Source of the DNA: Leucobacter soli
Lineage (GTDB): Bacteria > Actinomycetota > Actinomycetes > Actinomycetales > Microbacteriaceae
Direction: 5' to 3'
DNA: 64,000 bases
NCBI RefSeq assembly: GCF_910593785.1
Contig: NZ_CAJVAP010000005.1
Location: forward strand, 62,001-126,000
The notes under the pieces are model-generated. The model worked only from the letters and a program-made list of their open reading frames with translations. It was not told where the DNA came from and searched no databases. The position numbers and the translations under genes were made by a program. Shown one piece after another: positions 1 through 64,000 of the stretch. Numbering within the stretch: position 1 is the stretch's first letter; every line of letters starts with the position of its first letter.

Positions 1-101
1 GCTGCGCCGAGTCGTTTGTCGAGCGCCGCGGGCAGGAGCTCGAGGAGGGCGTGGAGGCGGGCGATCGCGACGCGTTCCGGGGTGGTGAGGAGGGCGTCCA
101 T
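1..101 (-). CDS. MarR-family transcriptional regulator, N-terminal part (runs off the left edge)
   Basis: Only about 33 codons are present, starting at the ATG at 101-99 on the minus strand. The peptide begins MDALLTTPERVAIARL and continues with LLELLPAALDKRL, which resembles the first dimerisation helix of actinobacterial MarR regulators. The gene is divergent from the F420/NADP reductase-like gene, and a 25-bp inverted repeat lies between them, the usual arrangement for an autoregulated MarR locus. A TAGAAT hexamer ends 7 nt before the ATG, suggesting a leaderless mRNA. The family call rests on a short N-terminus plus context. Confidence 0.6.
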   Translation of the reverse strand, partial: MDALLTTPERVAIARLHALLELLPAALDKRLGA

Positions 102-107
102 GATCCA

Positions 108-113
108 ATTCTA
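108..113 (-). promoter_or_regulatory. -10 hexamer TAGAAT of the MarR-like gene (leaderless)
   Basis: Read on the minus strand, TAGAAT ends 7 nt before the ATG of the regulator, so transcription would begin at or next to the A of the start codon. The operator-like inverted repeat covers the region just upstream, where RNA polymerase would contact the -35. Confidence 0.55.
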
Positions 114-114
114 G

Positions 115-173
115 CAATTAGTTGCAGATTCAAGTAAATGTGTGAGAGAATTTACTTGAAGGTACAACTAATG
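115..173. promoter_or_regulatory. Long inverted repeat, probable MarR operator
   Basis: The left arm (115-139) and right arm (150-173) are inverted copies with few differences. Both contain ATTAGTTG, and both contain TTCAAGTAAAT in the inverted register, around a 10-nt centre. The element lies between a divergent MarR-like gene and a reductase gene and is strikingly AT-rich for this genome. MarR dimers bind such palindromes. The arms are long enough for two dimers or overlapping half-sites. Confidence 0.65.
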
Positions 174-217
174 CCCACCGGATCCGCCGGAGGGCGAGCA
201 CCCGAAGGAGAGCCCAC

Positions 218-796
218 ATGGCGACGTTCACGATTTTCGGCACCGGCAGCATGGCGACGGCCATCGACGGAGTCCTCTCGGCCGGCGGCGCGCAGGTTGA
301 CCACATCTCGCACGATCAGGGGGCGAACGGCACGGTGACCGGAGAGGTCGTCGTGCTCGCCGTCCCGTACCCGGCGGTCGCCGGCATCCTCGGCGCCTAC
401 GCGGAGCAGCTTGCCGGGAAGGTCGTGGTCGACATCACCAACCCTCTGAACTTCGAGACCTTCGACGAGCTCGTGGTGGCCGCAGGGGATTCCGCGGCCG
501 CCGAGATCCAGCGCGCGCTCCCGGACGCGCGCGTGCTGAAGGCGTTCAACACCAACTTCGCCGCGACGCTCGCCTCGGGCAAGGCGGGCGAGTCCGCGAC
601 CACCGTCCTCGTCGCCGGTGACGACGCCGAGGCGAAGAGCCTGCTCGCATCCGCGATCGAGGCCGGCGGCATCGCGGCGGTCGATGCCGGCTCGCTGCAG
701 CGCGCGCATGAGCTCGAAGCCATCGGCTTCCTGCAGCTCACGCTCGCCGCGGGCGAGAAGATCTCCTGGGCCGGTGGATTCTCCCTCAACAAGTAA
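218..796 (+). CDS. NADPH-dependent F420 reductase-like / NAD(P)-binding protein
   Basis: 192 aa. The N-terminal Rossmann motif IFGTGSMATAI (residues 6-16) fits the NADP/F420 oxidoreductase family that also includes prephenate and pyrroline-5-carboxylate reductase folds. VVVDITNPLNF and the later VLKAFNTNF block are typical of the F420-dependent NADP reductase subfamily. The ATG follows a good ribosome site (GAAGGAGA). It is divergent from the MarR-like gene and followed by a VOC dioxygenase-like gene, suggesting a regulated detoxification or redox role. The physiological substrate and whether F420 or a flavin is used are unknown. Confidence 0.8.
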   Translation: MATFTIFGTGSMATAIDGVLSAGGAQVDHISHDQGANGTVTGEVVVLAVPYPAVAGILGAYAEQLAGKVVVDITNPLNFETFDELVVAAGDSAAAEIQRALPDARVLKAFNTNFAATLASGKAGESATTVLVAGDDAEAKSLLASAIEAGGIAAVDAGSLQRAHELEAIGFLQLTLAAGEKISWAGGFSLNK

Positions 797-802
797 ACAG
801 AA

Positions 803-829
803 GCGGCGGGTGCGTCCTGCACCCGCCGC
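803..829. terminator. GC-rich hairpin between the reductase-like and VOC genes
   Basis: A perfect 11-bp stem GCGGCGGGTGC closes a 5-nt loop just 6 nt after the reductase stop codon. There is no T-tract. It could be a partial terminator or a 3'-stabilising hairpin that lowers expression of the following VOC gene. Confidence 0.5.
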
Positions 830-864
830 ACCCCGGTCCCCGAACACGAAGGGTGAAGAAGTAG

Positions 865-1794
865 ATGAACACGGAACAGCAGACCGCCGTGCCGGATGAG
901 CGCGTGCTCGCCGCCGAGCTCGCGATGGATGCGGTCACGCTCCGCGTGGGCGATCTCGAGACGATGAGCGACTACTACGCGAATGCGCTCGCGCTCGCAC
1001 CGATCGAGGAACGATCCGTCGGCGGCGAGGTGCGCCGCGTCCTCGGCCGGGGGACGAGGCCCCTGGTGCGGCTCGTGCACACGCCCGATTTGCCGGGCGT
1101 CGACCCCCGCGACGCCGGTCTTTTCCACACGGCGTTCCTCTTCGACGACGCAGCCTCGCTCGCGGCCACGGTCTACCGCTCCGCGAACGACGCGCGCAGC
1201 AGGTTCGCCGGTTCGAGCGACCACCTGGTGAGCGAGGCGTTCTACTTCACCGATCCGGAGGGCAACGGCATCGAGCTCTACGTCGACCGGCCGCGGGAGC
1301 AGTGGAGCTACGCGAGCGGGGAACTGCGGATGGACACGATCTTCCTCGACCCCAACGCCTATCTGACGAAGCATCTCGACGAGCAGGTGCTCGCGACGAT
1401 CGATACCCGCCCGGCGCACGTCGGCCATGTCCACCTGCAAGTCGGAGACGTCGCCACGGCCCGCGATTTCTACGTCGATGCGCTCGGGTTCGAAGCGACG
1501 GTGCAGAATTATCCCGGCGCGCTGTTCGCGTCGGCGGGCGGCTACCACCACCACGTGGCGATGAACACCTGGAACAGTCGCGGCGCCGGCCCCCGTGCCG
1601 CGCGTCTCGGGCTCGGAGACGTCGCGGTGACGCTTCCCGCGCGGGAGGACCTCGATGCACTCGCCGAGCGCCTGCGTCACCGCGGGCTGCAGTTCGCCGA
1701 TACGGGGGAGAGCGTCGTGGTGGACGATCCGTGGGGCACGCAGGTGACCTTCGCGCTGCCGGGAGGCACGGCCGAGCAGGTGCTGGACCGCTGA
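865..1794 (+). CDS. VOC family protein, CatE-like ring-cleaving dioxygenase/glyoxalase superfamily
   Basis: 309 aa with two vicinal-oxygen-chelate modules, roughly residues 20-145 and 188-300. The first holds DAVTLRVGDLETMSDYY and NGIELYVDRP. The second holds GHVHLQVGDVATARDFY and HHHVAMNTW, candidate metal-binding segments. Layout and length match bacterial catechol-2,3-dioxygenase-like CatE proteins that accompany MarR or HxlR regulators in quinone/catechol resistance loci. It follows the reductase-like gene after a hairpin and converges on an FMN reductase gene. The substrate cannot be read from sequence. Confidence 0.82.
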   Translation: MNTEQQTAVPDERVLAAELAMDAVTLRVGDLETMSDYYANALALAPIEERSVGGEVRRVLGRGTRPLVRLVHTPDLPGVDPRDAGLFHTAFLFDDAASLAATVYRSANDARSRFAGSSDHLVSEAFYFTDPEGNGIELYVDRPREQWSYASGELRMDTIFLDPNAYLTKHLDEQVLATIDTRPAHVGHVHLQVGDVATARDFYVDALGFEATVQNYPGALFASAGGYHHHVAMNTWNSRGAGPRAARLGLGDVAVTLPAREDLDALAERLRHRGLQFADTGESVVVDDPWGTQVTFALPGGTAEQVLDR

Positions 1795-1833
1795 AGCCGG
1801 GGATCCGCCGCGCGACAGGAGATCCTGCTGCTG

Positions 1834-2400
1834 TCAGCTCCGCAGCGGGCGCAGGGCGGTGTCGAGTTCCAGGAGCTGGTCGAGCACCAGCCCGATCACC
1901 GAGCGCTGCTGGTCGTTCGGGACGAACTCCTCGCCCTGCACCTGCGAGGCCGGGAAGTTGATCTCGATGTTGCCCATCGTCATCACCATGTCGAGTTGCA
2001 TCACCACCGGGCGCAGGGCGGCCTGCGCCCGCGTGCCGCCGGAGTTGCCGCCCCAGTTGACGAAGGAGACCGGCTTGCGGAACCACTCGCCGTTCAAGTA
2101 GTCGATCGCGTTCTTGATGGGCGCGGAGTAGCTGTGGTTGTACTCGGGGAAGACGAAGAGGAACCCGTCCGCCGCCGCGACGCGCTCGCTCCAGGCGATG
2201 GTGTGCGGCTTCGTGTACTGCTTCAGTCGCGGGTGGTTGGGCTCGTCCATCAGCGGCAGCGCGAGCTCGGCGAGGTCGACGAAATCCACTTCGAACCGCC
2301 CGTCGGCCTCGGCGGCGCGGCGGATCCACTCCGCGATCCGGATACCCAGGCGGCCTTCGCGGGTGCTGCCGAGGACGATCATCAGCTTGGCCTGTGTCAT
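1834..2400 (-). CDS. NADPH-dependent FMN reductase / NAD(P)H quinone oxidoreductase
   Basis: 188 aa, flavodoxin-like fold. GSTREGRLGIRIAEW near the N-terminus is the FMN-phosphate loop, and PEYNHSYSAPIKNAIDYL is the family hallmark (PEYNxSxPxxLKNAIDxL). The start is set at ATG 2400, preceded by GGAG about 10 nt upstream. A longer frame to 2475 exists but its extra residues do not resemble the family. Such enzymes reduce FMN, quinones or azo compounds. Placement beside a CatE-like protein fits quinone handling, which is an inference. Confidence 0.88.
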   Translation of the reverse strand: MTQAKLMIVLGSTREGRLGIRIAEWIRRAAEADGRFEVDFVDLAELALPLMDEPNHPRLKQYTKPHTIAWSERVAAADGFLFVFPEYNHSYSAPIKNAIDYLNGEWFRKPVSFVNWGGNSGGTRAQAALRPVVMQLDMVMTMGNIEINFPASQVQGEEFVPNDQQRSVIGLVLDQLLELDTALRPLRS

Positions 2401-2548
2401 GGGTGAGAACTCCGTTTCCGAGTGAGGTCTATGAGTGCGAGCGGCCGACGCGCCGACGGGCGGTACGGCCGCCATCGCGGGGTCCGGTAGCGCCCGATCC
2501 GGCAGCAGTCTATCCCCGGGCGGGGGCCCATTCCTGCGGAATCTGGCG

Positions 2549-2554
2549 TAGCCT
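2549..2554 (+). promoter_or_regulatory. -10-like hexamer TAGCCT
   Basis: TAGCCT lies 50 nt upstream of the small acidic ORF at 2604, implying a leader of about 43 nt that contains its ribosome site. It is of the same TANNNT type seen repeatedly in this window. Confidence 0.35.
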
Positions 2555-2603
2555 GGAGACGAGGGTGCTGCACCCGCCGCGCCCGTGAGCCGAGGAGGGC
2601 GTC

Positions 2604-2777
2604 ATGCATGCGCAGGATCAGGGCAGGGATCACGAGTCCGACCCGGCGCACGTTCCGGGTGACGGCTGGGTTTCCGAGGGCGGTGCTTCGCACCTCGGAC
2701 CGGCCACGCACATCGAAGCGGCGCACGAGCATCTGGACGCGGACGCGGAAGAGTCGGACGACGACGCGGATGAATGA
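2604..2777 (+). CDS. Small acidic hypothetical protein (57 aa)
   Basis: An uninterrupted 57-codon frame starts at ATG 2604 behind a strong ribosome site (CGAGGAGGGCGTC). The product starts MHAQDQGRDHESDPAHV, has GDGWVSEGG in the middle and ends in a strongly acidic tail (DADAEESDDDADE). It has no transmembrane segment and no cysteine. It sits alone between the FMN reductase promoter region and the M20 peptidase. I do not recognise a family. The strong ribosome site and a plausible upstream -10 support real translation. Confidence 0.55.
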   Translation: MHAQDQGRDHESDPAHVPGDGWVSEGGASHLGPATHIEAAHEHLDADAEESDDDADE

Positions 2778-2838
2778 TCCGGGTTCGCTGAGGGCGGAAT
2801 TCCTCGGGAGAGTCGAGACGCCGGTCGGAGGTCCTCGA

Positions 2839-2844
2839 TAGCCT
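2839..2844 (+). promoter_or_regulatory. -10 hexamer TAGCCT of the M20 peptidase gene (leaderless)
   Basis: TAGCCT ends 7 nt before ATG 2851, and there is no ribosome site, so the transcript probably starts at the ATG. Confidence 0.6.
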
Positions 2845-2850
2845 GGTCCC

Positions 2851-4158
2851 ATGACGGACACTCAGCAGACGCTCTCCGAGACCGCGAGGATCGCTCGGGA
2901 TCTGATCCGCTTCGACACGTCGAACCGCGGCGAGGGGGATGCGAACCCCGAGGCCGAGGCTGCCGCGTACGTCTCCGACTATCTGCGCGAGCTGGGGCTG
3001 GATCCGGTCACGATCGAGTCGGCCCCGGGCCGGGCGAGCGTGGTCGCGCGCGTCGAGGGGCTGGATCCGGACCTCCCCGCGCTGGTGCTGCACGGGCACC
3101 TGGACGTCGTCCCCGCGGATCCGGCGAACTGGTCCGTCGACCCGTTCGCCGGTGTGGTGCAGGACGGGATGCTCTGGGGGCGGGGGGCGGTCGATATGAA
3201 GGACATGGATGCCATGATCCTGACCGCGATCGCCGAGCTTCTGCGGGCCGGGGAGCGCCCCAGGCGCACGGTGATCCTCGCCTTCTTCGCCGACGAGGAG
3301 AACGGTGGCGTCTACGGCGCCCACCACCTCGTCGAGCATCATGCGGAGCTCTTCGCGGGCGCTGGCACGGCGATCAGCGAGGTCGGAGGCTACTCGATCG
3401 ATCTCGACGGCACGCGCGCCTACCTCGTGCAGACCGGGGAGAAGGCGCTCGACTGGATCCGCTTGCGCGCCCGCGGCACCGCCGCCCACGGCTCCCGCGT
3501 CTGGCACGACAACGCCGTCACCCGACTCGCCGAGGCCGTCGCGGCGCTCGGACGGCACGAGTGGCCGGTCGTCCTCTGCGACACCACGCGAGAGATGATC
3601 GATGCGATCGCCGCCATCGTCGGAGAGGACCCCGAGCAGGTCGACCCTGAGCAACTGCTGCTGAAAGCGGGCAAGGGCGCTGGCTTCATCCTCGCGAGCC
3701 TGAGGAACACGACCAACCCGACCGTGCTGCGGGCGGGATACAAGCACAACGTGATCCCGGACGCGGCCGAGGCGCTGATCGATGTCCGCTCGCTGCCCGC
3801 TGACCAGCCCGGCATGCTCGACGAGGTGCAGCGGATCGTCGGACCCGACATCGAGATCGAGGTCGTGCACAGCGACATCGGACTCGAGGTCCCGTTCTCG
3901 GGCGAAGCGGTCGAGGCCATGACCGCGTCTCTGCGGCGGCAGGATCCTGAGGCGCGCGTCCTCCCGTACCTGCTCTCGGGGGGCACCGACAACAAGGCGC
4001 TCGCTCGTCTCGGCATCGTCGGCTACGGCTTCGCCCCGCTCAGGCTGCCCGCCGACCTCGATTTCCCGGGCATGTTCCACGGGGTCGACGAGCGCGTCCC
4101 GCTCGATGCACTCGATTTCGGCCACCGGGTGCTCGTGGACCTGCTGCGCAGCTACTGA
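2851..4158 (+). CDS. M20/M25/M40 family metallo-hydrolase
   Basis: 435 aa, a cytoplasmic two-domain zinc aminoacylase/peptidase. Metal and catalytic motifs are visible: LHGHLDVVP (H83, D85), GRGAVDMKD (D115) and FFADEENGG (catalytic E149 and metal ligand E150). The lid/dimerisation domain follows. LSGGTDNKAL and GMFHGVDERV near the C-terminus carry the last metal ligand. Family members hydrolyse dipeptides or N-acyl amino acids, and the substrate here is unknown. No ribosome site is present, and the start is supported by the leaderless -10. Confidence 0.93.
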   Translation: MTDTQQTLSETARIARDLIRFDTSNRGEGDANPEAEAAAYVSDYLRELGLDPVTIESAPGRASVVARVEGLDPDLPALVLHGHLDVVPADPANWSVDPFAGVVQDGMLWGRGAVDMKDMDAMILTAIAELLRAGERPRRTVILAFFADEENGGVYGAHHLVEHHAELFAGAGTAISEVGGYSIDLDGTRAYLVQTGEKALDWIRLRARGTAAHGSRVWHDNAVTRLAEAVAALGRHEWPVVLCDTTREMIDAIAAIVGEDPEQVDPEQLLLKAGKGAGFILASLRNTTNPTVLRAGYKHNVIPDAAEALIDVRSLPADQPGMLDEVQRIVGPDIEIEVVHSDIGLEVPFSGEAVEAMTASLRRQDPEARVLPYLLSGGTDNKALARLGIVGYGFAPLRLPADLDFPGMFHGVDERVPLDALDFGHRVLVDLLRSY

Positions 4159-4171
4159 GCCGCCGACGTAC

Positions 4172-4177
4172 TAGGGT
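4172..4177 (+). promoter_or_regulatory. -10-like hexamer TAGGGT upstream of uppP
   Basis: TAGGGT lies 43 nt before the uppP ATG, giving a leader of about 36 nt with the ribosome site GGAAGG. It would drive the uppP-mshC operon. Confidence 0.4.
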
Positions 4178-4219
4178 GGACGCTGGCCCGGCGACCGGGC
4201 GCTCCCACGGAAGGCGAAA

Positions 4220-5104
4220 ATGGACTTCATTCAGGCGATTCTGCTCGGCCTGATCCAGGGACTCACCGAGTTCCTGCCGATCTCGTCGAGCGCGCATCTG
4301 CGCATCGCCGGGGAGCTGATGGGGCTCGGGGACACGGGCGCCGCATTCACCGCGATCACGCAGATCGGCACAGAGCTGGCGGTGATCGTCTTCTTCTGGC
4401 GCGACATCGTCCGGATCATCGGCCGCTGGTGCCGCTCGCTCACCGGCGGCGTGCCGCGCCGGGACCCCGACGCGCTGATGGGCTGGTGGATCATCCTCGG
4501 CAGCATCCCGATCGTGCTCCTGGGCCTGCTCTTCCAGGACCAGATCGAGGGCGCGTTCCGCTCGCTCTGGATCGTCGCCGCGACGCTGATCGGCTTCGGC
4601 CTGCTGCTCGGCCTGGCCGATCGCCTGGGCCGCCACGTGCACACGCTCGACCGCCTCGACTGGCGGCACGGCCTCATCTACGGCTTCGCCCAGGCGCTCG
4701 CGCTGATCCCCGGCGTCTCGCGTTCGGGCGGCACGATCACCGCCGGCCTGCTCATGGGCTACCGTCGCGAGGCCGCTGCCCGCTACTCGTTCCTGCTCGC
4801 GATCCCCGCGGTGCTCGGCTCCGGCCTCTACCAGCTCGCGAAGGCGCTGCGCGAGCCGGCGATCACCCCGATGGCGCAGACCATGGTCGCCACCGGGATC
4901 GCGTTCGTCGTGGCGCTCGTCGTGATCGGCGTCTTCATGCGCTACATCTCGAACCACAGCTTCCTGCCCTTCGTCGTCTACCGGGTGCTGCTCGGAGTCG
5001 TCATCATCGTGCTGCTCGCCACGGGCGTGCTCGACCCGGGAACCGGGACGGCGTCGGCAGCGAATCAGCTCATCACCACCGGAGGAGGACCGCTAGAGTC
5101 ATGA
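4220..5104 (+). CDS. uppP: Undecaprenyl-diphosphatase UppP (BacA)
   Basis: 294 aa integral membrane enzyme that dephosphorylates undecaprenyl pyrophosphate to recycle the lipid carrier for peptidoglycan and wall polymers. The two family motifs are intact: [14 protein letters not shown] (E17 and following) and PGVSRSGGT (164-172, R168). Multiple hydrophobic helices span the protein. The start follows GGAAGGCG. Its stop overlaps the mshC ATG (ATGA), so the two are almost certainly co-transcribed and translationally coupled. Confidence 0.97.
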
Positions 5105-6369
5105 GGACCTGGACGACGCCCGAACTGCCCGCGCTGCCCGGTCAGGGGACCGCTCCGCGGCTCTTCAACACCGCAACGGACCGCATCGAGCATCCGGCGA
5201 TCGCGGACGAACGGGCCACGCTGTACGTCTGCGGCATCACGCCGTACGACGCCACCCACCTCGGTCACGCGGCGACGTACCTGGCGTTCGACATCCTCCT
5301 GCGCGCCTGGAGGGACGCCGGAATCGACACGGTGTACGCCCAGAACATCACGGACATCGACGACCCGCTCCTGGAGCGGGCGAACGCGACCGGGGTCGAG
5401 TGGCGCGCCCTGGCCGAGGAGCAGATCGGCCTGTTCCGCAGCGACATGCACCGGCTGGGCATGATCCCGCCCGAGCACTTCGTCGCGGTCACCGAGCGGA
5501 TCGACGAGATCGCCGAAGCGGTGCAGCGCCTGCAGGAGCGCGGCCTCGCCTACCCGGTGCCGTGCGACGACGCCGAGGGCGCGGACCTCTACTTCGACAC
5601 GCGCGAGGCGGAGCGGATGACGCAGTGGCGGCTCGGCGACGTCGCGCCCTACGATCGCGACCTGATGGAGATCCTCAGCGCCGAGCGCGGCGGGGACCCC
5701 GAGCGCCTCGGCAAGCGGCATCCGCTCGATCCGCTCCTGTGGCGCGCCGCCCGCGAAGGCGAGCCGAGCTGGCCGAGCCCGGTGGGCGACGGTCGACCCG
5801 GCTGGCACATCGAATGCGCGGTGATCGCGACCGCGGAGCTCGGACGAACCTTCACGGTGCAGGGCGGCGGACACGACCTCGTGTTCCCGCACCACGAGTT
5901 CACCGCTGCGCACGCCACTGCGCTCACCGACACACCGCTGGCGCACGCTTACTGCCACGTCGGTCTGATCGCCTACGACGGGCACAAGATGTCGAAGTCG
6001 CGCGGCAACCTCGTGCTCGTGTCGAAGCTGCTCGACGGCACCCACGGCGGGAGCGCAGCGGGCGGCGCCGACCCGTCGGCGATCCGGCTGGCGCTGCTCG
6101 CGCACCACTACCGGGCCGAGTGGGAGTGGTTCGACGCGGACCTCGAGACGGCGACGCGCCGGCTCGAGGCCTGGCGCGCCGGCGCGCAGCGCTCCGCTGC
6201 GGACCCGGCCAGTTCTGTCGCGGTGCTCCAGCAGCTGCGCCAGTCGCTCGCCAACGACCTCGACACTCCGGTGATGCTGGCGACGCTCGATGCTGCGCTC
6301 GATCGGGGCGTCGACGACCCCGCGCTGATCATCGACGCCGTCGATGCGCTGCTGGGCGTGAAGCTCTGA
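5101..6369 (+). CDS. mshC: L-cysteine:1D-myo-inosityl 2-amino-2-deoxy-alpha-D-glucopyranoside ligase
   Basis: 422 aa, a cysteinyl-tRNA synthetase paralogue that joins cysteine to GlcN-Ins in mycothiol synthesis. The HIGH-like motif THLGH is at 52-56, the likely zinc cysteine is C44 ([12 protein letters not shown]), and the KMSKS loop is at 296-300. The length (about 410-420 aa) and the lack of a tRNA-binding domain separate it from CysS. It overlaps uppP by 4 nt and has the ribosome site GGAGGAGG inside uppP. The uppP-mshC linkage is common in actinobacteria. Confidence 0.96.
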
Positions 6370-6439
6370 GGCGGAGGGGCCGAGTCGCTGACACGGAGGG
6401 GCGCTGAGACGGAGGATCCGAGTCGCCGGGCCCGGGGGA

Positions 6440-7345
6440 TCACTCGTCGGTGAAGTCGCGGGGATCGATGTTCAGGAACTTCTCGAACTCGTGCGCGATC
6501 GCCTCACCGGTGGTCTCGGGCGCCGTGGCGGCGTCGCGCGCCTCCTCGAGGGTGCGGATGTAGCTCGCCATGTCCTCGTCGGCGGCCGCGATCCGGTCGA
6601 TGTTCGACTCCCATTCGTTGGCCTCCGCGAGCAGGTCTCCCCGCGGGATCACGACGTCGAGGAGTTCCTCGAGCTTGTCCAGGATCGCGAGCGTCGCCTT
6701 CGGGGAGGGGGCGCTGTGCACGTAGTGCGGCACCTGAGCCCAGAGCGCGAGCACGGGGATGCCGGCCTCGCCGAGCGCGAGCTCGAGCACGCTGCCGATG
6801 CCGACCGGCCCCTCGTAGTCGCTGCGCGTCGCGCCAGTGCGGGCGCGGGTCCCGGGGTCGTCGCTGCTGAGTGCCGTGATGATGGGGCGGGAGTGCGGAG
6901 AGTCGGAGAAGTAGGCGCCGACGATGATCACGGTATCGATCTCCCACGCGGCGACGAGCTCGACGACCTCCTCGGCGAAGGCGGGCCAATCCCGTGCGGG
7001 TTCGACCCCGGCCAGAAGGAAGAGGTCCTCGACCGGGCTGCCATCGATGCGATGGATCGTCTCGTTCGGCGCGGGCACCGGGCTCCCCGGGCGTCGAACC
7101 GTGCCGTAGAGACGGGTCTCCGGCCAGTCGAGCACCCGGCGGCCCGAATCATCGAAGCTCAGCTTGGGGCGGTGCACTTGGAAATCGACGAAGCCGTCGG
7201 CGCCGATCGCATGCAGTGGTTCGGCCTCGATCAGCCCGCCGAGGTGCTGCAGCACCGTCGTCGTCGCCGCCCCGGCGTCGCTCCAGCCCTCGAACGCGGC
7301 GATGAGCACGCGGGCCTCGCCCACCGTGCCATCTGTTTCGCTCAT
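6440..7345 (-). CDS. PAC2 family protein (proteasome-assembly-chaperone-like)
   Basis: 301 aa. VLIAAFEGWSDAGAATT at the N-terminus, DFQVHRPKL and the IIVGAYFSDSPHSRP block are typical of actinobacterial PAC2 proteins. The start is ATG 7345, where TATCCT ends 7 nt upstream (leaderless). A longer frame upstream looks non-coding. The function is not established in bacteria. The gene typically sits, as here, next to a HAD hydrolase, trmI and pafBC. No proteasome genes are in the window. Confidence 0.9.
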   Translation of the reverse strand: MSETDGTVGEARVLIAAFEGWSDAGAATTTVLQHLGGLIEAEPLHAIGADGFVDFQVHRPKLSFDDSGRRVLDWPETRLYGTVRRPGSPVPAPNETIHRIDGSPVEDLFLLAGVEPARDWPAFAEEVVELVAAWEIDTVIIVGAYFSDSPHSRPIITALSSDDPGTRARTGATRSDYEGPVGIGSVLELALGEAGIPVLALWAQVPHYVHSAPSPKATLAILDKLEELLDVVIPRGDLLAEANEWESNIDRIAAADEDMASYIRTLEEARDAATAPETTGEAIAHEFEKFLNIDPRDFTDE

Positions 7346-7351
7346 ACGACC

Positions 7352-7357
7352 AGGATA
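7352..7357 (-). promoter_or_regulatory. -10 hexamer TATCCT of the PAC2 gene (leaderless)
   Basis: On the minus strand TATCCT ends 7 nt before ATG 7345. Confidence 0.6.
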
Positions 7358-7438
7358 GTCCGGGCCCGTGAATGCCTCCTGCGTCTTCGCCGCGCCGCGA
7401 CTCCGGGCGAGCGACGTGCGGGTCCGGTGGGGACGCCC

Positions 7439-7444
7439 TAGCAT
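7439..7444 (+). promoter_or_regulatory. -10 hexamer TAGCAT of the HAD gene (leaderless)
   Basis: TAGCAT ends 8 nt before ATG 7452, and no ribosome site is present. Confidence 0.55.
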
Positions 7445-7451
7445 GGCTGGG

Positions 7452-8177
7452 ATGACCGCACGCGCACCCGAACCCGTTCTCTCCGCCGTCCTCTGGGACA
7501 TGGACGGTACGCTGATCGACTCGGAACCGCTCTGGCTCGAGGCGGAGCATCGGATGCTGGCCCGCTACGGAGTAGAGATGACGCCCGGCATCGGCGAACA
7601 GCTCGTCGGGTCGGGCCTCTGGGAGGCCGCCGAACTCTTCCGCGGCCTCGGGGTGCGCATGCCGGCGGACGACATCGTGGCCGAATGGGTCGAGCAGGTC
7701 GGCCGGGGAATGGACGAGGGCCGGGTGACCTGGCGGCCCGGCGCGCGCGAACTGCTCGCATCGCTCGGCGATGCAGGCGTGCCCTCGGCACTCGTGACGA
7801 TGTCGGTGCGCTCGCTCGCCGAACGGACCGCGGCGATCCTGCCGGCGGGTACCTTCTCCGCGATCGTCGCAGGCGACGAGGTGACGCGGCCGAAGCCGCA
7901 CCCCGAGCCGTACCTGCGGGGCGCGGCCGCGCTGGACGTCCCGATCGAGTCGTGCCTCGTGATCGAGGACTCGCCGACGGGACTGCGATCCGCCGCAGCC
8001 TCGGGCGCGGTCGCGATCGGCGTGACGAATCTTGTCGACCTCGCCGGGGCCCCCGCCCACGACATCCGCTCGACGCTCGTGGGACTCGACGCGGCCGGTA
8101 TCCGGGCGGAGTTCGCCCGACTGCGTCCGCTCGACCGGACTGACGGTCCGCGCGCTCACGACCCTCGCGGTCGCTAG
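7452..8177 (+). CDS. HAD family hydrolase, phosphoglycolate-phosphatase-like
   Basis: 241 aa. It shows the four HAD motifs: WDMDGTLID (nucleophile D16, acid D18), ALVTMS (motif II), KPHPEPYL (motif III lysine) and VIEDSPTG (motif IV). The helical cap between motifs I and II makes it a C1-cap beta-phosphoglucomutase/phosphatase-type enzyme, so the substrate is a small phosphorylated metabolite that cannot be assigned. ATG 7452 is chosen because of the leaderless -10. An in-frame ATG at 7443 overlaps that -10. Confidence 0.88.
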   Translation: MTARAPEPVLSAVLWDMDGTLIDSEPLWLEAEHRMLARYGVEMTPGIGEQLVGSGLWEAAELFRGLGVRMPADDIVAEWVEQVGRGMDEGRVTWRPGARELLASLGDAGVPSALVTMSVRSLAERTAAILPAGTFSAIVAGDEVTRPKPHPEPYLRGAAALDVPIESCLVIEDSPTGLRSAAASGAVAIGVTNLVDLAGAPAHDIRSTLVGLDAAGIRAEFARLRPLDRTDGPRAHDPRGR

Positions 8178-8180
8178 ACT
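8175..8180 (+). promoter_or_regulatory. -10 hexamer TAGACT of trmI (leaderless)
   Basis: TAGACT ends 8 nt before ATG 8188 and overlaps the 3' end of the HAD gene. Confidence 0.6.
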
Positions 8181-8187
8181 TGCGCAG

Positions 8188-9249
8188 ATGACCGCACAGA
8201 CCTCCGACGAGCAGCGCCCCGCGCTCAGCGGCCCCTTCGGCTACGGCGACCGGGTGCAGCTGACCGGACCGAAGGGACGTCTCAACACGATCACCCTGGT
8301 CCCGGGCGGCGAGTTCCACAGCCACCGCGGCATGATCCGGCACGAAGAGCTGATCGGGCTGCCGGACGGATCCGTGGTCCGCAACACCCACGACGAGGAG
8401 TACCTCGCCCTCCGGCCGCTGCTCGCCGACTTCGTGATGTCGATGCCGCGCGGAGCGGCCATCGTCTACCCGAAGGATGCCGCGCAGATCCTCTCCCTGG
8501 CGGACATCTTCCCCGGTGCGCTCGTGGTGGAGGCCGGCGTCGGATCCGGAGCGCTCTCCCTCCACCTGCTCCGAGCGGTGGGGACCGATGGCGAGTTGCG
8601 CTCGTTCGAACGGCGGGAGGAGTTCGCCGAGATCGCCCGCGCGAACGTCGCGGCATTCGCCGGCGCCGCGCCGGCGAACTGGTCGGTGACGGTAGGGGAC
8701 CTGCAGGAGGCGCTGCCGGCGACGTGCGAGGCGGGGACGGTCGACCGCATCGTGCTCGACATGCTGGCTCCCTGGGAATGCGTCGGGGCAGCCGCCGACG
8801 CGCTCAAGCCGGGCGGAGTGATCCTCTGCTACGTCGCGACGGTGACGCAGCTCTCCCGCGTCGCCGAGGAGCTGCGCCGCTCTGGGTGCTTCACGCACCC
8901 GCAGGCCAACGAGACGATGGTGCGCGGCTGGCACGTCGAGGGGCTCGCGGTGCGCCCGGACCACCGGATGGTCGCCCACACCGGGTTCCTGATCACGGCG
9001 CGCCGGCTCGCGCCCGGCGCCGTGCTCCCCGAGCGGAAGCGCCGCGCCTCGAAGAGCGAGTACAACGACGAGGACGTCGCGGCTTGGACCCCGGACGTCC
9101 TCGACGGCCCTGCGGGAGAGGCGGCGGAGGACTCGCGCGAGTGGACGCCGGAATCGATCGGCCAGTGGTCGAAGAGCGATAAGGCATTGCGCAAGAAGGT
9201 GCGCGATGCGCGTCGGCTCGCCGCGGAGCGCGGGGCCGACGAGGCCTGA
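8188..9249 (+). CDS. trmI: tRNA (adenine-58-N1)-methyltransferase TrmI
   Basis: 353 aa. The N-terminal beta domain (GPFGYGDRVQLTGPKGR, then GGEFHSHRGMIRHEELIG) and the SAM-binding motif VVEAGVGSGALSLHL are diagnostic of TrmI, which methylates A58 in the T-loop of tRNAs as a homotetramer. The last 70 residues are charged and probably disordered. The start is ATG 8188 by family alignment. The linkage with PAC2, pafBC and tatC genes is widespread in actinobacteria. Confidence 0.94.
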   Translation: MTAQTSDEQRPALSGPFGYGDRVQLTGPKGRLNTITLVPGGEFHSHRGMIRHEELIGLPDGSVVRNTHDEEYLALRPLLADFVMSMPRGAAIVYPKDAAQILSLADIFPGALVVEAGVGSGALSLHLLRAVGTDGELRSFERREEFAEIARANVAAFAGAAPANWSVTVGDLQEALPATCEAGTVDRIVLDMLAPWECVGAAADALKPGGVILCYVATVTQLSRVAEELRRSGCFTHPQANETMVRGWHVEGLAVRPDHRMVAHTGFLITARRLAPGAVLPERKRRASKSEYNDEDVAAWTPDVLDGPAGEAAEDSREWTPESIGQWSKSDKALRKKVRDARRLAAERGADEA

Positions 9250-9347
9250 GCAGCCTCCGATCCGTGCCCGAGCCGAGTCCGAGCCGGGCCTGCTCCGGGC
9301 AGGAGCGGGGCAGCGTGGCGCACGAGATGGCGACTCGCCGGATCAGG

Positions 9348-9353
9348 TAGGCT
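9348..9353 (+). promoter_or_regulatory. -10-like hexamer TAGGCT upstream of the lipoprotein gene
   Basis: TAGGCT lies 33 nt before ATG 9386, giving a short leader with the ribosome site GAAAGG. Confidence 0.45.
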
Positions 9354-9385
9354 GGGCGGGTTAGCGACTGTTCCGAAAGGCCTCC

Positions 9386-10312
9386 ATGCGTCGTCGATTT
9401 GTTCCTGTTGCCGCCGCTGCGACGCTGGTGCTCGCCGGATTGACCGGTTGCGCCGGCTCCGCGGGATCCGCTGCCGCGTGCGTGAACCCGTTGCAGCCCG
9501 GCCCTCTGAGCGACGGCGTTCAGCTGGGCGGCGCGACCGGCATCACGGTCACCGGGCCGACGTCGGTCCTGAACGCGCAGCGCTCGGTGCTCGAGAAGTC
9601 CGACACCGGCGCGGACCGCATCGTGCCGGGCGGCATCGTCACGGCGAACGTGGACATCTACGACGCGGTGTCGGGGCAGCTGCTCGACCAGCGCGCGGCC
9701 GCACCGCATCTCGCACTGCCCGAGAGCATGGTCGGCGACGTCACCGCCGCGCTGGAAGGCGAGCAGAGCGACTCGGTCAGCATCGATGCCCTGATCGCGA
9801 CCGCGCTGATGTGCGCGACGCCGGGGGAGACGCTGGTCGTGGCGAGTACCGCCGCGCAGAGCATGGCGTCGCAGCTCGGCCTGAACGCCGCTGTCGCCGT
9901 GATCGATGTGCTCGACGCGGCGGGCCCCCGCGCGGAAGGCGCGACTCGCGGGCTGCCCGGAGGGTTCCCCGCCGTCGCGACCGACGAGACCGGCCGACCC
10001 GGCATCGTGCTGCCGCCGCAGGCCGCTCCGACGACGATGCAGGTCGCGCCGCGCATTGTCGGTACGGGCAACAAGGTGACCGCGCAGAGCTCCGTGATCG
10101 GCCACGCGCTGACCGTGAGCTGGAACGGCGAGGTCGTCGCGAACACCTGGGATTCCGGGATGACGGCGTTCGGCACGGAGGAGTCGGCGAACCCCTCCTA
10201 CACCTTCCGCGCGCAGCTGACCGGGTACCCGGCCGGCTCGCAGGTCGTGATCCTCGACCCCAACGACGGCGACCCGGTCGTCCACGTGGTGGACATCCTC
10301 GCAGTGGGCTAA
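9386..10312 (+). CDS. Secreted lipoprotein with FKBP-like repeats (hypothetical peptidyl-prolyl isomerase relative)
   Basis: 308 aa. A lipoprotein signal ends at LAGLTGC (C22). The remainder has two related halves, each with an alternating strand/helix pattern. Microbacteriaceae proteins at this position are usually annotated as FKBP-type isomerases. The second half (from about residue 215) contains TGNKVTAQSSVIGHALTVSW and NPSYTFRAQLTGYPAGSQVV, resembling degenerate FKBP modules. The isomerase active-site aromatic residues are not obviously conserved, so it may have a structural or chaperone role outside the membrane. It lies immediately upstream of pafBC. Confidence 0.65.
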   Translation: MRRRFVPVAAAATLVLAGLTGCAGSAGSAAACVNPLQPGPLSDGVQLGGATGITVTGPTSVLNAQRSVLEKSDTGADRIVPGGIVTANVDIYDAVSGQLLDQRAAAPHLALPESMVGDVTAALEGEQSDSVSIDALIATALMCATPGETLVVASTAAQSMASQLGLNAAVAVIDVLDAAGPRAEGATRGLPGGFPAVATDETGRPGIVLPPQAAPTTMQVAPRIVGTGNKVTAQSSVIGHALTVSWNGEVVANTWDSGMTAFGTEESANPSYTFRAQLTGYPAGSQVVILDPNDGDPVVHVVDILAVG

Positions 10313-10329
10313 GGCGCGACTCGCGGGTT

Positions 10330-12396
10330 ATGGCCACGGTGGAATCGCAGCGGTCCCGGATCCCCGGCGAGCGGCGCGTCTTCAGCCTCGTGCTCGCGCT
10401 CGTGGCGAGCACGCAGGGAGCGACGAAGCACGAGCTGCTCTCGACGGTCTACGGCTACGCGGACCGGTATCGCGAACGGGGCGCCGATGAGGCGCTCGAA
10501 CGGCAGTTCGAGCGGGACAAGGAACAGCTCCGCGCGCTGGGAATCCCTCTCGAGACGCTCGACTCGCCACTGGAGTCCGGGAACAACCAGCTGACCCGTT
10601 ACCGCATTTCGAAGCAGCTGATGCTGGTCCCCGATGACATCCGCTTCACCGCCAAGGAGCTGGGACTGCTCCGGCTCGCCGCACTCGCCTGGCGCGAGGG
10701 GAGCCTCACCGCGGAGTCTCGGCGTTCGGCCATGAAACTCGAGGCCCTCGGCGCCGGGCTCGACGTGCAGCACCTCGGCATCGCGCCGCGACTGGGCATC
10801 TCCGAACCGGCGGCAGCGCCGCTGCAGCGCGGGATCGATGAGCGTCGCGTCGTCGAGTTCGCCTATCAGCTCCCGGATCGCGACACGCCGATGGCTCGTC
10901 GCGTCGCCCCGCTGCGCCTGCATCGCGCCGAGGGGCGCTGGCATCTCGTCGCGTTCGATCTCGACCGCGACGAGCCGAGAGTCTTCCTGCTCTCCCGCGT
11001 GATCGGGGCCGTGCGCCTCAGCGTCGAGGCATTCGACGAGGGGTTTTTCGCGCACGTGGATCCGGTCATCCGGAAGCTGCTGGAACGCCGCGACGCGCAA
11101 CGGGCGATCGTGCGGGTCGGCTCGGGCTCGATCGCGGAGGCGAGGTTGTCCGCTCGGGCCGAGGAGCCGCTGGATCCCGCTGCGGGCCGGGCCGGGGAGC
11201 ACGAGCTCGAGCTCCGCACGCTCGACCTGCACGAGCTCGCGACCGAGCTCGCCGGCTATGGGGACGAGGTCTCGGTCATCGCGCCGCAGGAGCTGCGCGA
11301 TGCCGTCGTCACCCGGCTCAGGCTGGTGCGGGCCCAGCACGATCAGGTCCCCATCGATCCCGCCGCGGGCGCGGCCCCTGCGCCCCGTCCGCCGAAGGCG
11401 CGAGCGGCGCGGGACGTGCGACGGCAGGATGTCCTCACCGCCCCCGACCGCGTCGTGCTGCTCCTTTCGCTGATCCCCTACCTGATGGAGCACGGCGACA
11501 CCCCGCTCGCCGAGCTCGCCCGGACGTTCGACATCGACGCCGAGGCTCTGCGCGCGCTGATCGAGTTCCTCGGCACCGCCGGTGTGCCGGGGGAGACCCG
11601 CACCTATCAGGACGAGGATCTCTTCGACATCGACTGGGAAGCGCTCGAAACGGATGACGTCGTCCGGCTGACCCGCGTCGTGGCGGTCGACGACGCTCCC
11701 AGATTCTCGGCGGGCGAACGCTCCGCGCTGATCGTCGGCCTGCACAGCCTGATCCCGCTGCTGCCCGAGGCAGAGGGTGCGCATGCGCGCAGCGCGGCGG
11801 AGAAGCTCGCCGCCGTTGGAGGCGGCGCCCAGGCGGGCGAACGCGGCGAGGCGATCTCGGCGACCGCGGACCCCGAGGACGAGCGCGTCGCGACGATCGC
11901 CTCGGCCATCGAGTCGCGCCGGCGCGTGGCGTTCCTCTACCGGGACCTGCGCGGGAACGAGACGGAGCGGATCGTGGAACCGCTGCTGCTCACGCAGGCG
12001 TCGGGCGGATGGTATCTGCGGGGATACTGCCTCGCTCGCGGGGCGGAGCGGAACTTCCTGCTCGACAGCATGCGCGAGCTCCGCCGACTCGCCGAGAGCA
12101 GCGATCGGGAGCCGACGCGCGGAGCGGAGGCGACGGTGGGGCCGAGCGAAACCGAGCTGCCCGCCGTGCTCCGCCTGCGCGAAACGGCCGTTCCGCGAGC
12201 GGCGGCCTTCTCGCCCCGAGTGCAGGGCGAGGCCCAGCACGGCTGGGTGCCGGCAGAAGTGCTCCTCGCGCACCCCGCGACGGCGGTCCGACTGGTGCAG
12301 ACGGCACCCGCCGACGCGATCGTCGAAGCCCCGGAGCAGGCCAGGCGCGCGGTGCGCGACTGGGCCGACCGGGCGCTCGCCAGATACGACGCGTGA
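10330..12396 (+). CDS. pafBC: Fused PafBC DNA-damage-response transcriptional activator (two HTH-WYL units)
   Basis: 688 aa, twice the usual size of PafB or PafC. The N-terminal half has a winged-helix segment (RRVFSLVLALVASTQGATK) followed by a WYL domain around residues 170-250. The second half starts near residue 365 (APDRVVLLLSLIPYLMEHG) and ends with a second WYL domain (RRRVAFLYRDLRGNETERI). In mycobacteria PafB and PafC are separate partners that activate LexA-independent DNA-repair genes, and fused forms are known in other actinobacteria. ATG 10330 has only a weak ribosome site 17 nt after the lipoprotein stop. Confidence 0.88.
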   Translation: MATVESQRSRIPGERRVFSLVLALVASTQGATKHELLSTVYGYADRYRERGADEALERQFERDKEQLRALGIPLETLDSPLESGNNQLTRYRISKQLMLVPDDIRFTAKELGLLRLAALAWREGSLTAESRRSAMKLEALGAGLDVQHLGIAPRLGISEPAAAPLQRGIDERRVVEFAYQLPDRDTPMARRVAPLRLHRAEGRWHLVAFDLDRDEPRVFLLSRVIGAVRLSVEAFDEGFFAHVDPVIRKLLERRDAQRAIVRVGSGSIAEARLSARAEEPLDPAAGRAGEHELELRTLDLHELATELAGYGDEVSVIAPQELRDAVVTRLRLVRAQHDQVPIDPAAGAAPAPRPPKARAARDVRRQDVLTAPDRVVLLLSLIPYLMEHGDTPLAELARTFDIDAEALRALIEFLGTAGVPGETRTYQDEDLFDIDWEALETDDVVRLTRVVAVDDAPRFSAGERSALIVGLHSLIPLLPEAEGAHARSAAEKLAAVGGGAQAGERGEAISATADPEDERVATIASAIESRRRVAFLYRDLRGNETERIVEPLLLTQASGGWYLRGYCLARGAERNFLLDSMRELRRLAESSDREPTRGAEATVGPSETELPAVLRLRETAVPRAAAFSPRVQGEAQHGWVPAEVLLAHPATAVRLVQTAPADAIVEAPEQARRAVRDWADRALARYDA

Positions 12397-12425
12397 CCTT
12401 GGCGGATCTCACGGCTTCGCCTGAG

Positions 12426-12431
12426 TAGACT
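12426..12431 (+). promoter_or_regulatory. -10 hexamer TAGACT of tatC (leaderless)
   Basis: TAGACT ends 7 nt before GTG 12438, which lacks a ribosome site. Confidence 0.6.
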
Positions 12432-12437
12432 GACGGG

Positions 12438-13277
12438 GTGGCAAAGAAGACCGGCGCATCCGAGCGGGACCCAGAGGGCAAGATGAGCCTCGGTGCGCAC
12501 CTCATCGAGTTGCGCAATCGCCTCATCATCTCGGCGATCGCGATCGCGGTCGCGCTGGTCGCCGGCTGGTTCCTGTCGAGCTGGGTGTGGGACATGCTGC
12601 GGCAGCCGATCCTCGACCTCGAGGTCGACGGTCGCCGGGCGCTGATCCAGTACACCGACGTGAGCAGCGGCTTCGACACCAAGATCCAGATCTCGCTCTT
12701 CATCGCCGTGCTGCTCGCGAGCCCGGTCTGGCTGTACCAGATCTGGGCCTTCATCGTGCCCGGGCTCAAGCGCAAGGAGAAGTGGTACGCGATCGGCTTC
12801 CTGGGCACCGCGGTACCGCTCTTCCTCGTCGGCATCTACGCGGGTTGGAGCGTGCTGCCCAACATCGTCCGACTCATGTCGACCTTCCAACCGCAGGAGG
12901 ACGCCTTCAACATCGAGGCGCGCACCTATCTCGATTTCACGATCAAACTGCTGCTCGCGGTCGGCATAGGGTTCGTGATGCCGGTGTTCCTCGTGCTGCT
13001 GAACTTCATCGGCGTGCTTCGCGGGCAATCGATCCTCAAGAGCTGGCGCCTCGCCATCCTGCTCATCATCCTCTTCGCGGCGATCACGACGCCTGCGGCC
13101 GATCTCGGCAGCATGTTCCTGCTGGCGGCCCCGATCGTCGTGCTCTACTTCGCCGCAGCCGGAGTGGCGATCCTGCACGACAAACGCATCGATAAGCGCA
13201 GATCCGCGGAGCTCGCCGAGTACGACCTGGAAGGCGACGGGAGCTCGGAGTCGAACGCGAGCGCCGAGTCGGCGTGA
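12438..13277 (+). CDS. tatC: Sec-independent protein translocase subunit TatC
   Basis: 279 aa polytopic membrane protein, receptor of the twin-arginine export pathway. MSLGAHLIELRNRLI is the conserved cytoplasmic N-terminal motif that contacts the signal peptide. Six hydrophobic helices follow, with SSGFDTKIQISLF and the PGLKRKEKW loop typical of the family. It starts with GTG. tatA, normally found between the WYL genes and tatC in related genomes, is absent: only 41 nt separate pafBC and tatC. The helY GTG overlaps its stop codon. Confidence 0.96.
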   Translation: MAKKTGASERDPEGKMSLGAHLIELRNRLIISAIAIAVALVAGWFLSSWVWDMLRQPILDLEVDGRRALIQYTDVSSGFDTKIQISLFIAVLLASPVWLYQIWAFIVPGLKRKEKWYAIGFLGTAVPLFLVGIYAGWSVLPNIVRLMSTFQPQEDAFNIEARTYLDFTIKLLLAVGIGFVMPVFLVLLNFIGVLRGQSILKSWRLAILLIILFAAITTPAADLGSMFLLAAPIVVLYFAAAGVAILHDKRIDKRRSAELAEYDLEGDGSSESNASAESA

Positions 13278-15634
13278 GCGAAGACGCCGCGGGACCGGCC
13301 GACAGCACCCATCCGGCGCTCGACGCATTCGCCGCACGGCTCGCCTTTCCTCTCGATCCGTTCCAGAGGGAGGCCTGCGAGCGGCTCGAGCAGGGTCGCA
13401 GCGTACTCGTCGCCGCGCCCACGGGCTCCGGCAAGACCACCGTGGCCGAGTTCGCGGTGCACCTCGCGCGTCGCGAACGGGACGCGCGGATCTTCTACAC
13501 GGCGCCGATCAAGGCGCTCTCGAACCAGAAGTTCCACGAGCTCTGCACCGAATACGGCGAGGGCGAGGTGGGCCTCCTCACCGGAGACGTGAACCTGCGC
13601 GGGGACGCTCCCATCGTCGTGATGACGACCGAGGTGCTGCGCAACATGATCTACGCCGAATCGTCGGCGTTGGACGAGCTCGCATTCGTCGTGCTCGACG
13701 AGGTGCACTACCTGGGGGATCGCTGGCGCGGCGCGGTGTGGGAGGAGATCATCCTGCACCTGCCGGCCGAGGTGCGCCTCGTCTCCCTGTCCGCGACGGT
13801 CTCGAACGCCGAGGAGTTCGGCGACTGGATGCACGCGGTGCGCGGCGATACCGACGTGATCCTCAGCGAGCACCGGCCGGTGCCGCTCTACCAGCACGTG
13901 CTGACGGCGAAGGCGCTGCTGCCGCTCTACGTCGAGGGCGAGGGCGGACTCGCCGAGGGCGGCCGGCTGAACCCGGAGCTGCGCGATCTCCGCGCCCGTC
14001 GCGACGACGGGCGGCACGGCGGCCGGCACGAGGGTCGCGGCGAAGATCGCCACGCGCGGGATCGGCACCGCCCCTCGAACGGGCGCGGGTACGAACGCTA
14101 CCGGAGCACGCGGGATCGGGCGCGCGGAGGTGCACCCGTGCGGCGCACGAGGCGCATCTCGCGCAGCGACATCGCGCGGGCGCTCGACGAGACGGAACTG
14201 CTGCCGGGCATCGTCTTCATCTTCAGCCGGAACGGCTGCGACCAGGCCGTCCGCCAGTGCCTGCACGACGGCATCCGCCTGACCACGCGCGAGGAGCGCG
14301 ACGAGATCCGACGGCGGGTGCACGACGCGCTCGATCGCATCGACGACGAGGATCTGCGGGCACTCGGGGCGAGCGAGTGGATAGCCGGGCTGGAGCGGGG
14401 CATCGCCGCGCATCACGCCGGCCTGCTGCCGCAGTTCAAGTCGATCGTCGAGCAGCTGTTCCAGCGGCGCCTCGTGAAACTGGTGTTCGCGACCGAGACC
14501 CTTGCGCTCGGCATCAACATGCCCGCTCGTTCCGTGACGATCGAGCGGCTCGACAAGTTCAACGGCGAGCAGCGCGTTCCGCTGACCTCCGGCGAGTACA
14601 CGCAGCTGACCGGACGCGCCGGTCGTCGTGGCATCGATCACGAAGGGCACGCGATCGTGGTCGGGAGCGACGGCCTCGACCTCGAAGCGCTCGCGCACCT
14701 GTCGTCCGCCCGTTCGTTCCCGGTGCGATCGAGCTTCCGGCCGACCCCGAACATGGCGGTGAATCTGCTGCAGCGGATGTCGTTCTCGCGGGCGCGCGAC
14801 ACGCTCGAGCTCTCGTTCGCCCAGTTCCAGGCGGATCGAGCGGTCGTGGAGCAGGCGCGGGAGATCCGAGCCGAGCAGGATTCGCTCGCCGGCTACGAGG
14901 CCGCCGCCAGGAAGGCCACGGGTTCGGATCGGAAGCGCTGGGAGGACCGGGCGCGCAAGCTGCGGCGGCGGATCGAGCGCGGGCGGCGACGGGTGGAGGC
15001 CCGAACCGGCACGATCGCCCGCACCTTCGAGCGGGTGGTCGAACTGCTCGAGGACCTCGGGTACGTGGAGGCGGGCGAGCGGGGGAGCTTCGACGTCGCG
15101 GCCTACGGGCGTCTCCTGTGCCGGATCTACGGCGAGCGCGATCTGCTGGTGGCCGAATGCCTGCGTCGCGATGCCTGGCGCGGGATCGACGCGGCGGGTC
15201 TCGCCGCCCTCTGCTGCGCCCTGAGCTACGAACCGCGCCGAGACGACGAGCCCGAGGGCCGGTGGCCCGGCGGCGCCTTCCGTCCGGCGTTCGAGCGCAC
15301 GCTCGATGTCTGGGCCGAGCTCGACGACCTCGCGCAACGGCATCGTCTGGCTGCGGCCGAGCAGCCGCACGCCGGGCTCGCCGCGACGATGCAGGGCTGG
15401 GCGAGCGGGTGGCCTCTCGAGCGGACGCTGGAGCACGCGGGCGTCGGCGCAGGCGATTTCGTCCGCTGGGCCAAGCAGACCATCGACCTGCTCGACCAGC
15501 TGGCGCAGGCGACGGAGCACGCGCAGTTCGCAGCCGGGCCCGAGACCGAACGTCTCGGAGAGCTCGGCGCGCTGGCCCGAGAGGCGAGGCGCCGGGTGCG
15601 CCGCGGCATCGTCGAGACCGCGAGCAGTTCGTGA
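13274..15634 (+). CDS. helY: DEAD/DEAH box RNA helicase, HelY/Ski2-Mtr4-like
   Basis: 786 aa superfamily 2 helicase. Walker A APTGSGKTT is at 48-56, DEVH at 142-145 and motif III SLSATVSN near 173. Motif VI QLTGRAGRRGID near 445 and the C-terminal region belong to the Ski2-like class. Between the RecA domains, about residues 235-295, is a low-complexity stretch rich in Arg, His, Asp and Gly (RHGGRHEGRGEDRHARDR), probably an RNA-binding disordered linker. Mycobacterial HelY-type proteins act in RNA processing, and the precise substrate is unknown. GTG 13274 overlaps the tatC stop (GTGA). Confidence 0.93.
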   Translation: MSEDAAGPADSTHPALDAFAARLAFPLDPFQREACERLEQGRSVLVAAPTGSGKTTVAEFAVHLARRERDARIFYTAPIKALSNQKFHELCTEYGEGEVGLLTGDVNLRGDAPIVVMTTEVLRNMIYAESSALDELAFVVLDEVHYLGDRWRGAVWEEIILHLPAEVRLVSLSATVSNAEEFGDWMHAVRGDTDVILSEHRPVPLYQHVLTAKALLPLYVEGEGGLAEGGRLNPELRDLRARRDDGRHGGRHEGRGEDRHARDRHRPSNGRGYERYRSTRDRARGGAPVRRTRRISRSDIARALDETELLPGIVFIFSRNGCDQAVRQCLHDGIRLTTREERDEIRRRVHDALDRIDDEDLRALGASEWIAGLERGIAAHHAGLLPQFKSIVEQLFQRRLVKLVFATETLALGINMPARSVTIERLDKFNGEQRVPLTSGEYTQLTGRAGRRGIDHEGHAIVVGSDGLDLEALAHLSSARSFPVRSSFRPTPNMAVNLLQRMSFSRARDTLELSFAQFQADRAVVEQAREIRAEQDSLAGYEAAARKATGSDRKRWEDRARKLRRRIERGRRRVEARTGTIARTFERVVELLEDLGYVEAGERGSFDVAAYGRLLCRIYGERDLLVAECLRRDAWRGIDAAGLAALCCALSYEPRRDDEPEGRWPGGAFRPAFERTLDVWAELDDLAQRHRLAAAEQPHAGLAATMQGWASGWPLERTLEHAGVGAGDFVRWAKQTIDLLDQLAQATEHAQFAAGPETERLGELGALAREARRRVRRGIVETASSS

Positions 15635-17355
15635 GCAGCGCGTTCCCGGCCGCACCGGCGGCCGCACCCCGTCGAGCGCACTGGATCGTTTCGCTCGCAC
15701 TCGCGGCGCTCGGCGGGCTGGCGCTCGATGCCGCCACGCCCTCGCTCGCCTGGTGGCCCATGGCTCTCGTCGGCGCGCCGCTCGTGCTCGCCGCCGTCTG
15801 GCAGCAGCGCGCCGGCCTCGGCGCGCTGTCCGGGGCGGTCGCGGGCGCGGCCTTCTGGATGCCCCAGATCTCCTGGCTGACGCTCTACCTCGGCCCGATA
15901 CCGTGGCTCGCGCTGTGCGGGGTGATGATCGCCTGGTTCGCGCTCTTCGGGCTGGCCGCGGCACTCGCCACGCGCGGGCTCGCGCGGCTGCGGCTATCAC
16001 CGCAGGCCGTCGTCGCCGTGCAATCGTTCGCCGTCGCCGGGCTCTGGGTGCTGCGGGAGCAGTTGCAGAGCACCTGGCCGTACGGCGGCTTCGCCTGGGG
16101 GCGACTCGCGCATACGCAGGCCGAGGGACCGCTCGCCCCGCTCGTCTCGTGGGTCGGCTTCTCCGGCCTCTCCGGGCTGCTCGCCCTCGCCGGCGCAGTG
16201 CTCGGTGCCGTGCTCGTCGCCGCGTGGTTCGGTACGGGCATCGCGGCCGTGCCGGACGCGGCGGATGCGCAGGATGTGCAGGGGTCGAAGCTCCGGTCGC
16301 GGCGTCTCCGCCTGCTCGCCGTGGTCGTCGGCGCGTCGCTGGCGCTGGGGATGCTCGCACTGGTCCCGCCCGCGCATGTCGAACGGGCCGGCACGCTCAG
16401 GGTCGCCGCCGTGCAGGGCAATGCGAAATCGGCGATCTTCGACGACCGGGAGAACGGCGACGTCTTCCGAGACCACGTCGAGGCGACGGCGACGCTCCTC
16501 GACCGGCTCGAGGCCGAGGGGGAGACGGTCGACGCGATTGTCTGGCCGGAGAACAGCGCCGAATTCGCCCTGCCGGATCAGCCCTATCGCGAACTCGCGC
16601 TGCGCGAGCTCTCGGAGCGCGCGGACGCCCCGATCGTGGTGGGGACGGTGCTGCGCGATCCCGACGACACGTTCACCAACAGCACGCTCGTCTACGACGA
16701 GGCCGGCGGAACCGGGGTGCGCTACGACAAGCGTCGACCGGTGCCGTTCGCCGAGTACATGCCGAACCGCGAGTTCTTCCGCGCGCTCGTGCCCGACCTG
16801 GTCGATCTCGTGCGGCTCGACTACCGTGCCGGGACCCGCTCGGCGGTGCTCGAGATAGACGGCGCCGGCGGATCCTTCGCTGCCGGCATCGCGATCTGCT
16901 TCGACATCATCTTCGACGACCACGCGGTCGCGCTGATGGGCCGAGGCCCCACGGGCGGCGGCGTGGAGTCCCAGGTGATCTTCGCGCAGACGAACAACGC
17001 GGATTTCGGGCGCACGGACGAGAGCGCGCAGCAGCTCGCCATCGCCCGGTTGCGCGCGGTCGAGACCGGTCGCGCGCTCGTGAACATCAGCACGGTCGGC
17101 ACGAGCGCGATCGTGCTTCCGGACGGCGCGGACGTCGACCGCTTGACCCCGTTCACGCGCGACGCCATGGTGGCCGAGGTGCCGCTGTCGACCGGGGAGA
17201 CGCCCGCGCTGCGGTACGGGCCGGTCGTCGCGGCGGCGTGGATGCTGCTCGGCGCGGCCGGTGTCATTGCCGGTGTCATCGTCGGCGCGATCCGCGGCCC
17301 GATCGACGGCTCGGTCTTCCGCCGCCGCAACGCAGCGCAGCGCGAAACCGACTGA
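15631..17355 (+). CDS. lnt: Apolipoprotein N-acyltransferase Lnt
   Basis: 574 aa membrane enzyme that adds the third acyl chain to the N-terminal cysteine of lipoproteins. About six to seven N-terminal helices are followed by a periplasmic-side nitrilase domain with the catalytic triad E307 (WPENSAEF), K367 (YDKRRPVPFAEY) and C423 (ICFDIIFDD). A final transmembrane helix (VVAAAWMLLGAAGVIAG) precedes a short basic tail. The GTG start overlaps the helY stop (GTGA). Lipoproteins in this window that could be substrates include CtaC and the cutinase. Confidence 0.95.
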   Translation: MSSAFPAAPAAAPRRAHWIVSLALAALGGLALDAATPSLAWWPMALVGAPLVLAAVWQQRAGLGALSGAVAGAAFWMPQISWLTLYLGPIPWLALCGVMIAWFALFGLAAALATRGLARLRLSPQAVVAVQSFAVAGLWVLREQLQSTWPYGGFAWGRLAHTQAEGPLAPLVSWVGFSGLSGLLALAGAVLGAVLVAAWFGTGIAAVPDAADAQDVQGSKLRSRRLRLLAVVVGASLALGMLALVPPAHVERAGTLRVAAVQGNAKSAIFDDRENGDVFRDHVEATATLLDRLEAEGETVDAIVWPENSAEFALPDQPYRELALRELSERADAPIVVGTVLRDPDDTFTNSTLVYDEAGGTGVRYDKRRPVPFAEYMPNREFFRALVPDLVDLVRLDYRAGTRSAVLEIDGAGGSFAAGIAICFDIIFDDHAVALMGRGPTGGGVESQVIFAQTNNADFGRTDESAQQLAIARLRAVETGRALVNISTVGTSAIVLPDGADVDRLTPFTRDAMVAEVPLSTGETPALRYGPVVAAAWMLLGAAGVIAGVIVGAIRGPIDGSVFRRRNAAQRETD

Positions 17356-17395
17356 GCGGCGCGAGACCGACCGAGCACCGCGCGATGACGAGGCG

Positions 17396-17761
17396 TCAGT
17401 CGGTTCCCTCCCCGCCTCGGCGCGCCCGGAGCAGCTGCAGACGCTCCTGCAGCAGTTCTTCGAGCTCTTCGCGGCTGCGCCGTTCCATCAGCATGTCCCA
17501 GTGGGTGCGCTGCTGACCTTCCTTCTCCTCGAACTCGGCGCGCGCGGCCCGGCCCGCGTCATCGTCGAGGAATCCGATCTCCCCGCTGCGCTGATCGGTC
17601 CATTCGGCGGGCGGCTCCGCCTCCGCGTCGAACATGACGGCGAAGCGGGTGCCCTTGTCGGTGATGTACTCGACGCGCCTGCGCGGAGCGAACTCGATGC
17701 CCTCCTCGCTCTGGAGGCTGGTGGAACCTATCCGTGCGCCCCGGAGTGTCCGTTCGGCCAT
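17396..17761 (-). CDS. rbpA: RNA polymerase-binding protein RbpA
   Basis: 121 aa. The C-terminal sigma-interaction domain is clear (THWDMLMERRSREELEELL), as is the central fold (APRRRVEYITDKGTRFAVMF). RbpA binds the primary sigma factor and stabilises the open complex in actinobacteria. No cysteines are present, so this is a non-zinc form. The ribosome site GAGGAGGAGCC is strong. Convergent with lnt. Confidence 0.95.
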   Translation of the reverse strand: MAERTLRGARIGSTSLQSEEGIEFAPRRRVEYITDKGTRFAVMFDAEAEPPAEWTDQRSGEIGFLDDDAGRAARAEFEEKEGQQRTHWDMLMERRSREELEELLQERLQLLRARRGGEGTD

Positions 17762-17826
17762 GGCTCCTCCTCGCCCGCGAGGCGCGCCCGGCGGGTGCGT
17801 CGTCGCGATCCATCGGTAGTCCTTGC

Positions 17827-17832
17827 AGCGTA
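17827..17832 (-). promoter_or_regulatory. -10-like hexamer TACGCT upstream of rbpA
   Basis: On the minus strand TACGCT implies a start near 17820 and a leader of roughly 59 nt. Confidence 0.4.
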
Positions 17833-17946
17833 GCGCGCCCGGCCGTGCGCCGGTAGTGTCGTGCCCGTTTCGTCACACTCCACCGCTACGCTGATATCCG
17901 AAGATCACTCGCGCCGCATCCGGGCGCCGACCTCGAAGGAGTCCAC

Positions 17947-18723
17947 GTGTCAGACTCGAACGCCTCGCAGCCGCTCGCTCCGGGCAGCCTCACCGGCCGT
18001 CGCGCCCTCGTGACCGGCTCCTCGCGCGGCATCGGCGCCGATACCGTCCGCCGTTTTGCCGAGGCGGGTGCGGACGTCGTCGTCAACTTCCGGAACAAGG
18101 CTCCTCGCGCGGAGAAGCTGGCCGCCGAGCTGCGGGATCTGGGCGTCCGCGCACTGGTGCAGGGCGCTGACCTGACCGATCCGGCGTCCCTCGCGGAGAT
18201 GTTCGCGGCGGTGCAGGCGGAGTACGGCGGTCTCGACATCCTCGTGCTCAACGCATCGGGGGGCATGGAGTCCGGCATGGGGGAGGACTATGCGCTGAAG
18301 CTCAACCGGGATGCGCAGCTCGCGGTGCTCGACGCCGCGCTGCCGCTGCTCGGAACCGGCTCCCGCGTGGTGTTCGTCACGAGCCATCAAGCCCACTTCA
18401 TCCGCACGACGCCGACGATGCCGGAGTACGAGCCGGTGGCGCTCTCGAAGCGGGCGGGGGAGGATGCGCTGCGCGAGCGCATCCCCGAGCTCACCGAGCG
18501 CGGGGTCGAGTTCGTCGTGGTGTCCGGGGACATGATCGAGGGCACCGTGACGGCGACGTTGCTCAACCGCTTGAACCCGGGCGCGATCGAGGAGCGCCGC
18601 GAGCAGGCCGGCCGACTCTACAACGTCGGCGAGTTCGCGGCCGAGGTCGCCCTCGCGGCGGTCGAGCCCGTTCCGGCCGACCACACCCGCCTGATCGGCG
18701 ACGTGACCGGCTTCGGGGGCTGA
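17947..18723 (+). CDS. SDR family oxidoreductase with atypical active site
   Basis: 258 aa. The NAD(P)-binding motif ALVTGSSRGIG and the NASGG segment (LVLNASGGMESG) place it in the short-chain dehydrogenase superfamily. The usual Tyr-x3-Lys is not formed: the lysine is in YEPVALSK, where the tyrosine is seven positions before it and valine occupies the catalytic position. The preceding serine segment is VVFVTSHQAHF. Either the tyrosine is displaced but functional or the protein is a non-catalytic relative. GTG 17947 follows the ribosome site GAAGGAG. Confidence 0.85.
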   Translation: MSDSNASQPLAPGSLTGRRALVTGSSRGIGADTVRRFAEAGADVVVNFRNKAPRAEKLAAELRDLGVRALVQGADLTDPASLAEMFAAVQAEYGGLDILVLNASGGMESGMGEDYALKLNRDAQLAVLDAALPLLGTGSRVVFVTSHQAHFIRTTPTMPEYEPVALSKRAGEDALRERIPELTERGVEFVVVSGDMIEGTVTATLLNRLNPGAIEERREQAGRLYNVGEFAAEVALAAVEPVPADHTRLIGDVTGFGG

Positions 18724-18799
18724 GCCCGCCGTCCGGCCCTTCCCGTCGGTTCCGGGCGCCCGCGAAACGGAGACTTCCGTTCGCCGGCGCCCGGATTCT

Positions 18800-18815
18800 G
18801 TTTCGCGAGTGTTTC
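18800..18815 (-). promoter_or_regulatory. Possible GlnR-type nitrogen-control site
   Basis: Read on the minus strand the 16-mer GAAACACTCGCGAAAC consists of two GAAAC half-sites 6 nt apart, close to the actinobacterial GlnR pattern gTnAC-N6-GnAAC (the first half differs at position 2). It lies about 125 nt upstream of the putative gltB -10. Position and target make nitrogen control plausible but unproven. Confidence 0.35.
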
Positions 18816-18938
18816 GGGTCTCTTCGGGTGTTCGGCAATCGGCCGCATATGGCGAAGAATATTCGGTAGTTTCGCAATTCTCTCGATTTCATCGAAGAAA
18901 CAGCGATACTTTGCGTAATGAACCGAAGAAAACGGTGC

Positions 18939-18944
18939 TACGCT
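18939..18944 (+). promoter_or_regulatory. -10-like hexamer TACGCT upstream of gltB
   Basis: TACGCT would give a start near 18951 and a leader of about 100 nt before ATG 19054. Confidence 0.4.
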
Positions 18945-19053
18945 CGAAGCTCCCTGTCAGGGTGCCCTACCGCGACAACGATGTCCGGTGGTCCGAAACG
19001 GGCACCAGACTCCACCACGGGCCACCGACGTCCCGCACGATGAGAGGACGTCG

Positions 19054-23650
<4,597 letters not shown>

Positions 23651-23658
<8 letters not shown>

Positions 23659-25183
23659 TCCGCGCGGATTCCTCAAGGTGCGCGAGCGCGAGCTCGCCCC
23701 CAAGCGCCCCGTCGCGCTCCGGCTGATGGACTGGCGCGAGGTCGTCGAGGCTGCCGACCCCGCGGTCGTGGCGCGGCAGGCGTCGCGCTGCATGGATTGC
23801 GGCGTCGCTTTCTGCCATCAGGGCTGCCCGCTCGGCAACCTCATCCCGGAGTGGAACGATCTCACGTGGCGCGGTCGGGAGCGGGAGGCGCTCGACCGCC
23901 TCCACGCCACGAACAACTTCCCCGAGTTCACCGGGCGCGCCTGCCCGGCGCCGTGCGAGTCCGCCTGTGTGCTGGGCATCAACCAGCCGGCTGTCACGAT
24001 CAAGCAGATCGAGAACAGCATCATCGATCAGGGGTTCGCGAACGGCTGGGTGGTGCCCGTGCCGCCCGAGAGGCTGACCGGAAAGACGGTCGCCGTCGTC
24101 GGATCCGGGCCCGCCGGCCTCGCGGCTGCGCAGCAGCTCACGCGCGCCGGGCACACCGTCGCGGTCTACGAGCGAGACGAGGAGCCCGGCGGGCTGCTCG
24201 CCTTCGGCATCCCGGACTTCAAACTCGAGAAGTCGCTGGTGGCGCGCCGGATCGACCAGATGAAGCAGGAGGGCACGCGGTTCCGCTGCGGTATCGAGAT
24301 CGGCCGCGACATGACCTGGTCGGAGCTGCGCCGACGCTACGACGCCGTCGTGGTCGCGACGGGGGCCACCGTGCCACGGCCGCTCGATCTCCCCGGTCGC
24401 GAGCTCTCCGGCATCCACTACGCGATGGAATACCTGACCGCTCAGAACCGGCGCGGGGCGCCGGGTACAGGTCCGGGCGTCTCCACGGACGACACGGCTG
24501 CAGTACCGGGGCTCGCTCCCGAGCCGGGCGACCTGCACGCCGCGGGCAAGCACGTGATCGTGATCGGCGGCGGCGACACCGGCGCGGACTGCGTCGGCAC
24601 CGCCCACCGTCAGGGCGCGCGATCGGTGACGAGCCTCGCGATCGGGCGGCGGCCGGGCGAGACGCGCGGCGCCGAGCAGCCGTGGCCGACGCACCCGACC
24701 CTGTTCGAGGTCTCGAGCTCGCACGAGGAGGGCGGCGAGCGCCGGTACCTGGCCTCGACTGTCGAGTTCGTCGCCGACGTGCGCGGCGCCGTTCGTGCGC
24801 TGCGCGTCGCGGAGACGGGCTACACCGAGAACGGCCGCGAGCCGATCCCGGGGACGGAGCACTTGATCGAGGCCGACCTCGTGCTGATCGCGATGGGCTT
24901 CACCGGCCCGGATCCGGTCGAGGACCCGAGGTTCCCGCTCGTGCGCGGAGCGCGCGGTGCCTTCGCCCGCGGCGCCGACTACGAGGCGTCCGCCGGGGAC
25001 ACCGGTTTCGACGCCGACGCGCTGCGCGGGATCTTCGTCGCGGGAGACGCCGGTCGCGGCCAGTCGCTGATCGTCTGGGCGATCGCGGAAGGCCGCGCCG
25101 CGGCAGCGTCCGTCGATGCGTACCTCACCGGATCGACCGTGCTGCCCGCTCCCATCCCCGCGACTGCCCGCGCGTTCGCCTGA
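23651..25183 (+). CDS. gltD: Glutamate synthase small subunit
   Basis: 510 aa. The N-terminal domain holds cysteines for two 4Fe-4S clusters ([17 protein letters not shown] and CPAPCESAC). The FAD motif is [15 protein letters not shown] and the NADPH motif is [15 protein letters not shown]. It passes NADPH electrons through FAD and Fe-S to the GltB FMN. Start codon ATG 23651 lies inside gltB, giving coupled translation and equal stoichiometry. Confidence 0.98.
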
Positions 25184-25194
25184 GCCCTCCTTCC

Positions 25195-25215
25195 GGGGAC
25201 ATCGGCGACGTCCCC
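25195..25215. terminator. Hairpin after gltD
   Basis: GGGGACAT and ACGTCCCC form an 8-bp stem with one mismatch around a 5-nt loop, starting 12 nt after the gltD stop. No U-tract is present. Confidence 0.4.
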
Positions 25216-25310
25216 GCCCGAGCTCCTCGCCCGAGCTCTTCACCCCGGGGAATGCGCGACGCGGGATGATGGTTGTGCGAAGTACGACCATCGAACAGTG
25301 AGGAGTTGCC

Positions 25311-25955
25311 ATGACCACGATGACGATCTTCGGAGGAAGCGGCTACGCCGGCTCGCACATCGTCGAGGCGGCGGTGGTGCGAGGGCTGGAAGTCACCAGC
25401 ATCACGCGCAGCGAGTCCGCGGAGCAGATGGCAGGCGTTCACTACCGGACGGGCTCGATCCTCGACGCCGCCGACCGCGCGGCCGCGCTGCAGGGCGCGG
25501 ACGTCGTCATCGTCGCGGTGTCCCCGCGCGGCGAGATGGCCGGACAGGTGCGACCGGCGGTCGCCGCGCTCGCTCGCGAGGCCGCCGAGGCGGGCGTGCG
25601 GCTCGGCGTGATCGGCGGGGCCGGGTCGCTGCTCGCGTCCGAGGACGGCCCGCGACTCGTCGACACCCCGGCATTCGACGAGGAGTACAAGCCCGAGGCG
25701 CTGGAGATGGGCGAGGTGCTCGACGATCTGCGCGTGTCTCCCGAGTCCCTCGACTGGTTCCTCGTCAGCCCCGCCGGCGATTTCGGCCCGTGGGTGGCCG
25801 GCGAGTACACGGGGGAGTACCGGATCGGCGGAGACGTGCTGCTCACCGACGAAGCGGGACGATCGGCGATCGGCGGCGCCGACTTCGGCGTCGCGGTGGT
25901 CGACGAGATCGAGGAACCCGCGCACCATCGCGCCCGTTTCACCGTCGCCTACTGA
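25311..25955 (+). CDS. NAD(P)-binding oxidoreductase, atypical SDR (NmrA/YwnB-like)
   Basis: 214 aa. The N-terminal motif IFGGSGYAGSHIVEAA is the GxxGxxG of atypical short-chain dehydrogenases, followed by GVIGGAGSL and an FLVSPAGDF segment. Proteins of this type act as flavin or NADPH reductases or redox sensors. ATG 25311 has the ribosome site GAGGAG. The gene stands alone between gltD and the methyltransferase. The substrate is unknown. Confidence 0.82.
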   Translation: MTTMTIFGGSGYAGSHIVEAAVVRGLEVTSITRSESAEQMAGVHYRTGSILDAADRAAALQGADVVIVAVSPRGEMAGQVRPAVAALAREAAEAGVRLGVIGGAGSLLASEDGPRLVDTPAFDEEYKPEALEMGEVLDDLRVSPESLDWFLVSPAGDFGPWVAGEYTGEYRIGGDVLLTDEAGRSAIGGADFGVAVVDEIEEPAHHRARFTVAY

Positions 25956-26029
25956 GCAGGCGGGCCGTGCAGGCGGCGATGCAGCCGCACGCCCGAGCAG
26001 CCGGTGATCGCCCGCACGCGAGGGGCGAA

Positions 26030-26035
26030 TAGGCT
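26030..26035 (+). promoter_or_regulatory. -10 hexamer TAGGCT of the methyltransferase gene (leaderless)
   Basis: TAGGCT ends 7 nt before GTG 26042, with no ribosome site. Confidence 0.6.
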
Positions 26036-26041
26036 TGACGG

Positions 26042-27682
26042 GTGAATCCCGAGTTGATCGACCGGCTGCGCGGGGACCTGCGCGCCGCGGACTACCGAGC
26101 CGAGACGGTGCGGGCGCTGCTCGGCGACGCCGCCGATGACGCGCGGCTGCGCGGAGTGTTCGCGCCGGCGCGCCGCGCCCTCGATGCGCGGGAGGCGGCT
26201 CCGCTCGGGACGCTCGTGCGACTGCTCCTACTCGGTGAGGTCATCGGCGAACAGGGCATCGACGAGGCCTTGCCGTCGCTCCGCGCAGCGAGCGCTCTCG
26301 AGCTCCAGCTCATCACGGCGTCGGGCACCGCTCGCGGTGCCGAGGCCGGCTGCCGCGCCGCGCTGTCGCTGAACCCGGTGCGCGTCGCCGACGATTCGCG
26401 GCTCGCCGCGCCGCTCGACTGGTGGATCCTCTCGGATCTCGACGACCAGCTGCGCAACGGCCCCGCCCATCCCGACCACGTCATGGGCGTCGGCGGCGCC
26501 ACCCGCTCGCTCATCGCGCAGCTTCCGCCGCACGATGCCGGGCGCGCGCTGGACCTCGGCAGTGCTGATAGCCCGAGATCTTTGGATCTCGGGACCGGCT
26601 GCGGCATCGTCGCGATGCACCTCGCGCTCCGCGGGCCGGTCGTCGCGACCGACATCTCCGAGCGGGCGCTGGATCTCGCCCGCGCGAACGCACGTCTGAA
26701 CGGCATGGAGCACGGCATCGAATTCCGGCACGGCGACCTCTTCGCGCCGGTAACGGGGGAGCGCTTCGACCTCATCGCCTCCAATCCGCCGTTCGTCATC
26801 ACGCCGCGCGGGGAGGCGAGCGTCGCCGACGACCCGATCTACGCCTACCGCGACGGCGGGCGGACGGGCGACGAGCTCGCCGCGTCCGTGGTGCGCGAGG
26901 CGCCCGCGCACCTCGCGCCCGGCGGAGTCTTCCTCTGCCTCGCCAACTGGGAGACTCCCTGGGGCGGTGACGGCCTGGAGCGGGTGCGCAACTGGATCGC
27001 CGCCGCATCCGATGCGGCACCGAGCCCGGCGCTCGACGCCTGGGTGATCGAACGAGACCGCATCGACCCGGCCCGCTACGCCGAGACCTGGGCCCGTGAC
27101 GGTGGTGCCAGGCCCGGTGATCCCGAGTTCGAGGCGCTCATGCGCGCCTGGCTCGACGACTTCGCCGCCCGCAGGGTCGTCGCGATCGGACTCGGTTCGA
27201 TCCGCATCGCGCGAGCGGAGAGGGATCCCTCCGCAGCCGATGGCGTCGGTGATGCGGGGGAGCAGGGCGTCACTCGCACCGAGCAGGCCACCGGGGCCTA
27301 TCTTGCGGACGGCGGCCTCGGCAGCCGACTCTCCGCCGCGTTCCACGCCGGCACCCGCGCCGCGCGCATGGGCCCTGCCGAGGTGCTTGCGACGCACTGG
27401 CTGCGGTCCGACGAGGTCGTCGAACTGCGCGAGCACGCACCGGGCGAGGAGTCGCCGCGCGCGATCACCCTGGCGACGACGGCGCCGATCGAGCGCCGCG
27501 TGGCGGCCGACACGCTGCTCGCCGCGGCGGTCGGCGCCTGCGACGGCGAGTTGAGCCTCGGGCAGATCGCCGACGCGCTCGCGTCGGTGCTCGAAGTGGA
27601 TGCCGACGCCGTCGCGGAGGCGCTCGTCGCCGATGCGCGCGAGCTCGCCTGGCTCGGCATGCTCGCGCCGGTCGACCGCTAG
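26042..27682 (+). CDS. Class I SAM-dependent methyltransferase with N- and C-terminal extensions
   Basis: 546 aa. An N-terminal helical domain (about 1-140) precedes a methyltransferase core with LDLGTGCGIVA (motif I, residues 181-191) and SNPPFVITPRG (motif IV). The NPPF motif points to N-methylation of a glutamine or base, as in PrmC/RlmG-type enzymes. A C-terminal winged-helix-like region ends the protein. Motif I is preceded by an 11-residue near-duplication (residues 174-184) encoded by AT-rich codons and containing a DNA hairpin. The target is unknown. Confidence 0.85.
   Translation: MNPELIDRLRGDLRAADYRAETVRALLGDAADDARLRGVFAPARRALDAREAAPLGTLVRLLLLGEVIGEQGIDEALPSLRAASALELQLITASGTARGAEAGCRAALSLNPVRVADDSRLAAPLDWWILSDLDDQLRNGPAHPDHVMGVGGATRSLIAQLPPHDAGRALDLGSADSPRSLDLGTGCGIVAMHLALRGPVVATDISERALDLARANARLNGMEHGIEFRHGDLFAPVTGERFDLIASNPPFVITPRGEASVADDPIYAYRDGGRTGDELAASVVREAPAHLAPGGVFLCLANWETPWGGDGLERVRNWIAAASDAAPSPALDAWVIERDRIDPARYAETWARDGGARPGDPEFEALMRAWLDDFAARRVVAIGLGSIRIARAERDPSAADGVGDAGEQGVTRTEQATGAYLADGGLGSRLSAAFHAGTRAARMGPAEVLATHWLRSDEVVELREHAPGEESPRAITLATTAPIERRVAADTLLAAAVGACDGELSLGQIADALASVLEVDADAVAEALVADARELAWLGMLAPVDR
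26572..26593. repeat. 9-bp-stem palindrome inside the methyltransferase gene
   Basis: CCCGAGATC and GATCTCGGG form a perfect stem around a TTTG loop. It sits in a 33-nt in-frame segment with rare codons (AGT, GCT, AGA, TCT, TTG) that repeats the LDLG coding sequence. Confidence 0.75.
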
Positions 27683-27740
27683 GAGTGCAGCGCCGCCGGG
27701 TACGGCGGTGCCCAGCCGGGCCCGGTAGCATGGACTCCTG

Positions 27741-29123
27741 ATGATGCGCACGATCGATCTCCGCCACCAGCACCTCGGCCGTTCGGAGTTGCTTCGCCTG
27801 GTACCGCGCGCCGCAGTCGACACGGGCACCGCCGTCGAGCGGGTCAAGCCGCTCGTCGATGCGGTCCGGGATCGCGGCGAGGCCGCCCTGCGCGAGCAGG
27901 CCCGCGACTTCGACGGCGTCGACGGGCACGCACTGCGGGTGCAGCCCGAGCGCATCGCCGCATCGCTCGATACCTGCCCGCCCGAGGTGCGCGCGGCGCT
28001 CGAGGAGCTGATCGCGAAGCTGCGGCCCGCTTCGGAGGCCCAGGTGCCGGCCGAACAGGTGACCCGTTTCGGCGACGGCGCGACGATCACGCAGCGGTGG
28101 CAGCCGGTCGGCAGGGTCGGACTCTACGCTCCCGGAGGCAAGGCCGCCTACCCGTCCTCCGTGCTCATGAACGCGGTCTCCGCCCAGGCCGCCGGGGTGC
28201 CGAGCCTGGCGCTCGCCTCGCCGGCGCAGCGCGACAACGGCGGTGCACCGCACGAGGCGGTGCTCTGGGCCGCGGCTCTGGTCGGTATCGACGAGGTCTA
28301 CGCGATCGGCGGCGCGGGCGCGATCGCCGCCTTCGCGCATGGCGTGCCGAGTATCGGGCTCGAGCCGGTCGACGTCGTGACCGGCCCGGGCAACGTCTTC
28401 GTCGCAGCCGCGAAGCGCGCCGTCACCGGGCTCGTCGGCATCGACTCCGAGGCCGGGACCACCGAGATCCTGATCATCGCCGACAGCGGAGCCGAGCCGC
28501 GCTTCGTCGCCGCCGACCTGATCAGCCAGGCCGAGCACGACGAGGCCGCGGCGTCCGTGCTGGTCACCGACTCCGCCGAATTCGCCGCGCGCGTGCAGGG
28601 CGAGGTCGCGACGATGGCCGGTCGCACCCGCCACGCCGCGCGCGTCCACGAGGCGCTGAGCGGCCCGCAGTCCGCGGTGATCCTGGTCGACGACCTCGCC
28701 GCCGCGGCGCGGGTGAGCAACGCCTACGGCCCCGAGCACCTCGAGATCCAGACCCGCGACGACGGCGCCGTGCTCGCGCTGGTCGAGAACGCCGGTGCGA
28801 TCTTCGTCGGCGGCTACACCCCGGTGAGTCTCGGCGACTACCTGGCCGGATCGAATCACGTGCTGCCGACCGGCGGCACCGCCCGATTCGCGGCGGGGCT
28901 CGGCGCGCACACCTTCCTCCGCCCGCAGCAGGTGGTCGCATACGACCGCGCTGCGCTCGCGGGGACGGAGACGCACCTGCTCGCGCTGGCCAGGGCCGAA
29001 GGGCTCCCGGCGCACGGCGAGGCGGTGAGCGAGCGCTTCCGCGCTGCGGTGGACGATCCTGCGGCCGACAATCCTGCGCCCGGCGAACCCGTATCCGAGC
29101 ACCGACACGGAGGATCGCGCTGA
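27741..29123 (+). CDS. hisD: Histidinol dehydrogenase
   Basis: 460 aa zinc enzyme that catalyses the last two steps of histidine synthesis. Family signatures are [17 protein letters not shown], the [19 protein letters not shown] block, [10 protein letters not shown] (metal and acid/base residues) and [16 protein letters not shown] hexamer ends 10 nt before the first ATG, so a very short or no leader is likely. The stop overlaps the nrdR ATG by one base. No other his genes are in the window. Confidence 0.97.
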
Positions 29124-29635
29124 TGCACTGCCCCTTCTGCCGCCACCCGGACAGCCGGGTCATCGACTCGCGCACCTCGGACGACGGCCTCTCGATCCGC
29201 CGCCGCCGGCAGTGCCCGGAATGCGGTCGGCGGTTCAGCACGACCGAGACCGCGAGCCTCACCGTGATCAAGCGCTCGGGCGTCGTCGAACCCTTCAGCC
29301 GCGAGAAGGTCGTCAGTGGCGTGCGCAAGGCCTGCCAGGGGCGGCCCGTCACCGACTCCGACCTCGCACTGCTCGCGCAGCAGGTCGAGGAGTCCGTGCG
29401 CTCCACGGGGCAGGCGCAGCTCGACGCGAACGACATCGGACTCGCGGTCCTGCCGCATCTGCGCGAACTCGACGAGATCGCCTATCTCCGCTTCGCGAGC
29501 GTCTACCAGGCCTTCGAGTCGCTCGACGACTTCGATCTCGCGATCGCCGAGCTGCGTGACCATCCGAGCACCGGCAGCATCGCGAAGATCGATGCTGCGC
29601 GGCTCGATGCGGCGAACGACGGAACGGGGGAGTAG
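29123..29635 (+). CDS. nrdR: Transcriptional repressor NrdR
   Basis: 170 aa. An N-terminal zinc ribbon with CPFC (3-6) and CPECGRRF is followed by an ATP-cone domain starting near residue 47 ([17 protein letters not shown]). NrdR senses ATP/dATP and represses ribonucleotide reductase genes through NrdR boxes. Start ATG 29123 shares its A with the hisD TGA. pyrD follows at once. Confidence 0.97.
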
Positions 29636-29636
29636 C

Positions 29637-30680
29637 GTGCGCCTCTACCCCGCGCTCTTCAACACGGTGCTGCGCCGATTCGACCCCGAGACCGCGCATC
29701 ATCTCGCCTTCTCGGCGATCACGGCCGCTCCCGCGGCGGGCGCCTTCCTGCGCCGTGCCTGCGCACCCGATCCGCGTCTCGCGGTCCGCGCGCTCGGAAT
29801 CGACTTCCCGAGCCCGTTCGGCATGGCCGCGGGATTCGACAAGAACGCCGTCGGTATTCTCGGGCTCGGGGCGCTCGGCTTCGGCCATGTCGAGGTCGGC
29901 ACGCTCACCCGGCACGCGCAGCCGGGCAATCCGAAGCCGCGGAGCTTCCGCCTGGTCGACGATCGTGCGCTGATCAATCGGATGGGCTTCAACAACGGGG
30001 GATCCGCAGCGGCGGTGCCGCGGATCGAGCAGGCGCGACTGTCGCCGCATCGGCCCGTGATCGGCGTGAACATCGGCAAGAGCCGTGCGACCGAGGTCGA
30101 GCATGCGATCGCCGACTACGTCTGGAGCTCCCTCCGGCTCGCTCCTCTGGCCGACTACCTCGCCGTGAACGTCAGCTCGCCGAACACTCCCGGTCTGCGC
30201 GGCCTGCAGGAGCTGGATCAGCTCCGGCCGCTGCTCGCCGAGGTGCGCGCCGCTGCTGCGGGCACTCCGCTGCTGGTGAAGATCGCACCGGACATGGACG
30301 ACGAGCAGCTGGACGGCATCGTCGGTCTCGTCGCCGAACTCGGGCTCGACGGCATCATCGCCACGAACACGACGATTTCCCGTGCCGGGCTCTCGACGCC
30401 GATGGCGCAGGTCGAGGCCTTGGGCGCCGGGGGGCTTTCCGGTGCGCCGCTGAAGGCCCGGTCGCTCGAGGTGCTGCGCCGGATCCGCGCCACCGCTTCG
30501 GACGATCTCTGCGTGATCTCGGTGGGCGGCGTCGCGACCGCGGGTGATGTGCTCGAACGGCTGGAGGCCGGCGCCACACTCGTGCAGGGATTCACGGCCT
30601 TCATCTACGAGGGTCCGATGTGGGCGCGGGACATCAACCGAGGCCTTCTCGCAGCAGGGTATCGCGGCGATGCCGGCTGA
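29637..30680 (+). CDS. pyrD: Dihydroorotate dehydrogenase (quinone), class 2
   Basis: 347 aa membrane-associated flavoenzyme of pyrimidine synthesis that passes electrons to menaquinone. The N-terminal amphipathic helix (RLYPALFNTVLRRFDPETAH), FGMAAGFDKNA, FNNGG, NVSSPNTPGLRGLQ (with the catalytic serine of class 2) and GGVATAGDV are all present. It starts at GTG 29637, one nt after the nrdR stop, with GGGGGAG as ribosome site. Its end overlaps the moeB-like gene by 11 nt. Confidence 0.96.
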   Translation: MRLYPALFNTVLRRFDPETAHHLAFSAITAAPAAGAFLRRACAPDPRLAVRALGIDFPSPFGMAAGFDKNAVGILGLGALGFGHVEVGTLTRHAQPGNPKPRSFRLVDDRALINRMGFNNGGSAAAVPRIEQARLSPHRPVIGVNIGKSRATEVEHAIADYVWSSLRLAPLADYLAVNVSSPNTPGLRGLQELDQLRPLLAEVRAAAAGTPLLVKIAPDMDDEQLDGIVGLVAELGLDGIIATNTTISRAGLSTPMAQVEALGAGGLSGAPLKARSLEVLRRIRATASDDLCVISVGGVATAGDVLERLEAGATLVQGFTAFIYEGPMWARDINRGLLAAGYRGDAG

Positions 30681-31869
30681 CCGGGGGAGCGCCGTCGAGG
30701 CCGGGAGTCGACCCGGGCCGCTGGTCGAACCCGGCCCGCCGCTCACCGCAGAGCAGGCCGAGCGAGCCGCGCGCCAGATGCGCCTTCCCGGCTTCGGGGA
30801 GGTCGCCCAGCGGCGCCTCCGCGCAGCGCGCGTACTGGTGATCGGCGCCGGGGGGCTCGGCAGCGCGAGCGTTCCCTACCTCGTCGGCGCCGGGATCGGG
30901 ACGATCGGGATCGTCGACGACGACGCGGTGGAGCTCTCCAACCTGCACCGGCAGGTCGCCCACCGCACGGTCGATCTGGGGCGCAGCAAGGCCGTGTCCC
31001 TCGCCGAGGCCGCGCAGCGCGTCGACCCCGGGGTCGACGTGATCGCGCACGAGCTGCGGCTGAGCTCGGCGAACGCGCTCGGCCTCCTCGCCGACTACGA
31101 TCTCGTCATCGACGGCAGCGACAACTTCCCGACCCGCTATCTCGCGAACGATGCCGCGCGCCTCGCCGGCATTCCGCTCGTGTGGGGAGCGATCCTCGGC
31201 CATCACGGGCAGGTCGGCGTCGCCTGGCACGCCTACGGACCGGGGTATCGGGACCTGTTCCCGCAACCGCCGGCTCCCGACGAGGTGGTGACCTGCGCGA
31301 CCGGAGGCGTGCTTCCCGGGCTGTGCGGAACGATCGGCTCGCTGCTCGCCACCGAGGCGATGAAGCTCATCGCCGGCGTCGGCGAGCCGCTCATCGGCCG
31401 CGTGCTCGTCTACGACGCGCTCGGGGCGCGAACGCGCGAGATCCGCTACGCTCGCGATCCCCTCGCCACCGCTCCTGCCGAGCTCATCGACTACGAGGCG
31501 TTCTGCGCCGGCCCCGGAGCGCCTCCGGGTGTGACGGGTGCGGAGCTGCGACGACGCATCGAGGGCGGGCCTACCGCCCTCCTCGACGTCCGAGGCCTCG
31601 ACGAACGCGCGGGAGTGAGGATCTCTCCGTCGGAATCCCTGCCGCTGCCCGTGCTGGAGGGCCCGGCGGCATCCGTACCGATCGCCCCGGGCTCCCGTGT
31701 CACGGTGTATTGCGCCCGAGGGCCCAGATCGGTGCGCGCCGCCCGGATCCTCCGCGAGCGCGGTTTCGATGCCGACTATCTGATCGGCGGCATCGAGGAG
31801 TTCGCCCGCACGGCCCCCGAGCACGTCGTGCACGGGTCTGCGCAGCCGCATCCCGGGGAGCCGGCATGA
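30670..31869 (+). CDS. moeB: Molybdopterin-synthase adenylyltransferase MoeB/ThiF-like with C-terminal rhodanese domain
   Basis: 399 aa. The E1-like adenylation domain shows GAGGLGSASVPYL and ELSNLHRQV. The C-terminal rhodanese domain (about 285-385) keeps the catalytic loop CARGPRS. It would activate the C-terminal Gly-Gly of MoaD- or ThiS-type carriers and supply sulfur. One of the usual zinc cysteines is replaced (YRDLFP instead of YRCLFP). It overlaps pyrD and moaE, so it lies in one transcription unit with them. Confidence 0.88.
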   Translation: MPADRGSAVEAGSRPGPLVEPGPPLTAEQAERAARQMRLPGFGEVAQRRLRAARVLVIGAGGLGSASVPYLVGAGIGTIGIVDDDAVELSNLHRQVAHRTVDLGRSKAVSLAEAAQRVDPGVDVIAHELRLSSANALGLLADYDLVIDGSDNFPTRYLANDAARLAGIPLVWGAILGHHGQVGVAWHAYGPGYRDLFPQPPAPDEVVTCATGGVLPGLCGTIGSLLATEAMKLIAGVGEPLIGRVLVYDALGARTREIRYARDPLATAPAELIDYEAFCAGPGAPPGVTGAELRRRIEGGPTALLDVRGLDERAGVRISPSESLPLPVLEGPAASVPIAPGSRVTVYCARGPRSVRAARILRERGFDADYLIGGIEEFARTAPEHVVHGSAQPHPGEPA

Positions 31870-32279
31870 GCGGGCTGCTGGCGCGGATCACGGAGACGCC
31901 GATAGACGAGGCCGCGGTGCGCGCCGCCGTGGAGGCGGCCGACTGCGGGGCGGTCGTGGTCTTCCATGGCGTGATCCGCGATCATGACGGGGGGAGCGCG
32001 GTCCGCTCCCTCGACTACAGCTCCCACCCGCTCGCCGAGGAGTTCCTCGGACGGATCGTCGAGGAGGAGGCCGCGCGCACCGGGCTGCGCCTCGCGGCCT
32101 GGCACCGCATAGGTCCCCTCCGCATCGGCGATGCGGCGCTGGTCGGGGCCGCCGCCGCCGCGCATCGAGGCGAGGCTTTCGCCGCGATCGAGGCGCTCAT
32201 CGAACGGATCAAGCACGAAGTGCCGATCTGGAAGCGGCAGCACTACACCTCGGGCAGCTCCGACTGGGTCGGACTGTAG
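31866..32279 (+). CDS. moaE: Molybdopterin synthase catalytic subunit MoaE
   Basis: 137 aa. FHGVIRDHDGG and the C-terminal active-site segment HEVPIWKRQHY (catalytic lysine) match MoaE, which with MoaD converts precursor Z to molybdopterin. ATGA overlap with moeB. moaD and moaC are not in the window. Confidence 0.93.
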   Translation: MSGLLARITETPIDEAAVRAAVEAADCGAVVVFHGVIRDHDGGSAVRSLDYSSHPLAEEFLGRIVEEEAARTGLRLAAWHRIGPLRIGDAALVGAAAAAHRGEAFAAIEALIERIKHEVPIWKRQHYTSGSSDWVGL

Positions 32280-32289
32280 CCGCACCCGC

Positions 32290-32305
32290 CGGGTACGGCT
32301 ACCCG
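32290..32305. terminator. Short hairpin between convergent moaE and moaA
   Basis: A perfect 6-bp stem CGGGTA/TACCCG with loop CGGC covers the 3' end of moaA and lies 11 nt after moaE. It is a weak candidate for a shared terminator. Confidence 0.3.
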
Positions 32306-33411
32306 CCGATGTAGGACATCTCGATGCGCCGCGGACCGCTGGCCGGCGCCGGCGCCGCTGCCGAACGCAGCTCCGAATAGCGGTCGTCGCGGGCGCGCCA
32401 GGTGCCCGAGAGCGCCGCGGCGAGCTCTGCATCGCTCGCCCCGCCCCGCAGCAGTGCGCGCAGGTCCGTGCCCTCGCTCGCGAACAGGCAGGTGAAGAGG
32501 CGCCCCTCGGCCGAGACCCTGGCGCGGGTGCAGTCGCCGCAGAAAGCGTTCGTGACGCTCGAGATCATGCCGATCTCGCCGCCGCCGTCGAGATAGCGCC
32601 AGCGCTTCGCGACCTCGCCGGGGTGGGTCGGCGCCAGCGGCGCGAGCGGGTGGACCGCCGAGATCCGCTCGACGACCTCGGCGGAGGGGACCACCTCGTC
32701 CAGCACCCAGCCGTTCGACGCGCCGACATCCATGTACTCGATGAACCGCAGCGTGCGCCCGGTCCCGCGGAAGTGCTCCGCGAGATCGAGGATCTCGTCG
32801 TCGTTCACTCCGCGCTTCAACACGGTGTTCACCTTGACCGGCCCGAGACCGGCTGCCTCCGCGGCATCCATCGCAGCGAGCACGCGCGAGACGGGGAAGC
32901 GCACGTCGTTGATCGCCTGGAAGCGGTCCTCGCGCAACGAATCAAGCGAGACGGTGACCCGTCCGAGCCCGGCCGCCGCGAGGGCCTCGGCCTTCACCGG
33001 GAGGGCCGCGCCGTTGGTGGTCAGGGCGAGGTCGAGCGGGTCGCCCGAGGGTGTGCGCAGCCCTGCGAGCGCGGCGACGAGCTCCTCGATCCCGCGGCGC
33101 AGCAGCGGTTCGCCGCCTGTCAGGCGGAGCTTGCGCACGCCGAGGTCGACCGCCACGGTCGCGAGCCTGACGATCTCCTCGAAGGACAGCAGTTCGCTGC
33201 GCTCGCGGAACTGGAAGTCCCGCCCGAAGACCTCCTTGGGCATGCAGTAGACGCAGCGGAAGTTGCAGCGATCGGTCACCGAGATGCGCAGGTCGTGCAA
33301 CGGACGTCCGCGGCGATCCGCCAGTCCCGCGGAGGGGAGCACGACGATCCCGTCGGTTCTGCGAACGGAGGATCCGGGAACCGCGGGACCAGTCGATGCG
33401 TCACGGGCCAT
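32299..33411 (-). CDS. moaA: GTP 3',8-cyclase MoaA
   Basis: 370 aa radical SAM enzyme that starts molybdenum cofactor synthesis. The SAM cluster is C49-x3-C53-x2-C56 (CNFRCVYC), the C-terminal substrate-binding cluster cysteines are in [19 protein letters not shown], and the activating terminal Gly-Gly is present. ATG 33411 lacks a ribosome site and has TAGGCT ending 7 nt upstream. Convergent with moaE. Confidence 0.96.
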
Positions 33412-33417
33412 GAGGCC

Positions 33418-33423
33418 AGCCTA
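33418..33423 (-). promoter_or_regulatory. -10 hexamer TAGGCT of moaA (leaderless)
   Basis: On the minus strand TAGGCT ends 7 nt before ATG 33411. Confidence 0.6.
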
Positions 33424-33449
33424 GACCCGCCGATCGTGGACCGGCGGAC

Positions 33450-34010
33450 CTACTCGGGGAACTGCAGCCGCTTCACCTGAGGCTTCGGCATCCGCAGCAT
33501 GCGGAACTGGAAGGCGCGCATCGCCGCGTACCACCGGAAACCGGGCTGGATCTTGTCCGCGCCGAACTTCTCCGCGAGCTTGCGGCGCAGCCGCAGTCCG
33601 AGCACGATCGCGTCGAGCACGGCGAGGAAGAGGAAGGCCCAGATCGCCATGATGCTGATCACCTGGACCTGGCCCGGGACGAAGCTCAGCATCAGCACGA
33701 CGAGCATCAGCGGGATGGTGAACTCGCCCAGGCTGAACCGGGCGTCGACGTAATCGCGCACGTAGCGGCGCTGCGGGCCCTTGTCGCGGGCCGTCATGTA
33801 GCGCTCATCGCCCTGCATCATGCCGACGCGAGCGCGCTCGCGCAGTTCGGCGTCCTTCTGCCGCTGCGCCTTCTTGGCAGCCTTGTCGCGGCTGCCGACG
33901 AGCGGCTGCGCCTTCGCGGCCTGGGCCTCCTTCCGCGACGGCGTCGGACGGCCCTTGCCGACCGTTTCATCGGCACCCGAGGCGGCCTTCTCGCTCTGAT
34001 CCTCCGACAC
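33450..34010 (-). CDS. DUF3043 membrane protein
   Basis: 186 aa. A long charged, Lys/Arg/Ala-rich N-terminal half contains QGDERYMTARDKGPQRRYVR, a hallmark of actinobacterial DUF3043 proteins. Two transmembrane helices follow (about 105-150) and then a basic C-terminal tail. GTG 34010 is preferred because AAGGGAG precedes it. The function is unknown. It is divergent from the Fe-S insertion gene, as often seen upstream of ctaC in actinobacteria. Confidence 0.88.
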   Translation of the reverse strand: MSEDQSEKAASGADETVGKGRPTPSRKEAQAAKAQPLVGSRDKAAKKAQRQKDAELRERARVGMMQGDERYMTARDKGPQRRYVRDYVDARFSLGEFTIPLMLVVLMLSFVPGQVQVISIMAIWAFLFLAVLDAIVLGLRLRRKLAEKFGADKIQPGFRWYAAMRAFQFRMLRMPKPQVKRLQFPE

Positions 34011-34103
34011 GAGGCTCCCTTTCCACTTCCGCGGCACCGGCGATCCGACGACCGGGCATCCGGACCAGCCTACCCGCTCGTCCCGAGGTCCCGCTGACGG
34101 GCG

Positions 34104-34109
34104 TAGACT
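34104..34109 (+). promoter_or_regulatory. -10-like hexamer TAGACT upstream of the Fe-S insertion gene
   Basis: TAGACT gives a start near 34116 and a 23-nt leader that includes GGGAG before GTG 34139. Confidence 0.45.
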
Positions 34110-34138
34110 TGATGGAGACCGAAGAGACGGGAGTCACC

Positions 34139-34492
34139 GTGAGCGCGACCGCCACCGAAACCCCGGCCCACCAGGTGGGCCTGACCGACACCGCACGAGA
34201 CAAGGTGCGCAGCCTGCTCGAGCAGGAGGGTCGCGACGACCTGCGACTCCGGATCGCCGTGCAGCCGGGCGGCTGCTCCGGGCTGATCTACCAGCTCTAC
34301 TTCGACGAGCGGACGCTCGAGAACGATGCCGTCGTCGGGTTCGGCGCCGTCGAGGTGGTCGTCGACCAGATGAGCGTGCCGTATCTCAGCGGCGCCACGA
34401 TCGACTTCTCCGACACGATCGAGAAGCAGGGTTTCACTATCGACAACCCGAACGCGCAGGGCAGCTGCGCCTGCGGCGACAGCTTCAGCTGA
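34139..34492 (+). CDS. erpA: HesB/IscA/ErpA-family iron-sulfur cluster insertion protein
   Basis: 117 aa. The three conserved cysteines are in GGCSGLIYQ and the C-terminal SCACGDSFS. Such A-type carriers deliver Fe-S clusters to target proteins. Placement next to the cytochrome oxidase genes suggests maturation of respiratory or related Fe-S proteins such as QcrA, which is an inference. GTG 34139 with ribosome site GGGAG is chosen over an upstream ATG at 34112 that lies inside the promoter. Confidence 0.92.
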   Translation: MSATATETPAHQVGLTDTARDKVRSLLEQEGRDDLRLRIAVQPGGCSGLIYQLYFDERTLENDAVVGFGAVEVVVDQMSVPYLSGATIDFSDTIEKQGFTIDNPNAQGSCACGDSFS

Positions 34493-34576
34493 GCCGGCTC
34501 CGAACGATTCCGGGGGATCGCCCGGACGTCGATCGTGACACCCCGAGCCGTGTTCAGTAAACCCTCAGCTTCGCGC

Positions 34577-34582
34577 TAAGCT
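34577..34582 (+). promoter_or_regulatory. -10-like hexamer TAAGCT upstream of ctaC
   Basis: TAAGCT implies a start near 34589 and a leader of about 55 nt before GTG 34645 for the ctaC-ctaD-ctaF operon. Confidence 0.4.
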
Positions 34583-34644
34583 AAAGGCAAGTCATCGACT
34601 GTGTCCGCGGCGCGGGCGCAAGACAACATCTCGAAAGGTATGCG

Positions 34645-35496
34645 GTGCGTTCCAATCGTCGAATGAAGTGGGCTCTCGCCCCGGCTGCTCTGGCGGCGGC
34701 TTCCCTTCTTGCCGGCTGCACGGCCGAGCAGCAGCGCGGGTTCCTCCCGGAGAACTCGACCAACGCCACCGACCTCACGCCCGGCATCACCGCCATGTGG
34801 GTCAACGCGTGGATCGTGCTTCTCGTGATCGGCGCCATCGTGTGGGGGCTCGTCATCTGGGCGACCATCGTCTACCGCCGCCGCAAGGGCCAGACCGGAC
34901 TGCCGGTGCAGCTGCGCTACAACATGCCGATCGAGACGTTCTTCACCGTCGTCCCGGTCATCCTGATCCTCGGCTTCTTCGCCTTCACGGCGCAGGAGCA
35001 GACGAAGATCGAGGCCCGCTTCGACGAGCCCGAGAACGTGGTCGAGGTCTGGGGCAAGCGCTGGGCCTGGGACTTCAACTACATCACCGACGACCGCTAC
35101 TTCCAGAGCGTGCAGGTCGAGATCGAGGACGACGGCAGCCCGACCGAGGCGCTCCCGGTGCTGTACCTCCCGGTGAACAAGACGACCGAGATCCGTCTCG
35201 AGACCCGTGACGTGATCCACTCCTTCTGGGTCGTGGAGTTCCTCTACAAGAAGGACATGATCCCGGGTCAGACCAACTACATGTCCTTCACTCCGACTCA
35301 GGTCGGCACGTACATGGGCAAGTGCGCCGAGCTCTGCGGCGAGTACCACTCGGCGATGCTCTTCGAAGTCGAGGTGCTCGAGCAGGCGGACTACGACGCG
35401 AAGATGGCCGAGCTCAAGCAGGGACGAGTGGGCGAAGAGGCGAACCCGCTGCAGGATCAGTTCTTCGGCGACGAAGCCAAGGCCGAGAACGAGTGA
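34645..35496 (+). CDS. ctaC: Cytochrome c oxidase subunit II
   Basis: 283 aa. A lipoprotein signal with lipobox LLAGC is followed by two transmembrane helices and an extracytoplasmic cupredoxin domain. The CuA ligands are in [10 protein letters not shown] and [12 protein letters not shown]. It accepts electrons from the cytochrome c domain of QcrC in the actinobacterial bcc-aa3 supercomplex. GTG 34645 has the ribosome site GAAAGG. First gene of ctaC-ctaD-ctaF. Confidence 0.97.
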
Positions 35497-35504
35497 CGAG
35501 GGTG

Positions 35505-37151
35505 ATGGAAATGAAGAAGGGCAATGTGATCGTCTCGTGGATCACCTCCACGGACCACAAGGTCATCGGGTACATGTACCTGATCAGTTCGTTCGTCTGG
35601 TTCCTCGTCGGCGGCCTGATGGCGCTCATGATCCGTGCGCAGCTCTTCGAGCCCGGCCTCGAGATCATCGCCACGCGTGACCAGTACAACCAGCTGTTCA
35701 CCATGCACGGCACCATCATGCTCCTCATGTTCGCGACGCCGCTCTTCGCCGGCTTCGCCAATGTGATGATGCCGTTGCAGATCGGGGCACCGGACGTGGC
35801 GTTCCCGCGTCTGAACGCCTTCGCCTTCTGGCTCTACACCTTCGGTTCGCTGATCGCGGTCGGCGGCTTCCTCACGCCGCAGGGCGCAGCCTCCTTCGGC
35901 TGGTTCGCCTACGCGCCGCTGAGCGACGTCGCCTTCTCCCCGGGCGTCGGCGGGAACCTGTGGATCCTCGGCCTCGGCATCAGCGGCTTCGGCACCATCA
36001 TGGGCGGCGTGAACTTCATCACGACCATCATCACGATGCGCGCGCCCGGCATGACGATGTGGCGGATGTCGATCTTCACCTGGAACACGCTGATCACCTC
36101 GCTGCTCGTGATCCTGATCTTCCCCGTGCTCGCGGCCGCGTTCTTCGGCCTGGCTGCCGATCGCATCTTCGGGGCGCACATCTTCAACGGCGAGGGCGGA
36201 GCCGTGCTCTGGCAGCACCTCTTCTGGTTCTTCGGCCACCCGGAGGTGTACGTCATCGCCCTGCCGTTCTTCGGCATCGTGAGCGAGGTCTTCCCGGTCT
36301 TCTCGCGTAAACCGATCTTCGGATACAAGACACTCGTCTATGCGACGATCTCGATCGCGGCGCTCTCGATGACCGTGTGGGCGCACCACATGTACGTCAC
36401 CGGTTCGGTGCTGCTGCCGTTCTTCGCACTCATGACGATGCTGATCGCGGTACCGACCGGCGTGAAGTTCTTCAACTGGCTCGGCACGATGTGGCGCGGA
36501 TCGATCACGTTCGAGACCCCGCTGCTGTGGGCCCTGGGCTTCTTCGTGACGTTCCTCTTCGGCGGTCTGACCGGCGTCATCATGGCGTCGCCGGCGCTCG
36601 ACTTCCACCTCTCGGACACCTACTTCATCGTGGCGCACTTCCACTACACCGTGTTCGGTACCGTGGTCTTCGCGATGTTCTCGGGCTTCTACTTCTGGTG
36701 GCCCAAGTGGACCGGAAAGATGCTGAACGAGCGCCTCGGCAAGATCCACTTCTGGCTGCTCTTCATCGGCTTCCACACGACCTTCCTGATCCAGCACTGG
36801 CTCGGCCTCAAGGCCATGCCGCGTCGCTACTACACCTACCTGCCGAGCGACGGCGTCACCTGGATGAACCAGCTCTCGACGGTCGGTGCGGTGATCCTCG
36901 GAGTCTCGATGATCCCGTTCCTGCTGAACGTCTACCTGACCCAGCGCAACGCGCCGAAGGTCACCGTGGACGACCCGTGGGGCTTCGGGCGCTCGCTCGA
37001 ATGGGCCACTTCGTGCCCGCCGCCGCGACACAACTTCACCTCGATCCCGCGAATCCGTTCGGAGTCCCCGGCGTTCGATCTCAACCATCCCGAGGTCAGC
37101 GGGGTGGAGCAACCGCTCCCGGTATCACCGACCGCGGTCGAGCACGCCTGA
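35505..37151 (+). CDS. ctaD: Cytochrome c oxidase subunit I
   Basis: About 548 aa, twelve transmembrane helices carrying heme a, heme a3 and CuB. Visible motifs are [14 protein letters not shown] (heme a region), [15 protein letters not shown] (CuB His and the cross-linked Tyr), [10 protein letters not shown] (two CuB His) and [11 protein letters not shown] (heme ligands). The start is uncertain: GTG 35493 overlaps the ctaC stop (GTGA), while ATG 35505 or 35511 follow GAGGG. ATG 35505 is used here. Confidence 0.96.
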
Positions 37152-37180
37152 ACGACACGGCAATCGAAAGGATCTGAGAC

Positions 37181-37603
37181 GTGAAGTCGAATGTTGTGAT
37201 CTTCTGGATCATCACCGCCTACTTCCTGGTGGTCGGCACCGTGTACACGGTCTGGAATCTGAACACGCACGGTCGGGTCGAATGGGCCGGCACCGTCGCT
37301 GTGCTGCTCTCCGGTGGACTCAGCGGATTCATCGCGGCCTACCTGCAGCTCGTTCACCGCAAGCAGGGCGGGGAGCTCGTCGAGGACCGGCTCGACAGCG
37401 ATATCGACGACGGGGATCCCGAGATCGGCGAGTTCAGCCCGTGGAGCTGGTGGCCGATCGTGCTCGCCTTCTCCGCCGGTCTCTTCGTCCTCGGCCTGAG
37501 CATCGGCTTCGACTTCTGGCTGTGCTTCCTCTCGCTGCCGATCGTGATCGTCGGCGTCGTCGGCCTCATCTTCGAGCACTACCGCGGTAACTTCGCCCGC
37601 TGA
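37181..37603 (+). CDS. ctaF: Cytochrome c oxidase subunit IV (actinobacterial CtaF)
   Basis: 140 aa with four transmembrane helices in two pairs separated by an acidic loop (DSDIDDGDPEIGEFSPWSWWP). This is the small actinobacteria-specific aa3 oxidase subunit. GTG 37181 has the ribosome site GAAAGGAT, 29 nt after ctaD. Confidence 0.93.
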   Translation: MKSNVVIFWIITAYFLVVGTVYTVWNLNTHGRVEWAGTVAVLLSGGLSGFIAAYLQLVHRKQGGELVEDRLDSDIDDGDPEIGEFSPWSWWPIVLAFSAGLFVLGLSIGFDFWLCFLSLPIVIVGVVGLIFEHYRGNFAR

Positions 37604-37620
37604 GTGCCGGAGCGCCGCGC

Positions 37621-38064
37621 GTGAGCATCACCATCCGCAGAGGCCGGGCCGAAGACGCAGCCACGCTCTTCGACCTGGCCCGCCAGTATCAGACCGGGCG
37701 CGAACCCATCGGACGAGACGAGTTCTCAGTCGCCTTGGACAACGTCCTGCGGCATCGCGATCAGGAGACGAACGTGCTGTTCGTCGCAGAGCACGAGGGC
37801 GCCGTCGTCGGGTATTCGCTCATGACGGTCTCCCGCCTGCTGCATGCACCGGGCCTCACCGCCCACCTGCAGGAGATCGTGGTCGACAACGAGTCCCGTG
37901 GTCACGGGATCGGCGACCGCCTCATGCAGGCCAATGAGCAGTACTGCATGGGCCGGGGAGTGCGTCAGCTCTCCGCCTCGACCGCCAGGATCGGTTCATT
38001 CTACAACCATCGCGATTTCGAGGCTGTCGGAGAGCACTACCGGAAGATCCTCGACCTGCGCTGA
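37621..38064 (+). CDS. GNAT family N-acetyltransferase
   Basis: 147 aa. The acetyl-CoA-binding motif A is LQEIVVDNESRGHGIGDRLM (RGxGIG variant), and a C-terminal STARIGSFYNHRDFEAVG fits the fold. The substrate is unknown. GTG 37621 is 17 nt after ctaF, so read-through from the oxidase operon is likely. Confidence 0.88.
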   Translation: MSITIRRGRAEDAATLFDLARQYQTGREPIGRDEFSVALDNVLRHRDQETNVLFVAEHEGAVVGYSLMTVSRLLHAPGLTAHLQEIVVDNESRGHGIGDRLMQANEQYCMGRGVRQLSASTARIGSFYNHRDFEAVGEHYRKILDLR

Positions 38065-38082
38065 TGCCGCAGATCGTCGGCC

Positions 38083-38628
38083 ATGGTGGAGGCTGCCCGG
38101 CGCCCGCGGCGCAGACCCGGAGAGAACCGTGAACGGCTGTTGCAGGCCGGTATCGTCGAATTCGGTACCCGTGGCTATCGTGGCGCATCAACCGTCGCCA
38201 TAGCGGCCTCTGCGGGCGTTCCGCAGCCCCATGTGTATGCGAGTTTCCGGACGAAGCGCGAACTCTTCCTCGCCTGCGTCGAGCGTGCGCTGACACCGCT
38301 CATCCGTGCGAACAGCGGTGACCCGGATCAGGCCGCCGGCGCACACGCGGCATTCGATCTCGCAGCAGTGGATACCGCCGCGGTGGCCAGCGTCGCAGTG
38401 GACGCCGCAGCGGACGCCGCAGTGGACGCTGCAGCGAGTATCGATGACGAGACTGCGGCACTCCTCTTCCAGGCGATCGCCGCCGTGCGCGACGACGAGG
38501 TCGGCCGAGATCTCGCGCCGCAGCTCGACGCGCTGCGCGCCGGACTCGGGGGAGTGGTGTTCGCCTCGACGGTTGCTCGAGCGGCGGAGTCCGCGGTCGC
38601 CCGGGCTGCCCGGGTCTCTGCCCGCTGA
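38083..38628 (+). CDS. TetR/AcrR family transcriptional regulator
   Basis: 181 aa. The N-terminal HTH domain is clear (RERLLQAGIVEFGTRGYRGA, then AASAGVPQPHVYASFRTKREL). The ligand domain is interrupted by an Ala/Val/Asp-rich segment (residues 95-120) encoded by tandem 12-bp repeats. No dedicated operator was found, and it probably continues from the GNAT gene 18 nt upstream. The ligand is unknown. Confidence 0.85.
   Translation: MVEAARRPRRRPGENRERLLQAGIVEFGTRGYRGASTVAIAASAGVPQPHVYASFRTKRELFLACVERALTPLIRANSGDPDQAAGAHAAFDLAAVDTAAVASVAVDAAADAAVDAAASIDDETAALLFQAIAAVRDDEVGRDLAPQLDALRAGLGGVVFASTVARAAESAVARAARVSAR
38395..38430 (+). repeat. Three tandem 12-bp repeats within the TetR gene
   Basis: GCAGTGGACGCC, GCAGCGGACGCC and GCAGTGGACGCT follow one another in frame, encoding AVDA-AADA-AVDA. 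They extend an acidic/alanine segment of the ligand-binding domain and could vary in number by slippage. Confidence 0.8.
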
Positions 38629-38676
38629 CAACAGCGCACGCGGATGCGGGAGTCTGCAAGCCTCGCGCGTTGCACG

Positions 38677-38720
38677 AGCAAGGGGCCGGTTCCTCCCGAA
38701 GGAAGAACCGGCCCCTTGCT
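38677..38720. terminator. Strong bidirectional terminator between tetR and qcrB
   Basis: A perfect 16-bp inverted repeat (AGCAAGGGGCCGGTTC and its complement) surrounds a 12-nt centre. It lies between the convergent ends of the plus-strand ctaC-to-tetR unit and the minus-strand ctaE-qcrCAB unit, so it can stop both. Confidence 0.85.
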
Positions 38721-38759
38721 TATCGACTCGGTTGATGCCGAGCGGCGACCCCGGAGGTG

Positions 38760-40373
38760 TCAGTGGCCCTCGTGCGAGCCCTGCTCGAGCTCGCCCTGCG
38801 TCGGCGGTACGATGCGATCCTGGTAGAACCAGCGGCTGATTCCGGCGCGCAGGCGGCGGCCGAAGGGGATCTTGCCGTCGGCGTTCGGGCGCAGCATCAG
38901 GGGCTTGTAGTCGTGGTAGCTGACCAGCTCCCAGCGCTCGTACTCGCTGACCGGCTTGTGCACCTCGATGTACTCTCCACCCGGCAGGCGGACGATGCGT
39001 CCCGACTCGTAGCCGTGGAGGGCGATCGACCGATCCTTCTTCTGCAGGCCGAGGCAGATGCGCTTGGTGATCTGGTAGGCCACGATGGGGCCGACGATCA
39101 GCAGCAGCTGCAGAGCGTGGATCACTCCCTCCATGGCCAGCTGGAAGTGGGTGGCCATGAGGTCGGACGAGGCTCCCGCCCACATCACCGCGTAGAACGT
39201 CACGCCCGCTGCACCGATAGCGGTGCGGGTCGGAGCATTGCGCGGGCGATCGAGGATGTGGTGCTCGCGCTTGTCGCCGGTCACCCATGCCTCGATGAAG
39301 GGGTAGGCCGCGACGAGCACCAGGAAGACGCCGATGATCGCCAGCGGGATCAGCATGTTCCACGACCAGGTGAAACCGAACCACTCGGTCTCCCACCCCG
39401 GCGGCACGAGTCGGAGCATGCCGTCGGCGAAGCCGATGTACCAGTCCGGCTGCGTACCGGCGGACACCGGGGACGGGTCGTAGGGGCCGTAGTTCCAGAT
39501 CGGGTTGATGCCGACGAACGAGGAGATCGCCATGATCACGCCGAAGACGATGAAGAAGAACCCGCCGGCCTTGGCCGCGTACACCGGGAGCACCGGGTAG
39601 CCCTGGACGTTCTGCTGGGTGCGACCCGCAGCGGGGTACTGGGTGTGCTTGTGGATCACGACGAACGCCAGGTGGAGCGCCACGAAGAGGATCACCAGCG
39701 CCGGCAGCACCATGATGTGCAGCATGTAGAGGCGCCCGACGATCGCGGTGCCCGGGAACTCTCCGCCGAAGAAGAAGAAGGAGAGGTAGGTGCCGATCAC
39801 CGGGATGGCCTTGATGATGCCGTCGATGATGCGGAGGCCGTTGCCCGAGAGGACGTCATCGGGGAGCGAGTAGCCGGTGAAGCCCTCGGCCATCGCCAGC
39901 ACGAAGAGCACGAAGCCGATGACCCAGTTGAGCTCGCGCGGCTTGCGGAACGCACCCGTGAAGAAGATGCGCAGCATGTGCAGCCCGATCGAGGCGACGA
40001 ACAGCAGCGCCGCCCAGTGATGCACGTGCCGCATGAGCAGGCCACCGCGCACCGAGAACGAGATGTCGAGCGTGGAGGCCATGGCGGCCGACATCTCGAC
40101 GCCCTTCATCGGCACATAGGGGCCGGTGTAGTGCGTCTCGACCATCGAGGCCTGGAAGAACAGCGTCAGGAACGTGCCCGAGAGCAGGATGACGATGAAG
40201 CTGTACAGCGCGACCTCGCCGAGGAGGAACGACCAGTGGTCCGGGAAGATCTTGCGACCGAACTCCTTGACCGCCACGCCGATCTTGGTGCGCTCGTCGA
40301 TGTAGTTCGCCGCCGCTGCGGTGAAGCGGGTCGACCCCTTCGATGTTGCGGTGGAGGTGACAGTGCTGCTCAC
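38760..40373 (-). CDS. qcrB: Cytochrome bc1 complex cytochrome b subunit
   Basis: 537 aa. The N-terminal eight-helix cytochrome b core has heme-b histidine pairs (LLMRHVHHWAALLF and HLAFVVIHKH) and the PEWY-like PDWYIGF quinol site. An actinobacterial C-terminal extension ends the protein. It oxidises menaquinol and passes electrons to QcrA and QcrC. GTG 40373 overlaps the qcrA stop (GTGA). Last gene of ctaE-qcrC-qcrA-qcrB. Confidence 0.97.
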   Translation of the reverse strand: MSSTVTSTATSKGSTRFTAAAANYIDERTKIGVAVKEFGRKIFPDHWSFLLGEVALYSFIVILLSGTFLTLFFQASMVETHYTGPYVPMKGVEMSAAMASTLDISFSVRGGLLMRHVHHWAALLFVASIGLHMLRIFFTGAFRKPRELNWVIGFVLFVLAMAEGFTGYSLPDDVLSGNGLRIIDGIIKAIPVIGTYLSFFFFGGEFPGTAIVGRLYMLHIMVLPALVILFVALHLAFVVIHKHTQYPAAGRTQQNVQGYPVLPVYAAKAGGFFFIVFGVIMAISSFVGINPIWNYGPYDPSPVSAGTQPDWYIGFADGMLRLVPPGWETEWFGFTWSWNMLIPLAIIGVFLVLVAAYPFIEAWVTGDKREHHILDRPRNAPTRTAIGAAGVTFYAVMWAGASSDLMATHFQLAMEGVIHALQLLLIVGPIVAYQITKRICLGLQKKDRSIALHGYESGRIVRLPGGEYIEVHKPVSEYERWELVSYHDYKPLMLRPNADGKIPFGRRLRAGISRWFYQDRIVPPTQGELEQGSHEGH

Positions 40374-41449
40374 TTGAGGCGCTCCCAGAAGCTCGGGCCG
40401 ACAGGTTCGTTGAAGTCGCTCTTCGCGATCAGGTATCCCTCATCGTCGACCGTGATCGGCAACTGGGGGAGGGGGCGCTTCGCCGGTCCGAAGATGACCT
40501 TCGCCTGATCGGTCACGTCGAACTGCGACTGGTGGCAGGGGCAAAGCAGGTGGTGGGTGTGCTGCTCGTAGAGCGCCACCGGGCATCCGACGTGGGTGCA
40601 GACCTTCGAGTAGGCGACGATGCCGTCGTACGACCAATCCTTGCGCTCGTCGGGTTCGATGAGCTCGGACGGATCGAGACGCATGAGCAGGACGATGGCC
40701 TTGGCCTTCTCGTTGAGCACGTCGGTCGCCTGACCGAGGTTCTCGGGCACGACATGGAACACGGAGCCGATGGTGACGTCCGCAGCCTTGATCGCACCGC
40801 CCACGGACGAGCCGCCGGTATCGCGGGCCAACCGGATGCCCTCGTCCCACATGGTGTGCTTGGCCAGCGTCACCGGGTCGAGATCCTGCGGCGCGAGGCT
40901 GCGCAGCAGGGTGATGCCGGGAAGGGGGAAGGCGATCAGCGCGCCCAGCAGGCTGTTGCGCACCAGCGTGCGACGGGAGAAGCCAGACTCCTCGTTCGCG
41001 AGTTCGAAGATCTCGGCGGCCGCCTCGCGAGTCTCCGGATCGCTCGCGACCGGATGCCGCTCGTCGAAGCCTTCCTGATCCGACATGAGCGCCTTGCCCC
41101 AGTGGACAGCACCGATGCCGATGGCGAGGAGGGCGAGGGTCATGCCGATGCCCACGAACATCGTGTGCAGACGGATCGCCATGAGGTCGCCGGTCTCGAT
41201 CGGGAAGAACATGTAGGCGAGCACCGCTCCCAGGCTGCCCGCCACGGACAGGTAGAAGAGGGTGAATACGGTGCGCTCGGCCCGCTTGTTCTTCTTCTCA
41301 TCGAGATCGGTGACGCGCTTGCGGTGCGGGGGAAGACCCGGGTTCTGCACGGCGTCCGAGGGGATGACCGCGGTACCGACCGCTGCGTCCTCGGGGCCGT
41401 GGGCCTGGGTGGCGAGAGCGGTGCCGCTCTGGTTCGCTTCCTCTGCCAT
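40370..41449 (-). CDS. qcrA: Cytochrome bc1 complex Rieske iron-sulfur subunit
   Basis: 359 aa. Three transmembrane helices in the N-terminal half distinguish the actinobacterial form. The 2Fe-2S ligands are in CTHVGC and CPCHQS. Start ATG 41449 has a strong ribosome site (AAGGAG). An ATG further upstream would add nine residues without support. It transfers electrons from menaquinol in QcrB to the QcrC hemes. Confidence 0.97.
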   Translation of the reverse strand: MAEEANQSGTALATQAHGPEDAAVGTAVIPSDAVQNPGLPPHRKRVTDLDEKKNKRAERTVFTLFYLSVAGSLGAVLAYMFFPIETGDLMAIRLHTMFVGIGMTLALLAIGIGAVHWGKALMSDQEGFDERHPVASDPETREAAAEIFELANEESGFSRRTLVRNSLLGALIAFPLPGITLLRSLAPQDLDPVTLAKHTMWDEGIRLARDTGGSSVGGAIKAADVTIGSVFHVVPENLGQATDVLNEKAKAIVLLMRLDPSELIEPDERKDWSYDGIVAYSKVCTHVGCPVALYEQHTHHLLCPCHQSQFDVTDQAKVIFGPAKRPLPQLPITVDDEGYLIAKSDFNEPVGPSFWERLK

Positions 41450-41504
41450 GTTGCTCCTTGATTCTTGACTGTTCACTGCTGCTGTGCGTATCGACCGCGT
41501 CGAG

Positions 41505-42305
41505 TTAGTTCGACTTCGCGGCGACCCAGACGGTGAACGAGATGATGATGCCGAGGCCGATGATCCAGATGAAGAGGCCCTCGGCCACCGGGCCGATCGA
41601 CCCGAGCGTCAGACCGCCGACCGCCGGCTTCTCCTCGATGTACTTGAGGTAGCTGATGATGTCGGACTTGTGCTCCGGGGAGATGTTCGCGTCGCTGAAC
41701 ACCGGCATGTTCTGCGGGCCGGTGACCATGGCCTCGTAGACGTGGGTTGCGGGAACGCCGTGCAGAGAGGGGGCGAACTTGCCCTCGGTCAGTGCACCGC
41801 CGGCCGCGGCGACGTTGTGGCACATCGCGCAGTTGATGCGGAAGAGCGTGGCGCCGTTGGCCACGTCGCCGTCGCCCTGCAGGTACTGCGCTTCTGGTAG
41901 ACCCGGCCCCGGGGCGAGCGAGGCGACCCAGGCGGCGATCTGCAGCGTCTGCTCCTCGCTGAACTGCTTCTCCCGGACCATGCCCTGCGGGCCCTGGAAG
42001 GCCAGCGGCATGCGGCCGGTGCCGACCTGGAAGTTGACGGACGCCGCGCCTGAACCGATGACGGACGGACCCTCTTCCGTGCCTTCGCCGTTCATGCCGT
42101 GGCAGGTGGCGCAGTTGGCGCCGAACAGCTTCTCACCGGCAGCAATGGTGGCCGGGGACTGGAGATCCACATCGGCGGTGGCGGACGTCTGGGTGAAGCC
42201 CGCGTAGGCGGCTCCGGTGACGAGCAGCCCTACGGCTACCAGTGCAACGGTGGCGAGAGGGTGCCGACGGCCAGACTTGCGGACGGATGTGTTGGCGCGA
42301 GCCAT
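41505..42305 (-). CDS. qcrC: Cytochrome bc1 complex di-heme cytochrome c subunit
   Basis: 266 aa. An N-terminal membrane anchor is followed by two cytochrome c domains with CATCH and CAMCH heme sites and a C-terminal transmembrane helix (FIWIIGLGIIISFTVWVAA). Actinobacteria lack a soluble cytochrome c, so QcrC links complex III directly to the CtaC CuA centre. The ribosome site is CAGGAG. It lies 18 nt after ctaE. Confidence 0.97.
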   Translation of the reverse strand: MARANTSVRKSGRRHPLATVALVAVGLLVTGAAYAGFTQTSATADVDLQSPATIAAGEKLFGANCATCHGMNGEGTEEGPSVIGSGAASVNFQVGTGRMPLAFQGPQGMVREKQFSEEQTLQIAAWVASLAPGPGLPEAQYLQGDGDVANGATLFRINCAMCHNVAAAGGALTEGKFAPSLHGVPATHVYEAMVTGPQNMPVFSDANISPEHKSDIISYLKYIEEKPAVGGLTLGSIGPVAEGLFIWIIGLGIIISFTVWVAAKSN

Positions 42306-42323
42306 AGTGTCGTTCTCCTGAAC

Positions 42324-42953
42324 CTATTTGACGACGTAGATGACGATGAACAGGGCGATCCACACGATGTCGACGAAGTGCCAGTAGTAGGACACGACGA
42401 TCGCGGTGGTCTCCTCCTTGTGGGTGAAGTTCTTCACCGCGTAGATGCGGCCGATCACCAGCAGGAACGCGATGAGGCCCAGCGAGACGTGGATGCCGTG
42501 GAAGCCGGTGGTCATGTAGAACGCCGAGCCGTAGGGGTCGCTGCCGAGGGTGATGCCCTCGGAGATGAAGGTGGCGTACTCCCAGGCCTGGCCGGCGACG
42601 AAGACCGCGCCCATGAAGAAGGTCAGGTAGAACCACTCGACCGCGCCCCACTTGGTCGGGCTCGCGCCCGTCGCCCGCGGCTGCATGCGCTCTGCGGCGA
42701 ACACGCCGGCCTGGCAGGTGAAGGACGACGCCACCAGGATCAGGGTGTTGATCAGGGCGAACGTGAAGTTGTGCTTGGCCGTCTGCTCGGCCCACAGCTC
42801 GGGGTTCATCGCCCGGAGCGTGAAGTAGGTGGCGAAGAGGCCCGCGAAGAACATGACCTCGCTGCCGAGCCACACGATTGTGCCGACGGCCACCGTATTC
42901 GGGCGCCGCACTGCGGGCGCAGCGGACTTCGTATTCATAGTAGTTGTGGTCAC
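42324..42953 (-). CDS. ctaE: Cytochrome c oxidase subunit III
   Basis: 209 aa. Seven-helix heme-copper oxidase subunit III core with [11 protein letters not shown] and [14 protein letters not shown] near the C-terminus. The start GTG 42953 is chosen because TAGCAT ends exactly 7 nt upstream, which fits a leaderless transcript. ATG 42938 has no adequately spaced ribosome site. First gene of the ctaE-qcrCAB operon, divergent from trpD. Confidence 0.95.
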
Positions 42954-42959
42954 CCTCTC

Positions 42960-42965
42960 ATGCTA
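42960..42965 (-). promoter_or_regulatory. -10 hexamer TAGCAT of the ctaE-qcrCAB operon (leaderless)
   Basis: On the minus strand TAGCAT ends 7 nt before GTG 42953. This would be the main promoter of the complex III/IV operon. Confidence 0.6.
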
Positions 42966-43171
42966 TCTGAAAGTTTGGTGTGCGTATTTCACATTCACAC
43001 GGCGCGCCAAACCGGTTGGGCATCTGCATGCCAGCCTACCGCTCCGCGGGCCTCCGGATGGCCGTGCCGGATGGCGTGCCGCGCCGTTGATCAGCCGAAT
43101 TCCGGGCGACTTCATCATATGAACTCTCCGTTTTCGCAGCACAGGAGCACGGGCCGTACCGACCCGCCCGA

Positions 43172-43177
43172 TAGCAT
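43172..43177 (+). promoter_or_regulatory. -10 hexamer TAGCAT of trpD (leaderless)
   Basis: TAGCAT ends 8 nt before ATG 43185, and no ribosome site is present. Confidence 0.55.
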
Positions 43178-43184
43178 CGTGGTC

Positions 43185-44252
43185 ATGATCGAAGAACGCA
43201 GCTGGCCGACCCTGCTCACTGCTCTGCTGGAGCGACGGGATCTGAGCGTCTCGGAAGCGGACTGGGCCATGGGCGAGTTCATGACCGGCCGGGCGACTCC
43301 CGCTCAGATGGGGGCGTTCCTGGTCGCTTTGCAGACGAAGGGCGTGACGGTCGACGAGATCGTGGGCTTCCGCGACGCTATCCTCGCCGAAGCTCGTGAA
43401 GTGCCGCTGCCTCCGGCCACTCTCGACATCGTGGGCACCGGCGGCGACCGGTTCGGTACGGTGAACGTTTCGACCATGGCCTCGGTGATCGCGGCCGCCA
43501 GCGGTGCGCCGGTGGCCAAGCACGGCAATCGTGCAGCGAGCAGCAAGTCCGGCTCCTCCGACGTGCTCACCGCGCTCGGCATCAACTTCTCGATCGAGCC
43601 CGAACAGCTGCGCGAGGCGTTCGACCGCACGGGCATCGCGTTCGTACATGCCGCACGATACCTCCCGGGTTTCCGTCACGTCGCGCCCGTGCGCGCCGAA
43701 CTCGGCATTCAGACCGTGTTCAACTACCTCGGGCCGCTCTGCAATCCGGTGCGCCCCGAGGCTACGGCCGCGGGTGTCGCCGACGCCGCTCGCGCACCGC
43801 TCTTCGCGGATCTCTTCCGGTTCCGCGGTGCGGCCGCGCTCGTCTTCCGCGGTGACGACGGTCTCGACGAGCTGACGACGACCGGCCACTCGCACATCTG
43901 GGAGGTGAGTCGCGGAGCGCTCACGGAGCACGACCTCGATCCTCGAGATCTCGGCATTCCCCGTGCCCGCATGGACGAGCTCATCGGCGGTACCCCCGAC
44001 GAGAATGCGGTGACCGTGCATCGCGTGTTCGCCGGCGAGACCGGCCCCGTGCGCGACATCGCGTTGCTGAACGCCGCCGCAGGCCTCGTCGCCTACGATC
44101 TCTTCGCGGTGCCGGAGAGCGTTGAACGCCCGATGCTCGAGCGCCTCGCCGACAAGCTGTCGGTTGCGGCGGAGGCCGTCGACTCGGGAGCCGTGGCGAA
44201 GAAGCTCGCCGACTGGATCGAGGCGACCAACGCGTTCGAGTCGACCGACTGA
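43185..44252 (+). CDS. trpD: Anthranilate phosphoribosyltransferase
   Basis: 355 aa. The PRPP-binding motif GTGGDRFGTVNVST, the KHGNRAASSKSGSSD loop and NYLGPLCNPVRP are conserved. It makes phosphoribosyl-anthranilate in tryptophan synthesis. It stands alone here, away from other trp genes, divergent from ctaE, a linkage common in actinobacteria. A longer upstream frame is possible, but ATG 43185 fits both the family and the promoter. Confidence 0.96.
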   Translation: MIEERSWPTLLTALLERRDLSVSEADWAMGEFMTGRATPAQMGAFLVALQTKGVTVDEIVGFRDAILAEAREVPLPPATLDIVGTGGDRFGTVNVSTMASVIAAASGAPVAKHGNRAASSKSGSSDVLTALGINFSIEPEQLREAFDRTGIAFVHAARYLPGFRHVAPVRAELGIQTVFNYLGPLCNPVRPEATAAGVADAARAPLFADLFRFRGAAALVFRGDDGLDELTTTGHSHIWEVSRGALTEHDLDPRDLGIPRARMDELIGGTPDENAVTVHRVFAGETGPVRDIALLNAAAGLVAYDLFAVPESVERPMLERLADKLSVAAEAVDSGAVAKKLADWIEATNAFESTD

Positions 44253-44269
44253 GGCGCGCGGCGCGAGCG

Positions 44270-46780
44270 TCACCGTAGAGCGGTTCGGCGCGGATCGCTG
44301 CGCCGGCCCTCCGGCTCGGCTTCGAGCACGCGCTCGAGCTCGCCGGTGACCTCGGCCACGTAGGCGTCGAAGTCGAGATGGCTCGGCGGCACCTCGCCTG
44401 CGAGATAGGCGAGCATGCCGTCGCGCAGCGCCGCGTCGCCCTGCTCGACGAGCCTGATCGTCTCGCCGGGGAGTGCACCTGAAGCCGAGGCGAAGGAGGT
44501 CGAAACGATCGGCAGGTCGCAGAGCGCGGCTTCGAGCAGCACCATCGGCTGCCCTTCGTAGTCGCTCGAGAGCACGAAGCAGTCCGCCGCAGAGAGCAGG
44601 GCCACCGGCATGTGGCGTCGACCTGCGAGGAACGCCGCGTCGCCGAGGCCCGCCCGTTCGATCTGACCCTGGATCGCGCCCTCGAGCGGGCCGCCTCCGA
44701 CGATCAGCAGGCGTGCGGCAGGATCCCGCTCGTGCACGCCGGCGAACGCCCGTATCAGCCGGGCATGGTTCTTCTCGGGAGAGAGGCGGCCGACCGTGAT
44801 GAACCACTTGGTACGTCGTGCCGGATCGCGCAGCTCGAGCATCCAGGCAGGCGGCGCCTCGCCTGCCTCGAGCAGTTCGAACAGGTCGTGCTGCTCGCCC
44901 GGGATCATGCTCGGGGACGGGAAGTTTCGCACGGTCGTGAAGCGTTCGGCCGGGGCGTATTCAGCCAACTCGGCTCGATTCAACGCGGTCAGTTGCGGGG
45001 AGACGGAGACGAGGAAGTCGTACGCGCGGTATCTGCTGAAGACGTGGCCCAGGTCGCGCTCCATGGGGCGTCGCCCATTGACCGTGCGCATGCGATCGAG
45101 CGCCATCTCGCTGTGCAGCCAGATCGCGCGAGGAGCATCGGGCGAACTGAGCAGCAGGTTGGCCCAGAACGGGTTGTAGCCGCTCAATTCGCCCACCCAG
45201 TCGAATGTCGCCGAGCCGAGCACACGTTGCCACTCGTCCCGCCACAGATTGCCGTGCAGGCGCGATTCTCCGGGCAAAGGCGGCGCTTCGGCGAGGTCGC
45301 GCATTCGCCGGCCCAATTGCAGCGCTTTCGAACCGTTCATGCCGCCGAGCCGGGCGATCAGGCGCACGCGAGGGTCGATGAGCTTCTGATTCGCGCGCGT
45401 GTCGTCCGACTTGATATTCGGTATCAGTGCGGTCACGTCGTAGCGCTCGTAGTCGAGCCGGCCGAGCAGGTTCAGCGCCGAGCTGGTGATGCCGTTCGAG
45501 CGCATGCCGCCGAGGAAGAGCAGCAGACGGCGCTTGCCGTCGCGAGACGCGGGTCTCACGCGGTAGCCGTCGCGAGCGCCGCGGAAGACGACGTCGACCA
45601 CGCGTCGCGTCGCCGCGCCGTCCTCGTGGGGCGCGAAGCGATCCGCCCACTCGCGATACCGCGCATGCGGCTCGCCGTGCAGCAGCCCGCGCACGGCTTC
45701 GCCCGCCGCGGTGGCGTCGTTCAGCACGGGGCCCGGCAGCTCGCCCGGGGAGAAGTAGGTGCCGCGTTCGTCGGAATAGCCCTCGGCATCGGGCGCGAAG
45801 AAGACGATCGGACGCCCGGTGGCCAGGTAGTCGAAGAAGATCGACGAGTAGTCGGTGACGAGTGCGCTCGCAAGGCCGAGCAACGGGTTGGCGGCGATCG
45901 AGTTCGGTACGAGCACGCGCTGCAGCTCGGGGCTGCCCGCCGCCAGACGGTGCACGACCTGGTGGGTCTTCAGCAGCACCACGGTGTCGTCGCCGAGCGC
46001 CTGCTGCATCTGCCGCGTCTGGCGGCTCAATTCGTCGAGGTCGGCCTCGGGGCGACTGAACGAACCGCCCCGCCAGGTCGGCGCGAAGAGCACGATGCGC
46101 TTCTCGCCGACGGCGAGGCCCGCGGCCTCGAGCCTCGCGCGCACCGCTGCGGCCTGCGTCTCGTCGAGGAACTGACGGTCGATGCGCGGGTAGCCCTCTT
46201 CGACGATCTCGCCGCCGTACACGTTGCGCAGCCGGTAGGCGTTCTCGTACATGTCGTCGGCCATGAAGGGGTTGGCCGCAAGCAGGTAGTCGGCCATCAG
46301 GAAGTTGCGCAGGGTGTTCGTCGTCTGCTTCGCGCCGCCCGGCATGTCGAAGCCCATGCGCTTCAGCGGCGTGCCGTGCCAGGTGTTCAGATAGACCTGG
46401 CCCTCGCGCTTGCCGAAGGCCGGGGGGAAGGTGGCGTTGTTGATGACGTACCCGGAGGTCGAGAGCGCCTTCCAGTACTTGCCGCCGCCGGTACGGGCGA
46501 AGTCGACGCGGGGGTGATCGCCGAACTCCTCGCGAAAACTGCGGATCGCGGCCGGGTCGGAGATCGACCAGACGTGTGTGAGATGGGAGAAATCGGGGTG
46601 CTCGAGCAGGTAGCGGAAGATCGCCTCGGGGTTGCAGAGCACGCCGTTGCCCGCGAACGACTCGTAGAACACGGTATCGGCGCGGATGGCGCGGTGCCGC
46701 TGGCGCGCGATCCGCTCGGTATCGATCGCCAGCTTGGCCCGGCGCGCATACTTGCGGATCTTCTTCAGCGGTTTCGGCAC
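44270..46780 (-). CDS. Fused CDP-glycerol glycerophosphotransferase / family 4 glycosyltransferase
   Basis: 836 aa. The N-terminal half (about 90-410) matches teichoic-acid glycerophosphotransferases (YLNTWHGTPLKRMGFDM, VLFAPTWRGG, VTDYSSIFFDYL). The C-terminal half (about 430-815) is a GT-B glycosyltransferase with GRLSPEKNHARLIRAF and the donor-site ADCFVLSSDYEGQPMVLLEA segment. The N-terminus is basic and probably binds the membrane. The product could add both poly-alditol-phosphate and sugar to a wall polymer. GTG 46780 has a CATAAT hexamer ending 7 nt upstream. Convergent with trpD. Confidence 0.85.
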   Translation of the reverse strand: MPKPLKKIRKYARRAKLAIDTERIARQRHRAIRADTVFYESFAGNGVLCNPEAIFRYLLEHPDFSHLTHVWSISDPAAIRSFREEFGDHPRVDFARTGGGKYWKALSTSGYVINNATFPPAFGKREGQVYLNTWHGTPLKRMGFDMPGGAKQTTNTLRNFLMADYLLAANPFMADDMYENAYRLRNVYGGEIVEEGYPRIDRQFLDETQAAAVRARLEAAGLAVGEKRIVLFAPTWRGGSFSRPEADLDELSRQTRQMQQALGDDTVVLLKTHQVVHRLAAGSPELQRVLVPNSIAANPLLGLASALVTDYSSIFFDYLATGRPIVFFAPDAEGYSDERGTYFSPGELPGPVLNDATAAGEAVRGLLHGEPHARYREWADRFAPHEDGAATRRVVDVVFRGARDGYRVRPASRDGKRRLLLFLGGMRSNGITSSALNLLGRLDYERYDVTALIPNIKSDDTRANQKLIDPRVRLIARLGGMNGSKALQLGRRMRDLAEAPPLPGESRLHGNLWRDEWQRVLGSATFDWVGELSGYNPFWANLLLSSPDAPRAIWLHSEMALDRMRTVNGRRPMERDLGHVFSRYRAYDFLVSVSPQLTALNRAELAEYAPAERFTTVRNFPSPSMIPGEQHDLFELLEAGEAPPAWMLELRDPARRTKWFITVGRLSPEKNHARLIRAFAGVHERDPAARLLIVGGGPLEGAIQGQIERAGLGDAAFLAGRRHMPVALLSAADCFVLSSDYEGQPMVLLEAALCDLPIVSTSFASASGALPGETIRLVEQGDAALRDGMLAYLAGEVPPSHLDFDAYVAEVTGELERVLEAEPEGRRSDPRRTALR

Positions 46781-46786
46781 ACAGAG

Positions 46787-46792
46787 ATTATG
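46787..46792 (-). promoter_or_regulatory. -10-like hexamer CATAAT of the fused transferase gene (leaderless)
   Basis: On the minus strand CATAAT ends 7 nt before GTG 46780. An overlapping TAATCT would end 5 nt before it. Confidence 0.45.
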
Positions 46793-46860
46793 GCGCAGCG
46801 GGCCTGCCCGTTCCTCCGAAGATCCGGCATTGCGGCCGAAGGTTATCCGACTGTGCTGTT

Positions 46861-46907
46861 CCGAGCCGGTGCCGGATCGCCCCTGCAGCGATCCGGCACC
46901 GGCTCGG
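46861..46907. repeat. Perfect 20-bp-stem hairpin in a divergent intergenic region
   Basis: CCGAGCCGGTGCCGGATCGC and its exact complement enclose the 7-nt loop CCCTGCA. A second small palindrome (CGAGAAGTTCTTCTCG) follows within 20 nt. The genes on both sides point away from it, so it is not a normal 3' terminator. It may shield the promoter of the DGPF/sigma unit from read-through or mark a small RNA. Confidence 0.75.
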
Positions 46908-46935
46908 GGCGCCGCGAGAAGTTCTTCTCGGCTCG

Positions 46936-46962
46936 TGTCGATTCCGCTCCGAGCCGTTCGAC
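46936..46962 (+). promoter_or_regulatory. Predicted ECF42-type promoter (TGTCGA -35, CGAC -10)
   Basis: TGTCGA (46936-46941) is followed after exactly 17 nt by CGAC (46959-46962). Characterised ECF42 targets have TGTCGA at -35 and CGA(T/C)-like -10 elements in front of DGPF-protein genes. The gene downstream is a DGPF-type protein and the next one is an ECF42-like sigma factor, so autoregulation is predicted. Confidence 0.55.
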
Positions 46963-47012
46963 GTCATAGTAGGAGAGTGCAGAGGGCACTCCCGGAACAA
47001 GGAGATGAAGAG

Positions 47013-47432
47013 ATGAAGCACATGCTGATCATGCGGGCAACGCAGGCGGCGATCGACGCCTCGAAGGAGATGGACTTCGAGCAGATCCTGAACGAGATGG
47101 GCGCCTACAACGAGCAGTTGATGCAGGCCGGCGTCATGGTCGCCGGCGAGGGCCTCGCCGACGAGCCCGGCTATCTGGTCGAGTTCGGCGGCGAAACGCC
47201 GGTGGTGAGCGACGGGCCGTACGGAGAGGTGCACGAGCTCTTCAACGGCTTCTGGATCCTGCAGACGGCGACCGCCGAGGAGGCCGTCGAGTGGGCGAAG
47301 CGATGCCCGCTCGGCCCGGGCAGCACGCTCGAGGTGCGTCGCGTGCACGACGAAAACGATCTCGCGGAGTTCGCCGACAACGAGTACATCAAGAAGGAGG
47401 CCGGCTGGCGCGAGGAGCTCGGAACCGACTGA
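47013..47432 (+). CDS. DGPF-domain / YciI-related protein
   Basis: 139 aa. The motif SDGPYGEVHELFNGFWIL is the DGPF signature (Tyr replaces Phe) of YCII-related proteins that accompany ECF42 sigma factors. The small alpha-beta barrel fold has no known enzymatic activity. ATG 47013 follows AAGGAG. Its stop shares one base with the sigma factor ATG, so both are co-translated. Confidence 0.87.
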   Translation: MKHMLIMRATQAAIDASKEMDFEQILNEMGAYNEQLMQAGVMVAGEGLADEPGYLVEFGGETPVVSDGPYGEVHELFNGFWILQTATAEEAVEWAKRCPLGPGSTLEVRRVHDENDLAEFADNEYIKKEAGWREELGTD

Positions 47433-48682
47433 TGCCCGCCGACGTCGCCCGCGCGGTCGAGGCTGTCTGGCGCATCGAGGGCCGGCGCATCGTCGCTGCG
47501 CTTGCCCGGATGGCCGGCGACTTCGGCCTTGCGGAGGACGTCGCCCAGGAGGCGCTGGCCGAAGCGCTCGGCTCGTGGCCCGGACAGGGCGTGCCGCAGA
47601 ACGCCGGTGCTTGGCTCACCGCCGTGGCGAAGCGCCGGCTCATCGACGGCTGGCGGCGGCGCGGGCGCCTCGATGAGCGTTACGCGCAGCTCGCGCACGA
47701 GATGGGGGATACGTCGGATCTCGCTTGGGAGCCGATCGAGGACGACCTGCTCCGCCTCGTGTTCACCGCCTGCCACCCGGTGCTGTCGCGCGAATCGCAA
47801 ATCGCGCTCACGCTGCGGGTGGTCGGCGGCCTGACCTCGCAGGAGATCGCGCGGATGCTGATGGTGCCAGTCGCGACGGTTCAGGCGAGGATCACCCGGG
47901 CGAAGAAGACGCTGGCCGCGGCGAACGTGCCGTTCGCGACGCCGGATCCGCCGGAGTGGCCGGCACGTCTCGTCGGCGTGCTCGGGGTGATCTACCTGAT
48001 CTTCACGGAGGGGTATGCGGCGACCGCGGGGGAGCGGGGAATACGCCCGGACCTCGCCGACGAGGCGCTGCGACTCGGTCGCATGCTGCGCGGAATCGTG
48101 CCGCGAGAGCCCGAGGCGCACGCGCTGGTCGCCCTCATGGAGCTGCAGCGCTCGCGCTTCGCCGCGCGCGAGTCTCCGGGCGGCGGGCCGGTGCTGCTGG
48201 ACGAGCAGGATCGCTCGCGCTGGGATCGCGGTCAGATCGCTCGGGGCAGCGCCGTGCTGCGAGAAGCCGAGCGGTGCGCTCGAGCCAGGGGTCGAGGCAA
48301 CGGGCCGTACGCACTGCAGGCCGCCATCGCCGAGTGCCATTGCCGAGCCGTAAGCGTCGACGACACGGACTGGGAGGGGATCGTTCTGCTGTACGAAGCG
48401 CTCTGCCGGATCGCGCCGAACCCGATGGCCGACCTCGCACGTGCAGTCGCGGTCTCGATGTCCACGGGCCCCGCGACCGCTCTGCGCATCGTCGACGAGA
48501 TCGCCGCCTCGGGGCGACTCCGAGGCTCCGCCGCGTTGCCGGGCGTACGAGGCGAACTGCTGACCCGGCTTGGACGAACGGATGAAGCGCGTTCTGCGCT
48601 CTCGGCCGCCGCGGCGCTTGCGACGAACGACGCGCAGCGGAGCGTGTTCGAGCGGAAGCTCGCGCGGCTGACCGAGCGCTAG
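47432..48682 (+). CDS. ECF sigma factor, ECF42-like, with C-terminal TPR-like extension
   Basis: 416 aa. Sigma-70 region 2 (about 15-80, FGLAEDVAQEALAEAL and LIDGWRRR) and region 4 (about 120-165, LTSQEIARMLMVPVATVQAR) are followed by a 240-residue helical domain (DUF6596/TPR type, RPDLADEALRLGRML). This layout, and the adjacent DGPF gene instead of an anti-sigma factor, defines the ECF42 group, where the C-terminal domain is thought to control activity. ATG 47432 overlaps the upstream stop. Confidence 0.9.
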   Translation: MPADVARAVEAVWRIEGRRIVAALARMAGDFGLAEDVAQEALAEALGSWPGQGVPQNAGAWLTAVAKRRLIDGWRRRGRLDERYAQLAHEMGDTSDLAWEPIEDDLLRLVFTACHPVLSRESQIALTLRVVGGLTSQEIARMLMVPVATVQARITRAKKTLAAANVPFATPDPPEWPARLVGVLGVIYLIFTEGYAATAGERGIRPDLADEALRLGRMLRGIVPREPEAHALVALMELQRSRFAARESPGGGPVLLDEQDRSRWDRGQIARGSAVLREAERCARARGRGNGPYALQAAIAECHCRAVSVDDTDWEGIVLLYEALCRIAPNPMADLARAVAVSMSTGPATALRIVDEIAASGRLRGSAALPGVRGELLTRLGRTDEARSALSAAAALATNDAQRSVFERKLARLTER

Positions 48683-48710
48683 CCCCTGCCGCCCGGGAAA
48701 GTCCGCTTGC

Positions 48711-48716
48711 TACGCT
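48711..48716 (+). promoter_or_regulatory. -10 hexamer TACGCT of tag (leaderless)
   Basis: TACGCT ends 8 nt before GTG 48724. Confidence 0.55.
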
Positions 48717-48723
48717 GGCCCTC

Positions 48724-49305
48724 GTGAGCGCTATCGTGACCGGGCCCGACGGGATCCGCCGCTGCGCGTGGGTCGGCGACGATCAGGAGTACCGGCGCTA
48801 CCACGACGAGGAGTGGGGTGTTCCGCTGCGCGGCGACCACGTGCTGTTCGAGAAGATGGCGCTGGAAGGGTTCCAGGCGGGATTGTCCTGGATCACGATC
48901 CTGCGCAAGCGACCGCGGTTCCGCGAGGCGTTCGAAGGCTTCGATCCGGCGCGGGTCGCCGGCTTCGGCCCGGCGGACGTCGAGAGGCTGCTGGGGGATG
49001 CCGGCATCATCCGCAACCGTGCGAAGATCGAGGCGACGATCTCCAACGCGGCGCTGGTGCGGGACATGGCAGACGGTGAGCTCGATGAGCTGATGTGGTC
49101 GTTCGCACCGGGCGGATCCGCGGGGGAGCGGGCGCGCCCGGTCGCCATGGACGAGGTGCCCGCCGTGACATCGGAGTCGACGGCGCTGAGCAGGGAACTG
49201 CGCAAGCGCGGCTTCCGCTTCGTCGGCCCGACCACCATGTACGCGCTGATGCAGTCGGCGGGCATGGTCGACGATCACTTGTTCGGATGCTGGAGGGTGA
49301 TGTGA
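48724..49305 (+). CDS. tag: DNA-3-methyladenine glycosylase I
   Basis: 193 aa base-excision repair enzyme that removes 3-methyladenine. The zinc ligands are placed as in the family: C14 and H27 near the N-terminus, H185 and C189 at the C-terminus. YHDEEWGVPL and ALEGFQAGLSW are signature segments. GTG start with a leaderless -10. Overlaps the following DUF1801 gene by 4 nt. Confidence 0.96.
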   Translation: MSAIVTGPDGIRRCAWVGDDQEYRRYHDEEWGVPLRGDHVLFEKMALEGFQAGLSWITILRKRPRFREAFEGFDPARVAGFGPADVERLLGDAGIIRNRAKIEATISNAALVRDMADGELDELMWSFAPGGSAGERARPVAMDEVPAVTSESTALSRELRKRGFRFVGPTTMYALMQSAGMVDDHLFGCWRVM

Positions 49306-49664
49306 GCATGCAGCCGAAGACGGTCGACGAGTATCTCGATGGTGTGGACGCCGAGCGTCGGGCCGAGCTCGAACGGATCCGCGTACTGGTGAAACGGCTG
49401 GTGCCGTCGGCCGAAGAGACGATGAGCTACGGCATGCCGACGCTCAAGCACGGGGGACTGGCGCTCGTCTACTTCACCGCTTCGAAGAAGCACAGGAGCC
49501 TCTTCCCGTCGTCGTGGGCGATCGATGAGCTGCGGGATGGGCTCGAGGGCCACACGACCACCCAGCATGCGATTCAGTTCACCCTCGAGAATCCTCTCGC
49601 CGACGATCTGCTCGAGGATATGGTGCGCGTTCACCCGCGAGAGAACGACGCCGGCAGGGAGTAG
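49302..49664 (+). CDS. DUF1801 (YdhG-like) protein
   Basis: 120 aa. DEYLDGVDAERRAELERIR, ETMSYGMPTLKHGG and YFTASKKHRSLFP are typical of the DUF1801/YdhG family, which has an iron-chaperone-like fold and no proven function. GTG 49302 has the ribosome site GGAGGG. ATG 49308 is an in-frame alternative. Coupled to tag. Confidence 0.88.
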   Translation: MSMQPKTVDEYLDGVDAERRAELERIRVLVKRLVPSAEETMSYGMPTLKHGGLALVYFTASKKHRSLFPSSWAIDELRDGLEGHTTTQHAIQFTLENPLADDLLEDMVRVHPRENDAGRE

Positions 49665-49792
49665 CTCCGGTGTCGATGCGCCGATAGCCTCGAGGCATGA
49701 GCCCTGGAGGCTCGGGGCTCGAGTTCGCCGAGTGACCGTGCACGGCCTCACCCGCCCGCCGGAGAGGGTTGGCCGCTCGCCGCGGTGTCGCC

Positions 49793-49798
49793 TAAAAT
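49793..49798 (+). promoter_or_regulatory. -10 hexamer TAAAAT of the second DUF1801 gene (leaderless)
   Basis: TAAAAT ends 7 nt before ATG 49805. Confidence 0.6.
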
Positions 49799-49804
49799 CG
49801 CGAC

Positions 49805-50212
49805 ATGGGCACGGTTCCCGACGACATCCGAGAGTTTCATGATCGGCTCGACGCCTCGGCGCGGCCGATATGCGATCTGCTGCTCACGACGATCGAACAG
49901 GAGCTGCCGGACGCCGAGCGGAAGGTGTGGCACGCCCACCCGGTGTGGTTCTTCGACGGCAACCCGGTCGTCGGATACAGCCGGCTGAAGTCTGCGGTGC
50001 GGCTGCTGTTCTGGAGCGGGCAGTCGTTCCGCGAATCGGGATTGAAGCCCGAAGGCACGTTCCAGGCGGCCGAAGCACGGTACACGGCGCCCGAGCAGGT
50101 CGACGTCGAAGCGGTGCGCCGCTGGCTCGCCGAAGCTCGAGACGTCCAGTGGAACTACCGCGACATCCGCCGGAATCGCGGCCTCGTTCCGCTTCGCGGC
50201 GTGGGGGAGTGA
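49805..50212 (+). CDS. DUF1801-type protein, second copy
   Basis: 135 aa. KVWHAHPVWFFDGNPVVGYS and VRLLFWSGQSF match the DUF1801 fold, but the protein is distant from the neighbouring copy at 49302, so this is not a recent duplication. It has its own leaderless promoter. Function unknown. Convergent with the DHFR-like gene. Confidence 0.82.
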   Translation: MGTVPDDIREFHDRLDASARPICDLLLTTIEQELPDAERKVWHAHPVWFFDGNPVVGYSRLKSAVRLLFWSGQSFRESGLKPEGTFQAAEARYTAPEQVDVEAVRRWLAEARDVQWNYRDIRRNRGLVPLRGVGE

Positions 50213-50240
50213 GTCGGGCCGCCTGAGCGGCGCGTGTGCG

Positions 50241-50810
50241 TCAGGCCGGAATCCGCGCGGATCGGTAGCGCAGGGCGATCGCGCCCGATCGGAACTCCTG
50301 GCGATCAACGAGCTCGAGCTGGATGCGCTCCCGCAGACCGGCGAGCAATGTCGGCCCGTGCCCCGCGAGCACCGGCTGCACGAGGAACTCGTACTCGTCG
50401 ATCAACCCCAGATCCGCCAGCGCACGGGGGAGCGTCACTCCGCCCACCCACAGGCGTTCGCCCGGCTGCTGCTTGAGCTGCCGAACCGCCTGCGCCACGT
50501 CGCCTCGCACCAGGTCGGCGTTCCAGTCGACTCCGCTCAGGGTGCTCGACACGACGTGCTTCTCCGCCCGGTCGATGGCTTCGGCGAACGGAATCTCCCA
50601 CTCTTCCATCCAGTCGGGCCAGACTCCGGTGTCCGGCTTCCGCCACGCCGACTCCATCATCTCGTAGGTCACCCGGCCGAAGAGCAGGGCATCGGCCTGC
50701 GCCATCTCATCGGTCCAGTAGCGCATCGAGTCCTCGTTCGGCGGGATCCCGGCCTCGTGGTGGCAGCAGCCGTCGAGCGTGGTGTTGATCGAGTAGCGGA
50801 GCTGTCTCAT
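50241..50810 (-). CDS. Dihydrofolate reductase family protein (RibD C-terminal-like)
   Basis: 189 aa. MRQLRYSINTTLDGCCHHE and LLFGRVTYEMMESAW are hallmarks of the YyaP/RibD-like DHFR superfamily, and LWVGGVTLPRALADLGLIDE is the nucleotide-binding segment. These are NADPH-dependent reductases of unknown substrate, not the housekeeping FolA. ATG 50810 has the ribosome site AAGGAG. Confidence 0.87.
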   Translation of the reverse strand: MRQLRYSINTTLDGCCHHEAGIPPNEDSMRYWTDEMAQADALLFGRVTYEMMESAWRKPDTGVWPDWMEEWEIPFAEAIDRAEKHVVSSTLSGVDWNADLVRGDVAQAVRQLKQQPGERLWVGGVTLPRALADLGLIDEYEFLVQPVLAGHGPTLLAGLRERIQLELVDRQEFRSGAIALRYRSARIPA

Positions 50811-51006
50811 CGCGTTCTCCTTCGAAGCGCGCCCGCGTTCGGCGAACTGCACTCAGGCTACAACCGCGACGCGCACGCTCACGTCTGACGAGGGAATCGC
50901 TCCGGTAGTCGGGGATCCTGACGTCGATCCGGGTGAGACTCCGACCCTCGACGACTTCCTGAGCTGAACGAGTCGTCGATGTGCTCCCGGTCTGGAATAG
51001 TGTATG

Positions 51007-51032
51007 CTGAATATGTTCAGTGAATGCATTCA
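51007..51032. promoter_or_regulatory. Two adjacent palindromes, probable TetR operator
   Basis: CTGAATATGTTCAG (51007-51020) is directly followed by the perfect 12-bp palindrome TGAATGCATTCA (51021-51032). Both share the TGAA/TTCA half-site and end 12 nt before the TetR start codon. A TATGCT hexamer (51003-51008) overlaps the first copy, so binding would block transcription. Confidence 0.65.
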
Positions 51033-51044
51033 GTCAGGATCTCC

Positions 51045-51641
51045 ATGAATGCCAGACGCGACGAACAGCGCCGCGAGACCGAAGCGAAGGTGCTGTCGGC
51101 TGCCGGCGAGCTCTTCCGTACCAGGGGGTTCGCGAACACCACCATCCGCGATATCGCCGTCGCCTGCGGGGTGAGCGTCGGCACCGTCGCCTCAGTGGGG
51201 GAGAAGGACGCCCTGCTCGTCGCCGTCTTCGATCGAGGCATCAAGGGAATCCACGAAGCGAACTTTCGCGGCGCCGAGGGGGTGCGGGGAGACTTGACCG
51301 AGCAGATCCTTCTGTTGCTGGATCCGTTCATCGAGATGTTCACCGCCGACGCCGCGCTGGCTCGGGCGTACGGCTCGGTGCTGGTCGCGGGGGAGCACGG
51401 CTCGATCGTCTTCTCCGACCTCTCGGGCCTGCTCGTCGGCGAGATCGAAACCGCAGTGCTGGGTGCAGAGGATCCGCCCGCCGCGGAGCAGGCCCGATCG
51501 CTGGCCGAGAGCATCTACTTCGCGTATATCGGGCGCCTCTTCAGCTGGCCGTCTGACGCAGCTACGAGTGCGGCCGACCTCAGGCGAAGCCTGCGTCGCA
51601 TCGTCGCGGCGATCTGTCGAGCAGGGGAGGCCTGGGCATGA
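51045..51641 (+). CDS. TetR/AcrR family transcriptional regulator
   Basis: 198 aa. The N-terminal HTH is ETEAKVLSAAGELFRTRGFA followed by TIRDIAVACGVSVGTVAS. ATG 51045 (ribosome site AGGATC) is preferred. ATG 51024 lies inside the operator. It overlaps the DoxX-like gene by 4 nt and probably represses this two-gene unit. The ligand is unknown. Confidence 0.87.
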   Translation: MNARRDEQRRETEAKVLSAAGELFRTRGFANTTIRDIAVACGVSVGTVASVGEKDALLVAVFDRGIKGIHEANFRGAEGVRGDLTEQILLLLDPFIEMFTADAALARAYGSVLVAGEHGSIVFSDLSGLLVGEIETAVLGAEDPPAAEQARSLAESIYFAYIGRLFSWPSDAATSAADLRRSLRRIVAAICRAGEAWA

Positions 51642-51997
51642 CCCTCATCGCCGACCCGTGGTGGCTGACCATGCCGCTGACTGCTGCGCTCCTGTTCGAT
51701 GCTGCTGCTTCGCTCAAGCCGCCGGCATTCATCCGCGATTGCCTCGACGGGGTGCGCTTTCCGCGCGAATGGTGGTGGGTGCTGATCGTCATCAAGACGC
51801 TTGCGGCTACGGGTCTGATTGTCGGCCTCTGGGTTCCGGGCGTCGGGCTCGCGGCGAACATTGGAGTGATCGTCTATTTCCTGTGCGCGGCGGCTTCCCA
51901 TCTCAGGGCGAAGTTCCTGACTCAGGCGTTCTGGCTGAACTGCCTCGGCATGCTTGCACTCTCGATCCTGACGCTCGTGTTCTCGTTCTTCGCCTAG
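51638..51997 (+). CDS. DoxX-like four-helix membrane protein
   Basis: 119 aa, four transmembrane helices. PLTAALLFDAAASLKPP and the LAATGLIVGLWVPGVGLAAN segment are DoxX-like. Functions reported for the superfamily relate to redox and oxidative stress, but none is proven for this type. It is coupled to the TetR gene by an ATGA overlap. Confidence 0.78.
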   Translation: MTLIADPWWLTMPLTAALLFDAAASLKPPAFIRDCLDGVRFPREWWWVLIVIKTLAATGLIVGLWVPGVGLAANIGVIVYFLCAAASHLRAKFLTQAFWLNCLGMLALSILTLVFSFFA

Positions 51998-52076
51998 GGA
52001 ACCATCCGGGGAAGTGGGCCGCAAGCGGACGGTGAGCTGCAGTCGGGGAGCAAGTAACGCGTCGGCCTGAACTTTA

Positions 52077-52104
52077 AGCTGACATAATATAGATTATCCA
52101 CGCA
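52077..52104 (-). other. dif: Predicted chromosomal dif site (XerC/XerD recombination site)
   Basis: Read on the minus strand the XerC arm is TGCGTGGATAA, the 6-nt centre TCTATA and the XerD arm TTATGTCAGCT. Compared by eye with the actinobacterial dif consensus as I recall it (TTCRCCGATAAT then VNACATTATGTCAAGT), 22 of 28 positions agree, including all of GATAAT and ATTATGTCA. It is an AT-rich island in a convergent gap between the DoxX and PAP2 genes, at the point where dominant gene orientation switches. Confidence 0.75.
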
Positions 52105-52149
52105 TGCATAACGTCGCACGGGTACGGACGTTGATGAAGAATCGCGAGG

Positions 52150-52950
52150 CTACGCGCCGAGCGTCATATAGGCCCGAGCGGTCAATGCGCTCGCACCGAC
52201 GAGCGCGATCTCGCTGCCGCCCAGCAGCATCGATCCGGAATCAAGCGTCGCCGCACCCGCGACGACGATCAATCCGCCGACGACCAGCGCCCAGCCGCTC
52301 ACCGTCAGCACGACGCCGAGGACCTTGTTCAACGCGTTGGCACCCGAACTCGGCAGCCTCACAGTGCGTGCACGACGCGGCAGGCGGAACGCGGCCGCGA
52401 GACCGAAGGCCAGCACACCGAGGGCGAGTCCCCCGAACACGTCGCTCGGGCGGTGCCAGCCGAATGCGAGCAGCTGCCACGAGGCCGTGCCGAGGAGCAT
52501 GGCACCGAGCACGCCGGCCACACCCCTCGACGCTGCGGGAAGCGCCCAGATCGCTCCTCCGACGACGACCGCGAAAACGGTCATATGCCCGCTCGGGAAC
52601 GTGTTGTCGGCTTCGAAGTCGAGCAGCGACGGCCGGATGAGCCACTCCTGCTTCAACAACTGCGAAGCCAGGATCGCGGCACCGCCGAACAGCACGATCC
52701 AGAGAGCCCGTCCGAAGCCGCGGTACCGCCAGGCGACCAGGAGGATGACGAGCAGTGCAGCGCCAACGCTCCAGGTGGAGACCAGGCTCAGCGGAGCGGG
52801 CGGGTCGAAGGTGAACTCAGAGGCGCCCAGCACGCTCTGCTCGGCGAGCTGACCGATCCCGCTCTGCACGCCGATCACGTACGAGACGACGCCGACGCCG
52901 AGCGCGAACAGCGCGTAGAGCAGGGCCTTGCCCCGTCCGACCCCGTTCAT
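52150..52950 (-). CDS. PAP2 superfamily membrane phosphatase
   Basis: 266 aa with six or more transmembrane helices. The three-part phosphatase motif is present: KQEWLIRPS, PSGHM and GWHRPSDVFGG. It probably dephosphorylates a lipid phosphate such as undecaprenyl pyrophosphate or phosphatidylglycerophosphate. The C-terminal third is an extra two-helix region. The ribosome site is GGGGGAG. Confidence 0.87.
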   Translation of the reverse strand: MNGVGRGKALLYALFALGVGVVSYVIGVQSGIGQLAEQSVLGASEFTFDPPAPLSLVSTWSVGAALLVILLVAWRYRGFGRALWIVLFGGAAILASQLLKQEWLIRPSLLDFEADNTFPSGHMTVFAVVVGGAIWALPAASRGVAGVLGAMLLGTASWQLLAFGWHRPSDVFGGLALGVLAFGLAAAFRLPRRARTVRLPSSGANALNKVLGVVLTVSGWALVVGGLIVVAGAATLDSGSMLLGGSEIALVGASALTARAYMTLGA

Positions 52951-53059
52951 GCGCGCTCCCCCGATGCTCGTCTCACCGCTCCGAGCGGCATGTCCGCACC
53001 GAGCCTAATCGGAGCGCCTATCGATTTCCCGAACGCGCGCGGAGGGGCGGCTGCTCCCC

Positions 53060-53881
53060 TCATCCGGCCGCATGATCGGCCGTGCGCACGGCCCAGAGCG
53101 CGACCGCCGCGGCTGTTGCGACGTTCAACGAATCCACGCCGTTCCCCATGGGGATCGTCACGCAGCGCGTGGCCGAGGCGAGCGCACGGCGCGTCAATCC
53201 CTGCCCTTCGGTACCGAAGAGGAGCGCGAGCCGATCCGGCGTATCCGCGACGAAATCCGCGAGGTCCTCGGCATCGTCTCGCAGCGCGAAGGCCGCGAGC
53301 TCGTAACCGGCGCTCCGGATCATCGGTCCGGCCAGCGGCCATTCGGGCAGGCGCGCCCATGGCACCTGGAGCACCGCCCCCATGCTGACGCGCACCGCAC
53401 GCCGGTAGAGCGGATCGGCGCAGGCCGGGGTCAGCAGAACGCCGTCCGCGTCCAGCGCCGCGATCGAGCGGAATATCGCGCCGACGTTGGTGTGATCCGC
53501 CAGATCCTCGAGCACGACGATGCGCTTCGACGCGCGCAGCAGCTCGAGCGGGTCGCGAGCCTCCGGCCGGTGCATCGAGGCGAGGGCTCCTCGATGCAGG
53601 TGGAAGCCGGTGAGCCGCTCCAATTGGGCGGAGTCCCCCACGTAGACGGGTACATCGGGATGGCCCGCCAGCAACGGCTCGACGCGCGGCAGCCATTCCT
53701 CGAGCAGCAGCACCGATCGCGGGCGGTGCCCTGCGCGCAGCGCGCGCTCGATCACCTTGGGCGACTCCGCGAGGTACAGGCCCTCCGCGGGTTCGCGCAC
53801 GCGCCGCAGTTCGACATCGGTCAGCTGCGTGTAGTCGGCGAGTTCGGGTACGCCGACATCCTCGATGCGGAGGATCCTCAT
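53060..53881 (-). CDS. TrmH/SpoU family RNA 2'-O-methyltransferase
   Basis: 273 aa. An N-terminal L30e-like substrate-binding domain precedes the SPOUT knot with NVGAIFRSIAALDADGVLL, LLFGTEGQGLT and VDSLNVATAAAVAL. The target (rRNA or tRNA ribose) cannot be fixed. ATG 53881 is chosen by alignment. It follows the hydrolase stop by 7 nt. Confidence 0.92.
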   Translation of the reverse strand: MRILRIEDVGVPELADYTQLTDVELRRVREPAEGLYLAESPKVIERALRAGHRPRSVLLLEEWLPRVEPLLAGHPDVPVYVGDSAQLERLTGFHLHRGALASMHRPEARDPLELLRASKRIVVLEDLADHTNVGAIFRSIAALDADGVLLTPACADPLYRRAVRVSMGAVLQVPWARLPEWPLAGPMIRSAGYELAAFALRDDAEDLADFVADTPDRLALLFGTEGQGLTRRALASATRCVTIPMGNGVDSLNVATAAAVALWAVRTADHAAG

Positions 53882-53888
53882 CGGATGC

Positions 53889-54809
53889 TCACCGACGTTC
53901 CCCCGTCGTGTCGGAAACGTCTGCGCTGCGTTCCGAATGCTCGCGCAGGAACTTGGCGAGCGCTGCAACGGCCGGTTCGACCGCCTCGTAGTGGACGAGA
54001 TGCCCGACTCCCGGCATCACACGGAGCCGCGAGTCCGCGAGCTGGCGCTGCAGCCCGAGCTGGGCCGGAAGCGGCGTGATGTCGTCCCGGTCCCCCACGA
54101 TCAGGAGCACCGGCTGCGTGATCGCCGCAGCGTACTCGGCGACCGTGTGGGAGACGGAGGCGCGGAAGGCCTCGAGGAGCGTACTCGTGTCGGCGAAACG
54201 GCTGAAATAGCGGTCATGCTGGCCGTGGATCCAGGCGCGGAGCGCCGGATCGGGCGTCTTCGCCATCACGATGCTCATCAGGCGCACGATCACCGGGTTG
54301 CCGAGGAGCGCGCGCGCTGCACGCTCGGGCAGACGGTCCGCGGCCCAGTAGTAGAAGATCGCGAGCCGCGTCATCACGGCCTGCGGTCCTTCGAGCGCGG
54401 GCGAGGAGATCGGGTTGATGAGTGCGACCGTGCTCGGGTCGAGCCCCTGGTCCAGTGCGGCGGCGACGACCAGGGATCCGAAGGAATGGCCGAGGATCGA
54501 GTACCCGCCGGGTGCGGCCTCCCGTGCGAAAGCGCGCAGCCATTCGCCGTAGAGCGCGAGATCGTGCTCACGTCCGGGGATCGCCGGACTCGCCCCGAAC
54601 CCCGGCAGGTCGGGAACGACGACCCGTATACCGGGGCGGTGCTCGACGAGCGCCGCGGCGATGCCGGCAAGCCCGTGGTGGTCTCCGCGGAAGCCGTGCA
54701 CCAGGATGATCGTCTCGCCGCTCGGCTCACCATGTCGGTCGCCGTACTGCCAGGCCCGGGTCTCGATGCCGAGCGCATCGATCCGCAATTCGGCCGGTGC
54801 TTCGCTCAC
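53889..54809 (-). CDS. Alpha/beta hydrolase
   Basis: 306 aa. ILVHGFRGDHHG forms the oxyanion region, GHSFGS holds the nucleophile serine, and GVGHLVHYE the catalytic histidine. The substrate is unknown. GTG 54809 has TAGACT ending 7 nt upstream. The TrmH gene follows closely, so both are probably one operon. Confidence 0.88.
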   Translation of the reverse strand: MSEAPAELRIDALGIETRAWQYGDRHGEPSGETIILVHGFRGDHHGLAGIAAALVEHRPGIRVVVPDLPGFGASPAIPGREHDLALYGEWLRAFAREAAPGGYSILGHSFGSLVVAAALDQGLDPSTVALINPISSPALEGPQAVMTRLAIFYYWAADRLPERAARALLGNPVIVRLMSIVMAKTPDPALRAWIHGQHDRYFSRFADTSTLLEAFRASVSHTVAEYAAAITQPVLLIVGDRDDITPLPAQLGLQRQLADSRLRVMPGVGHLVHYEAVEPAVAALAKFLREHSERSADVSDTTGERR

Positions 54810-54815
54810 CCATCG

Positions 54816-54821
54816 AGTCTA
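54816..54821 (-). promoter_or_regulatory. -10 hexamer TAGACT of the hydrolase gene (leaderless)
   Basis: On the minus strand TAGACT ends 7 nt before GTG 54809. Confidence 0.6.
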
Positions 54822-54868
54822 GCGCCCGGCGGAACGCCGAAGCGCCGACGGCTGCACGGCACGGCCGC

Positions 54869-54874
54869 TACGCT
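54869..54874 (+). promoter_or_regulatory. -10-like hexamer TACGCT upstream of the exonuclease gene
   Basis: TACGCT gives a 16-nt leader containing AAAGGAT before GTG 54897. Confidence 0.45.
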
Positions 54875-54896
54875 GTGATGGACGAAAGGATCCGCC

Positions 54897-55595
54897 GTGA
54901 CCGATGCACTCCCCCTCTGGGCCTCGCAGCTCGCCGTGTTCGACACCGAGACGACCGGGGTGGATCCGGCGCAGGCGCGCATCGTCAGCGCGAGCATCGC
55001 GCTGCTGGGCGAGGGCGGCGCGGTCGGCGAGCGCTACGACTGGCTGATCGACCCGGGCGTGGAGATCCCGGAGGCCGCCGCACGCGTGCACGGCATCACC
55101 ACCGAGGTGGCCCGCGCCAGCGGCGTCGATGCGGGAGTCGGCGTCGCCCAGATCATCGAGCAGCTGTTCGCCATGATCGAGCGCGGCTACCCCGTCGTCG
55201 TCTACAACGCCCCGTACGACCTCACCCTGCTGCGCGCCGAGGCCGTGCGCCACGGCATCGCGTGGCCGGGGCTCCCCTCCCCCGTCATCGATCCGCTCGT
55301 CATCGACAAGCAGGTGGACCGCTTCCGCAAGGGCAAGCGCACGCTCGATGTCGTCACTCAGCACTACGGCGTCGCACTTGATACGGCCCATGACGCAGGC
55401 GAGGATGCGATCGCGGCGGGCAGGGTGGCGCAGGCGATCGCCCGCCGCTACGCATCCGTGTTGCCCGGTGACGTGCAGCAGCTGCACGACGAGCAGGTCT
55501 CGTGGGCGGCGGCGCAAGCCGCGAACTTCCAGGAGTACATGCGACGGGTGCGGGATCCGCAATTCGTCGCCGAAGGCGCTTGGCCGTTGCGGTAG
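54897..55595 (+). CDS. 3'-5' exonuclease, DNA polymerase III epsilon-like
   Basis: 232 aa. The DEDDh motifs are visible: FDTETTGVDP, YNAPYDLTLL and HDAGEDAIAAG. The stand-alone exonuclease domain plus a C-terminal helical tail suggests a proofreading or repair/RNA-degradation nuclease rather than a replicative subunit. Convergent with the L31 gene. Confidence 0.9.
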   Translation: MTDALPLWASQLAVFDTETTGVDPAQARIVSASIALLGEGGAVGERYDWLIDPGVEIPEAAARVHGITTEVARASGVDAGVGVAQIIEQLFAMIERGYPVVVYNAPYDLTLLRAEAVRHGIAWPGLPSPVIDPLVIDKQVDRFRKGKRTLDVVTQHYGVALDTAHDAGEDAIAAGRVAQAIARRYASVLPGDVQQLHDEQVSWAAAQAANFQEYMRRVRDPQFVAEGAWPLR

Positions 55596-55628
55596 CCCCG
55601 TCACTCGCGAGAGAGCGATTGTGCGGCG

Positions 55629-55658
55629 CCACGCAGGACCGGGACACGCAGGACCGGG
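55629..55658 (+). repeat. Exact tandem duplication of 15 bp
   Basis: CACGCAGGACCGGGA occurs twice in direct succession just upstream of the shared terminator, in the 3' region of the exonuclease gene. Confidence 0.85.
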
Positions 55659-55662
55659 ATGA

Positions 55663-55706
55663 GACGCAGAAGGGCGGATCCCCGAATCGGGATCCTCCCT
55701 TCTGCG
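55663..55706. terminator. Bidirectional terminator between the exonuclease and L31 genes
   Basis: ACGCAGAAGGG and GGATCCC on the left pair with GGGATCC and CCCTTCTGCGT on the right, one mismatch in a 19-bp stem, 6-nt loop. It lies between convergent genes. Confidence 0.85.
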
Positions 55707-55719
55707 TGCAGCTCGGAGC

Positions 55720-55968
55720 TTACGCGCCGAAGCCCTTGAAGCGCTGGTTGAACTTCTCGACGCGACCGGCCGAGTCGAGGATGCGCTGCTTGCCGGTGTA
55801 GAAGGGGTGCGAGGCGCTCGAGATCTCGACATCGATCACCGGGTAGGTCGCACCGTCGAGCTCGATGGTCTTGTCGCTGGTCAGCGTGGACCGGGTGAGG
55901 AAGGTCTCCCCCGAAGCCAGGTCGCGGAACACGATCGCGTTGTACTCGGGGTGGATGTCGGTCTTCAT
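55720..55968 (-). CDS. rpmE2: 50S ribosomal protein L31 type B
   Basis: 82 aa. [16 protein letters not shown] and [20 protein letters not shown] are L31 signatures. No zinc-ribbon cysteines are present, so this is the zinc-independent type B form that replaces zinc-binding L31 when zinc is scarce. An ~80-nt leader follows TAGACT at 56058-56063. No clear Zur box was recognised. Confidence 0.96.
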
Positions 55969-56057
55969 GGGAGTTCCTTAGATGTTGCCTGGTGAGGAGC
56001 GTGTAACAGCACGCTCCGAGGTCTTGGGATCGGCGGACGAGTCCGCACCAGCGGTCA

Positions 56058-56063
56058 AGTCTA
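56058..56063 (-). promoter_or_regulatory. -10-like hexamer TAGACT upstream of rpmE2
   Basis: On the minus strand TAGACT implies a start near 56051 and a leader of roughly 83 nt before the L31 ATG. Confidence 0.4.
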
Positions 56064-56087
56064 GCAGAATGCGGCGCGGTGGCGATC

Positions 56088-56873
56088 CTACGCGTGCGCC
56101 ACCGCCGAATAGCGCCCGTTGCGCTGCGTCACCTCGAACTCCATGCCGAAGGTCGCGCCGAGCGCGTCGGCGGTTAGCGTCTCGTCGATGGGGCCCGCCG
56201 CCTGCACTCGGCCGTCGCGGAGCAGCAGCACGTGCGTGAAGCCGGGCGGGATCTCCTCGACGTGATGCGTCACCATGATCATCGCGGGAGAGTAGGGCGA
56301 CTGGGCGTAGCCGGAGAGCAGCTGCAGCAGCCGTTCCCGTGCGCCCAGGTCGAGACTCGCGCTCGGCTCGTCGAGCAGCAGTAGCTCGGGATCGGTCATC
56401 ACCGCCCGCGCGATCATCGCCCGCTTGCGCTCGCCATCGCTGAGGGTGCCGAAACGGTGGTCGGCGAAGTCGACGAGATCCCACTCCGCCAGAATGCGTT
56501 CGGCCTGGCGTTCGTCGAGGCTGTCGTACTCCTCGTTCCAGCGGCCCTCGACGCTGTAGGCGGCGGTGAGCACCACATCCCGCACGGTCTCGTTCGCCGG
56601 GATCCGGCGCGCGGTCGCGGACGATGCGAAGCCGATGCGGTTGCGGAGCTCGAAGATGTCGACCTTGCCGAGCGTGGAGTCGAGCACCGTCACCTGCCCG
56701 GTCGTCGGATAGTCGTTCGCCGTCGCCAGACGCAGCATGGTGGTCTTCCCCGCGCCGTTCGGGCCGAGGATCACCCATCGCTGATCGCTGTCGACCTCCC
56801 AGTCGATCCCGCTGAGGATCGGGCGCCCGTCGCGCACGTAATCGACGTCGGAGAAGCGCAGCACATTGCTCAT
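56088..56873 (-). CDS. ABC transporter ATP-binding protein (orphan)
   Basis: 261 aa. Walker A GPNGAGKTT, the signature LSDGERKR (Asp instead of Gly) and Walker B LLLLDEPSASLD are present. No permease gene is adjacent and the protein has no membrane segment. It resembles the YlmA/ModF-like single ATPases of actinobacteria and may not be a transporter component. TACGCT ends 8 nt before ATG 56873. Confidence 0.88.
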   Translation of the reverse strand: MSNVLRFSDVDYVRDGRPILSGIDWEVDSDQRWVILGPNGAGKTTMLRLATANDYPTTGQVTVLDSTLGKVDIFELRNRIGFASSATARRIPANETVRDVVLTAAYSVEGRWNEEYDSLDERQAERILAEWDLVDFADHRFGTLSDGERKRAMIARAVMTDPELLLLDEPSASLDLGARERLLQLLSGYAQSPYSPAMIMVTHHVEEIPPGFTHVLLLRDGRVQAAGPIDETLTADALGATFGMEFEVTQRNGRYSAVAHA

Positions 56874-56880
56874 GCCATCC

Positions 56881-56886
56881 AGCGTA
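56881..56886 (-). promoter_or_regulatory. -10 hexamer TACGCT of the ABC ATPase gene (leaderless)
   Basis: On the minus strand TACGCT ends 8 nt before ATG 56873. Confidence 0.55.
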
Positions 56887-56921
56887 CCGAGCGGAGGTCA
56901 TCGCCGTGGCGCGGCACGCCC

Positions 56922-56927
56922 TACGCT
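56922..56927 (+). promoter_or_regulatory. -10 hexamer TACGCT of serB (leaderless)
   Basis: TACGCT ends 8 nt before ATG 56935. Confidence 0.6.
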
Positions 56928-56934
56928 GGAGGGT

Positions 56935-57582
56935 ATGAGCACTCCCTCCCCCAACCGCCCGCTCGTCGTGCTGGACTGCGACTCGACCACGATCCAGGAC
57001 GAGGTCATCGAACTCCTCGCCGACGCGGCCGGCACGCGCGAACTCGTCGCCGAGGTGACCGAGCGCGCGATGCGGGGCGAGCTCGATTTCGCCGAGAGTC
57101 TGCGCGAGCGGGTGGCCACCCTGGCAGGCACACCGGAGACGGTCTTCGAGCAGGCGTATCGCCGGGTTCGCCCGACTCCCGGCATCCACGAGCTCGTCGC
57201 CGCGGTGCACGAGCGCGGCGGCGTCGTCGGCGTCGTCTCGGGCGGCTTCCACGAGGTGCTGGATCCACTCGCCGCCGACCTCGGCCTCGACCTCTGGCGC
57301 GCGAACCGCCTGGAGGTGGTCGACGGAGCGCTCACCGGCCGCACGCTCGGCCCGATCGTCGACGCCGCGGCGAAGGCGGCGGCGCTGCGCGAGTGGGCCC
57401 ACGATGCCGGGATCCCGCTCGCCGCCACCGTCGCGATCGGCGACGGTGCGAACGATCTCGAGATGATGGAGGTCGCCGCGCTCTCGGTCGCCTTCAACGC
57501 GAAGCCGATCGTGCGGGAGCGGGCGGACGTGTCGATCGAGCAGGATCTCGCGCAGGTCATCCCGATGCTCGACGAGCTGTAA
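56935..57582 (+). CDS. serB: Phosphoserine phosphatase SerB
   Basis: 215 aa HAD enzyme catalysing the last step of serine synthesis. The nucleophile motif is LDCDSTTIQDEVIELLAD (D14, D16), the motif II serine is in VSGGFHEVL, and motif IV is AIGDGANDLEMM. It lacks the ACT domains found in some actinobacterial SerB proteins. Divergent from the ABC ATPase, both with leaderless promoters. Confidence 0.95.
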   Translation: MSTPSPNRPLVVLDCDSTTIQDEVIELLADAAGTRELVAEVTERAMRGELDFAESLRERVATLAGTPETVFEQAYRRVRPTPGIHELVAAVHERGGVVGVVSGGFHEVLDPLAADLGLDLWRANRLEVVDGALTGRTLGPIVDAAAKAAALREWAHDAGIPLAATVAIGDGANDLEMMEVAALSVAFNAKPIVRERADVSIEQDLAQVIPMLDEL

Positions 57583-57635
57583 CCGGCTGCGCACATCGAC
57601 GGCGCCCGTAGTTCGCGCCGGTCGACCGCAGCCGG
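57583..57635. terminator. Hairpin between convergent serB and the lyase-like gene
   Basis: CCGGCTGCG and CGCAGCCGG pair across a long centre that itself contains imperfect GGCGC/GCGCC pairing. It lies in the convergent gap and may terminate both genes. Confidence 0.5.
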
Positions 57636-57645
57636 CCGGTCTCGC

Positions 57646-58455
57646 TCAGAAGTTGTTGAGCTTCTCGGTGTCGTCCGGGATGACGCCGTCCGCCAGCAGC
57701 GAGGTGCCGAGCCGTTTCAGCGCCGTCAGCGCGACGTTCTGCGGCATCGGTCCATAGGAGATCCGGGCGACGCCCAGCGCCTCGTACTCGGCGGCCGTGA
57801 GCGCACCGGGAAGGCCGATCACGCTCACCTTGCGCAGTCCGATCCCGGCGACCAGGGCTCCGGCCTCGTCGCCGGTGAGCACGCCGGGCACGAACACGCA
57901 CTGCGCCCCGGCGCCGACGTAGGCGCGGCCGCGCGTGATCGCCTCGGCGAGCGCCTCCCCGCGGGGCCGGTCCCCCGCCTTGAGCAGCGCATCGGTGCGC
58001 GCGTTCAGCACGAAGCGCACGTCTTCGCTGTCGCCGGCGTGCACCGCGGCCTCCATGACGTCGACGGATTCCCGCAGCGGGCGCATCCGGTCCTCGATGT
58101 TGGCGCCGCATACTCCGACCGCGATGGCGCGGCGCACCGTCTCGCCCGCGTCGGCGAAGCCGCCGTCGAGATCGGCGGTGACCGGCAGATCGGTGGCCGC
58201 CACGATGCGCTCGAGCGCGGCGATCATCAGGTCGAGAGGGATCCGCTCGCCGTCGGGGTACCCGTGGGCTGCGGCGATGCCGTGCCCGGCTGTGGCGATG
58301 GCCCGGGTCCCGGGAAGTTCCGACACCACGCGCGTGCTGACGGCGTCCCACACGTTGACGACGCGCAGGATCTCCGGGGCGGTGTACAGCTCGGAGAGCG
58401 CGGCGGCGTCGACCGCGACGCGGGCCAGGGACCGGGGGTGTGCATGGGAGGTCAT
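57646..58455 (-). CDS. Isocitrate lyase/PEP mutase superfamily protein
   Basis: 269 aa TIM-barrel enzyme. VNVWDAVSTRVV, TADLDGGF (metal site) and GANIEDR match the PEP-mutase/oxaloacetate-hydrolase-like branch. The KKCGH motif of true isocitrate lyase is missing (GVCGANIED instead), so it is probably a C-C or P-C lyase of unknown substrate. ATG 58455 has TAGCCT ending 7 nt upstream. Confidence 0.9.
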   Translation of the reverse strand: MTSHAHPRSLARVAVDAAALSELYTAPEILRVVNVWDAVSTRVVSELPGTRAIATAGHGIAAAHGYPDGERIPLDLMIAALERIVAATDLPVTADLDGGFADAGETVRRAIAVGVCGANIEDRMRPLRESVDVMEAAVHAGDSEDVRFVLNARTDALLKAGDRPRGEALAEAITRGRAYVGAGAQCVFVPGVLTGDEAGALVAGIGLRKVSVIGLPGALTAAEYEALGVARISYGPMPQNVALTALKRLGTSLLADGVIPDDTEKLNNF

Positions 58456-58461
58456 CCGATC

Positions 58462-58467
58462 AGGCTA
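58462..58467 (-). promoter_or_regulatory. -10 hexamer TAGCCT of the lyase-like gene (leaderless)
   Basis: On the minus strand TAGCCT ends 7 nt before ATG 58455. Confidence 0.6.
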
Positions 58468-58532
58468 ACCCGGCCGGCCGCCGTTCGATAGGCCTTGACT
58501 TCACTGCTCGGCATGCTAGGCCTAGGCGCGCC

Positions 58533-58693
58533 CCCGCGTCGGAGTATTTGGGATTCGAGGGGCCACGTCAATGGCCCATGCCCCGGCCAGCCGCACCAAG
58601 CGATGCATCGCATCGCGCGGCGACGCCGCTTCGGCGCGCCCCGCGCCGAAGTATTGGGGATTCAACGGGCCACGTCAGTGGCCCATCCCCAGC
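58533..58693 (-). repeat. Two copies of a ~50-bp imperfect repeat at the fabG 3' end
   Basis: On the minus strand the fabG stop region (GGGCCACTGACGTGGCCC, then GAATCCC, ATACT and CGCGGGG) recurs about 107 bp downstream as GGGCCATTGACGTGGCCC with the same following words. Both copies encode Gly-Met-Gly-His-stop in the same register. The copies contain a GGGCCA/TGGCCC hairpin. The spacer between them is GC-rich and non-coding. Confidence 0.8.
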
Positions 58694-59385
58694 CCGCCGT
58701 CGACCGGGATGACCGCGCCCGAGATGTACGCGGCGTCGTCGCCGGCGAGGAACGACACGGCGCCGGCGATCTCCGCGACATCGCCGAATCGCCCAGCCGG
58801 GATCGACGAGAGGTACTGCTGCTGCTGCTGCTCGGGCAGCACTGCGGTCATGTCGGTGTCGATGAAGCCCGGAGCGATGACGTTCGCCGTGATGCCCCGA
58901 CCGCCGAGCTCTCGTGTCAGCGACCGTGCGAAACCGACGAGTGCGGCCTTCGACGAGGAGTAGTTGATCTGCCCGGGCGAGCCGTACAGCGCGACGACGC
59001 TCGAGATGAGGATCACGCGGCCGAAGCGACCCTTGAGGAGACCCTTGGCGGCGCGCTTCACGACGCGGAACGTTCCCGTGAGGTTCGTGTCGATGACCTC
59101 GGAGAAATCCTCCTCGCTCATCCGGAGCAGCAGGGTGTCCCGAGTGATGCCGGCGTTCGCGACCACGACCTCGACCGGGCCGAGCTGCTGCTCGATCTCG
59201 GTGAAGGCGGCATCGATCGATGCGGCATCCGTCATCTCGGCGCGGACCGTCAGCGAGCCCGCCGGACCCTCCCCCGAACGCGCGGTGACGGCGACACGGT
59301 GTCCATCGGCGAGCATGCGCTCGGCGATGGCGTATCCGATGCCCCGGTTGCCGCCGGTGACGAGGACGGTGCGAGAGGTTGCCAT
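58675..59385 (-). CDS. fabG: 3-oxoacyl-ACP reductase-like SDR (FabG)
   Basis: 236 aa. VLVTGGNRGIGYAIAER, VVANAGITRD, the serine in VILISSVVAL and the YSSSKAALVG Tyr-x3-Lys are canonical. VDGGLGMGH at the C-terminus is typical of FabG. It carries a run of five glutamines (PEQQQQQY) encoded by a CTG/CAG repeat. The probable role is NADPH reduction of 3-oxoacyl-ACP in fatty acid synthesis, though other FabG-like substrates are possible. ATG 59385 has the ribosome site AAAGGAT. Confidence 0.92.
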   Translation of the reverse strand: MATSRTVLVTGGNRGIGYAIAERMLADGHRVAVTARSGEGPAGSLTVRAEMTDAASIDAAFTEIEQQLGPVEVVVANAGITRDTLLLRMSEEDFSEVIDTNLTGTFRVVKRAAKGLLKGRFGRVILISSVVALYGSPGQINYSSSKAALVGFARSLTRELGGRGITANVIAPGFIDTDMTAVLPEQQQQQYLSSIPAGRFGDVAEIAGAVSFLAGDDAAYISGAVIPVDGGLGMGH

Positions 59386-59434
59386 GACTGATCCTTTCCT
59401 TGGCTGCGCCCAGCCTACCGGCAGCCGACGGGAC

Positions 59435-59440
59435 TAAAAT
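59435..59440 (+). promoter_or_regulatory. -10 hexamer TAAAAT of the DUF3099 gene (leaderless)
   Basis: TAAAAT ends 8 nt before GTG 59448 and drives the DUF3099-hypothetical-SURF1-cutinase unit. Confidence 0.6.
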
Positions 59441-59447
59441 CGACGGT

Positions 59448-59825
59448 GTGGAGCGGCAGTACGAGGTGACGTCCGTCGGGGTGAACCCGGCGGAGGATCG
59501 TGCGCACCGCATGCGTGTCTACTTCACGGCGATGACGATCCGCATCGCCTGCGTCGGCTCGCTCTTCTTCGTACGAGGCTGGTGGATCCTGCTCGTCGGC
59601 GTGGCCGCCGTGATCCTGCCCTATTTCGCCGTGATCGTGGCGAATCAAGCCGCACCGGGGGTCGGGACGCGTCCGGAGCCGCCCACGCCGCTCGAACTGA
59701 CCGGCCGGAGCAGCCCGGCCGAGGACTCGTCGTCCACGCCTGCTTCGGAACAGCTCCTCGTCGTGGACGCTCCTGCCGAGCGGCGCGCCGGAGGGCCGGC
59801 GACCGTCGATGGGGAGGCCGCGTGA
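59448..59825 (+). CDS. DUF3099 membrane protein
   Basis: 125 aa. SVGVNPAEDRAHRMRVYF followed by two transmembrane helices (about 30-70) is typical of actinobacterial DUF3099, and the C-terminal third is acidic and disordered. Function unknown. GTG 59448 fits the leaderless promoter. Overlaps the next gene by 4 nt (GTGA). Confidence 0.85.
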   Translation: MERQYEVTSVGVNPAEDRAHRMRVYFTAMTIRIACVGSLFFVRGWWILLVGVAAVILPYFAVIVANQAAPGVGTRPEPPTPLELTGRSSPAEDSSSTPASEQLLVVDAPAERRAGGPATVDGEAA

Positions 59826-60082
59826 GCGGTTCGCTCGCGGCGTCGCTCGGAGGAGCGCCCGCCCTGACCTACGAGTGCTCGCGCGCCGGCTGCCGTGAAG
59901 CGGCCGGCCAGGCGATCCGTTGGCGGAACCCGAAGATCCATGCCGAGGATCGCTGGAAGACGTGGCTCGCCTGCGACGAGCATCTCGAGTTCCTGCGGGA
60001 GTTCCTCGCGGCGCGCTCGTTCCCGCTCGAAGTCGTCCCGGTTGCGGAGCTGTCCGACCGCGCGACGGAGGGTGGACGATGA
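59822..60082 (+). CDS. Small conserved hypothetical protein with Cys/His motif
   Basis: 86 aa. CSRAGCREAAGQAIRWRNPK and WLACDEHLEFLREFL place two cysteines, then a Cys-x2-His, in a pattern that could bind zinc. No signal or membrane segment. It is translationally coupled on both sides (GTGA with DUF3099, ATGA with SURF1), so it belongs to the SURF1 operon. Family function unknown. Confidence 0.78.
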   Translation: MSGSLAASLGGAPALTYECSRAGCREAAGQAIRWRNPKIHAEDRWKTWLACDEHLEFLREFLAARSFPLEVVPVAELSDRATEGGR

Positions 60083-60945
60083 ACGGGAGGCCGCCCGGCA
60101 CGACCGACACGGGTTGGGGGTTCCTGCGGAGCCGTCGGTGGCTCGGCTATTTCGCGCTGTTCACCGTATTCGCCGTCGTCTGCGTGCTGCTCGGAAACTG
60201 GCAGTTCGCCCGGCGAGCCGAAGCCCGCGCCGAGATCGACCGCATCGACCGGAACTACGACTCCGCGCCCATCGACCTGGCCGAGGCCGTGCCGCAGCGA
60301 GACGGCTTCGACGAGGACACGTGGAAATGGCAGACCGTCGAACTGAGCGGCTCGTACATCGACGAACCGCTGCTGGCGCGAAACCGCCCGGGCCCCGACG
60401 GCGTCGGATCCGCTCTGGTCCAGCCGTTCCGGCTCGACGACGGAAGCGTGGTCTTCGTCGATCGCGGTTGGGTCCACGTCTCCGGCACCGACGAGGCGCC
60501 GGCCGCGCTGCCGGTCGCGCCGACGGGCGAGGCGAGCGTGCTGGTACGCCTGCGCGCGAGTGAGCCGGAGGTTGCGGGAAGCAGCGCGTCGAAGCGCTCC
60601 GTTCCGAGCATCAATGCGCCGATGCTCGCCGAGTTGACCGGTACCGACGACACTGCGTATCTCGCCGTGTTCGGGCAACTGGTGAGCGAGACGCCGACTG
60701 GCGAGACAGGAGTGCTCGCCGAACGGCCCGAGCGGGACGAGGGCCCGCACCTCTCCTACGCCCTGCAGTGGTACGTCTTCATCATCATCGGCGGCGCGGG
60801 CATGGCCTACGGTGCTCGGCAGGATCATCGTGCGCTCGCCGGGAACGAGTCGGCCCGAGAAGAGGCGGATCTGCGCCGTGCCGAGCGGCGACGCCGACGC
60901 GGGCCGAGCGACGCGGACATCGAGGACGCCCTGCTCGATGGCTGA
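60079..60945 (+). CDS. SURF1 family cytochrome oxidase assembly protein
   Basis: 288 aa. An N-terminal transmembrane helix ending in LGNWQFARRAEARAEI, the LLARNRPGPDGVGSALVQPF segment, VFVDRGWV and a second helix near the C-terminus (ALQWYVFIIIGGAGMAYG) are the SURF1 hallmarks. It helps insert heme a into oxidase subunit I, here presumably CtaD encoded 24 kb away. The C-terminal tail is charged. Confidence 0.93.
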   Translation: MNGRPPGTTDTGWGFLRSRRWLGYFALFTVFAVVCVLLGNWQFARRAEARAEIDRIDRNYDSAPIDLAEAVPQRDGFDEDTWKWQTVELSGSYIDEPLLARNRPGPDGVGSALVQPFRLDDGSVVFVDRGWVHVSGTDEAPAALPVAPTGEASVLVRLRASEPEVAGSSASKRSVPSINAPMLAELTGTDDTAYLAVFGQLVSETPTGETGVLAERPERDEGPHLSYALQWYVFIIIGGAGMAYGARQDHRALAGNESAREEADLRRAERRRRRGPSDADIEDALLDG

Positions 60946-61873
60946 ACTGCTCCTGCTGCGCCGGAAACCCCGCGCCGTCGTGTTCGCCGCGCTGCGGCGT
61001 GCCCTGATCGGTGCGGTGATCTGCGGTGCGATCGTCGCGACGGCGGCCGGGTGCGCGTCGAAGCCGGATCCGGAAAGCACCCGCGCGGACCTGTCCGAGG
61101 TCACCGAGGCCCCGATGGCCCCGGAGGAGATCGACGAGTACGACGCGACGCTGCACCCGGATCCGATGGTCGACGCCGTCGACTGCACGCCCTATCTGGT
61201 GGTCACATCGCGAGGCACCGGCGAAGGGGCGAGCGGGCAGCTGCTCTCCCCCGTGGTGCGCATGATCGCCGAGTCCCGGCCCGACGAGGTGCAGACCGTC
61301 GACCTCGACTACCCGGCCGACGCCGAGGTCAAGATCGGTGCCACGCGCGGCGCGCGGATCCTGATCGACACGCTCAACGTGCAGGCCGACGCCTGCCCGG
61401 AGCAGCGCTTCATCCTGCTCGGCTACTCCCAGGGCGCGCTCATCGTCGGTGACGCCATCGCCTCGCCCGAGGTCCGGCTCATCGGCGCGTCGGTCGGGGA
61501 ACTCGCGCCGGACGCGGCGGAGCGCGTGCTCGCGGTCGTGCTCTACGGCGATCCGAGGTTCCGCGGTGCGGAAAGCTACGACGTCGGGGACTTCGACCCG
61601 AGTGTCAACGGTGTGCTGCCGAGACCGGCAGGCAGCCTGGACGCTTTCGCCGATCGGCTGCGGGACTACTGCGTCTCGGGCGACATCGTCTGCCAGAGCG
61701 GTTTCGATCTCGATGAGAGCGGTCACGTCGCCTACTACTCGAACGGGATGCAGCAGGACGGCGCCGCCTTCGTCATCACCCGGCTCGGCCCGCCGGAGTC
61801 GGCCGAAGATGACGCCGCGCCGTCGAAGGGGCGGACTCCCGTGGGCGGCGCCGAGCCCGACGAGAGCGACTGA
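60938..61873 (+). CDS. Cutinase-family secreted lipoprotein hydrolase
   Basis: 311 aa. A signal with a possible lipobox (TAAGC, C39) precedes a cutinase-like alpha/beta-hydrolase domain with DCTPYLVVTSRGTGEG, the nucleophile motif LLGYSQGA, a DYCVSGDIVC acid loop and GHVAYY histidine. Four or more cysteines could form disulfides. Likely an extracellular esterase or lipase. It overlaps SURF1 by 8 nt. Confidence 0.88.
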   Translation: MAELLLLRRKPRAVVFAALRRALIGAVICGAIVATAAGCASKPDPESTRADLSEVTEAPMAPEEIDEYDATLHPDPMVDAVDCTPYLVVTSRGTGEGASGQLLSPVVRMIAESRPDEVQTVDLDYPADAEVKIGATRGARILIDTLNVQADACPEQRFILLGYSQGALIVGDAIASPEVRLIGASVGELAPDAAERVLAVVLYGDPRFRGAESYDVGDFDPSVNGVLPRPAGSLDAFADRLRDYCVSGDIVCQSGFDLDESGHVAYYSNGMQQDGAAFVITRLGPPESAEDDAAPSKGRTPVGGAEPDESD

Positions 61874-61883
61874 GCATCCGGCC

Positions 61884-63482
61884 CTACGCCAGCTCGATCA
61901 GCTCGAGGTACTCCTTCGACCAGTGATCCTCGGTCCCCTCCGGCATGATGAGCACGCGCTCGGGGTTCAACGCCTCGACGGCTCCGGGATCGTGCGATAC
62001 CAGCACCACGGCGCCGGAGAAGTTCGCGAGCGCGTCGAGCACCTCTTCGCGGCTCGCCGGGTCGAGGTTGTTCGTCGGCTCGTCGAGCAGCAGCACGTTC
62101 GCGCTCGAAACGACGAGCATGGCGAGCGCGAGGCGCGTCTTCTCCCCGCCAGAGAGCACCCCGGCGGGCTTGTGCACGTCGTCTCCCGTGAACAGGAACG
62201 AGCCGAGCACCTTGCGCGCCTCCGTCTCGGTCAGATGCCGCGACACCGAGATCATGTTCTGCAGCACGCTCGCCTTCACGTCGAGCGTCTCGTGCTCCTG
62301 CGCGTAGTAGCCGATCTTGAGGCCGTGCCCCGGTACCAGGCCGCCGGTGTCGGGCTCGTCGATCCCGGCGAGCAGGCGCAGCAGCGTCGTCTTGCCGGCA
62401 CCGTTCAACCCCAGCACGACGACCTTCGATCCGCGGTCGATCGCGAGGTCCACGCCGGCGAAGATCTCGAGCGATCCGTACGACTTCGAGAGGCCCGAAG
62501 CCTGCAGCGGTGTCTTTCCGCAGGGGGCGGGATCGGGGAAGCGCAGCTTGGCGACGCGGTCGACCCGCCGTTCATCCTCGAGGCCCGAGAGCATCTTCTC
62601 CGCACGCGCCACCATCTGGTGCGCGGCAGCGGCCTTCGAGGCCTTCGCGCCGAACCTTGCCGCCTGATCCTTCAGGGCCGATGCCTTCTTCTCGACGTTC
62701 GCCCGCTCCTTCCGGCGCCGTTCCTCGTCGGCAGCCCGCTGCCGGAGGTAGAGGCGCCACCCCATGTTGTAGACGTCGATCACCTGACGGTTCGCGTCGA
62801 GGTAGAAGACGCGGTTCACGGTCTCCCCCACCAGGTCGATGTCGTGGCTGATCACGATCACGCCGCCGCGGTAGGTCTTGAGGAACTCCCGCAGCCAGAC
62901 GATGCTGTCGGCGTCGAGGTGGTTGGTCGGCTCGTCGAGGATCATCGTGTCTGCGTCGCTGAAGAGGATCCGTGCGAGCTCGATGCGTCGGCGCTGACCG
63001 CCCGAGAGGGTCCCGAGCGGCTGGTCGAGCACCCGATCGGGCAGGCCGAGATTGTGCGAGATCGAGGCCGCTTCCGCCTCCGCGGCATAGCCGCCGAGCG
63101 CCTGGAAGCGATCGGTCAGGTTTCCGAAGCGCTTCATCGCCTTCTCGGCGACCTTCGGATCGTCCGAGGCCATCTCCTCCGAAGCGCGGGCGATGTTCTT
63201 CGTCAGAGTGCCGAGGCCGCGGGCATCGAGGATCCGGTGCCGCGCGAGCTGCTCGGGGTCCCCCGAGCGCGGATCCTGCGGGAGGAAGCCGAGCTCCCCG
63301 CTGATCGCGACACTGCCTTCGGCGGGCTGCAACTCACCCGAGAGGGTACGCGTGAGCGTGGTCTTGCCGGCGCCGTTGCGCCCGACAAGACCGATCTTGT
63401 CCCCCGGATTGACACGGAAGGTCACCCCGCTCATGAGTCGGCGGGCGCCGACGTCGATGGCGAGGTTCTCTACGGTGATCAA
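61884..63482 (-). CDS. ABC-F family ATPase (translation factor type)
   Basis: 532 aa with two ATPase domains: GLVGRNGAGKTTLTRTLSG with signature LSGGQRRR, and LGLNGAGKTTLLRLLAG with signature LSGGEKTR. They are joined by a basic linker (YLRQRAADEERRRKERANVE). ABC-F proteins act on ribosomes. The start is TTG 63482, which overlaps the stop of the preceding gene (TTGA) and gives MITVENLAIDVGARRLM, the usual family N-terminus. Confidence 0.92.
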   Translation of the reverse strand: MITVENLAIDVGARRLMSGVTFRVNPGDKIGLVGRNGAGKTTLTRTLSGELQPAEGSVAISGELGFLPQDPRSGDPEQLARHRILDARGLGTLTKNIARASEEMASDDPKVAEKAMKRFGNLTDRFQALGGYAAEAEAASISHNLGLPDRVLDQPLGTLSGGQRRRIELARILFSDADTMILDEPTNHLDADSIVWLREFLKTYRGGVIVISHDIDLVGETVNRVFYLDANRQVIDVYNMGWRLYLRQRAADEERRRKERANVEKKASALKDQAARFGAKASKAAAAHQMVARAEKMLSGLEDERRVDRVAKLRFPDPAPCGKTPLQASGLSKSYGSLEIFAGVDLAIDRGSKVVVLGLNGAGKTTLLRLLAGIDEPDTGGLVPGHGLKIGYYAQEHETLDVKASVLQNMISVSRHLTETEARKVLGSFLFTGDDVHKPAGVLSGGEKTRLALAMLVVSSANVLLLDEPTNNLDPASREEVLDALANFSGAVVLVSHDPGAVEALNPERVLIMPEGTEDHWSKEYLELIELA

Positions 63483-63865
63483 ATAGCGAACCCGAGCGCG
63501 CGCATCATGTCGCGGCCGTCCTCGGTGATGCGCTCGGGCGTCCACGGCGGCATCCACACCCAGTTGATGCGGAACGCCCGGACGAGCCCGTCGAGTGCCT
63601 CGGCGATGTCGTTCTCGATCACGTCAGTGAGCGGGCAGCCGGCACTGGTGAGCGTCATCGAGATGACGAGTGCGTCGTGCTCCTCGTCGAAGGCGAGATC
63701 GTAGATCAGGCCCAGGTCGACGATGTTGACGCCGAGCTCGGGATCGCTGACGTCCTTCAGCGCCTCGAGCGCCTGCTCCTTGAACTCGGGATCGATCGAG
63801 GTCATGATCGTCGCCGGTCCGATCGTGTTCTCGGAGGCGACGACGTCGTTCGCGTCTGCAGTCAT
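63479..63865 (-). CDS. SufT/MIP18-type metal-sulfur cluster assembly factor (DUF59)
   Basis: 128 aa. DPELGVNIVDLGLIYD and TSAGCPLTD (with the conserved cysteine) are typical of actinobacterial SufT/PaaD-like proteins that end the suf operon. The gene lies 18 nt after sufC but has its own TAGGCT ending 7 nt before ATG 63865. Confidence 0.94.
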   Translation of the reverse strand: MTADANDVVASENTIGPATIMTSIDPEFKEQALEALKDVSDPELGVNIVDLGLIYDLAFDEEHDALVISMTLTSAGCPLTDVIENDIAEALDGLVRAFRINWVWMPPWTPERITEDGRDMMRALGFAI

Positions 63866-63871
63866 ACGGCT

Positions 63872-63877
63872 AGCCTA
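63872..63877 (-). promoter_or_regulatory. -10 hexamer TAGGCT of the DUF59 gene (leaderless)
   Basis: On the minus strand TAGGCT ends 7 nt before ATG 63865, inside the 18-nt gap after sufC. Confidence 0.55.
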
Positions 63878-63883
63878 CGCGCC

Positions 63884-64000
63884 TCAGGCCGCGTCCACGA
63901 GGTAGCGGTCGTAACCCTCTTCCTCGAGACGATCGGCGAGCTCCGGGCCGCCCTCCTCGGCGACGCGCCCGTTCACGAACACGTGCACGAAGTCGGGCTT
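63884..64000 (-). CDS. sufC: Fe-S cluster assembly ATPase SufC, C-terminal end (runs off the right edge)
   Basis: The last 38 residues are visible: KPDFVHVFVNGRVAEEGG, then ELADRLEEEGYDRYLVDAA and a TGA stop. This is the characteristic SufC C-terminus. It precedes the SufT-like gene, as in other actinobacterial suf operons. Confidence 0.9.
   Translation of the reverse strand, partial: KPDFVHVFVNGRVAEEGGPELADRLEEEGYDRYLVDAA

Follow-up and report, generated by a model that had tools for sequence, protein, structure and literature searches.

An overlapping pair of genes in Leucobacter soli, encoding a DGPF/YCII-domain protein and an ECF sigma factor, probably constitutes an autoregulated ECF42/DGPF operon whose mRNA carries a stem-loop in its 5' leader. 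The pair lies within a contiguous stretch of 64,000 nucleotides, here called the window, and, judged by its sequence, it is an ordinary example of the known ECF42 sigma/DGPF module. The promoter is also of a known kind, while the conserved leader hairpin appears to be new: we found no mention of such a hairpin in the text on ECF42 factors that was examined, and this novelty is provisional, because the main S. venezuelae ECF42 paper lay outside the scope of that text. ECF42 is a widespread sigma group without known anti-sigma factors, and its signals and outputs are poorly known.

The gene pair and its products

The stop codon of the DGPF gene and the start codon of the sigma gene are shared in the sequence TGATG, in keeping with the translational coupling claimed in a preliminary description of this DNA, and the arrangement is kept in most loci of the clade. 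Of the 48 clade loci, counting the window's own, 47 were compared (L046 was omitted because of its frame); the genes of the pair overlap or abut in 32 of them and are no more than 50 nt apart in 44. Both would be transcribed as one operon from the promoter described below. Of the named relatives in the searched collection, the closest are from Microbacterium (68–69% identity). Pfam analysis of the neighbourhood genes identified a CDP-glycerol/glycosyltransferase, a Tag glycosylase and, downstream at 49164–51997, two DUF1801 genes, a RibD_C-like gene, TetR and DoxX_2, with no anti-sigma gene among the neighbours, as the preliminary description had maintained. Its portrayal of the module as self-contained also holds at the sequence level, since the 2.87-Mb draft genome has a single DUF6596 gene, the sigma gene of the window, and a single convincing match to the promoter and leader.

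The sigma protein contains Sigma70_r2, Sigma70_r4_2 and DUF6596 (PF20239, 119.2 bits) according to Pfam, and thus shows the domain combination of group ECF42, i.e. sigma2 and sigma4 without sigma3, followed by a C-terminal extension of ~200 residues. A predicted structure (mean pLDDT 93.4) agrees with the long C-terminal helical domain noted earlier: the extension is mainly helical, with helices from residue 173 on, and a large share of the chains that align with it have TPR folds (such as 7cc7, Z 14.3, rmsd 3.7, 201 residues), in a comparison where helical repeats score high generally. Foldseek returned no match for the sigma model at E ≤ 0.001. Taken together, the domains, the TPR-like extension, the DGPF neighbour, the promoter and the lack of an adjoining anti-sigma gene support the earlier assignment of this protein to ECF42. 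Among the residues invariant across 56 aligned ECF42 proteins are R242, R246, D260, R261, W264, H303, T312, W314 and Y321, all within residues 242–321 of the extension, which suggests a pocket or contact site. At one related locus (L154:2456-2980), an ECF42 gene with a promoter has apparently lost most of its sigma domains, keeping its start and part of DUF6596; this seems to be a deletion or an assembly fault.

The upstream product matches YCII (PF03795) with 54.9 bits (cut-off 24) and E 1.3e-14, and its structure model aligns with 1s7i (TMq 0.70, rmsd 2.3, 26% identity). The DGPF partner anticipated in the preliminary description was borne out in its YCII domain and its sigma neighbour; its eponymous motif reads DGPY in this clade and is invariant in all 47 aligned proteins (L046 dropped). 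With PA1349 (1s7i) and the YCII-related family it shares the fold and PF03795, and it differs from them in having DGPY instead of DGPF and a conserved tail of ~25 residues beyond the YCII domain (consensus DNEWI.KERAWRE.TGQL). In divergent loci, tblastn matches stop short of this tail.

Control over the activity of the sigma factor would lie in the TPR-like extension of the protein itself. The best candidate for a partner of this extension is the DGPF protein encoded alongside, presumably through direct contact, and the extra DGPF tail offers a natural candidate site for that predicted contact. A review proposes that the ECF42 extension is under protein-interaction control, with the conserved YCII protein named as one candidate (PMC8999054). 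The ECF42 sigmas of S. venezuelae (Sven_0747, Sven_4377, Sven_7131), P. putida (ECF-10) and S. meliloti (RpoE10) share with the present one the sigma2/sigma4 domains with a TPR-like extension, the YCII/DGPF neighbour, the lack of an anti-sigma gene, and the elements TGTCG (-35) and CG(A/T)C (-10). The window's system differs from these in its one copy, its one convincing promoter, the -10 context GTTCGAC and the leader hairpin, which the examined text on ECF42 does not mention. ECF41 sigmas are likewise one-component factors with a C-terminal extension and their own promoter, whereas their extension is SnoaL-like and their promoter reads TGTCACA.

Table 1. Features of the ECF42/DGPF locus, in coordinates of the window
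Feature	Position	Strand	Basis
-35 element TGTCGAT	46936..46942	+	GTCGAT (columns 2-7) invariant, first T ≥90%, 47 aligned loci including the window
-10 element GTTCGAC	46956..46962	+	TCGAC invariant in 47 aligned loci
Predicted transcription start (~ +/-2)	46971	+	inferred from S. meliloti SMc01149 spacing
5' leader hairpin GAGTGC-AGAGG-GCACTC	46975..46991	+	sequence, RNA fold, covariation in relatives
Shine-Dalgarno AGGAG, outside hairpin	47000..47004	+	sequence
DGPF/YCII-domain protein, 139 aa	47013..47432	+	PF03795 residues 1-113; alignment of 47; fold match 1s7i
ECF42 sigma factor, 416 aa: sigma2, sigma4, DUF6596, TPR-like C-terminal extension	47432..48682	+	Pfam and structure model

The promoter and its predicted transcript

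Upstream of the DGPF gene, at 46936–46962, lies TGTCGATTCCGCTCCGAGCCGTTCGAC, which comprises TGTCGA, 17 nt and CGAC, exactly the element to which the preliminary description had drawn attention. The ECF42 promoter is reportedly worded TGTCGA/CGA(T/C) by Liu et al. in 2018, and the site, with its -35 TGTCGA and -10 CGA(T/C) upstream of a DGPF gene, fits this definition, as had been claimed. Among 47 close relatives, 46 have it in the corresponding place, ~80 bp before the DGPF gene, and a site of TGTCGA-CGAC type was found at the DGPF gene in all 30 family loci picked by the DGPF protein alone (window included); conservation at the same place in both sets argues that the promoter site is real. 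In the promoter and leader alignments, which hold 47 of 48 loci including the window's own (L001; L042, with no promoter at its DGPF gene, was dropped), the length from -35 to -10 totals 27 nt in 39 loci and 28 nt in the remaining 8.

The loose motif alone proves nothing, since it occurs in the window no more often than chance allows (4 sites against 2.72 expected, with 27 of 100 shuffles reaching 4) and, as TGTCGA-N15-19-CGAY, 293 times in the genome. The genome scan proposed in the preliminary description would thus mislead if run with this motif (spacers 15–19), and we rejected it as a target finder, together with the pattern TGTCGATN{12,13}TTCGAC, whose wrong spacer misses the real site. 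The fuller form TGTCGAT-N13-GTTCGAC, unlike TGTCGA-N17-CGAC, is specific. We also built a model of promoter plus leader (R1) from 47 loci including this site. In this genome R1 matched the window site at 2.5e-11 and its next-best site at only 0.09, so there is no second convincing target, and it found no convincing ECF42-type promoter at the RibD_C, DUF1801 and DoxX_2 genes just downstream.

An A+T-rich patch 11–15 bp upstream of the -35 element (69% A+T vs 26–34% from -80 to -31) occupies the position where an UP element would sit. Further upstream, the region that separates the DGPF gene from the divergent glycosyltransferase gene holds a perfect inverted repeat of 20 bp around a loop of 7 nt (46861–46907), which ends 28 nt before the -35 element; the core of this repeat occurs once in the genome, and a weak, sub-threshold Rfam F6 match lies over it.

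In S. meliloti, the mapped start of SMc01149 lies 9 nt after CGTC (Table 1 of PMC6180224), and the same spacing predicts a start here near 46971, within the 6–10 nt after 46962 that the preliminary description had expected. The initial transcribed sequence is conserved across the 47 aligned loci, with the consensus GTGAGA. A leaderless start at a conserved RTG was also considered and discarded, its phase to the DGPF start being mixed (10, 17 and 11 of 38; 10 in frame and open).

The promoter is most likely read by the ECF42 sigma factor itself, and on this basis the operon is predicted to be positively autoregulated. That a different sigma factor uses this promoter-like site, or that the operon is not autoregulated, in the manner of S. 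meliloti rpoE10, strikes us as rather improbable. Overexpression of RpoE10 in S. meliloti did not raise its own operon, yet the authors of that study suggest that overlap of the motif with the start site could explain this failure (PMC6180224), and the same promoter stands before the sigma gene itself at two loci (L159, L168) and, in many genomes of the class, before operons of DGPF and sigma genes. Barely credible is a reading of TGTCGA...TCGAC as a palindromic operator and not a promoter: GTCGA and TCGAC are indeed reverse complements, but the second half is CGTC in several distant ECF42 loci, where the palindrome is broken and the spacing kept.

A conserved stem-loop in the predicted 5' leader

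A small conserved hairpin, missed in the preliminary description, probably stands at the very start of the mRNA that this promoter yields. It begins 12 nt after the -10 element and would fold from about +5 of the predicted transcript. The segment 46970–47015 folds at -12.1 kcal/mol (z -3.71), and the longer segment 46963–47060 has a z of -1.14. The hairpin arms vary between genera and mostly still pair. In a plain MAFFT alignment of the 47 loci, the covariation score was 0.277 vs 0.168 when shuffled (0/500), with all slid registers lower, and among 93 family leaders it rose to 0.507 vs 0.170 (0/500), with slid registers at ≤0.133 and 87.2% of cells paired. The latter leaders were found with R1 and their alignment was fitted to the model (G000 dropped from 94); 92 are distinct, one (L185) being identical to the model sequence L040 and another (L190) at least 80% like a model sequence. 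Double-sided changes at 6 of 6 pairs are not unusual in themselves, as they were reached by 83 (47 loci) and 51 (93 leaders) of 500 shuffles. An arm-swap test with flexible offset gave 25/47 vs a mean of 12.2 and a maximum of 20; with the offset fixed at 13, its result was only suggestive (17/39 vs a mean of 9.3 and a maximum of 17). When RNAalifold was applied to the MAFFT alignment of 47 rows, it returned no consensus structure, likely owing to register shifts of variable loops.

In alignment-free counts, a perfect stem of at least 5 bp in the expected position was present in 26 of 47 clade loci and 61 of 117 non-redundant leaders vs 39 of 363 background sites, and in 15 of the 30 protein-chosen loci, the other half being without one. 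The mean folding z was -1.44 in the 117 leaders, -0.04 upstream of the -35 element (n = 44), -0.41 in the coding region (n = 117) and -0.22 in 215 other leaders. Loops measured 5 nt in 72 of the 117 leaders, with A (55) or G (17) always in first place and mostly G (54) or A (12) in last place, while the middle is not conserved. No Rfam match covered the hairpin in 46800–49000 at E up to 1, and a search with 20 of the 93 family leaders gave none at E up to 0.1. Intrinsic termination and sequestration of the ribosome site were rejected as roles, because no U tract follows the stem and the Shine-Dalgarno sequence lies outside it.

The repeat might instead work as DNA, namely as a repressor operator just downstream of the start. 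Operators commonly sit at about +5 to +21, which is where the repeat lies, but its arms differ while pairing is kept beyond shuffles, and recognition by a DNA-binding protein would call for the letters themselves to be conserved. G-U cells, moreover, exceed A-C cells (30 vs 13 in the model-fitted alignment, 23 vs 17 in plain MAFFT), as for RNA of this strand. Given the covariation of the arms, a DNA operator is less likely, and we consider it very unlikely overall.

The stem does not extend evenly over ECF42 promoters. In divergent ECF42 loci, 12 of 33 of which had a promoter-like site, it was found at 7 of 12 such sites before YCII or sigma genes vs 4 of 77 other sites, and two of these background stems (L059, L062) are themselves R1 matches. 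Plasmid-borne cyanobacterial, alpha- and betaproteobacterial loci, in contrast, carried it at only 1 of 12 promoter-like sites. These came from 7 of 11 loci (L346–L349, L351–L353), the others being without a site (L345, L354) or without annotation (L344, L350); the Burkholderia locus L344 has a site with a 6-bp stem that was counted as background. In view of the plasmid-borne loci, we rejected the idea that all ECF42 promoters share the hairpin; ECF42 action as such does not require it, and it belongs to the actinobacterial form and to some other forms. SMb20475 of S. meliloti has a 9-bp stem, which would begin at +2 if the start is taken to be the last base in the table of the paper, and the complete leader shows no unusual stability (z -1.20; equalled by 24 of 200 shuffles). 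Of the 10 ECF41-type control sites, whose mean z was -0.49, 2 had a perfect stem of 5 bp or longer, a difference from the ECF42 leaders that is not significant with so few controls (Fisher p 0.096).

Where it occurs, the stem keeps a strict place. In the 70 of 93 family leaders whose stem has 5 pairs or more and whose start codon is no further than 80 nt away, the distance from loop centre to the -10 element has an sd of 1.66 nt, and that to the start codon an sd of 5.54; the hairpin keeps its place relative to the promoter and not relative to the start codon. This rigid distance, together with the conserved GTGAGA, would suit a role in transcription initiation or in early elongation, at promoter escape or at a pause close to the promoter, and not in mRNA decay. 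The hairpin is, however, mostly absent with the same sigma group elsewhere, and we regard such a role as unlikely, with an appreciable residual chance.

As part of the promoter-leader cassette in this actinobacterial branch, the stem-loop would most likely raise or steady mRNA output by hindering 5'-end-dependent decay and by freeing the downstream ribosome site of structure. The stability and insulation role, taken by itself, is a tentative view, to which we give slightly less than an even chance. The 5' stem-loop of DrrS of M. tuberculosis, downstream of the start, raised reporter expression threefold in M. smegmatis, and in DrrS at least 2 unpaired 5' nt destabilised the RNA (PMC5360333). 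About 4 unpaired 5' nt are predicted before the stem here, and 2–5 in relatives whose stems lie 10–13 nt from the -10 element, which weakens the stability reading. Like the protective stem-loops of DrrS and of the ompA, papA and aprE leaders, the hairpin is a short GC-rich structure near the 5' end; it differs from them in being tied to one sigma regulon, in covarying and in its predicted start at about +5, not +1.

Alternatively, the stem-loop could be a regulatory RNA site, bound by the DGPF protein or, close to the RNA exit channel, by the TPR-like extension of the sigma factor, and closing a feedback loop on the operon. Loops of 5 nt with a purine first and mostly a purine last would suit such a site, as would the conserved extra tail of the clade's DGPF protein and the presence of the hairpin at part of the other targets (a perfect stem of at least 5 bp at 8 of 26 non-DGPF targets, whose mean z is -1.15). 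Against this stand the unconserved loop middle and the absence of the hairpin from most proteobacterial and cyanobacterial ECF42 promoters examined, and we judge an RNA site to be of low probability. More specifically, the hairpin may be an integral output element of the ECF42 regulon in actinobacteria, read on the nascent transcript by the DGPF protein or by the TPR extension, which should sit near the RNA exit channel, as it follows sigma4. To this idea we attach only a slight probability; if true, the regulon would be marked twice, in promoter DNA and in 5' RNA structure, and the whole would act as a one-component sigma switch with feedback at the level of RNA. A conserved 5' RNA structure tied to the promoters of one sigma factor offers a clean test case for how an alternative sigma regulon sets mRNA stability.

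Distribution of the promoter-leader cassette

Among 299 genomes of the family, the DGPF protein was found in 107 and R1 in 103. Most R1 matches in the family (94 of 127) lie upstream of a DGPF homologue, 93 of them at 12–36 nt and one at 131 nt. Conversely, 26 of 120 DGPF matches have no adjoining R1, some of them being second tandem copies, and 11 family genomes have R1 with no DGPF match at E ≤ 1e-25. The 33 R1 matches away from DGPF genes include 26 before other recognisable targets, namely 11 RibD_C-like, 13 YCII-like and 2 ECF42 sigma genes; 11 of these targets were checked with Pfam (5 RibD_C, 4 YCII, 2 sigma) and for the other 15 the assignment rests on visual inspection of the N-termini. 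Not counted were the remaining 7, which comprise the truncated sigma gene of L154, an MFS gene (L166) and five uninterpretable loci (L174, L178–L181).

At the level of the class, R1 occurs in 116 of 296 genomes, and all 27 newly returned loci (L278–L304) encode DGPF next to the match. Outside the family, two matches precede DUF998 genes in actinobacteria (L015, L042). Within the genus of the window, by contrast, the cassette is found in only 1 of 7 genomes, its own, so the module is patchy there and was either gained or often lost.

The promoter-plus-hairpin signature is a far more specific target finder than the -35/-10 motif, and in one family it points to a coherent set consisting of DGPF/YCII proteins, RibD_C-like proteins and the sigma factor itself, with DUF998 proteins in two other actinobacteria. 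As to the gene types found downstream of the module in the window, RibD_C-like genes carry ECF42-type promoters in other genomes of the family, and a DoxX gene neighbours ECF42 in the plasmid-borne locus L351. At three cyanobacterial plasmid loci (L346, L347, L348), two tandem TGTCGAT...TTCGAC sites stand 81–96 bp apart upstream of a YciI gene that is divergent from the sigma gene.
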